This document shows positions 1 to 35,768 of a stretch of DNA of 35,768 nucleotides, piece by piece (positions within the stretch are counted from its first letter, which is position 1; each line of letters starts with the position of its first letter). Position numbers and translations under genes: made by a program. The notes below the pieces were generated by a model that did not search any database, was not told the origin of the DNA, and saw only the letters and a program-made list of their open reading frames with translations. This DNA comes from Ignavibacteria bacterium (GTDB lineage: Bacteria > Bacteroidota > Ignavibacteria > Kapaibacteriales > UBA2268). The stretch lies in assembly GCA_026416955.1 (NCBI GenBank), contig JAOAEE010000007.1, positions 1 through 35,768 of the forward strand, written 5' to 3'.

Positions 1-345
1 ATGGTTCGTTATCTTGCAAACGACTTAACTTTTTTTGGGAGCGATTCTGGCGAAACTGTTAAGTCTTTGTCCGAATTTAAAGTTGCCATAGAAAAGCAAT
101 GGGAAGATATCGATTCGATGAAGTATGGGGATATGGTTGATATTTATATATTAATGGATTCAAGAGGAAGAATTGCTTCTGCAATTTATGGTGTTCCGTT
201 GAAAATTTGGACAAATGGAAAATCTGTTCATCTTTTCCTCCGTGTTGCTAGGACTCTTAAAAAGGAAGGTGGGAATTGGGTTATTGCAAGTGGTATTACT
301 GGTATTACCCGTGCTTCTAAATCGGTTAAAGAACTTGTAGAATAA
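1..345 (+). CDS. SnoaL-like (NTF2-fold) protein, C-terminal part
   Basis: The 114 visible residues read like the last four fifths of a SnoaL-like/DUF4440-type domain. An aspartate-rich strand (YLANDLTFFGSDSGE) is followed by an L-S-E-F-K segment, which corresponds to the G-x-E-E-L helix of the family, and then by alternating beta strands ending in a W-V-I-A-S strand. Family members of this size normally have another 20-30 residue helix before the first strand. The ATG at base 1 is therefore probably an internal methionine and the gene likely starts upstream of the window. Function is unknown: the fold serves small-molecule enzymes, binding proteins and stress proteins, and no catalytic residues can be assigned. 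The gene converges on the porin gene across a 109-bp gap. Confidence 0.6.
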   Translation: MVRYLANDLTFFGSDSGETVKSLSEFKVAIEKQWEDIDSMKYGDMVDIYILMDSRGRIASAIYGVPLKIWTNGKSVHLFLRVARTLKKEGGNWVIASGITGITRASKSVKELVE

Positions 346-402
346 CCGATTTGCTTTAACATAATACTTTTTAAATATTTTAATAAATATCATATTATTA
401 AA

Positions 403-423
403 ATAATGTTTTGAAAACATTAT
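403..423. terminator. AT-rich hairpin between convergent genes
   Basis: A perfect inverted repeat: ATAATGTTTT (403-412), G (413), AAAACATTAT (414-423). It lies between the convergent stops of the SnoaL-like gene and the porin gene. In practice the stem would be the outer six pairs plus T-A pairs around a small loop. It has A/T tracts on both sides and could end transcription from either direction, but it is GC-poor, so this is a candidate only. Confidence 0.4.
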
Positions 424-454
424 ATTTAATGTATGTTTTTCACTTTTTTTTCTG

Positions 455-1567
455 TTAAAAAATGAAGAAAAATACTATTCGAGAAGTTATTGAAGGTTTG
501 TATTTTTTGGGAGGATTGTTCGCGAAATCTTCAATCAATAGACTTGGAGAAATAGAAACTTTTTCGGTAGGTTTGTAATTTAAACACATTATATAAAAAC
601 TCTTTGTATCATACTTATAATCTTTCAATGTATTTGGGTCGAAGAAATCGTATCTAAAGACTAAATTAAACTTTTTTGAAATGTAATAAATACCAAAAAA
701 TGTTATTCCAAACATATTTCTATTAATATACGAAAGATTGGTCGAGTCATCAAAACCATTATGAACAAAATTAAAGAAAGATTCTACCCCTACTTTAAAA
801 ATGTCTTTTTGATTGTAGGATAAAAAAAGTGAAAAAAGGTCTTCGTCGCGGTTCAAAATTTCCTTGCTATTGAATTTATTTTGACTTGGTTTAATAAATT
901 TATGATGATAATTTAAATATGCTATTATTTGACTTGTTGGTTTGAAAAGAAAGTTTGCATAAATTGTTTTATATTTCTCAGTTTCTGGGCGATTACTAGA
1001 CCCGTTACCAAATAATAAACAGTAATTAAAAATTCCAGAATTATCGAGTTTACCTTTTAAAGAAATTCCGCAATCTCGGGAACCCATAAGTCCATAAAGG
1101 TCAATAATGGTCATTTCTATATGGCGATTCTCCCAAATACTTTCAGAGGTTTCGAAAGTAGGTGTTGGTTGTATTCCGAAAATAAAATTTGTGCCTTTGA
1201 AAATGTCTTTCCACTGTAAATAGGCGTCTTTAACAAAAACGCTTATTTTTGAATTGTTTTTCAAAGAAAATTGGTCGGCTTCTAAACGAAAACGGGAACT
1301 AAATTTATCCGAAATTTGATAATCATAAGTGAAGTAAATTCTTCTGAATTGGAAACCATTTTGGTCCTTGGGGTCTTTGTAAATTGCAAATGGCAGTTTT
1401 GTGGCTTCGGTATCACGGATAATGTTGTAATAGTAGTCGCCAAACATATAACCCGAAAATCTACCTCGTTCCAGCAATTCTTGGGATTGTAAATTGAAAT
1501 TGAATGTTAAGATTGTTGCAACAATAAAAAAAAATTTTTCAAAGTTATTCTTAATTTCTAAATCCAT
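455..1567 (-). CDS. outer-membrane porin, phosphate-selective porin O/P-like
   Basis: 370 residues with an N-terminal signal segment (hydrophobic about 12-24, likely cut near LQSQ at 26-29), then alternating aromatic beta strands of an outer-membrane barrel ending in a terminal phenylalanine, as expected for BAM insertion. The segments FQFRRIYFTYDYQ, RFRLEADQ, KDAYLQWKD, FGIQPTPTFE and the D-L-Y-G-L-M-G-S-R-D stretch match the conserved core of OprO/OprP-like porins of Bacteroidota and relatives. These form channels for small anions or other solutes. Substrate cannot be told from sequence and no phosphate gene lies nearby. It is transcribed alone, divergently from the DUF429 gene across 98 bp. 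Confidence 0.7.
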   Translation of the reverse strand: MDLEIKNNFEKFFFIVATILTFNFNLQSQELLERGRFSGYMFGDYYYNIIRDTEATKLPFAIYKDPKDQNGFQFRRIYFTYDYQISDKFSSRFRLEADQFSLKNNSKISVFVKDAYLQWKDIFKGTNFIFGIQPTPTFETSESIWENRHIEMTIIDLYGLMGSRDCGISLKGKLDNSGIFNYCLLFGNGSSNRPETEKYKTIYANFLFKPTSQIIAYLNYHHKFIKPSQNKFNSKEILNRDEDLFSLFLSYNQKDIFKVGVESFFNFVHNGFDDSTNLSYINRNMFGITFFGIYYISKKFNLVFRYDFFDPNTLKDYKYDTKSFYIMCLNYKPTEKVSISPSLLIEDFANNPPKKYKPSITSRIVFFFIF

Positions 1568-1665
1568 TTGGAAAATTGTAAAACTTTAAATGTAAAATTA
1601 AGGAAAAATTAATAATTTGTTAATTAACTAAAAATGTAAGATTTGAATTTGTTGCTAATATTTTA

Positions 1666-2247
1666 ATGAGAATACTTGGAATTGACCTTGCTGCAAAAGA
1701 AAACAACATCACAGGTGTTTGTTTGATGGAAAATTTTTTTTGTAAAGTTATGACTATACACACTGACATAGAAATATTGAGTGTTGTTAACGAATTTAAA
1801 CCCAAGTTGCTCGCTGTCGATGCACCACTTTCTCTCGAAAATAGAAAGTGTGATATTATGTTGAAAAAGTATGGGGCTATGCCGCTTAAAGTCAAAAGTA
1901 TAAGAGAACTGGCAGTGCGGGCTATTAATTTGGTTTCTGAAATCAAAATTGATAAGAGAATAAAGGTGATAGAAGTTTTTCCTACTGCTACTGCAAAAAT
2001 ACTTCGCATTTACGACAAGAAATTTAAAAGTAGATTGGAAAACTTGATGAACTTTGTAGAATTAGATTCCAAATGTCTTTTGTCCGATGATGAGTTTGAT
2101 GCTTTTATGTGTAGTTTTACTGGTTTATTATTCCAAAAAAAACTAGCAATAGGAGTTGGGGATAGTTTTGGAAAAATATACATACCAAAAGAAGATAAAT
2201 TATCATCTTGTTATGAACTTTTGAAACAAATTGAAATAGAGGTATAG
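1666..2247 (+). CDS. DUF429 family protein (predicted RNase H-like nuclease)
   Basis: 193 residues. An N-terminal GIDLAAKE strand, an L-A-V-D-A-P-L-S strand with Asp52, a central E-V-F-P-T-A-T-A-K motif and a late S-D-D-E-F-D-A segment are the hallmarks of DUF429. This family is predicted to adopt the RNase H/actin-like fold, with the acidic residues as a metal site. Cellular role is not established. The protein is somewhat short for the family (often 200-260 residues), but all the motifs are present, so it looks intact. It is single, divergent from the porin and convergent with the hemW operon. Confidence 0.7.
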   Translation: MRILGIDLAAKENNITGVCLMENFFCKVMTIHTDIEILSVVNEFKPKLLAVDAPLSLENRKCDIMLKKYGAMPLKVKSIRELAVRAINLVSEIKIDKRIKVIEVFPTATAKILRIYDKKFKSRLENLMNFVELDSKCLLSDDEFDAFMCSFTGLLFQKKLAIGVGDSFGKIYIPKEDKLSSCYELLKQIEIEV

Positions 2248-2263
2248 TCTTTTATGTTAATAA

Positions 2264-2284
2264 TTTTTGGTTAATAACTAAAAA
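2264..2284. terminator. AT-rich hairpin between DUF429 gene and hemW
   Basis: TTTTTGGTT (2264-2272), a three-base AAT loop and AACTAAAAA (2276-2284) form a nine-pair stem with one G-T wobble between convergent genes. No clean uridine tract follows on either strand, so terminator function is only plausible. Confidence 0.25.
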
Positions 2285-2368
2285 CCCAATTAAAATAAAG
2301 TAAAGAAAGAGAATTTTTGTTACTAATGATAATAAAAAGATAAATTTTTTTTGCTTTTTCCTTCGAAT

Positions 2369-3517
2369 TCATTTAAGTGGAATATTTATAGCATCCAAAA
2401 GGTCGATAGTAAGTTTATCGCAAATAAAATAACCTTCGCTCGTCAGTTTTATTTTTCCATCTTGAATTTTGGCTTTTCCACTTTCTTCCCATTGTAACAA
2501 AAGAGCATTGCTTAGTGAAAATAAATCAATTCCGAATTCCGATTGGAGTTGGTGGATTGTAAGACCTTGAGCACGTAAGGATAACATTATTTTTTCAATA
2601 ATGTATTTATCGGGAGTGATATCTTCTTTACTTTCGATTGGCAATAAATTTTGCTTTAATAATTTTAGATATTTATTCAAATTTCTAACATTCCAAGTTC
2701 GAATTTTATTAAAAAAACTATGTGCCGATGGTCCAAAACCAAAATATTCTTTGTGCTCCCAGTATCCTAAATTATGTAAAGACTTATAACCTGGTTTAGC
2801 AAAGTTCGAAACCTCGTAATGCTCGAAACCAAATTTTTCGAGAGTTGAGAAAATTAATTTGTATAATTCATAATCTTCATCTTCGTTCTTTGGTTGGATT
2901 TTCCCTTTGGATAATTCAAAAAAAAGGGGTGTTCCTTCTTCATAAATTAATGAATATGCCGAAATATGAGAAATTTCGTAGTTAGTTAATTGATTTAAAG
3001 TTGTTTGTAATGAACTTATAGTTTGATTGGGTAAAGAGAAGATTATATCGACACTGACATTATCGAAATAGTTAATTGCCGACTCTATTGAAGTTAATGC
3101 TTCTTCTTTTGTGTGGATTCTTCCAAGAAAAGTCAATTCTTCGGGTATCAATGATTGTACACCAATACTAATTCTGTTTATTCCAATTTTGCGGTAATCT
3201 GGTAGTTTGCCAATAAAATTGCTTCCCGGGTTACATTCGATTGTTATCTCTTTTAGATTAGTAGTATCGAAATTATCATAAATTGCTGAGATTATTTTTT
3301 CGACATCCGAAATGTCGAGTAAAGATGGTGTTCCGCCGCCAATGTAAATAGTTTCGATAATATCATTTTTTTTATTGTGAATTTGTGTGAAAAGGTAAAT
3401 TTCTTTTTGCAAAGATGCAATAAATTCTTCTTTTAGAGATTGGTTTGTTATTGAATAAAATTCGCAATAAATGCATTTTTTTTCGCAGAATGGAATATGG
3501 ATATAAACACCAGCCAT
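2369..3517 (-). CDS. hemW: HemW, radical SAM heme chaperone (coproporphyrinogen oxidase-like)
   Basis: 382 residues. The radical-SAM cluster motif C-x3-C-x2-C lies at the N terminus (IPFCEKKCIYCEF, Cys11/15/18), followed by the YIGGGTPSLL SAM-binding loop and E-C-N-P-G. A C-terminal winged-helix-like HemN_C region follows (FGFGPSAHSF, then LRAQGLTI). The length and the single-strand start IHIPFCEKKC fit HemW, a heme-binding protein that helps insert heme into respiratory enzymes, rather than true coproporphyrinogen dehydrogenase HemN (about 450 residues). It is the last gene of a four-gene operon, beginning one base after the stop of the sigma-54 activator. A heme-delivery role would suit the large heme enzymes encoded nearby, but that link is inference. 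Confidence 0.88.
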   Translation of the reverse strand: MAGVYIHIPFCEKKCIYCEFYSITNQSLKEEFIASLQKEIYLFTQIHNKKNDIIETIYIGGGTPSLLDISDVEKIISAIYDNFDTTNLKEITIECNPGSNFIGKLPDYRKIGINRISIGVQSLIPEELTFLGRIHTKEEALTSIESAINYFDNVSVDIIFSLPNQTISSLQTTLNQLTNYEISHISAYSLIYEEGTPLFFELSKGKIQPKNEDEDYELYKLIFSTLEKFGFEHYEVSNFAKPGYKSLHNLGYWEHKEYFGFGPSAHSFFNKIRTWNVRNLNKYLKLLKQNLLPIESKEDITPDKYIIEKIMLSLRAQGLTIHQLQSEFGIDLFSLSNALLLQWEESGKAKIQDGKIKLTSEGYFICDKLTIDLLDAINIPLK

Positions 3518-3518
3518 A

Positions 3519-4724
3519 CTAAGACAATTGATACTGATTTATCTTTCGATATAGGGTTCTTTCGCTTATTCCTAATGCTTTTGCCGCTTTTCGTCTGTTC
3601 CCTTTAAATTTTTTTAGAGCATATTCAATTAACTCTTTTTCAATTTTTTCTAAGTCTAAATTTTCACTATTTATAGTAGGAATTCCGTCACTTTCGACAA
3701 TATGATAGGCTTCTGGTTTAATCTCTTCGAGGTTTGTTCCAAGATAATCAACCTTGGAATTAAGTTCATTAATTGCTCCTTTAAGTAGTTCTATATCTTT
3801 TTTTAATTCCAATAAAGTTCGAAAAATGATTTCCAAGCCGAGTTGGGACTCTTTTTCGAGAGAAATTCTTAGAAGTGAAGTTTCTTTTGGTTGTTCAATG
3901 ATTGTATGGGGCGGAAGCGCTGGTGGTAAATACTTTTTTAGAATTTCAAGATTAATAAATCCAGTTTTTTCGAGATGTATTATTGTTTCGATTAGGTTTT
4001 TTAGTTCTCGAACATTGCCTTGCCATTGCAAACCGCGAAGGATATTTAGTGCTTCGAGAGAAATTCCATTGTACGAAATTCCAAGTTGACTACAAGTTTT
4101 TTCTGCAAAATAATCAATCAGAATGGGAATGTCTTCGGGGCGTTCTCTTAATGGTGGTAAAACAATGTGGAGATTTTTTAAACGATAGAACAAGTCCTGT
4201 CTAAATGTTCCTTTATAGATTTCTTCTTCCAAGTTCTTATTGGTTGCAGCGATTACTCGAACATCAACTTTTCTTACTTCAGTAGAGCCTAGGCGATTAA
4301 ATTCACCAGTTTCGAGCACACGTAAAAGTTTGACTTGTGTCCCTACTGGCATTTCTCCAATTTCGTCCAAAAAAATTGTTCCCTTGTTTGCCACTTCAAA
4401 GTATCCTTTTCGCTGTTCATAAGCGCCAGTGAATGCACCTTTTTCGTGGCCGAAAAGTTCAGACTCGAGAAGTGTTTCCGGAATAGCACCACAGTTTACG
4501 CTAATAAAAGGAAATTTTCTTCTTTTGCTTAATTGATGTATGGCATTGGCAACTACTTCCTTTCCAGTACCAGTTTCGCCAGTGATTAGTACATTAAGTT
4601 CAGTGGGAGCGACTTTAAGAATAGTTCGAAAAATATTAAGCATCTTATCGGAAATTCCAACCAAACCATAACGATTTCGCAGTAATTCTAAAGTTGATTT
4701 GTCGATTGAGATATTTTCATTCAT
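3519..4724 (-). CDS. orphan sigma-54-dependent activator (PspF-like, no receiver domain)
   Basis: 401 residues from the chosen ATG. A short N-terminal stretch of about 20 residues leads directly into an AAA+ domain: Walker A GETGTGKE (49-56), GAFTGA sigma-54 contact loop (96-101), Walker B FLDEIGE (about 118-124) and [10 protein letters not shown]. After a linker with a coiled-coil-like segment comes a Fis-type helix-turn-helix ([19 protein letters not shown]) at the C terminus. There is no receiver, GAF or PAS sensor, so activity is probably controlled by a partner protein or by expression. The ATG at 4724 gives an ATGAATGA overlap with the rhodanese gene; a longer reading from a TTG at 4790 would lie deep inside that gene and is rejected. 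Its targets are not evident in the window. Confidence 0.88.
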
Positions 4725-5379
4725 TTTTGCTTTTATGCTTTGTCCATTCTTCCCATCCACCAGTGTAAATAAAAACATTTTTGTGCCCAAGTCGAATTAA
4801 ATCGGTTGCAACTTTATGGCTTGCATCACAAGTGCCCCCTTCGCAATAAACAATAATCACTTTTTCGTTGTCAATAGGAACCGAAACTAATTTCTGGAAA
4901 TACTTGTTTAAATCTTCTTCATAAGCATAAATGTTTATTGCTCTGCCAATATGTTCTTTGGTAAATTCTTCTGGGGAGCGAGCATCGATAAGTATTAAAT
5001 TGGGGGAGTTTAGGTGCTTTATTAATTGTTGATATGTAACGGATGGTATTTCTTCGCTATGTATTTTATTTTCATTTGTTGGGGGTAGAATTGTTTGGTT
5101 TGGTGTTTCTGTTTTCAATGCTAATTCTTCATTAGAAATTTTGTCCAAGGTATCCTTTTTATTATTAGTTTGGATTTGTTCGGTTTCTATAGAATTTGTT
5201 GTATCTGTAATTTTGTTCGATAATAACTTTTCCAAAAGTGTATCCGATGCAATTGTAGGTTTTTTGAGTAAATTAATTCCAAAGGGGTTCAATGTATTAA
5301 ATATTATTGCTATAAAAATAGTGATACCAATAATGATTGCTGATTCCTTTAGAATTTGTTTCCAATTTATTTTTTCCAT
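4717..5379 (-). CDS. membrane-anchored rhodanese-domain protein
   Basis: 220 residues. One N-terminal membrane helix (about 13-31, ending in the N-P-F-G-I turn often seen in this subgroup) is followed by a low-complexity Ser/Thr/Glu/Asn linker of about 80 residues. A rhodanese domain occupies about 113-215: LILIDARSPEEF, HIGRAINI, VIIVYCEGGTCDAS with likely catalytic Cys179, and a C-terminal GGWEEW. The loop after Cys179 contains a second cysteine (Cys184), so it could form an intraloop disulfide or persulfide relay. The sulfur acceptor is unknown. The topology is probably N-in with the domain outside the inner membrane, but this is not certain. Its start overlaps the J-protein stop by one base (TAATG) and its end overlaps the sigma-54 activator by eight bases, so the three are co-translated. 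Confidence 0.83.
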   Translation of the reverse strand: MEKINWKQILKESAIIIGITIFIAIIFNTLNPFGINLLKKPTIASDTLLEKLLSNKITDTTNSIETEQIQTNNKKDTLDKISNEELALKTETPNQTILPPTNENKIHSEEIPSVTYQQLIKHLNSPNLILIDARSPEEFTKEHIGRAINIYAYEEDLNKYFQKLVSVPIDNEKVIIVYCEGGTCDASHKVATDLIRLGHKNVFIYTGGWEEWTKHKSKNE

Positions 5380-5759
5380 TAAAAACCCTTTTCTTTTTTG
5401 ATTAATTCAAATGCCAAATTAATTTCTTGCAATTTACTTTTTGCCAATTCTCTTATTTCTTCACCCATATTTTGAACAAGGTCTGGGTGGTATTGTTTAA
5501 CCTTTCTTTTGTAAGCAGTTTTTATTTCTTCGAATGTTGCGTTAGGTTCTACTCCTAGTATTTTGTATGCTTCATATAAAGAGATTTTTTTCTTGTTCCA
5601 TTTTTCGTTTTCTTTGTTGAAATTGTTTTTCCAAGCCTCTTCTATTTCTGCTTTTAATTTCTCATCCTCATTTGTAATGTCAAAATAGGAATAATTAATA
5701 TTATCCGAAGTAAAATTCGACTTTAAAATTTTCCAAATTCTTTCAAAAATTTGTGACAT
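5379..5759 (-). CDS. small J-domain (DnaJ-like) co-chaperone
   Basis: 126 residues with the J domain at the C terminus (about 61-122): LYEAYKILGVEPNAT, then IKTAYKRKVKQYHPD with the invariant HPD at 91-93. The 60-residue N-terminal part is charged and unrecognised. It lacks the G/F region, zinc fingers and substrate domains of DnaJ, so it presumably stimulates an Hsp70 for a specific client. It is the first gene of the operon leading into the rhodanese, the sigma-54 activator and hemW. Confidence 0.83.
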   Translation of the reverse strand: MSQIFERIWKILKSNFTSDNINYSYFDITNEDEKLKAEIEEAWKNNFNKENEKWNKKKISLYEAYKILGVEPNATFEEIKTAYKRKVKQYHPDLVQNMGEEIRELAKSKLQEINLAFELIKKEKGF

Positions 5760-5845
5760 CGTTTAAAACAAAAAAAATATAAACGAAGAATTGAATAAAT
5801 TATGTCAAAAAATTTTCATAATCGGTCAAATTGGCACAAATTGAT

Positions 5846-6676
5846 TCAATATGATTCTGATTCGTTGGGAAAGTTTAGATTTCTTATGTCTTCTGCATAT
5901 TTTTTGCAGGCATTTAAAATAGTTTCGTACAATCTTGCATAGCGGCGAACAAATCGAGGATTGAAGTCAATGGTCAAACCGACCATATCGGTGTAAACCA
6001 AAATTTGACCGTCGCAATGTGGTCCAGCCCCAATACCAATTGTAGGAATTTTTAAAGTTTGTGTGATTTTTTTTGCCAGTTCTGCGGGTATTTTTTCGAG
6101 AACAACAGCAAAAGCACCAGCTTGTTCCAAATTCACGGCATCCTTGAATATCGACTCAGCTTCCTGTGGGTCTTTTCCTCTTGCTCGATAAGAGCCAAAT
6201 TTGTGTATGCTTTGTGGGGTTAAGCCGACGTGCCCCATAACTGGTATTCCACTTTCTGTCATTCTTCTTATTGCTTGCAAAGTAATTTCTGTTGCTCCTT
6301 CGAGTTTTACACCTCCGCATCCAGTTTCTTTCATTATTCGGCCTGCATTGGCAAACGCCTCGTCAACAGACACTTGGTAACTCATAAATGGCATATCAGC
6401 TATTATCAATGGCCTTTTTGCCCCTCGAACGACGGCTTTCGTATGGTATATTATCTCATCTAATGTAACTGGTATAGTAGTTTCCAAGCCCTGAACAACA
6501 TTTCCTAATGAGTCCCCCACTAAGATTACATCTATACCGCTTTCGTCTAATATTCTTGCTATAAGGGCATCGTAGGCAGTAAGGCAAACAATTTTTTGCC
6601 CAGCACTTTTCATTTCTTGTAGTCGAAAAGTTGTTACTTTTCTGGGGTCGACGCTTGTACTTCCAATATAATCCAT
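5846..6676 (-). CDS. panB: 3-methyl-2-oxobutanoate hydroxymethyltransferase (PanB)
   Basis: 276 residues, full length. PanB makes ketopantoate from 2-oxoisovalerate and methylene-tetrahydrofolate, the first committed step of pantothenate and CoA synthesis, in the cytosol. Diagnostic segments are KIVCLTAYDALIARI, ILVGDSLGNVVQG (metal-binding Asp), GGVKLEGA, PVMGHVGLTPQS, AFAVVLEKIP (catalytic Glu) and IGIGAGPHCDGQILV. The short N-terminal lead (IGSTSVDPRKVTTF) is normal. It stands alone, with 86 bp to the J-protein gene downstream and 150 bp to the end of the respiratory operon upstream, so it could have its own promoter. Confidence 0.95.
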   Translation of the reverse strand: MDYIGSTSVDPRKVTTFRLQEMKSAGQKIVCLTAYDALIARILDESGIDVILVGDSLGNVVQGLETTIPVTLDEIIYHTKAVVRGAKRPLIIADMPFMSYQVSVDEAFANAGRIMKETGCGGVKLEGATEITLQAIRRMTESGIPVMGHVGLTPQSIHKFGSYRARGKDPQEAESIFKDAVNLEQAGAFAVVLEKIPAELAKKITQTLKIPTIGIGAGPHCDGQILVYTDMVGLTIDFNPRFVRRYARLYETILNACKKYAEDIRNLNFPNESESY

Positions 6677-6721
6677 AATAACCTTTTTAAAAATAAAAAC
6701 AAAATTAATAAAAGAGTTGTT

Positions 6722-6738
6722 AGCAAATCAAATTTGCT
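6722..6738 (-). terminator. hairpin downstream of the respiratory operon
   Basis: AGCAAAT (6722-6728), CAA, ATTTGCT (6732-6738): a perfect seven-pair stem about 90 bases after the last stop of the act-cox operon and before panB. On the minus strand it is followed by AACAACTCTTTTATT, a weak uridine-rich tail. It may separate the operon from panB; weak candidate. Confidence 0.3.
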
Positions 6739-6826
6739 TAATGCTTTGTTTTGTTGTTATTGATTAATTTTTATTCGATTGGCAAGCAATAAATCTAATT
6801 AAAATGATTTTTTTTTTATGAAAAAA

Positions 6827-8119
6827 TTATTTTATCATTGGACCATAATGTTCGAACATATACTTGACAACTGCTTCGGCTTCGTTTGGTTTTAGCCCTT
6901 GATTTGGCATAGGAGGATAATTCGGGTCGACTTTTACTGGGTTCAATATGTATTTGACCATATCTTCTTTTCGATTTTCATACTTTTTAAGTACTTCTTT
7001 ATGAGGGGGACCAACCAATTTTGTTTCAAATTGATGGCAAGCAATACATTTTGCTTTATATATTTCTTCTCCGTTTACTTCTTTTGCAATATTCCGTCCA
7101 GCACTTATCAAAATTTGGTCGTGGTATGCAAGATAGGACTTTGAAATTTTGAACTCTTGCACTTTGTTTGAAATGGAAAGAAGGCTCGTTTCGGAAGCGA
7201 AAAGCAATAGGGACGAGAGAATAATTAAATAGAAAGAAGTTCTTGCAAAAGTTACTTTGTTGTCTTTCAAAGAAAAGTATGAGAGCACTACAGCCAAAAG
7301 TAGAATAAGAAGGGAGATTACAATAAAAATATAATTTTCTAAAACAACGAGTTCTTTTGGTAAAGCAACAAAGTAAACCAAAGAAAAAATAGGAAGAATA
7401 TTGGCAAAAATTAACACATTAGATAAAATTCTATGAATAATTCCATTTTCAGGAAAATGATTACCAATAGCGGAAATTTTGTCCAAAGTATACAATTTGA
7501 AAATGTAAGCAAGAGACGAAACCAAAAAAGAAACAATAACGAAAATTAGAATTCTAATAAGAAAATGGATATTGAAAATATTTAATAAACTAAATTCATT
7601 GAAAGAAAATTTATTGTTAATTGCAAATGAGTATATTCCAATTGTCAAAAGTACTACAATAAAAATAGTTATCAAAGATAAGGTTAGAAAGATAATCTTG
7701 GAATTGCTAATATTTGAAGGATTTTGCTCCTTTAGTAGAATGAAATTAGAAATTTTCAAGAAAATTATTCCAATCACAAACAAAACGAATGAAGAGAAGA
7801 AAACTAATGAAAACTCGTATGGTGGTTTTTGCATAAATTGCAAAAGGGAAAAGTAGACCGATAAAAAAGGAACCAGCCCCAAACCTAATATCGATATATA
7901 TCCTTTGGATGCAAAGTAGATAAAATTTTTCGCTACATTTAAAAAGTAGTCACTTATAAATTTTTTTGCTTTGAAAAAGTAAACTATACTATAAAATAGA
8001 CTTCCAACTAAAAAGGCAAAGTATAGGAAAAAAAGGGAAAGACCAGCAAAAAAGAAAATTTCTAAAAGCTTTGAAACTTGCTCGCTATGGGGTAATGCAA
8101 TGAAGTTAAGGAATTCCAT
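6827..8119 (-). CDS. polytopic membrane protein fused to C-terminal cytochrome c
   Basis: 430 residues. About eight hydrophobic helices (near 20-48, 74-96, 103-125, 141-167, 183-207, 231-252, 260-284 and 290-310) are followed by a class I cytochrome c domain at about 345-428, with CIACH at 358-362 and a likely Met ligand in YPPMPNQ (Met404). The heme domain would face the periplasm. The membrane part is not one I recognise. It does not show the two-fold histidine pattern of heme A synthase or the quinol loop of cytochrome bd; histidines occur at 11, 185, 221 and 229. It is last in the act-cox operon, starting 10 bases after ctaB with a GGAGAAG ribosome site, so a role in electron transfer or oxidase assembly is likely but unproven. 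Confidence 0.75.
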   Translation of the reverse strand: MEFLNFIALPHSEQVSKLLEIFFFAGLSLFFLYFAFLVGSLFYSIVYFFKAKKFISDYFLNVAKNFIYFASKGYISILGLGLVPFLSVYFSLLQFMQKPPYEFSLVFFSSFVLFVIGIIFLKISNFILLKEQNPSNISNSKIIFLTLSLITIFIVVLLTIGIYSFAINNKFSFNEFSLLNIFNIHFLIRILIFVIVSFLVSSLAYIFKLYTLDKISAIGNHFPENGIIHRILSNVLIFANILPIFSLVYFVALPKELVVLENYIFIVISLLILLLAVVLSYFSLKDNKVTFARTSFYLIILSSLLLFASETSLLSISNKVQEFKISKSYLAYHDQILISAGRNIAKEVNGEEIYKAKCIACHQFETKLVGPPHKEVLKKYENRKEDMVKYILNPVKVDPNYPPMPNQGLKPNEAEAVVKYMFEHYGPMIK

Positions 8120-8129
8120 CTATCTTCTC

Positions 8130-8999
8130 CTAAAAATTTAAAATTTTCTGGAAAGAAAGTATTAGAGTGTAAAAAAGTACAAACATATTTAAGTTTAAAA
8201 ATGCTAACTTGTAAAATTTCTGAGGTTGAACGACTTTCACCATTCGATGAATCCGCGCAAGTAGAAAGCAACCCAACAGAAAGACAGTAATAAACGAAGG
8301 AATACTAAACTTATCTAAAAGGCCAATAATTAAAAGTGCAACAACTACAAGACTTACTATCCAAACGAAAGAAAGCCTTGCAATTTGCAAAGGATTAAGT
8401 AAATCAGTTAGAACGGGGAAGCCAGCGTTTCGGTAATCAGTTTCATATACAATTAAAAGTAGCCAAAAGTGTGGAATTTGCCAAATGAAAAAGAAAATTG
8501 CAATCGAAATATTCAATGGATGTAGAAATTCGCCACCAGCGAATGTCCAACCTATCATTGGCGGAATTGCCCCAATGAATGCTCCGGGTAACGCAGCAAA
8601 AGGTGTGCTTCGCTTTAATGGGGTATAAATTAAATTGTAAATAATAATAGCACCTATCCCTAAGAATAAGGGAAAGCTTATCCCTTTTATCACGAAGAGA
8701 AAGGTTAAACCAAGAAATATAAAACTTAAAGATAAAAATAATCCAAATCCAACAGAAAAAACTTTACGAGGTATTGGTCGGTTCCTTGTTCGTTGCATAT
8801 TTCCATCGAATTGCCATTCTTGAACTTGATTCAATCCAGATGAACCACTTGCAAGCAAAAAAATTGCAAACCAAAGTATAAGCAACTCAAAGTTAACTGA
8901 ATTAGTTGCTAAAATGTATCCGAGAATGGAACTAATGGATACTGATATTGAAATAGGAAATTTTACAAAGTTTAAAATATCTCTAAAATTGAATTTCAT
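8130..8999 (-). CDS. ctaB: heme O synthase (protoheme IX farnesyltransferase)
   Basis: 289 residues of a UbiA-type prenyltransferase with about eight or nine membrane helices. It adds the farnesyl tail to heme b to make heme O for the heme-copper oxidase encoded alongside. The first aspartate-rich motif reads NQVQEWQFDGNMQRTRNRP, with Glu in place of the first Asp; the MxRTxxRP signature is intact. A second motif is seen as YNLIYTPLKR and WQIPHFW, then ETDYRNAGFPVL. Its ATG overlaps the coxB stop (ATGA). No heme A synthase (ctaA) is visible in the window, so whether the final oxidase carries heme A or O cannot be decided here. Confidence 0.93.
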   Translation of the reverse strand: MKFNFRDILNFVKFPISISVSISSILGYILATNSVNFELLILWFAIFLLASGSSGLNQVQEWQFDGNMQRTRNRPIPRKVFSVGFGLFLSLSFIFLGLTFLFVIKGISFPLFLGIGAIIIYNLIYTPLKRSTPFAALPGAFIGAIPPMIGWTFAGGEFLHPLNISIAIFFFIWQIPHFWLLLIVYETDYRNAGFPVLTDLLNPLQIARLSFVWIVSLVVVALLIIGLLDKFSIPSFITVFLLGCFLLARIHRMVKVVQPQKFYKLAFLNLNMFVLFYTLILSFQKILNF

Positions 9000-9967
9000 T
9001 GTTTGTTCTTAACAAAGTTGGAGTATAATAAATCAACAATGTAATTTAATTCATCTTCTTTTAAAATGTTTACCGAACTTGGCATCGAGATTTTTTCGTA
9101 TCCTTTAACAATATGCAAATTCGGATTAATAATGGATTCTCGGATATAGTTTTTGTCGATTACGACAGCAGTATCTTTTCCATTGATTTTAACGTTGGCA
9201 AAGCCCCTTTGTAATTCAACGAAAGACGGTCCGATTCCTTTCCGGTTGTCAATGTTGTGGCATTGTACACATCCTTTTGCAAACAGTATAGCGTAACTAC
9301 CAGTTAAGTAATCTTTATAACCACCAGTGTGGGATGCAACATACCTTCTTAAATAGTTTTCATCGACTTTCCCTTGTAACCATTCCGAAAACTCTTTTTC
9401 GGGTACAACATATACTTTTGTATACATTATTGAGTGGTTCATTCCGCAATATTCAGCACAAGCAATATCGAACGACCCGATTTCCTTTGGGTGAACAACC
9501 ATATAGTTTTCCCTTCCGGGTACCGCATCTTCTTTTATGCGAAATGCTGGGATGTAGAAGGAATGGTTTACATCGGTCGCAACAATTGTGAACTTAACTG
9601 GCTTTCCAGCAGGAATAAATAAAGTATCTGTAACTTTTCCATTTTCATAATAAAATTTCCAAGCCCACATTTTTGCTTCGACTTTAACATTCAACGCACC
9701 GGGGGGGACAATTCTCGCTTCCTTGAAAACACCATAACTATAGAAAAACATAGTCAAAACCAATACCACAGGAACTACTATCCATATAATCTCAATGGTT
9801 TTATTTCCTTCAATTTGTGATGCAATAGGATGCTTTTTCCTGTTGTATTTAATAACAAAATAAATCATAGAAATTGTTATTATCAGCAAGAGAATAAATG
9901 AAATACCAATAATATACAGCATTACGTAGTCGACCTTTTGGGCATAGTTTGTTGCGGTTTGGAACAT
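8996..9967 (-). CDS. coxB: cytochrome c oxidase subunit II with fused cytochrome c (caa3 type)
   Basis: 323 residues. Two N-terminal membrane helices (about 15-40 and 58-80) precede a periplasmic cupredoxin domain with all CuA ligands: His135 in DVNHSFYIP, then CAEYCGMNHSIM giving Cys170, Glu172, Cys174, His178 and Met181. A cytochrome c domain follows, with CVQCH at 233-237 and a probable Met295 ligand (KISMPSS). The fusion is the defining mark of caa3 oxidases, which take electrons through the tethered heme c. There is no lipobox. A GGAGG ribosome site precedes the ATG, and coxD ends eight bases upstream. Confidence 0.95.
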   Translation of the reverse strand: MFQTATNYAQKVDYVMLYIIGISFILLLIITISMIYFVIKYNRKKHPIASQIEGNKTIEIIWIVVPVVLVLTMFFYSYGVFKEARIVPPGALNVKVEAKMWAWKFYYENGKVTDTLFIPAGKPVKFTIVATDVNHSFYIPAFRIKEDAVPGRENYMVVHPKEIGSFDIACAEYCGMNHSIMYTKVYVVPEKEFSEWLQGKVDENYLRRYVASHTGGYKDYLTGSYAILFAKGCVQCHNIDNRKGIGPSFVELQRGFANVKINGKDTAVVIDKNYIRESIINPNLHIVKGYEKISMPSSVNILKEDELNYIVDLLYSNFVKNKQ

Positions 9968-9975
9968 AATTCCTC

Positions 9976-10263
9976 CTATCTAAAGAATATATCAGTAGAT
10001 GTTAATATGAAAATTGATGCAAGCGTTGCAAGAGCAACAAACAAGAAAACCCGAAAAATTGCATCATCGAACTTAATGTGCATAAAGTAGTTAATAACTA
10101 GGGTGGACTTTACTGCCGCAATTAATAATGCAAGAAACAGTGCAATTCTTCCGAAATCAACACCAGCCATTGTAACAGTCAATACTGTCAAAGATACTAA
10201 ACTTATCCAAACAAGAACATAAGTTCCATATGGAATTAAATGTGTGTTATGTTCTTTTTCCAT
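9976..10263 (-). CDS. coxD: cytochrome c oxidase subunit IV (small subunit)
   Basis: 95 residues with three membrane helices (about 12-30, 37-55 and 65-90). The pattern TYVLVWISLVSLTVLTV, then AAVKSTLVINYFMHIKFD, is typical of the prokaryotic subunit IV family (COX4_pro), in which K-x-x-L-V-x-x-Y-F-M-H is the conserved core. It stabilises the oxidase and has no cofactor. It sits 10 bases after coxC and 8 bases before coxB. Confidence 0.88.
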   Translation of the reverse strand: MEKEHNTHLIPYGTYVLVWISLVSLTVLTVTMAGVDFGRIALFLALLIAAVKSTLVINYFMHIKFDDAIFRVFLFVALATLASIFILTSTDIFFR

Positions 10264-10273
10264 ACAGCACCTA

Positions 10274-10954
10274 TCAATGAATTAAGTAAAATAATGGGAA
10301 CAAAAAAATCCAAATTAGGTCGACGAGATGCCAATACAATCCAGAATTTTCGAGTTTTATATAGTCCCCTTTTGTGATTTTATTTCGAATGAGGAAAACA
10401 AGCATAAAAAGTAATATAATAGCACCAATAACTACGTGAAGAGCGTGCAATCCAGTCATTGAATAATACATAGCATAGAAGATTATTTCACCATTGGGTT
10501 TGGACAATAGTTCTGGTGCATTGGGATAAATTCCGTGGTGAAATTTTGCAGTCCATTCGAAGTACTTAATCACTAAAAACGCTAATGCAAAACCAATGGT
10601 AGAAATCAGATAGAAGATTGAGAGTGATTTTTTTCCTCTTTGTATGGCTGCGATAGACAAAGCCATTGTTAAACTGCTAGTAAGCAAGATAATAGTATTA
10701 ACTGTTCCAAGAATTAGATTCAACTCTTGTCCTGCAATTATGAAGTCCTTGGTATATTGCAAGCGATATGCCATATAAAGTAGGAACAATCCTCCAAAGA
10801 GTAGAAGTTCAGTAAAAAGAAACAACCACATACCAATTTTCGCACCAATTGCATCCTTATGTTGGTGCGGGTCGGAGATATGCTTTGCTTCCTTTTTTAC
10901 TTCTTGTTCAATGGTTATGTTTGTGGCATCAAGACTTTCCATCTTTTGTCTCAT
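10274..10954 (-). CDS. coxC: cytochrome c oxidase subunit III
   Basis: 226 residues, about five membrane helices after a charged N-terminal tail; this is the short five-helix form of subunit III. Conserved segments are [17 protein letters not shown] with its glutamate, a G-I-Y-P-N-A-P-E loop, [13 protein letters not shown] and [15 protein letters not shown] at the C terminus. The start is uncertain. The ATG at 10954 (MRQKMESLD) overlaps coxA by 26 bases and the ATG at 10942 (MESLD) by 14, and neither has a strong ribosome site. Translational coupling to coxA is likely either way. Confidence 0.92.
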
Positions 10955-12566
10955 TTATGTGTGAAAAATCATATGGTCCGTTGGTAACGTTTGGTATTTT
11001 GTCGAAATTTTCGTGGGGTGGAGGTGATGGTATTGTCCATTCAAGCGTAACGCCACCCCAAGGATTTGCCTCTGCTGGTTTCCCTTTGAATAAAGCATAG
11101 ATTAGATTGGCAAACATAATTATTAAACCAAGGATTAACACCCAAGAACCCACAGTAGAGATAATATGTAATGTTTGATATTCGGGAAGATAACTCCAAT
11201 AGCGGCGCGGCATTCCAAGGTATCCAAGAATGAACATAGTAAAGTACAGCAGATTAAATCCTACAAAAATAAATGGGGTAGCTGCGATTGCAAGTTTCTC
11301 GTTGTACATTTTCCCAAACATTTTGGGGAACCAATAGTGAAGAGCAGCAAAAAGTATTATCGCAGTTCCTCCAAACATAACATAATGAAAATGGGCAACA
11401 ACGAAATATGTATCGGTAACGTGAATATCCGTTGCAAGTGAACCCAAAACCAATCCAGTTAATCCACCGATTGAAAATAGGAAAATGAACATCATTACAT
11501 AAATTAAAGGTGCTCGAAGTTCGATAGAGCCTTTGTAGAGGGTGGCAACCCAATTGAAAACTTTAACCCCACTTGGAACAGCCACAAGAAAGGTTAGCAA
11601 AGAAAACACCATTCTTGCTGTATCGCTCATACCAGAGGTAAACATATGGTGTGCCCATACGAAATATCCGATTAATGCAATTGCTAACGAAGAGAAAGCG
11701 ATTACTTTATAGCCAAAAATTGTCCTTCGGGCAAAAGTTGGAATTATTTCGGAAACCACGCCCATTGCTGGCAAAATCATAATATAGACCGCTGGGTGGG
11801 AATAAATCCAAAACAGGTGTTGGAAGAGCAATGGGTCGCCCCCAAGTGCAGGGTCGAAAATTCCTATATGGAGAACTCTTTCAATTACCACAAGAAGTAT
11901 TGTAATTCCAACTACTGGTGTTGCCACTACTTGTATCCAAGCCGTAGCATATAGTGCCCAAACGAATAAGGGTAAGCGAAAGAACGTCATACCCGGGGCA
12001 CGAAGTCTATGGACTGTTGTAATAAAGTTAAGTCCAGTTAGTATAGATGAGAAACCAAGTATAAATGCTCCAAGCAAAGGAAGTATTACATTTGTTGTTG
12101 TTCTAATACTGTATGGAACATAGAAAGTCCATCCAGTGTCGATTGGACCGCCTTGTAAGAATAACGAAGCAATCGCAAATAAACCACCAGTAATGTATAG
12201 GTACCAAGAAAAAAGGTTTAACCTTGGAAAAGCTACATCACGAGCGCCAATTTGTATTGGAAGGAAAAAATTTCCAAAGATAGCTGGAATTCCCGGAATG
12301 ATAAATAGGAAAATCATTATCACTCCGTGAAGAGTAAATAGAGCGTTGTATGTTTGTGCATCGACAATTGTTTTATCGGGTGTAAGCATTTCCAATTTCA
12401 TAATAAATCCAAGGGTAATACCTACCCAAAGGAAAGAAATCATAGCAATTAGGTAAAGAAGTCCAATTCTTTTGTGGTCGGTGCTTAGTAACCAAGCAAA
12501 AATTCCTTTGTGTGCCTTATACTCTAAGTAGTTTTCTGCTTTTTCAATTAAGGTAGCACTTCCCAT
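10929..12566 (-). CDS. coxA: cytochrome c oxidase subunit I, A2-type heme-copper oxidase
   Basis: 545 residues, about 12 membrane helices; the catalytic subunit that reduces oxygen and pumps protons. Heme and copper ligands are present: His80 (LFTLHG), His257 with Tyr261 (SHPAVY, the His-Tyr crosslink pair), His306 and His307, His392 and His394 (VVAHFHYVM). D-channel entry Asp110 ([11 protein letters not shown]) and K-channel Lys335 (PSGVKVFNW) are kept. The A1-type glutamate (HPEVY) is alanine, and a Tyr255-Ser256 pair stands just before it (WIYSHPAVY), which is the A2-subtype signature known from Rhodothermus-like caa3 oxidases. A GGAGG ribosome site lies in the end of the preceding sco gene, one base away. 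Confidence 0.97.
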
Positions 12567-12567
12567 A

Positions 12568-13338
12568 TTATTCCTCCGAATTTTTCTTTTTCTTTTTGGA
12601 AATGAGTATTACGAAAAAGACTGCCAAGCCAAGAAGCATCACAGTCCCAAAAACTCTTGTAAAGTTAAATACGTAAGTTCGTCCAGAAGGGTCGTATGAA
12701 TAACAAAATTTTAGCAAACGATTGACAGTTGGAAGGGGGATACCTTTTTCTGCTTCGAGAACAGCCATCTTGAAGTCAAAAGGATTAAACTCTGTTCCGA
12801 AAAGATATCGAATTATTTTGCCATCGGGCGAAATAGAATATATTGCTGCACCGTGAACAAAGTCCCCTCTCCCGTCGGGTTTGAAATAGAAGCCAACAGC
12901 ATTTGTAATTTTTCGTATCGAAATACTATCGCCAACAAGGAATGCCCAAGAGTTTTTATCTATTTTCTTTTCCAATCCTTTGATATGATTTTCCTTCCAT
13001 TTCTTCGCTTTATCGAAAGTTTCTGTGTGGTCGAAACTTATTGTTACAAGTTGGTAATCTTTGCCCGGTACAAGTTCGGATTTATCGACAACTTCAGAAA
13101 CTCCGGTTAAAAGTGGACTACAAATGCCGGGACAATGATAATAAACAAACATTAGTATTGTTGGTTTATTTATCAAATTTGCGAGTTTAACTTGCTTACC
13201 TTCTTCGTTAGTAAATACCAAATCGAGAGGTATTTTATTACCTAATTTTTCAACTATTCCAACTTCTGGTTCTTTGTTTCCTTTTAGTGTTAAGGAAAGC
13301 AAAAATAAAATTTGAAAAAGTAGCAAGATTTTTTTCAT
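12568..13338 (-). CDS. SCO1/SenC-type copper chaperone for CuA assembly
   Basis: 256 residues. A signal peptide (about 1-19) leads to a periplasmic thioredoxin-fold domain with the copper-binding HCPGIC motif (Cys69 and Cys73) and the distal histidine His162 in [11 protein letters not shown]-terminal membrane helix (about 228-246) followed by lysines anchors it to the inner membrane. Sco proteins deliver copper or reduce the CuA cysteines of subunit II, which fits the gene lying directly before coxA. The C-terminal anchor, rather than an N-terminal one, is common for copies next to alternative complex III genes in this group. The gene starts two bases after the preceding cytochrome gene. Confidence 0.92.
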
Positions 13339-13340
13339 AA

Positions 13341-14258
13341 CTAATTTGTATTAATCGACATAAGTTTTATTTTTTCAATAAATAGTTGTTTTTCTTGGTT
13401 TGTTGCTAAAATAAATTTCGATGATACTCCATTTAAGGGATAATTTTGTATTAATAGTTGTTCAAGTTCATTTGGAGTTCTCTTGGCGTTAACCAAAAAG
13501 GCCGAAAATTTCTCTTTGTCTTCTATAAATTGCATAATGTAGTTATCGTTCAATAAGTTAGATATAGAATTTGCTTTTGTTTGTACTTCTTGACTTTCGT
13601 TAACAATTTTCGACATTGCTATTCCAATTGGGATAGTTGGTGGAAGTTCGTATGTTTGGGTGACTTTATAATTAGCTTCCAATTCAGCAATATCTTTGTC
13701 GGAAACTTCGCTTTTTTCGTTGGAGAAGCTTTTGATTATGTAAAATAATGCAATTTTTTCACTTGGCGAAAGAAATTCATAGGAAACCATTCCAGTTCCG
13801 GGAATACCTTCTTGCAAAGTTTTGTAGATTTGTGCGATGCTGGTTCCATTTTTCCAACCATCCTTTTTTGTAAAGTCCCTTGGTGGTGGGTTTAGACCTT
13901 TACCAGCAATTCCGTCACCTTTACCAGATTCTCCGTGACAAGTTGAACAAGTAGTCCGAAATATTTCTTCTCCACGCTTTAGCATTGCTTCTGTTGGGTT
14001 CTTGATATATTCAATTTTCACTCCTTCGACTTTTCGACCAAGGGATAGATTTACATCTTTAAATAATTTGGCAGAATCTGGTTCAAAGTAGGGGATAGGA
14101 TTCTTGTAAAATTGGTCGATTTGGTCAAGATATACTATTCCTAAGGCAAAAATTACGAAAAAGAAAAGAATAAACGAATATCCAACCCAACGCTTTGGGT
14201 TTTTAAATACTTGCTTAAAATCAATTTCATCGTAAAAGTAAACGAACAATTTTTTCAT
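13341..14258 (-). CDS. membrane-anchored monoheme cytochrome c
   Basis: 305 residues. One membrane helix (about 25-45) is followed by a class I cytochrome c domain (about 90-180) with CSTCH at 104-108, GKGDGIAGKGLNPPPRDF and a probable axial Met157 (PGTGMVSYEF). About 125 further residues are polar and mostly helical, with no recognised domain. The heme domain resembles the ActE-type cytochrome of alternative complex III. Because this operon already has an ActE domain fused to ActD, this is an additional cytochrome, placed between actF and the oxidase genes. A role as electron shuttle between the two complexes is likely by position only. Confidence 0.82.
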   Translation of the reverse strand: MKKLFVYFYDEIDFKQVFKNPKRWVGYSFILFFFVIFALGIVYLDQIDQFYKNPIPYFEPDSAKLFKDVNLSLGRKVEGVKIEYIKNPTEAMLKRGEEIFRTTCSTCHGESGKGDGIAGKGLNPPPRDFTKKDGWKNGTSIAQIYKTLQEGIPGTGMVSYEFLSPSEKIALFYIIKSFSNEKSEVSDKDIAELEANYKVTQTYELPPTIPIGIAMSKIVNESQEVQTKANSISNLLNDNYIMQFIEDKEKFSAFLVNAKRTPNELEQLLIQNYPLNGVSSKFILATNQEKQLFIEKIKLMSINTN

Positions 14259-14335
14259 TTTATATAGCCTAAATTTTTATTTAAATCATTTTAAAAATAA
14301 TATTACGAATTTTTATCAAAATATTGCATAAATGC

Positions 14336-15526
14336 TTATAAATGAAATTCTAACCCTCGTTTCAACTTGGGGTCGCCAATTGGAATTAAATTAGTTCTTT
14401 TAGAAAAAATGTAAAATGAGCAAACTAGAATACCTATTCCGAAAATTAGAGTTGCAATTTCGAACCAACTAAGTGGAAGTGAATTTTTCGAATAAGTTGG
14501 CATAATAATCCAATATAGGTCATAATAATGAGCAAAAAGAATCCAAATAGCTGCAATTTTTAGTCTTTTAGGGTCCATTTTTGCTGGTTGGGGTAAAAGT
14601 AAAATATATGGTACAATAAATTTTACAAAAATCAATCCAATTGAAAAATAGAGCCAACTACCGGTTCCGCGCATTATATACCAAAAAGTTTCTTCGGGAA
14701 GGTTTGCATACCAAATTAGCATAAATTGACTAAATGCAATATAAGCCCAAAAGTTTGTGAATGCAAAAAGCAAAGCCCCCATACTATAGTAATGGTCTTG
14801 CCCAAGACCTTCGGCAAGGAAACCATTTTCGTTTAAAAGAATTGATGCGAAAGTGAATGCACCTAATGCAGCAAGAAAAGTTCCAGCAAAGTAGTAGACG
14901 CCGAAAATTGTAGAATACCAATGTGGTTCAAGGCTCATTAACCAGTCGATAGCAAAAATTGTTAAAGTGATTGCAAAAATAGGCATAAAGATAGCAGAAA
15001 CAGTAATGTTTTTTCGAGTAAAGTTTTGATTGGGGTTATTATCTTGTTGACGAGAGTTATTGTTGAATAAGAAATAAAATAAATACCAAATAACTAAAAT
15101 AATGATTATTCTAATATAGAAGAAAGATTCGTTGAGATATGGCGATTTGTGTTTCAAGATAGCATCTGTTTGAACAGCTTCGGTATGTGTCCAATGATAT
15201 AGGGAATGTATGTTCAATAATATTGGAATAATCAAAAAAGGGAGTACCCAAATAATAGCAGAGTTAATTTCGGCAACACGTCGGAAAGGGACACTCCACA
15301 CGGCACCAGTTAAGTATTCAATTCCGATAAAGAAAAGGGAACCAATACCTATACTTGCCAACCAACTCATTAAGATGACAAGATTAAAAGAGGTTCTTGC
15401 TGAGTTAACAATAAATCCAATTATGATACCGATTAGACCAACTATTAATAAAGTCAAACCTAAGTTGAAAACCTTTTGAGGTAGAACTTTCTTTTCGTAT
15501 TTGAATTCAAAAGTATTTTCACTCAT
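14336..15526 (-). CDS. actF: alternative complex III subunit ActF (NrfD-like membrane subunit)
   Basis: 396 residues, about ten membrane helices, no cofactor motifs. It is the shorter second NrfD/PsrC-like subunit that pairs with ActC in the membrane domain. Recognisable parts are GSLFFIGIEYLTGAVWSVPFRR, an LYHWTHTEA loop, IDWLMSLEPHWYSTIFGVYYF and FWAYIAFSQFMLIWYANLPEE, all typical of ActF. The family is proposed to contribute to proton translocation, without a quinol site of its own. The ATG overlaps the actDE stop (ATGA) and an AGGAGG ribosome site precedes it. A 77-base gap follows before the next cytochrome gene. Confidence 0.9.
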   Translation of the reverse strand: MSENTFEFKYEKKVLPQKVFNLGLTLLIVGLIGIIIGFIVNSARTSFNLVILMSWLASIGIGSLFFIGIEYLTGAVWSVPFRRVAEINSAIIWVLPFLIIPILLNIHSLYHWTHTEAVQTDAILKHKSPYLNESFFYIRIIIILVIWYLFYFLFNNNSRQQDNNPNQNFTRKNITVSAIFMPIFAITLTIFAIDWLMSLEPHWYSTIFGVYYFAGTFLAALGAFTFASILLNENGFLAEGLGQDHYYSMGALLFAFTNFWAYIAFSQFMLIWYANLPEETFWYIMRGTGSWLYFSIGLIFVKFIVPYILLLPQPAKMDPKRLKIAAIWILFAHYYDLYWIIMPTYSKNSLPLSWFEIATLIFGIGILVCSFYIFSKRTNLIPIGDPKLKRGLEFHL

Positions 15527-16662
15527 TGAACATCCTCCTGTTTAGCATTTAATGAGCGTTGTAGTGCTCTAATGTATAGAACTATTGCCCAACGTTCCTT
15601 TTCGGTCAATTGTTTTGAATAGGAGGGCATAATGTTTTGTCCTTCAACTATGACGTGGTAAATCCTACCATCGGACCAGTTTCTAACTTTTTCCGAATGT
15701 AGGCTTGGTGGGTTAGGGAACTGTCCATTTAAGCGGCTATCTCCTTCCCCGCGCCACCCGTGGCAAGGTGAGCAAAAAGTGTTATATTTTGATTTGCCAA
15801 GCTCCAAATTTTCTTTGCTTGGAAGCAAAGGATTAATAAGTTTGGTTCCTGCTTCGTCGGGTTTTCCTTTGAATGGATAGAAAGCTTCTCCCCGAGCAAC
15901 TGTTCCGGGAACTGGCTTCCTCATTCCGAAACCATCATTGAAGAAAGTGGAAGCTTCTTGGGGATTTAACTTATGTTGGTTCATCATAAAATCAAAAGGT
16001 GGTAAATACAAAATAACGTTGTTGAACAAGTATCCAATTGCTGATGTTAATATTGCTACAACGATTAAAAACACAATGAACTTCCAGTCGAAAACTTTGG
16101 GCTTGTACGAAGTTTCTTCTTCTTGGTAGTAAATATCGATAATGCTATCTGGTTCAAATTGGGAGAATAGGGATTTTATTTCATCATAGTTGAATTTTTT
16201 ATCTTTGGCTTCGATTATTAAACCGCAGTTATCCGAAGAAACTTTCTTTAAGTAATCAGTGTCGTGTAGGGGATGGCGATTGTTGGGAAATTTGAAAATA
16301 ATGAAAAGCATAACTATAGCAGTTCCAACAGATGCTAGTAGAACTGTTAATTCGAATAAGACTGGAACAAATGCTGGGAAAGAGAACCAAGGTTTGCCAC
16401 CAATTATAAGTGGGTAATCAACCGACATTGTCCACCAAGTAAGAAAAAGTCCAAAAGTTGTTCCAGTTAATCCTAAAATTAAAGCTACATAACCCAAAGG
16501 TGACCATTTCAAACGCATTATTTTTGGCAAACCGTGAATGGGAAAGGATGAATGGACATCCCAATTTTTGTATCCTTGTTCAACTATCTTTTTGGCAAGT
16601 TTTACCAACTTATTAGGGTCGTTAAAGAGTGCACCAATTGCATATAATTTCCTACTTTCCAT
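15523..16662 (-). CDS. fused ActD-ActE: DUF3341 subunit joined to cytochrome c subunit of alternative complex III
   Basis: 379 residues. Residues 1-185 are ActD (DUF3341): YAIGALFNDPNKLVKLAKKI, two membrane helices at about 57-78 and 98-123, then a cytosolic beta-alpha tail ending IIDIYYQEEE. A third helix at about 194-215 leads into a periplasmic ActE-type cytochrome c (about 255-370) with PVARG-like spacing (PVPGTVARGEAFYPF), CSPCH at 297-301 and Met345 (NIMPSYS). In most genomes these are two genes, and ActE is a separate lipoprotein; here the membrane helix replaces that lipid anchor. Reading frame and motifs are continuous, with no sign of a sequencing join. Nine bases separate it from actC. 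Confidence 0.9.
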   Translation of the reverse strand: MESRKLYAIGALFNDPNKLVKLAKKIVEQGYKNWDVHSSFPIHGLPKIMRLKWSPLGYVALILGLTGTTFGLFLTWWTMSVDYPLIIGGKPWFSFPAFVPVLFELTVLLASVGTAIVMLFIIFKFPNNRHPLHDTDYLKKVSSDNCGLIIEAKDKKFNYDEIKSLFSQFEPDSIIDIYYQEEETSYKPKVFDWKFIVFLIVVAILTSAIGYLFNNVILYLPPFDFMMNQHKLNPQEASTFFNDGFGMRKPVPGTVARGEAFYPFKGKPDEAGTKLINPLLPSKENLELGKSKYNTFCSPCHGWRGEGDSRLNGQFPNPPSLHSEKVRNWSDGRIYHVIVEGQNIMPSYSKQLTEKERWAIVLYIRALQRSLNAKQEDVQ

Positions 16663-16671
16663 TTCTACCTC

Positions 16672-18033
16672 TTAATGATGTTTGGGTTGTGAATTCGGAA
16701 GAATAGCCTTTACTTCTGAAATGGAAACGACTGGCAAGGCTCGGATGAATAAAATGACCAATGTAAAGAAGAGACCAAAACTTCCTATTAATATACCAAT
16801 ATCGTAGAGTGTTGGTTTAAAGTAGTCCCAACTTGTTGGAAGAAAGTCCCTTGAAGTTGTTGTAACCACAATAACAAACCGCTCGAACCACATACCAACG
16901 TTAACAAGGACCCCAATTATAAACATTGGAATGATTGACCTTCTAATCTTTTTTATCCAGAATAATTGTGTAAAAATTACATTGCACGAGACCATTATCC
17001 AATAAGCCCAAGCATAATTACCAAAAGCCCGATTGATAAAAACGAAAGATTCGAGAGGATTTCCGCTGTACCAAGCGATAAAGAATTCCATTCCATAAGC
17101 ATATCCAACCATCATACCGGTTGCAAGCATAACTTTGTTCATCTTTTCGAGTATGTCTAAAGTAATAATATGTTCCAAATCAAAAATTTTGCGAATAACT
17201 ATTAAAACATTCTGAACCATTGCAAAGCCTGAAAAAACCGCTCCAGCAACAAAGTACGGTGGGAAAATTGTTGTGTGCCAGCCGGGAAGAATCGAAACTG
17301 CAAAATCGAAACTAACTATGGTATGTACTGAAAGAACCAAGGGAGTTGCAAAACCAGCAAGTACTAAGTATATCATTTCGTAATGGTGCCAGTGGGTGTT
17401 CGAATGGCGCCAACCTAAACTAAAAATGGAGTATATGATTTTCTTGACTTTACTTTTAGTTCTATCGCGCAAAATTGCTAAATCGGGAATTAGCCCAATG
17501 TACCAAAATACAAATGAGACAGTAAGATAGGTCGAAACAGCAAATACATCCCAAATTAGAGGCGAAGTAAAGTTTACCCAAAGATGATGTTGGTTTGGTA
17601 AAGGGAACAAGTAACCATCGAGCCAGGGGCGACCAGTGTGAATAAGTGGGAATAAACCTGCTGTCATAACAGCGAAAATTGTCATTGCTTCGGCGAACCG
17701 AGCAATGCCTGTTCTCCACTTTTGACGGAAAAGGAATAAAATAGCGGAAATAAGTGTGCCGGCGTGTCCAATTCCAACCCAAAATACAAAGTTAACAATA
17801 TCGAAGGCCCAACCAATTGGTTGGTTAATTCCCCACAGTCCAAGCCCATAATAAAAAGTGTAACCAAGGCAAATTGCACCAGTTAAAAGCATTGAAACAG
17901 ATATGCCAAGTGCTAAATAATATTTCCAAGTTGGCTTTGTCTCTAAGGGCTTTGCAATAGCATCGTTCACTTGGGATTGGGTTGGATTGCCTTCGATTAT
18001 TTGTGGTTCGATTGTGTAATCAATTTGGTTCAC
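16672..18033 (-). CDS. actC: alternative complex III subunit ActC (quinol-oxidising NrfD-like subunit)
   Basis: 453 residues, about ten membrane helices, of the NrfD/PsrC family. ActC carries the menaquinol site. His132 (LIHTGRPW) and Asp162 (PLIWDVFAV) stand 30 residues apart at the positions expected for the described quinol-site His/Asp pair. Other family marks are [48 protein letters not shown] and [15 protein letters not shown]. Its ATG overlaps the actB stop by four bases. Electrons from quinol would pass to the iron-sulfur clusters of ActB or to the ActA hemes. Confidence 0.94.
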
Positions 18034-21000
18034 GCTTTATCCTCCTGCAATTTGTTGCGTAATTTTGCAATGTATGTTACATTAGGTTTGATATTTAACT
18101 CTTCGAGTACGAAATAACCCAATTGATGGTTCCTCCAATAAGAAACTTCTGAATTTTTGTCGTTCATATCGCCAAAAATTATTGCATTAGCAGGGCAAGC
18201 TTCTTGACAAGCAGTTTTAACTTCGCTACCTTTCAGTTCCCGTCCTTCGGCTAATGCTGTATGCCTTGCATCTGTTATTCGTTGAATACAAAATGTACAT
18301 TTTTCCATTACACCACGTGAACGCACTGTAACTTCTGGATTGTTTAGTAATTTTAATGAATCTTGGTAGAAAAATCCGTTTGCAAAGTGGTTTCGAAAAT
18401 CAAAAAAGTTAAATCTGCGTACTTTGTATGGACAGTTATTTGAGCAGTATCTTGTACCAACACAACGGTTGTAAACCATTTGGTTCAATCCGTCGGGGCT
18501 GTGGTTTGTAGCAACAACTGGGCAAACATTTTCGCAAGGTGCGTCATCGCAATGTTGGCACAACATTGGTTGCAAACTTATTTCGGGATTTTCGGGACTT
18601 CCGCTGAAGTAGGTATCTATTCTTATCCACTGCATTTCTCTTCCTCGGATTACTTGGTCTTTTCCTACTACTGGGACATTATTTTCAACATTGCAAGCAG
18701 TGATGCAAGCACCACATCCAACACATTTATTAAGGTCTATTACCATAGCCCATTTAATTCCAGTATATTTTATTTCTGGAATGATGGACATTTTTTCTTT
18801 TATTCGATGAACTTGGAATTTCCCGTTTTTGTAGCTTTCAAGAGTACCTTCTTGAATAATATGGCGAGATTTGTGTAAGTCCTTAACAAATGTGTCGTTG
18901 AGTGAATGATGCTCAACAGTGCTTGCCAATTTGTATTTTCTGTCGAGTTTGTTAATACTTATGTTGCTCAACACATAACCAGTCTCTAATTCTTTTTTTG
19001 TAAAAAGCACTAAAGGATTGAAGCCCACATTTGAACCAATAGTTCCAACATTATTTTGTCCGAAACCAGCTTCTATTGTTAGGGTCTTTTCTGCAATTCC
19101 GGGAACAATAAAAATTGGAACTTCAAATTTTTTCCCGTTGTACACTATTTCGACTAAGTCTCCGGAAATCAACTTCAAAGCGTTAGCATCTTTTTCAGAA
19201 ATTGCCAGATAATTATCCCAAGTTACTTTTGTTATTGGATGTGGAATTTCAAGCAACCACGGATTATTAATAAATCGACCATCTGCAAGAAAATAAGGCT
19301 TTTTGAGCACCATTGTCCAAGATTTTTGACCTTTGGAAATATTAATGTTCTGAACCTTCGAAAAGTCTGGTACGAGTTTTTCGGTTTTTGTAGTAGAAGA
19401 AACGAACACCCCATTATGAAGTACAGAGAACCAAAATTGTTCGAAAGTAACTCCAGTATTTGCTTTGGAGAAAATTTCCTTTTCCCAGAATTCTTTCAAA
19501 TATTTGTGATAATTGTCGTTTCGCATTTTGCCTTCAACCAAAGCTAGTATTATGCTCTCTTTTTGGTAAGTTCCATAAAGAGGTTCGATTACTGGTTGGG
19601 CAAGTGAGTAGACTGCAATTCCATCGTAATAATCTCCCCAACTTTCAAAATTATGACTTATGGGAATTATTGTTGTCGAGTAGTGTGCAGTTTCATTTTC
19701 ACTTTCCAAGAAAGAAAATACATCTGATACCTTTTTAAAATTATTTTGAAAACCAAGGTCTTTGGGAAGATGATAAATTGGATTGCAATCAAGATTAATA
19801 ATTAACCCAACAGTTCCATTTTGAATTGAGTTCGATAAAATTGAAAATTCTTCCAAAGAGGATTTGGACAAAACTGGTAAAGCCTTGGGTCTATAATTCG
19901 CAGAATTCCCAAGAATTTCATTTAGTAAATAAGTAAGTAAATGAGCTTCATAGTTTAGAGAATCACCAGCAATTATTATTGAACTACCTTGATTTGCAAG
20001 CAAATCATCAACTAACCGTTTGATGAGTTTTAGTTCAATATTATTTTCTTTTACGAATTCATTGAGTTTGAAAATTGAAAATTTGGAGCGAAGTTGTTCG
20101 AGTGGAAAATTATTAACAAGCAACTTGTTTGAATTAATTATTTCATTTATCAAAGTACCAAGTAAATATGTGTATTGACTTGGATGTAATGGGATACGAT
20201 AGTCGGCATTTGCTCCTGTAAGCGTTAAGTCCGATTCAAAGGAGTAAAACCTACTAAAATTCTGTGGTGAGTTTACATCACGGTTTTTTACAAAATCGCT
20301 AATGTTTCTTACGAAATTACCTTCGTTTGCAAGGAAATTACTTTCCAACGAAACAATAATCTTGGCTTTAGAAAAATCTAAATCTTTCGGATTTTGATTG
20401 GGATAGAAATCCATCCAGGCCCTTTGTTTGGGATAAGGTTCTAAAAAATCGTAGGTATAAATTTTTGTATTTGGGAATTTTGTCTTAAAATCGTTGAGGA
20501 TTTTTGCAAATGAGGGAGAAAATATTGGTTTCGAAATAATTGCAATTTCTTTTCCCTCGGTTGCTGCTTTATTTATTGCCCCAAGCAAAGAAGAGAATGC
20601 AGCAAGAAATTCAATTTCTTCCCATTTTCCATTATTGTTTTTTAAAGGTTTCTTGTATCTTTCTGGATTGAACAAATTTAGAATACTTGCTTGGGCAGTG
20701 GCGCATATTTTTCCTTTGTTTACTGGATGGTCGGGATTACCATCAACTTTTATTGGGCGTCCTTCGCGTGTTTTTATCAATATTCCACAATGGTTTGAAC
20801 AACCGGTACAAGTCGATGCATAAAAATTAGATTTACCGGGGAGTACATTTTCAGGTTTTTGGTTATATGGAACGATTTCTCCTTTATCTCGATAGTTTGT
20901 GCAAGCAACGGTAGTCAATGCAAAACTTGCAGCAGAAATTGCAAGAAATTTCCGCCTCGAAATTCCGGTAAGTTGGTTTGGGTCGAATTCTTCTTTAACA

Positions 21001-21086
21001 CTATCTTGAAATTCGATTTGCTTATTAATTTGGCTTTTAACTGGAAATTTTAGTTCGTCTAAACTTTTCCAAATTTTTTTATCCAT
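18030..21086 (-). CDS. actB: alternative complex III subunit ActB (molybdopterin-like plus iron-sulfur domains)
   Basis: 1018 residues. An N-terminal tail of about 40 residues precedes a Tat-like signal ([20 protein letters not shown], 43-62) ending in a lipobox-type cysteine. Domain ActB1 (about 85-750) has the molybdopterin-oxidoreductase fold, which in this family binds no cofactor. Domain ActB2 (about 775-1000) is a four-cluster ferredoxin: C788/791/794/798, C843/846/851/855, C875/881/885 (three cysteines, TRYC type, likely 3Fe-4S) and C930/933/960/964. ActB1 here still has a C-x2-C-x3-C...C pattern (93, 96, 100, 128), as in true molybdoenzymes. The large periplasmic subunit sits on ActC. 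Confidence 0.95.
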
Positions 21087-21135
21087 TGTTAACCTTTTTG
21101 TTTTCGGAAAATATGTTTTGATTTAAAAACAAACT

Positions 21136-21170
21136 ACTTAGATTAAATGAGACATTATTTAAACTTAGAT
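21136..21170. repeat. 8-bp direct repeat in the actA-actB spacer
   Basis: ACTTAGAT occurs at 21136-21143 and again at 21163-21170, 27 bases apart, inside the 162-base spacer between actA and actB (21087-21248). Other spacers in this operon are under 15 bases or overlaps, apart from 77 bases after actF. It could be an operator or RNA processing site, or chance in AT-rich DNA. Otherwise I see nothing definite in this spacer. Confidence 0.25.
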
Positions 21171-21248
21171 AAAATTGAGAACTTAAGAACAAGCAGGAAT
21201 AAAGTTTCAGAAGGACAGAATTTTTGTTTAAATTATTAATCATATTTT

Positions 21249-21827
21249 CTACCTATGGCAAGCACCGCAAAAATCTGGACCATTATTAATTTTATCCTTC
21301 AATTCTGGTAACCTTTGGTGGGCATTTCGATGGCAATCCAAGCAAGCCCCCATCGTAAACCTTTGAACTTGTTGAACTTTATCCATTTTGTCTATCTCTC
21401 CGTGACAGTGTTTACAATCGATACCCTTGTTGACGTGGACGGCGTGGTTAAAATAAGCAAAATCTGCTAGTCGGTGTATTCTTTTCCAACGGAGGGGCTT
21501 TTCATCAGCAAAGAATTGAGCAAGTTTTAGTATTTCGGGCCTATCTTTTCTTGCAATTGTGTGGCAATTCATACAAATGTCGGTTGATGGAATTGTTGCA
21601 AAGCGACCTTTTTCGACGCCAATGTGGCAATATTTACAGTCGATTTGCATATTACCAGAATGGAGCTTGTGTGAGAAATTAATGGGTTGTTCCGGAGCAT
21701 AGCCAACACTGTCGCGTTCAGGTCTAGAGATAAAAAAAGTAACAAAATATGCAACTGCAACAACAAATGCGGTTATAGGCAGCCTTACTTTTAATAAATA
21801 ATCCAGTTGAGATTTTAACACATTCAA
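21249..21827 (-). CDS. actA: alternative complex III subunit ActA, pentaheme cytochrome c
   Basis: 192 residues. One N-terminal membrane helix (about 16-34) precedes five CXXCH heme sites at 64-68, 85-89, 138-142, 162-166 and 187-191, the last almost at the C terminus (CGACHR). Extra histidines (FSHKLH at 51-56, RIHRL, FNHAVH) supply distal ligands. This is the standard ActA plan. The subunit lies on the periplasmic side, accepting electrons from the complex and passing them on to a cytochrome. It is the first gene of the 15-kb act-cox operon, with a CGGAG ribosome site five bases before the ATG; the promoter should lie just upstream, in the AT-rich DNA after 21828. Confidence 0.95.
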   Translation of the reverse strand: MNVLKSQLDYLLKVRLPITAFVVAVAYFVTFFISRPERDSVGYAPEQPINFSHKLHSGNMQIDCKYCHIGVEKGRFATIPSTDICMNCHTIARKDRPEILKLAQFFADEKPLRWKRIHRLADFAYFNHAVHVNKGIDCKHCHGEIDKMDKVQQVQRFTMGACLDCHRNAHQRLPELKDKINNGPDFCGACHR

Positions 21828-22212
21828 CTCCGTTTTTTTAATATGAAATATAAATTAGCAAAAATATAAAAAATTTCTATACTTTAAAAATTATTATTTC
21901 ATTATAGTAAGTATTGAAAATTCAAAAAAATAGTTAAACAGAAATTTTTGTTAAACCTAAAAAAATATTTAAAACAAATTTCTTCAAAAAATTTTTATTT
22001 TTAAAAGTATTTTTAATTTCTCGTCTAAAATCAATCCTGATGCTTTAGAATGAATGTTAAAGTGAAATTGGCTTGGGCAATTCGAAATAAGAAATTAATA
22101 TGTAAAATAAGTACATCCGACAAGCATCAAGCCTTTAAAAAAATTTTTTATGTTTAACTAATTCGGAGTATTTAGGAATACTTCATTAGCCACATTTTTG
22201 TCTTAGGTCGAA

Positions 22213-23200
22213 TTGGGCAAGCCAAAAACTTTCGAAAAAATAACTGTCGTGCCCTGGTTTAGTAATCGAAACGAGAGTTTTGTTTTTTTCATTAAACGAT
22301 GCACAAAAACAAAAGTTTTTGAAATATCAGAAGCTCCGAGGTTGAACTCGGAGGAACTTTCCCTTTTAAGTTTAATGCAAAGCTGGCAAACCAATCATTT
22401 TTGTGGATGGTGAGAAAATAGTCGGAGTAAAACAAGAGAGGGTTCTGAAAAACAGCATTAAAAATTTAACCAAATTCTGCAACAAACAAACCAGTTAGTT
22501 GTTGCGAGGGCCATCGTTGGTTTTATCGTTCTTATAAATCCCCAATGACTTGCCAACAAGAATTTATGCAAGGATTAACTCAAGAAGATAAACTTCAAAA
22601 TAGGCTATGTCCCGTGAGCAAAAAAACTACAAATATTAATGCGCTAATGTTTTTCGACAAAATTTTACCACTAGAAATAAGAAGGAAATAAGTCGATTCT
22701 GCAACCAGAAATTTACGATATGGATAGTATTTTTTTCCGACCAAAATGATGTTTTGTCAGAAATTGAAAAGATACAAAAAAACGGTCGGTTCCAAAGTTC
22801 CACTCGTGCTATGCAATTAAGAAGAAAAAAGCAATTGCTATTGAATATGAAGGACCATTTCCATTAATTCATAATCAGCAAGGAAGGTTTTTTTATTTTT
22901 GGGAAAGTTGTAAGAATTAAAATTTTTTTTGTTTGGATAAATTGTATTAAAAAATCCAAAAAAATAATTTCTTGCTGTGCATTTGATTTTTACACATATC
23001 AAAATAAAGCAAAGAGATTGACCCAATTCATCTTATTAAGGAATTTTTTAAGAAATTGAAAATGTACTTAAACTCAACACAAATCGTTATCGCGAGGGCG
23101 AGGAATTTCGTTATGCTAATGATAATTTGACAGGCTTTGCACTTTTATTAAACTACAAAGTTGTTCATACTGCTTTCCTAAAAAGAAATTCAATATAAAT
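22213..23200 (+). pseudogene. decayed coding region, possibly a transposase remnant
   Basis: Protein-like pieces on the plus strand in changing frames: 22213-22413 (66 codons from an ATG), about 22395-22490 (IIFVDGEKIVGVKQERVLKN), about 22490-22690 (GHRWFYRSYKSPMTCQQEF, then KLQNRLCPVSKKTTNINAL) and about 23065-23195 (NRYREGEEFRYANDNLTGF, then ALLLNYKVVHTAFLKRN). The last piece has the hydrophobic G-F-x-x-L-L-N-Y look of the C-terminal helices of some DDE transposases, and LVVARAIVGFIV at about 22497-22532 recalls the core of IS1-type transposases. These likenesses are weak and the family is not established. Confidence 0.3.
22334..22353. repeat. GC-rich hairpin in the gene-poor region
   Basis: CTCCGAG (22334-22340), GTTGAA loop, CTCGGAG (22347-22353): a perfect seven-pair stem, unusually GC-rich for this DNA, inside the decayed region. 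A second small hairpin, AGTATT-TAGG-AATACT, lies at 22167-22182. No uridine tract follows either. Function unknown. Confidence 0.4.
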
Positions 23201-23287
23201 AATTGCCAAATTGAAGCCCCATCGATAGAATATTAGTAGCTAATTTGTTTCTTAAGTACCCAGTCAAATGGTTGGAGTACCTTGTTT

Positions 23288-23311
23288 ATTTTATGTTTTA
23301 TTGCATAAAAT
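23288..23311 (-). terminator. hairpin at the end of the seven-gene operon
   Basis: ATTTTATG (23288-23295) and CATAAAAT (23304-23311) pair perfectly over eight bases around an eight-base loop that contains the stop codon of the lipoprotein gene. It is AT-only apart from one pair and lacks a following uridine tract, so it is a weak terminator candidate. Confidence 0.3.
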
Positions 23312-24011
23312 AGTATTTGAATAACCTTCTTGTTTCTCGACTAAGTAGTACCAAAATGTTAGGATATATTATTGTCCCCGAAGAAATATTAGGGCCAATG
23401 AAAGAAAATTTTTTATCCAAAAGAGAGAAATTATTTATGTCTAAAATATTTATTTCATTTTTCTTGGAAAGAATAAATAGAAATTTATTATGTTTAAAGG
23501 CACAATTAATTGCATTGTCTTTGAGTATTTTTTTTGTTTTTACTCTCCTAAAATCTATTGGGTTGAATTGTACCAAATAAATTTTGTTCTTTTTATTGTG
23601 AATAAAATCGAATGTTTTGGATAATGGATTAAAATAAAATCCTTTTATTTCTGTAAATCCAAGACCTAATTTACTAAGTGCAATTTTGCTTTGGATTTCG
23701 AATGATTGTTTATCGAGTTTTATTATTTCTTTTTTGGTAATAGCGTAAAGATAATATTCATCAGCAAATATTTGGGAGAAAACAGTGTTTTCGAATTTTT
23801 TATAGTTAAGTATTTTCATATTAGCATCGAGTTTGGCTATTATTCCTTCCTCGGAGGAAATGAAATATGCAGAGTCCAAATTAGAATAGTAAATTCCGTA
23901 AGGTTTTGCAATTTCAACTTTTACAACTTCAAACTCATTCAGTTTGAAAGTTTGATATTCATTACAAGCAATGAAAGCAAAGACAAAAAGAATTGGAATG
24001 AATTTTTTCAT
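23298..24011 (-). CDS. putative lipoprotein, beta-propeller-like, unknown function
   Basis: 237 residues. The N terminus MKKFIPILFVFAFIAC is a lipoprotein signal with the lipid cysteine at 16. The rest is short beta strands with repeats of the kind YGIYYSNLDSAYFISSEEG, ...AKLDANMKILNYKKF and EIIKLDKQSFEI, which look like blades of a small propeller. There is a faint resemblance to SdiA-regulated or NHL-like proteins, not enough to assign. It is the last gene of its operon, overlapping the rRNA methylase stop by four bases (ATGA). No functional prediction is made. Confidence 0.65.
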   Translation of the reverse strand: MKKFIPILFVFAFIACNEYQTFKLNEFEVVKVEIAKPYGIYYSNLDSAYFISSEEGIIAKLDANMKILNYKKFENTVFSQIFADEYYLYAITKKEIIKLDKQSFEIQSKIALSKLGLGFTEIKGFYFNPLSKTFDFIHNKKNKIYLVQFNPIDFRRVKTKKILKDNAINCAFKHNKFLFILSKKNEINILDINNFSLLDKKFSFIGPNISSGTIIYPNILVLLSRETRRLFKYYFMQ

Positions 24012-24787
24012 TTGGCATTGACAAAAAATTTGTAAAGCACTATTCCAACAGAAATAGCCAAATTCAAGGAATCTGTTCTCTCTTTCCCCTCGATTTTAAA
24101 CTTTTCGTGAGCAAGTTCAAGAATAGATGGGGAAATACCTCGAGATTCATTCCCAAAAATGATTATGGAATTTTCGGGGAACTTAATATTGCTTAAATTA
24201 GTTTCTGCATTTAAAGTTGCAGCGAAAATTTTTGAATTTCTCTTATATCTTTCTAAGAATTTTGATATGTTTTCTTTTTGCAAAATATTAACTCGAAAAA
24301 AAGAACCCATTGACCCACGGATGACTTTAGGATTATATTTTTCCACTGAATCTTCAGAGGTAACAATTGTTGTAATACCAAACCAATCGCAAGTTCGAAT
24401 GATTGTACCGAAATTACCCGGGTCGCTAATTCCGTCTAAAATTATTATTGGAAATTCAACTTCGTGTTGGCTGTGTTCAGTCTTTGCAATAGCAATAATG
24501 TCTTGTGGAGTTTCGGTTTCGCAAAGTTGAATGAATTGCTGTCTTCGTGCTGAATAGACTTCAACACCTCGTGAATAAAATTTTTTTGCAAGTTCCCGAG
24601 TTGCTTCTTTGGCAGAACCTTCTATTACCACAAATTCCGTTGGATAGTTGGATTGATATAGTTCTTCGCAAATTTTATATCCTTCTGCAATAAATAAGCC
24701 CAGTTCTTTCCTTTTTTTCTTATCTTTTAAAGAGATAATAAACTTTTTTAAATTATTGCTCAATGGTTTAAATTTTATCGCTAACAT
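24008..24787 (-). CDS. SpoU/TrmH-family RNA 2'-O-methyltransferase (RlmB-like)
   Basis: 259 residues. An N-terminal substrate-binding domain (LFIAEGYKICEEL) is followed by the knotted SPOUT methyltransferase domain with its three motifs: motif 1 ILDGISDPGNFGTIIRT, motif 2 IIFGNESRGIS and motif 3 IEGKERTDSLNLAISVGIVLY. It methylates a ribose 2'-hydroxyl in rRNA, or possibly tRNA, using S-adenosylmethionine. Motif 1 with Asn and Arg is complete, so it should be active; the exact nucleotide cannot be told from sequence. Its start overlaps the end of the BrkB-like gene by 20 bases. Confidence 0.9.
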   Translation of the reverse strand: MLAIKFKPLSNNLKKFIISLKDKKKRKELGLFIAEGYKICEELYQSNYPTEFVVIEGSAKEATRELAKKFYSRGVEVYSARRQQFIQLCETETPQDIIAIAKTEHSQHEVEFPIIILDGISDPGNFGTIIRTCDWFGITTIVTSEDSVEKYNPKVIRGSMGSFFRVNILQKENISKFLERYKRNSKIFAATLNAETNLSNIKFPENSIIIFGNESRGISPSILELAHEKFKIEGKERTDSLNLAISVGIVLYKFFVNAK

Positions 24788-25667
24788 TTTCTCTTTTATA
24801 GAATTTTGGGAAAAGGTAAAGAGTTAGTTCCGCCGAAAATAAAATAATAAAGAACAGATAGTAAATCCAAAAAAGGATAGAAACAAGTAATCCATAGGTT
24901 CCATAGAATTTACTGTAGTTTGCAAAGTATTTTAGGTAAATAGTGAAACCAACACGTGCGAGTTCGCTCAATAGTGTGCAAATAAGACTGGAAATGATTA
25001 CAATTTTAAAAGGAATATTTGAACTTGGTATGAATTTGTAAATAAAAAAGAAAAAAATAAAATAAAGTGTAATCCAAATTATTTGAGTTGTTAATTGCGA
25101 AAGAATTTTACTTATTGTTTCGGGTAATATTTGGAAAAAAGCCTTATTTATTATTGTTACAAGAGGAAGAGCAAAAGCAAGGATTAATATTAATACCGTA
25201 AGCACTAATGTTAGCAAAATATCTTTGAGTTTGTATATAACAAAAAGTTTGTTTGCTTGTACTCCAAAAACGACATTTAGACTATTACGAAGTGAACTAA
25301 AGACTGTAGAGGAAATCCAAATTAATATAAAAATTCCAATCCATCCAGCAAAGTTGCTTACGTTGAAAATTTTGTTAATTTCTAAAAGCAAGTTGCTTAC
25401 GAAATAGTAACTTCCCTCGGTTTCTGGAAGAAAAGAAAAAAGAAGGTTCGAAATTAGTTCCATAAAAGAGTTTTTGTCGATGAAAAGAGTAGCAAGGTAA
25501 ATTCCAACAAGTATCAAAGGAATAATATATAGCAAAATGTTAAAGGCGATTGCTGCGGAAAGCAAGAAAATATGATGACGGTCTAAATTGTCGATAAAAT
25601 TAGCGACCAATGAGTAGGGTTTTTGAATAAAATGTAAAAGTTTAGTTTTCAATGTAGTGCGAACCAC
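24768..25667 (-). CDS. YihY/BrkB-family inner-membrane protein
   Basis: 299 residues with six membrane helices. The family opening DNLDRHHIFLLSAAIAFNIL and the later FILIWISSTVFSSLRNSLNVVFGV and YGLLVSILFWIYYLFFIILFSAE segments mark the YihY/BrkB family. The family was once annotated as RNase BN, which is now considered wrong; transport of small molecules or an envelope role has been suggested but not shown. The start is a GTG at 25667 that overlaps nadB by 26 bases; there is no ATG in a sensible position, and a TTG at 25652 is the only nearby alternative. Confidence 0.85.
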   Translation of the reverse strand: MVRTTLKTKLLHFIQKPYSLVANFIDNLDRHHIFLLSAAIAFNILLYIIPLILVGIYLATLFIDKNSFMELISNLLFSFLPETEGSYYFVSNLLLEINKIFNVSNFAGWIGIFILIWISSTVFSSLRNSLNVVFGVQANKLFVIYKLKDILLTLVLTVLILILAFALPLVTIINKAFFQILPETISKILSQLTTQIIWITLYFIFFFFIYKFIPSSNIPFKIVIISSLICTLLSELARVGFTIYLKYFANYSKFYGTYGLLVSILFWIYYLFFIILFSAELTLYLFPKFYKRENVSDKI

Positions 25668-27192
25668 GGCTTACTTTATCTTCAATAGTAGCATTGGTCA
25701 CAGCAATTGCTGTGATGATTCCATTTCGCAATTGAAGGATGTCCTTGCTCATTTTTGCTCTTTGGTAGAAATGTTCAATTTCTGTTTGCAAGTGACGCAA
25801 AATTGTTGTGGCTCTCATTAGTCTTTGGCGTGTTCGAACCAATCCAACATAGTTCCACATTGTGTTCTTAATTGTTAGCCAGTCTTGTGCTATCAAGGCT
25901 GGGTCGATTTCTTCGTGTTCGTCCTTCCAAGGGAAAATTTCTGGAATATATTCGTCGCTTTTATGTATTTCCGATGCGTCCAATCCAGCGTTGAAGCCCC
26001 AAACAACAGCTTCGAGTAGGGAAGTTGATGCAAGTCGATTTGCCCCGTGTACACCAGTGCACGAAACTTCCCCAACTGCATATAATCGATGCAACGATGT
26101 TCTACCTCGCAGACTTACTCCAATTCCTCCACAAGAATAGTGGGCCGCGGGAACAACTGGGATTGGTTCTTTTGTCATATCAATTCCAGCATTTAAAAGA
26201 TGTTCGTAAATAGTTGGAAAACGAACTTTAATCCAATCGGGATTTTTATGGGAAATGTCCAAGTAAACGCAAGGATGATTAGTTTTCAACATAGTTTGGT
26301 GTATTCCGCGAGCAACGACGTCTCGAGGTGCAAGAGAGCCAAGTTCATGGAAATCCTTCATAAATTCATAGCCGTTTTTGTCGATTAGTCTACCCCCTTC
26401 CCCGCGAACCGCCTCGCTGATTAAAAATCTATCTCGTTCATTATAAAAAGCGGTTGGATGGAATTGAATAAATTGAAGATTTAAAATTCTTGCTCCAGCG
26501 CGATATGCCATTGCAATTCCGTCTCCTGTGGCTTCCGGTGGATTTGTTGTATGTAAATATATTTGACCTAAACCGCCGGTTGCAAGTATTGTTTTGTAAG
26601 CAAAAATTGGAAACACTTTTCCAGTTTTGTTGTTTAATACAAAAGCACCGAAGCAGGTGGGTTTTTCGTAAATATCGACTGAACGAGTAGAATGATGTGA
26701 AAGTGTTAGTAAGTCGACTGCAGTGTGGTCGACTAAAAATTTTATGTTTTTGTGTTTTAAAATTGCATCAATAAGTTTCTTGTGAATTGTTTCGCCCGTT
26801 TTATCTTTCGAATGAATTATCCTTTTGACTGAATGAGCTCCTTCGGAGGTAAGGTGCAACTCCCCCGTTTCGGTAGTATCGAATGGAACTTCGTATTTTT
26901 CAATTAATAATTCTTTGACAAGTCTTGGACCTAATTCGACGAGTAATTCAACAGCTGGGGCCCAAGAATGCCAATGTCCAGCTTCGAAAATATCTTGTTT
27001 CAATTTCTCTGGACTATCATTATTTCCTTTGAAAACGATACCACCTTGAGCCCAAGGAGAGTTCCCGCTAAGTAAGGTTGGTAGTTTAGTGATAATTAGC
27101 ACCTCTCTTCCTTTATCCGCAGCCGTTAGGGCCGAAATTAATCCAGCAACACCAGACCCAATAACTAAAATTTCTGTTCTAATCTCTTCCAT
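25642..27192 (-). CDS. nadB: L-aspartate oxidase
   Basis: 516 residues, full length. NadB oxidises L-aspartate to iminoaspartate with FAD, the first step of de novo NAD synthesis. Visible parts are the FAD dinucleotide motif VIGSGVAGLISALTAADKG (10-28), GNSPWAQGGI, ATGGLGQIYLHTTNPPEATG, QFHPTAFY, EAVRGEGGRLID, PRDVVARGIH, and the C-terminal YAVGEVSCTGVHGANRLAS plus helical tail. It is distinguished from succinate dehydrogenase flavoprotein by its length and by the lack of iron-sulfur or membrane partners. No nadA or nadC is in the window. Its ATG overlaps the SemiSWEET gene by 14 bases. Confidence 0.95.
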   Translation of the reverse strand: MEEIRTEILVIGSGVAGLISALTAADKGREVLIITKLPTLLSGNSPWAQGGIVFKGNNDSPEKLKQDIFEAGHWHSWAPAVELLVELGPRLVKELLIEKYEVPFDTTETGELHLTSEGAHSVKRIIHSKDKTGETIHKKLIDAILKHKNIKFLVDHTAVDLLTLSHHSTRSVDIYEKPTCFGAFVLNNKTGKVFPIFAYKTILATGGLGQIYLHTTNPPEATGDGIAMAYRAGARILNLQFIQFHPTAFYNERDRFLISEAVRGEGGRLIDKNGYEFMKDFHELGSLAPRDVVARGIHQTMLKTNHPCVYLDISHKNPDWIKVRFPTIYEHLLNAGIDMTKEPIPVVPAAHYSCGGIGVSLRGRTSLHRLYAVGEVSCTGVHGANRLASTSLLEAVVWGFNAGLDASEIHKSDEYIPEIFPWKDEHEEIDPALIAQDWLTIKNTMWNYVGLVRTRQRLMRATTILRHLQTEIEHFYQRAKMSKDILQLRNGIITAIAVTNATIEDKVSRGSHYIEN

Positions 27193-27451
27193 TTGTTTTT
27201 CTATACTTAATTTTTAATATCAAAATTGTAAAAGTTAGTGTAAAACCAATTGTATTTGCAAATATTATTGGTGGTTGTTTTAAAAGAATTCCATAAATAA
27301 GCCAGAAAAAAATTCCAGTTGTCAAAATGATGTACATTCCAAGAGAAATATCTTTTGTGCTTTTTGTTTTAATAATTTTTATTGCTTGTGGAACGAATGC
27401 AGATGTGGTCATAATTGCAGCGATAGAACCAAATATTTGGGTTAATTCCAT
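27179..27451 (-). CDS. SemiSWEET-type sugar transporter (PQ-loop family)
   Basis: 90 residues from the chosen ATG, with three membrane helices (about 3-25, 37-57 and 63-83), the size of one SemiSWEET triple-helix bundle, which works as a homodimer. The PQ motif is present (SAFVPQAIKIIKTKSTKDIS), then LGMYIILTTGIFFWLIYGI and the conserved N in IIFANTIGF. The family moves sugars down their gradient; the substrate here is unknown. The start at 27451 is chosen because it gives the family length, follows a GGAGAG ribosome site and lies one base after the yjbQ stop. A longer reading from 27541 would run 89 bases into yjbQ and is rejected. Confidence 0.87.
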   Translation of the reverse strand: MELTQIFGSIAAIMTTSAFVPQAIKIIKTKSTKDISLGMYIILTTGIFFWLIYGILLKQPPIIFANTIGFTLTFTILILKIKYRKTNGRD

Positions 27452-27452
27452 A

Positions 27453-27869
27453 TTACTCTCCGATAATCTTAACCAAAACTCGTTTTCGTCGGTTTCCATC
27501 AAATTCCCCGTAGAATATTTGCTCCCAAGGTCCGAAATCAAGTTTTCCGTTTGTTATTGCAACGACAACTTCCCTTCCCATAATTGTCCTTTTTAAATGG
27601 GCATCGGCGTTGTCTTCAAATGTGTTGTGACGATATTGCGAGTATGGTTTTTCTGGAGCAAGTTTTTCCAACCAATTTTCGAAATCCTGGTGCAATCCAC
27701 TCTCGTCGTCGTTTATGAAAACGCTTGCAGTGATGTGCATTGCATTTACAAGGCAAAGTCCTTCTTTTATTCCACTCTCTTCGACGCACTTTTCAACTTC
27801 TTTGGTTATATTAACAAATGCTCGCCGTTTTGGAATATTAAACCATAATTCTTTGCGAAAAGACTTCAT
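27453..27869 (-). CDS. yjbQ: YjbQ family protein (UPF0047, secondary thiamine-phosphate synthase-like)
   Basis: 138 residues, full length for the family. Conserved parts are [71 protein letters not shown] and the basic [10 protein letters not shown] end. The His/Asp/Glu-rich centre is the presumed metal site. Some members show weak thiamine-phosphate synthase activity in E. coli, but the true role is unsettled. It starts 7 bases after the subtilase stop and ends 1 base before the SemiSWEET start. Confidence 0.92.
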
Positions 27870-27876
27870 AATCCCT

Positions 27877-30663
27877 TCAATTTATTTTTATAAATTTTTG
27901 GGTAAAATAAGTTCCTTTATGTTCTATTCTAAGCAAGTAAATTCCAGACTGCAACTCGGAAATATCGATTACATTCGTCAATAAATTGCCAGATTTGACT
28001 ACTTGACCTAAGTTGTTAATGATTTGGAAACTTAAAGGAAGGAAATCAAAATTTACAAACTCTAAGATAATCTTATCGAACGAAGGGTTTGGGTAAATAT
28101 TAAAAGTTTCTGATTGATTTGAATTTTCGACTTTACTTTGCAGTAGATTTTCGAGGAAAATTTGTATCAAAGTCTCTCTTCTGTTGCTTATTGCAATCAT
28201 CATCGCGAAGTTGCGTTCCTCCCCGGGTTTTAGTTCACCGGGAAACTTCATACCACTAACAACTGCAAGGTCGTCTTCTCCTTTATATTGTAATTTTAAA
28301 CCAGAGTTTAGAGAAAGAATTAATTTATCCTTTGTTAATGCACTCGTAAATTCTGAATTTAGGACAGCGGATTGAGGTAAATCCGAGGATTTATCCGAAT
28401 GAACTCCTACGCCCACAAAAACAGTAGAGTCGGTAGATTGGATAAACTGGACAGCAGCAGCAATTGGAAGTATTGTTCTTGGAATTGCATTTGGTTCAAG
28501 GTAGGAAATGTTGTTATTTGCCGACAGACCTACATCCCAATCGTTATAATAGCCAATGGATAGATTTTTTAAGGTCCTACCCGATATATTTTTTATTTTG
28601 AAAAATATTTTAAAAAAGTTTTGACCAAAAGGTGGAAGGTATACAAATTGTTGTATTTCAACTCCAATTCTATTGAAAGGTTGCGCTAGACTATCGTCGA
28701 TAATTGATATATTTTTGTTTGGGTTTGCAAAGGGCTTAATAATACGGAAGTCGCTTTTATCTGGTGCTAAACCAAAAAGAGCAGTAACGAGCTTAGAACT
28801 ATCTTCGGTAACCATTAAACCACCTTTAAACAATTGGTTACCGAGTGTCTTGCTTGCGACACCTTCCCCAAATTGGAATGAACTTGTACGGTAGAACCCT
28901 AAGGTACCTTTGTCGCTAATTGAAAACTTAATTGAGTCGTTTTCGAATGTTGCTATATATGATGTAGGTAGAAATCTAAAGAGGAAGAAATCTTTATAAG
29001 AATTTTCGCCAGTGATGTCGACACGCAAAAGAGTTGGGCTTTCATTTTTCTGTAAAATTTTAAAAGAAAAGGGACCAACGAGAAGCTTTGATTCTTTGTC
29101 CACAAATTCAATAAATTGTTCAGCATTGATTATTTCGAGCGAACTATCAAATATGTCGGCAATAGATAAGTTGAAACGTAAATTTTTGGCTGAACCTAGG
29201 TAATTGAACGCATCAATTTTAACAATAACAGTGTCCCCAACAAAAAATCTATCATCTTTTGTTCCATCAGTATGATAAAAAGAAACGTTCAATGGCTTAA
29301 TACCGGGAATTGAAAATGGATGTATTTCGAGCATCTTTTTCATATTAATTCTACCCGGGATGACATTTGGACAAGAAGGATTTTTTTCGGAAATGTCGTC
29401 GGATAGTTGTCGAACATATTCAATAGTTTGGAGTGGGTCTAGTTTGGGGTAAAGTGAACGAACAATCGCCGTAACCCCAGATACAACTGGGGCAGAGTAA
29501 GAAGTTCCACCTTCGCGGGAAATTTCATAACCATTGGGTGTATTGAGAGTTATGTAGTTGTTTATCCCAGGGGCCATTATTCTAATACTTTCATTAATTG
29601 ATGTTGTTGGTGTTACATAATCGAGTTGGTTAACCTCGCCAACACCAAGGACACCATTGTATGCCGCTGGATAATACAATGCATTGGAATTGTTACCGTT
29701 CCCACCAGCTGCAACAACGACTACATCGCGTGCAACAGCATAATCGATTATTGATTGTTCAATTGGTGAAGGAGGTTTGTCTTTTTTACCCCAACTACAA
29801 TTTACAACTTTGCAACCTCTTATTGCTGAATAAAGAATTCCCCTATAACTATAATCGATTGTAGTTGTATTTGTTAATTTAGAGGCTTTTATAGGAAAAA
29901 TTCGACATTTGTATGCTACTCCTGCGATACCTTTTGCGTTGTTAGTTGTAGCACCAGCAATTCCAGCAACTGCCGTTCCATGAGGTGAACTGTGGTAAGT
30001 ATTACCCCCGTTACCTTCGGTTCCATATGCAAGGTTGCATCCAAGGTAGTCGTCGACGAACCCATTTTTGTCGTCGTCAATATTGTTGTCTGGTATTTCT
30101 TTCCAATTAGGTGCAATCGATGCAGACAAATCCTCGTGGTTCTGTAATACTCCTGTATCGACTATTCCAATAATAATATTTGTATCTCCTTTTACAGTAT
30201 CCCAAGTCGAAAAGGCATTGATGGTGGAAAGCATTGTTTGGTTTGTAGCATAAGGGTCATTAGGAATTTCCAAGATTTCATCTTTGTAAATCGGTTCTGC
30301 TATTTCAATTTCTTTGAATTTCTTTTGTAAAAAATTGCAAAACTTTAGTAAGTCAATATTTTCTTTTAACTTGCACTCATAAGTTCTTAGCAAGGGTTCT
30401 TCTGCTCTTAGTATCTTTTCAAGTTTCTCGTTATTGAAAGAAAGTAATTGTTCCCCCTTTTCAATTTTTTTTATTAACGAAAGGCTATCGGGAAGAATTT
30501 GTTCAAATGTAACAAAATAACCAAGTTCTAATATTTCTTTAATAATATTTTTATCAAGGTTTGGTTTGAACCTTATATATATTGAATTTGAAAGCACTTT
30601 GGTAGAAGAAAGATGAAGAATTATTGAAGTTAAAAACAAGAAAGTAAATACAATTCTTTTCAT
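27877..30663 (-). CDS. subtilisin-like serine protease with type IX secretion sorting domain
   Basis: 928 residues. A signal peptide (about 1-25) and a propeptide-like region (about 26-130) precede the S8 peptidase domain (about 140-420). Its catalytic triad is Asp169 (GIVDTGV), His228 ([11 protein letters not shown]) and Ser388 ([12 protein letters not shown]), with oxyanion Asn322 (AAGGNGNN); all are present. The following 420 residues form beta-rich modules, and the last 75 residues are a type A Por sorting domain ([16 protein letters not shown], then [21 protein letters not shown]). The protein should cross the outer membrane by the type IX system and be surface-attached or released. It leads a seven-gene run with short gaps or overlaps. 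Confidence 0.92.
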
Positions 30664-30743
30664 TATTTTCTCAAAATGTTAACAATTTAAGACGAAAAAA
30701 TTGCAATTTATATAATTTTACCATTTTTAACTTAACAATCAGT

Positions 30744-30771
30744 TTGAACCAAACTTATTTAGGAATATTAA
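30744..30771 (+). promoter_or_regulatory. candidate sigma-70-like promoter for dnaX
   Basis: In the 151-base divergent region between the subtilase and dnaX, TTGAAC (30744-30749) and TATTAA (30766-30771) are separated by 16 bases and lie about 45 bases before the dnaX ATG. The match is fair, but such boxes arise often in AT-rich DNA. I could not choose a convincing minus-strand promoter for the subtilase. Confidence 0.25.
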
Positions 30772-30814
30772 AATCATTTGTTTTCTTAAATTTAATTTTT
30801 TTTGGGTTGAGTTT

Positions 30815-32413
30815 ATGGAATTTGTGGTTACCGCACGGAAATGGAGACCCCAAAGATTTGATGAAGTTATTGGACAGGAGCATATTACACAAACATTGAA
30901 AAATGCTGTTCGTTTCAATCGGATTCACCAAGCCTATTTGTTTTCTGGACCCCGAGGTGTTGGGAAAACTACAACTGCGAGAATACTTGCACGAGCTGTA
31001 AATTGCGAATCTCTTATCGATTTTGAGCCCTGTAATAAGTGCGAATCTTGTATTTCAATACTTGATGGTCGTTCCCTTGATGTAATAGAGATTGATGGAG
31101 CCTCGAACAATAGTGTCGACGACGTCCGAAATTTGAGAGAAAACGCGAAATATCCTCCTATTTTGGGTAAGTATAAAATTTACATTATAGACGAAGTTCA
31201 TATGCTTTCAACATCTGCTTTCAATGCTTTGCTGAAAATTCTTGAAGAACCTCCGAAACATTTAATTTTCATTTTTGCTACAACTGAACCACACAAAGTT
31301 ATTCCTACGATATTAAGCCGTTGCCAAAGATTCGATTTCCATAGAATGGAAATAAATACTATAATTGAACAAATTTCCAAAATTGCAAAAGCAGAAAAAA
31401 TCGAAATTGATGATATGAGTTTATTTACAATAGCAAAGAAAGCAGATGGCTCGATGCGTGATGCACAAAGTATCTTCGACCAATTTGTTGCATCCGCTGG
31501 AAAGGTTATTAATTTCGAAAATGTAAAAGAATTACTTAATATTATAGATACTGACTATTATTTCAGAGTTTCGGATGCATATCATACAAGAAACACCCGA
31601 CTCGCGTTTGAAATCAGCGAGGAAATTACTCGAAATGGGTACGACTACAATGAGTTTATTTCGGGTTTGCTTGAACACTACAGAAATATTTTCTTTGTTA
31701 AAATTACAAACAACCCAGAAAAGCTTAGCATTCCTAAAGCTATTCAACAAAAGTATTTTGAAGAAGCATCAAAGTATAACGAAAAAGATTTAATCCGAAT
31801 TTTGAACTTAATAGCTACAACCGAACAGCAAATAAAATATTCCTCGATGCCAAGAATCCGTCTTGAACTACTACTAACTCAGTTAATTCAAATGCCAACA
31901 GTACTTGAAGTTAGTGAATTAATCAAAGAAATAAAGGAATTAAAATTGTATCCAACCAGTGCATCTGCGTTGTCTGGTCCAACTGAAAAAAAAACATTAT
32001 CAAATGAAAGTACTGAATTTGCCATAACGAATAGTGAAGGTGATAAGTGGATTGAGTTCCTCGAAAAATATAATTCTAAGTTGAATGGGCTAAAATCTTT
32101 TTACTTAAGTCAATTAATCGGAGTAGAGTTCAAACAGAAACAAATAGTTATACTCGCAAAAAATGAATTGGTTTACGAAAATTTGAACAATAAGAAACGA
32201 GCCCTTCGTTTGGCGATCAAAGAATTCTTTGGAAATGAATTTGATTGCGAGATTATTCTTTCGGAAAAATATTTCAAGGAGGAAGTCCCAATAAAAATTG
32301 AGCAAGAAACTAATTTACAATCACCAGAAAAAGAAACATCTTTTTCAACACAAAATTCCATCGAAAAATTGGTAAAAGATTTATTTAATGCAAGAGAAAT
32401 ACCTTTACCATAA
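30815..32413 (+). CDS. dnaX: DNA polymerase III subunit gamma/tau
   Basis: 532 residues. The clamp-loader ATPase: AAA+ domain with Walker A GPRGVGKTTT (45-54), the zinc module Cys64/73/76/79 (VNCESL, EPCNKCESC), Walker B YIIDEVHM (Asp126/Glu127) and the SRC arginine-finger motif (168-170). Lid and domain III run to about residue 370. The remaining 160 residues are the tau-specific tail that in other bacteria binds the polymerase and helicase; it is short and variable here. A nine-adenine run begins in codon 391, just after domain III (separate entry). The gene is monocistronic on the plus strand, divergent from the subtilase and ending 9 bases from the convergent histidine kinase gene. Confidence 0.95.
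   Translation: MEFVVTARKWRPQRFDEVIGQEHITQTLKNAVRFNRIHQAYLFSGPRGVGKTTTARILARAVNCESLIDFEPCNKCESCISILDGRSLDVIEIDGASNNSVDDVRNLRENAKYPPILGKYKIYIIDEVHMLSTSAFNALLKILEEPPKHLIFIFATTEPHKVIPTILSRCQRFDFHRMEINTIIEQISKIAKAEKIEIDDMSLFTIAKKADGSMRDAQSIFDQFVASAGKVINFENVKELLNIIDTDYYFRVSDAYHTRNTRLAFEISEEITRNGYDYNEFISGLLEHYRNIFFVKITNNPEKLSIPKAIQQKYFEEASKYNEKDLIRILNLIATTEQQIKYSSMPRIRLELLLTQLIQMPTVLEVSELIKEIKELKLYPTSASALSGPTEKKTLSNESTEFAITNSEGDKWIEFLEKYNSKLNGLKSFYLSQLIGVEFKQKQIVILAKNELVYENLNNKKRALRLAIKEFFGNEFDCEIILSEKYFKEEVPIKIEQETNLQSPEKETSFSTQNSIEKLVKDLFNAREIPLP
31986..31994 (+). promoter_or_regulatory. A9 run in dnaX, possible slippage site for a short gamma form
   Basis: Nine consecutive adenines inside G-A9-C, codons Glu391-Lys-Lys-Thr. 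One extra A in the transcript, or a -1 ribosomal shift, leads to the codons AAC ATT ATC AAA and a TGA at 32005-32007. That gives a product of about 397 residues consisting of the ATPase and collar domains only. In Thermus thermophilus a run of nine adenines in dnaX produces gamma by transcriptional slippage; E. coli uses a ribosomal frameshift. Placement is right for both. That it operates here is inference. Confidence 0.45.
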
Positions 32414-32422
32414 TATCTTACT

Positions 32423-35400
32423 TTAATTGTGCGGAAGGAATATTTCGAAAGTTGTTCCTTTTCCTAACTCTGATTTCAAATTAATTTTACCACCAAGTAA
32501 GTTTACTGCATTCGAAACAATAGATAAACCTAAGCCTGTTCCCGAAATAGTTTTCGTATTTTTTCCTCTATAAAATGGTTCGAATATGTTTGGGATTTCA
32601 TTTTCGTCGATTCCAATGCCATTATCAGTAAATTTCAAAAAGATACCATCTTCGTTCACATTTACCTCAATATCCAATATAGGATTTGGCTGGGAATATT
32701 TAATCCCATTTGATACAAGATTTGAGAAAATTAAATGCAATAGTTTTGGGTCGACTTTAACTTGTTGCAAGTTTGTATTAATATTGTAATTTATTTTTGC
32801 ACTGTCTTGATAATATAGGGTAAAGTCTCGGATAAGACTTTCAAAGAATAGTTTGGTATCAACTTCTTCAAGGTTAATTTCCTCGGAAGGTTGCGTCATC
32901 TTGTTATAAAGAATAACGTTTTCGAGCATATCACTCATATCCTTGATTGCTTTTTCTATTCTTTGGAATTGTTTATCTCTTTGTTCTGGATTTAGTTTAT
33001 CAAAATGCCTACGAAGTATTTCGGCAGAAAGCACAATTGCCTGTAGTGGTGTTCTATACTCGTGAGAAATTAAATTGATAAAGTTGGAGCGAAGTTCGTT
33101 TATTTGAAATTGTTTAATTAAAAGGTTTTGCATTTCGTTTTGATATTTAATCCTATCCATATTTGTTGCAAAAATAAGAGCCAAACGGTCGAGCGCCGAA
33201 GCTTCTTCTTCGGTGTATGGAAATTCTTTGCCATATGCAAAAAGTACTCCATATAATTCCTCACCGCTTTGAAGTGGTACTTCGATAAATCTCTTTTTCT
33301 CGATAAAACTGATTTCTGGAAGCAATTTTTGTTTGTCAGCGTATTCAATAATAAGAATTTCTCTATCTACAAATATCTTTCCACAGTATGTATTGATAAA
33401 TTTTTCGAAAGGTATATTAACGGAACGACTTTCTTTACCAGAAAATTTGTAATCGATGATTCGAGTAATAGTATAAATGTCCGAAATTTTTGAAAATTCA
33501 ATATAACAAACACCTTCGGATTCTGTTATTTGCAAAGCAATTGGTAAAATAGTATCTACTAAAATGTTCGCGTCGTCAATATTTACGGCAAGACTCGAAA
33601 TAGTTGTAAGCCTCGAATTTGTATCCGCTAAATAGGACAACCTTTTCTCAATTTCCCTCTTTAGAGTAATATTTTCAAAAGCTATAATACCACCAGTAAT
33701 ATTCCCTAATTCATCTTTAAGTATACTAGCTTTTTTGGACACAAGAATTTTTGTTCCATCCTTAGTGGTAAATAACATCTCATTTTCATTGAAGGAATTT
33801 AGTTCAGGATTTTGAATTAAGTTACAGACGTTATATTTAATAATATTTTCGCAAAAAAAGCACTTTTTCCCAATTACATCTTCAGGACTAAAACCTGTAA
33901 TCATTTCTGCTTCTTTATTCCAAGAAGTTATCATAATATCTTTATTGATAGTGAAAATTGCCGAAGGTACAAGTTCAAGTATTAGTTTGTTGTATTCCAA
34001 TGCATTTCGAAGTTCAGTTTCGTAATTAAGTCTTTCAGTTATGTCGATTAGAATTCCAACTACTGCCTCGTCATCAATTTCTTTTAAAACTATTGGGGAA
34101 CGAATTGAAATATAAGTTTTTTTGTTTCCTTGGCTATCTATATGTTCAATTTGGTAGGTTTGTGTAATTAAAGATTTCCGAATTTCTTCATCTTTTTCCA
34201 TAATGAATTTACTTATTGCTTCTGGAAATATTTCGTCTGGGCGTCTTCCAATTATTTCTTGTTTTGGTTTTTCTACATATAGTTCAAATGCTGTATTGCA
34301 ATATCTGTAGCGTTGTGTTCGGAAACTTCTGTAATAAATGGGGTAAGGAATGGACTCAATCAATACTTCGAACAATTTTAATTGTGCATTCAGTTTCTCT
34401 GATAGGAGTTTCCTTTCTAACCCAAGGGAAATTTGTTCTGCAAGAGTATTTAAATAATAAATGTTTGCTCTTGAGAGGATTTGGTCTTGTGCATATGTAT
34501 ATATTACAATTACCCCAAGAGTTTCGCGCTGAATTGTTAATGGTAAGCTTATCATTAGTGAAGGTGGTTGCAATCGATTGTCGTCCCAAAAATGTTCGAG
34601 TTCTTCCTCAGTATATATTTTCGTTTTTTGCCTATATAACGAATCAATTATAGGATGGGATTTATTGTTTAAATCTAACCGAGAAAACCTATATCCGAAT
34701 CTATCGTTATGTCGAACAATTTTTAATGTATTTGTTTCGCTGTTTTTTAATGCTAAAATGAAGTTTGGAACTATTGTAATAAATTGAATTGCTTTAATAA
34801 TATTGTCTACAATTTCATAAATCTCTTTGTCTTGGTTAAATGTCTTGAAAACAGTGAAAATTGCATTCATAAAGTTTTGTAATTCAAGTTCTTCAGTAAC
34901 ATCTTGTAAAATAATTTCGTATGTTTTTCTTCCAGTTTCTTCTGTAAATAAAATATAATCCCCTTTTAAAATTCTTATTTGGCCATTTATGTCTTTAAAT
35001 TCATTTAAAATATTTCTTGCCTCTCCATTTTCATTTAACAGAGTTTTTATTTTATCGAACCAATCAGGTTTTAGAAGGAGTTTTCTAAAGCTTTGTCCAA
35101 TAATTTTTTCAATTGGATAGCCGAGTACCTTAGTGATAAAAGGAGAAACGACCTCTATTATTTCGTCTTCATTGACTTGAATAAGTATTTCATTAAGGCT
35201 TTCGAAAAGTTTTCTATACTGCCTTTCTCTTTTTGCTAATTCCTTTTCGATAAGATGTTTATCTGTTATATCAATAATTATTCCATCGAAAAACGTTTCG
35301 TTTGTCTCAGGGTCTTTTACTGCTTTCCCATAATCGTTGACAAATATTTTTTTCCCTTTTTTTGTTATCATTTCTGTCTCGACTTTCAAAAGCGTTTCTT

Positions 35401-35768
35401 CTTTGGAGGAATGAATTTTTATGACTTCATTCCTAATTTCTTTAGTTTTGTAAAAATGGTATGCAGAGTAGTTCAATAATTCTTCTACACTGTCACATTC
35501 CAATATCTTTGCAAGGGCAGGGTTTGCGAGTAGGATTTTTCCGCTTAAATTCGACCTATACACTCCAACGGGAATGTTGTCGATAAATTTTTTGTAATTT
35601 TCTTGGCTTTTTCTCAAATTTTCATACAATTCTTTTCGTTCTTGATTTTCTTTCTTTAGTAATGAATTTATTTCAGACAATTTTTCAATAGTGTCTTCAA
35701 GTTCTTTGGTTTTTTCTTTAATTTTTTGTTCAAGTTCAGCATTAAGGTTGTTTAATTTTTCAATGGTT
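32423..35768 (-). CDS. soluble multi-PAS/GAF sensor histidine kinase, N terminus beyond window
   Basis: At least 1114 residues visible, open to the right edge. Order: charged coiled coil (KEKTKELEDTIEKLSEINSL and on), PAS, PAS, GAF, PAS, PAS, GAF, HisKA with SHEYRTP (phospho-acceptor His codon at 33062-33064), then HATPase_c with NLVSNGIKYS, TDNGIGID and SGTGLGLSIV. No membrane helix is seen, so it is cytosolic in the visible part. The fourth PAS carries three cysteines (KKCFFCE and NVCNL). The frame stays open upstream of a possible TTG at 35680, with coiled-coil sequence continuing, so the real start is outside the window. No response regulator is visible. It ends 9 bases from the dnaX stop. 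Confidence 0.92.
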   Translation of the reverse strand, partial: TIEKLNNLNAELEQKIKEKTKELEDTIEKLSEINSLLKKENQERKELYENLRKSQENYKKFIDNIPVGVYRSNLSGKILLANPALAKILECDSVEELLNYSAYHFYKTKEIRNEVIKIHSSKEETLLKVETEMITKKGKKIFVNDYGKAVKDPETNETFFDGIIIDITDKHLIEKELAKRERQYRKLFESLNEILIQVNEDEIIEVVSPFITKVLGYPIEKIIGQSFRKLLLKPDWFDKIKTLLNENGEARNILNEFKDINGQIRILKGDYILFTEETGRKTYEIILQDVTEELELQNFMNAIFTVFKTFNQDKEIYEIVDNIIKAIQFITIVPNFILALKNSETNTLKIVRHNDRFGYRFSRLDLNNKSHPIIDSLYRQKTKIYTEEELEHFWDDNRLQPPSLMISLPLTIQRETLGVIVIYTYAQDQILSRANIYYLNTLAEQISLGLERKLLSEKLNAQLKLFEVLIESIPYPIYYRSFRTQRYRYCNTAFELYVEKPKQEIIGRRPDEIFPEAISKFIMEKDEEIRKSLITQTYQIEHIDSQGNKKTYISIRSPIVLKEIDDEAVVGILIDITERLNYETELRNALEYNKLILELVPSAIFTINKDIMITSWNKEAEMITGFSPEDVIGKKCFFCENIIKYNVCNLIQNPELNSFNENEMLFTTKDGTKILVSKKASILKDELGNITGGIIAFENITLKREIEKRLSYLADTNSRLTTISSLAVNIDDANILVDTILPIALQITESEGVCYIEFSKISDIYTITRIIDYKFSGKESRSVNIPFEKFINTYCGKIFVDREILIIEYADKQKLLPEISFIEKKRFIEVPLQSGEELYGVLFAYGKEFPYTEEEASALDRLALIFATNMDRIKYQNEMQNLLIKQFQINELRSNFINLISHEYRTPLQAIVLSAEILRRHFDKLNPEQRDKQFQRIEKAIKDMSDMLENVILYNKMTQPSEEINLEEVDTKLFFESLIRDFTLYYQDSAKINYNINTNLQQVKVDPKLLHLIFSNLVSNGIKYSQPNPILDIEVNVNEDGIFLKFTDNGIGIDENEIPNIFEPFYRGKNTKTISGTGLGLSIVSNAVNLLGGKINLKSELGKGTTFEIFLPHN

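Follow-up and report, generated by a model that had tools for sequence, protein, structure and literature searches.

The closest described counterpart of the gene considered here is MROS_0033 of Melioribacter roseus, which has been published as a class I soluble cytochrome of the c551/c552 kind (PMC3534657, PMC5492636). The published work gives it the role of a shuttle between ACIII and the oxidase and reports proteomics in which it was reliably identified in aerobically grown cells only; the M. roseus oxidase is described as closest to those of the Desulfovibrionales (PMC3534657). An orthologue of MROS_0033 lies in the window, the 35,768-nucleotide stretch of an Ignavibacteria bacterium that was analyzed here (GenBank assembly GCA_026416955.1, contig JAOAEE010000007.1), at the same operon place and with 29% identity over 448 columns. 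Its predicted structure and sequence relatives place it within the cytochrome bd superfamily, as a heme-less member that has lost the superfamily's axial His and carries a cytochrome c at its C terminus. In the literature searched, which was mostly open-access, no description of the 430-aa protein as membrane-bound or CydA-like was found, and we consider the family a real, widespread membrane subunit that this literature leaves undescribed. The reading that we favor, and hold to be somewhat probable, is that it forms a structural subunit of an assembly between ACIII and a heme-copper oxidase, with a tethered heme c that would feed CuA.

The gene reads as an intact ORF of 430 aa with an ATG start and closes an operon of the order ActA-ActB-ActC-ActDE-ActF-cytc305-SCO-CtaD-CtaE-COX4-CtaC-CtaB-430-aa gene (Table 1), in agreement with the first-pass annotation, which had placed it last in a respiratory operon, after ctaB. 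The ctaB stop and the ATG are 10 bp apart, and an AGGAGA motif 6 bases 5' of the ATG overlaps the TAG stop of ctaB; judging from this gap and motif, the two genes are probably translated from one message. The gene order of G188:C1 is that of Mros0045-0033 (PMC3534657), and the M. roseus gene at the ActF position belongs to the published ACIII cluster. Between ActF and SCO, the gene for cytc305 is conserved along with the 430-aa gene, and its position in sister operons without the 430-aa gene is taken by a heme-less ORF of 128-200 aa. Elsewhere in the window's genome, a partial ActD match (E 3.9e-11) adjoins a cytochrome c domain (G000:C34:58068-58995). This may be what remains of a second ACIII, or a variant of one.

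Table 1. Features of the operon in the window and the basis of each assignment.
Feature	Position	Strand	Basis
430-aa protein, heme-less CydA-fold membrane module and C-terminal cytochrome c	6827..8119	-	ORF, Pfam, alignment, model
Eight-helix membrane module with the fold of CydA (cytochrome bd subunit I), residues 1-336	7112..8119	-	AlphaFold2; VIA Z 22.4-24.4; model residues 11-334
Class I cytochrome c domain, residues 349-421	6857..7075	-	Pfam, c551/c552 relatives, VIA Z about 10
Heme c attachment motif CIACH, residues 358-362	7034..7048	-	C358, C361, H362 invariant 31/31
Met404, probable sixth heme ligand	6908..6910	-	Invariant 31/31
Shine-Dalgarno-like AGGAGA over ctaB stop codon	8126..8131	-	Sequence reading
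CtaB, heme O synthase (UbiA family)	8130..8999	-	PF01040
CtaC, oxidase subunit II, CuA domain and fused heme c	8996..9967	-	PF00116, PF02790; CxxCH in sequence
COX4-type subunit IV	9976..10263	-	PF03626
CtaE, oxidase subunit III	10274..10954	-	PF00510
CtaD, heme-copper oxidase subunit I	10929..12566	-	PF00115, E 2.7e-147
SCO1/SenC copper chaperone	12568..13338	-	PF02630
cytc305, 305-aa membrane-anchored monoheme cytochrome c	13341..14258	-	PF00034; conserved in operon
ActF	14336..15526	-	Named by position and kin, no Pfam match
ActD fused to ActE monoheme domain	15523..16662	-	PF11821, PF13442
ActC, NrfD-type membrane subunit	16672..18033	-	PF03916
ActB	18030..21086	-	ORF adjoining ActC; identity from sequence reading and kin
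ActA, five CxxCH motifs	21249..21827	-	Sequence, homologues

The C-terminal domain, to judge from its sequence and model, has the features of a class I cytochrome c, namely CxxCH, a distal Met, and a c551-like fold. Pfam Cytochrom_C matches residues 349-421 (E 1.2e-7), solved c551/c552 structures are its relatives, with which VIA-align gave a Z of about 10, and C358, C361, H362, and M404 are invariant in all 31 aligned relatives, M404 presumably serving as the axial ligand by analogy with c551. These relatives (alignment A1) are what remained of 35 BLAST hits after removal of the window's own gene (L004), L037 (the same as L007), L024 (cut by a contig end), and L039 (a cytochrome c match only). 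In 31/31 of them, with both termini assigned to the outside, K+R are more numerous in the inside-assigned loops than in the outside-assigned ones, which places the heme c in the periplasm.

Residues 1-336 of the window protein have no Pfam or NCBIfam match, and when the 31 members were scanned singly only scattered matches in one or two members appeared outside the cytochrome c (best E 0.00091, in one member). PF01654 is absent among the 25 of 38 Pfam families listed for them. An AlphaFold2 model built on a 31-sequence alignment (pLDDT 88.6, pTM 0.76) has eight long helices before the heme domain, at residues 13-54, 74-96, 101-130, 139-168, 184-209, 226-252, 260-286, and 289-317. Foldseek ranked cytochrome bd chains first, CydA and CydB alike (best E 4.8e-4), and VIA-align superposed 297-307 residues on each of ten CydA entries at Z 22.4-24.4 and rmsd 3.0-3.9, ahead of the NrfD-type subunits from ACIII and from polysulfide reductase, which came next with Z 16-18. 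By this model, the membrane part has the fold of the CydA (cytochrome bd) superfamily. The earlier description of an eight-helix membrane protein with a cytochrome c domain is thus borne out by the model helices, Pfam, and the invariant heme residues; its label "unassigned" stands as far as Pfam and NCBIfam names go and falls for the structure, since the membrane part clearly matches a characterized cytochrome, CydA (Z 22-24), the very outcome that the annotation had named as its refutation. Kinship with NrfD, ActC, or ActF was considered and rejected on the lower structural Z (16-18 versus 22-24 for CydA) and on profile scores of 0.4-0.9%.

The profile link to cytochrome bd runs through intermediates. 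A PF01654 search of 100 genomes of the class returned canonical CydA in many and a divergent CydA of 440-530 aa in others; 5 of 30 CydA loci were dropped because the ORF picked there lacked GRQPW. Fetching 15 of the divergent loci revealed paired genes: one encodes a CydA that ends in a heme c domain, the other a heme-c-free, CydA-like partner of 368-385 aa (for example, L126:5547-6650 and L124:788-1891). We call such a pair OR-C-like, a tentative assignment of our own; OR-C enzymes carry heme c. The qOR, OR-C, and OR-N families are described in PMC10839748. Against the CydA-like partner, the family profile scored 98.2% (E 3.3e-14, 16 sequences) over nearly the whole length, and 97.1% with a 15-sequence set; against cytochrome-c-bearing CydA it scored 75.9-84.6%. 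The chain continues with 97.8% between the partner profile and cytochrome-c-bearing CydA and 96.0% between the latter and CydA. Control alignments of CtaB, CtaE, ActF, ActC, and CtaD gave 0.1-0.9%, and eight column shuffles gave 0.0-0.3%. CydB was rejected as kin at 0.4%, with a CydB set of 13 that includes at least one doubtful ORF (L188). Kinship of the 430-aa protein to CydA rests on the predicted fold together with these intermediates. Two points count against the favored reading here: the family profile compared directly with canonical CydA gave 0.6%, and the model of the partner subunit, which matches CydA at Z 23-26, has moderate confidence (pLDDT 71.3).

The CydA-like partner resembles the 430-aa protein in its predicted fold, in the absence of the active-site Glu, and in an LG-x-x-P-L segment, but it has the TM1 His (16/16), a ninth helix, and no heme c, and it adjoins its catalytic CydA, whereas the 430-aa gene does not lie beside a cytochrome-c-bearing CydA as an OR-C-like partner does. 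The same architecture as in the 430-aa protein is found in a 449-aa protein (L090:9094-10440) of G057, a Bacteroidota genome of another class, in which a partner-type membrane part is followed by a C-terminal c551-like domain. Unlike the 430-aa protein, it and a 330-aa protein (L091:6681-7670) keep the TM1 His and adjoin a cytochrome-c-bearing CydA. Since a partner-type protein with both the His and a heme c exists at L090, the architecture probably predates the loss of the His and would have arisen within a bd-type oxidase. At both loci a cytochrome-c-bearing CydA is paired with a CydA-like protein (L090:9094-11947 in G057, L091:5247-7670 in G180), and in G057 both members have heme c; in the PF01654 search, the G057 CydA is not listed at E 0.01 and that of G180 is not reported.

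A joint alignment of 77 rows shows what has been lost. The TM1 ligand His, which we take to be H19 of the E. coli enzyme, is present in 42/42 relatives (16/16 partners, 18/18 cytochrome-c-bearing CydA, 6/6 CydA, and 2/2 bridging sequences) and in 0/35 family rows, where the column holds Phe (21), Leu (12), Val (1), or Tyr (1). The Glu pair of the oxygen-reducing site, presumably E99 and E107, is present in 24/24 rows of CydA and cytochrome-c-bearing CydA, in 0 partner rows, and in 0/35 family rows, and the family also differs at the columns of the GRQPW motif. Both this residue table and the tree omit L023, L025, L029, and L033; eight further members of the family were brought in, and canonical CydA is represented by 6 of its 25 rows. 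In the tree the family forms a single clade with an SH-aLRT support of 99, apart from the CydA-type group, its exact sister group being unsure given a quick method, a midpoint root, and long branches. The protein appears to descend from, or to share an ancestor with, the CydA-like partner of two-gene bd-type oxidases. CydA itself, subunit I of cytochrome bd, is like the 430-aa protein in the fold of its first eight helices and differs from it in having the heme ligands, the Glu pair, GRQPW, and a PF01654 match. What is known, then, is the fold; what is surprising is the loss of the hemes and a home in the operon of another oxidase superfamily.

A search with the whole protein gave matches in 165 of the 395 genomes sampled from the phylum, in many of which only the cytochrome c was responsible. 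Searching the same number of Bacteroidota genomes with the membrane part (alignment A2) gave 63 matches, 58 of them from the window's class with E values of 1.5e-19 or below, a recurrence well above what chance would give; the other five are the different protein of G057 (E 5.8e-16) and four weak matches. Within this 395-genome sample, the family is confined to the window's class. At 66 loci, which were chosen for holding a match and so tell of place and not of presence, 61 copies adjoin CtaB or CtaC, 3 follow COX4 in a reduced operon, and 2 lie elsewhere, so that 64/66 belong to an ACIII/oxidase operon. Presence was counted over a fixed set of 100 genomes from the class, of which 43 have the gene (45 positives less G412 and G419, whose hits, at E 1e-4 to 1e-6, fall in CydA-like partners). 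The gene accompanies one kind of oxidase: it is present in 42/42 genomes whose CtaD is at least 64% identical to the window's and in 0/47 of those with a CtaD at most 59% identical (Fisher p 2e-26, uncorrected for genome kinship). In the 43rd positive genome, G377, the copy is partial and lies at the end of a contig, and a CtaD was not found. Likewise, 40/40 genomes in which ActD is fused to ActE have the gene. In both co-inheritance and operon membership, the family therefore behaves as a part of the ACIII/oxidase assembly.

This distribution also bears on whether the protein could be a working subunit of a bd-type oxygen reductase, as its CydA fold and its kinship to bd-type partner subunits might invite one to think. 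We regard this as scarcely credible. The ligand His and both Glu are gone, and the catalytic partner, a cytochrome-c-bearing CydA, is absent from the window's genome and present in only 9 of the 43 gene-positive genomes. Eleven of the 43 have neither a PF01654 match nor a cytochrome-c-bearing CydA, which argues that the gene does not serve a bd oxidase.

The place after ctaB had led the first-pass annotation to think of heme A synthase, and part of that thought survives: no ctaA was found in the window's genome, and CtaA occurs in 1 of the 43 genomes with the 430-aa gene (G093) versus 45 of the 57 without it. That the protein replaces heme A synthase is nevertheless very improbable. Heme A synthase (CtaA/COX15) has four conserved heme-binding His in its membrane helices, whereas the 430-aa family has a CydA fold and no conserved membrane His; a copy also lies in a nos cluster away from the oxidase, and the family is present where no A-type oxidase is left. 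No heme A synthase entries stand among the VIA-align matches listed, beyond which other families may also match. The absence of CtaA from 42/43 genomes, together with the name cc(o/b)o3 that the M. roseus enzyme received because it resembles the D. vulgaris one (PMC5492636), makes us prefer the explanation that the oxidase of these genomes probably uses heme O or B.

Four residues, His11, His185, His221, and His229, had been singled out in the earlier annotation, which considered a quinol- or substrate-oxidizing site on the membrane His; they are His in 3, 1, 1, and 1 of the 31 relatives, so no conserved heme is bound by them, and a bis-heme cytochrome built from these four was rejected on the same ground. 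His occurs in at least half of the rows of the membrane part at columns 15 (23/31) and 97 (19/31) only. With the superfamily's ligand His and Glu missing as well, the proposed site is not supported, and the suggestion of a proton-moving subunit found no support. A related alternative, in which the module binds quinol or couples energy without a membrane heme and passes quinol electrons to the tethered heme c, seems to us improbable. It can draw on the weaker likeness in fold to the NrfD-type subunits of ACIII (Z 16-18) and on Q94, which is Gln in 30/31 relatives. The membrane part, however, offers no redox group to split the electrons of quinol and no GRQPW-type motif, and ACIII of the same operon already oxidizes quinol. 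In the 31 relatives only M1 and P84 are invariant, with P10, S12, L18, G39, S44, G81, Q94, S183, P243, and Y281 nearly so, and these conserved positions are mostly packing residues (P10, S12, G39, S44, G81, P84, P243, Y281).

Under the reading that we favor, electrons from menaquinol would pass through the hemes of ACIII to the periplasmic, c551-like heme, which on its short linker would accept them from the ActE heme or from the 305-aa cytochrome and hand them to CuA of CtaC and thence to the heme-copper site, doing the job of the CtaC-fused cytochrome c of sister oxidases. Counts of that fused heme, made on ORFs of at least 195 aa, fit such an exchange. CtaC carries a fused heme c in 7/58 gene-positive operons with a complete CtaC (8/59 counting the window) and lacks it in 51/58, and it carries one in 5/5 sister operons without the 430-aa gene whose CtaD is 56-59% identical (L169-L172, L176); in L173 and L174, more distant and also without the gene, CtaC has no heme c. 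In most members, by these counts, the heme of the 430-aa protein would take the place of one fused to CtaC, and the window's lineage has both. This last circumstance weighs against the favored reading, since the CtaC of the window already has a heme c and an extra one is not strictly needed there.

Three genomes in which the oxidase has been reduced are informative about the membrane part. G216, G345, and G385 (99-100% complete) have no PF00116 CuA domain and only distant CtaD matches (23-25% identity), the one in G216 falling in a 703-aa ORF with heme c that reads as probably CcoNO of a cbb3 oxidase. They nonetheless retain ActABC-ActDE-ActF-cytc305-CtaE-COX4-430-aa-protein homologue (L166, L212, L215), with CtaD, CtaC, SCO, and CtaB missing from the operon. 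Two of these homologues (342 and 364 aa) have lost the cytochrome c domain, and the third retains it. These losses suggest that the heme domain goes with CuA and that the membrane part is tied to ACIII, CtaE, and COX4. In the ACIII-oxidase supercomplex of F. johnsoniae, contact is made via subunit III (PMC8361435), and the membrane module here would probably pack against CtaE, subunit IV, and ACIII. Retention of a homologue without the oxidase core also counts against the favored reading, in that a part of the function must be independent of CuA.

The sole copy in G294, a genome outside the 100-genome sample and an exception to the operon rule, closes a nos cluster (L044:8937-10202), and the oxidase operon of that genome stops at ctaB, a further point against the subunit reading. 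The cluster encodes a clade II NosZ (TIGR04246, 949 bits), NosD, an ABC ATPase, and a permease; NosZ, too, is an enzyme with a CuA site (CoxB profile match). One may think of a heme-stripped bd-superfamily subunit that was taken over to deliver electrons to CuA enzymes in general, a tentative idea to which we give slightly less than even weight. Its membrane part would dock on ACIII and subunit III and its heme c would serve CuA, in a heme-copper oxidase in one case and in N2O reductase in the other. A small DoxX/HvfX-like gene follows the G294 copy, and a small membrane gene of the same kind lies downstream of a further copy in G132 (L163:8792-10063), which by reading is near nrfHA, a NapH/MauN-like ferredoxin, and an Rrf2-like regulator. 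In G134, a 502-aa ORF (L093:7975-9480) reads as a NosD-like parallel beta-helix with a C-terminal cytochrome c resembling that of the 430-aa protein.

These same neighborhoods could point to a role in assembly or maturation, with the protein acting as a membrane chaperone and its heme c taking part in redox or heme handling during insertion of CuA or heme. The 430-aa gene adjoins CtaB downstream of SCO, the nos copy adjoins the maturation genes NosD and putative NosFY, and a heme-less fold would be compatible with a chaperone. Yet a homologue is kept in the three genomes that have no CtaD, no CuA protein, and no SCO or CtaB in the operon, and the membrane part of the 31 relatives has no conserved Cys and has Met in at least half of rows at Met1 and Met283 only. 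We therefore judge a maturation role unlikely, and return to the structural subunit with a tethered heme c as the preferred reading.

For M. roseus, the published functional guess agrees with this preferred reading, but the description as soluble conflicts with the membrane module that MROS_0033 shares with the 430-aa protein. If the assignment is true, the respiratory scheme of M. roseus misplaces its cytochrome c, as soluble rather than membrane-embedded, and more generally "cytochrome c551/c552" annotations can conceal a large membrane module for which Pfam has no name. A respiratory supercomplex would contain, as a structural part, a dead relative of a competing oxidase, and were the module a general one for CuA enzymes, two large oxygen-reductase superfamilies would be joined in one complex. 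Complex III could then be wired to complex IV in a way other than through the fused cytochrome of caa3, and a cultivated bacterium is at hand in which this can be examined.

Arrangements of comparable purpose are familiar. In caa3 enzymes, a cytochrome c is fused to the oxidase. Cytochrome cy is a membrane-tethered heme c between complex III and complex IV (PMC8361435). The 430-aa protein can be likened to both as a heme c tethered between the two complexes. It differs from them in its anchor, which for cytochrome cy and caa3 is one helix or CtaC itself and for the 430-aa protein would be an eight-helix fold of the bd type.
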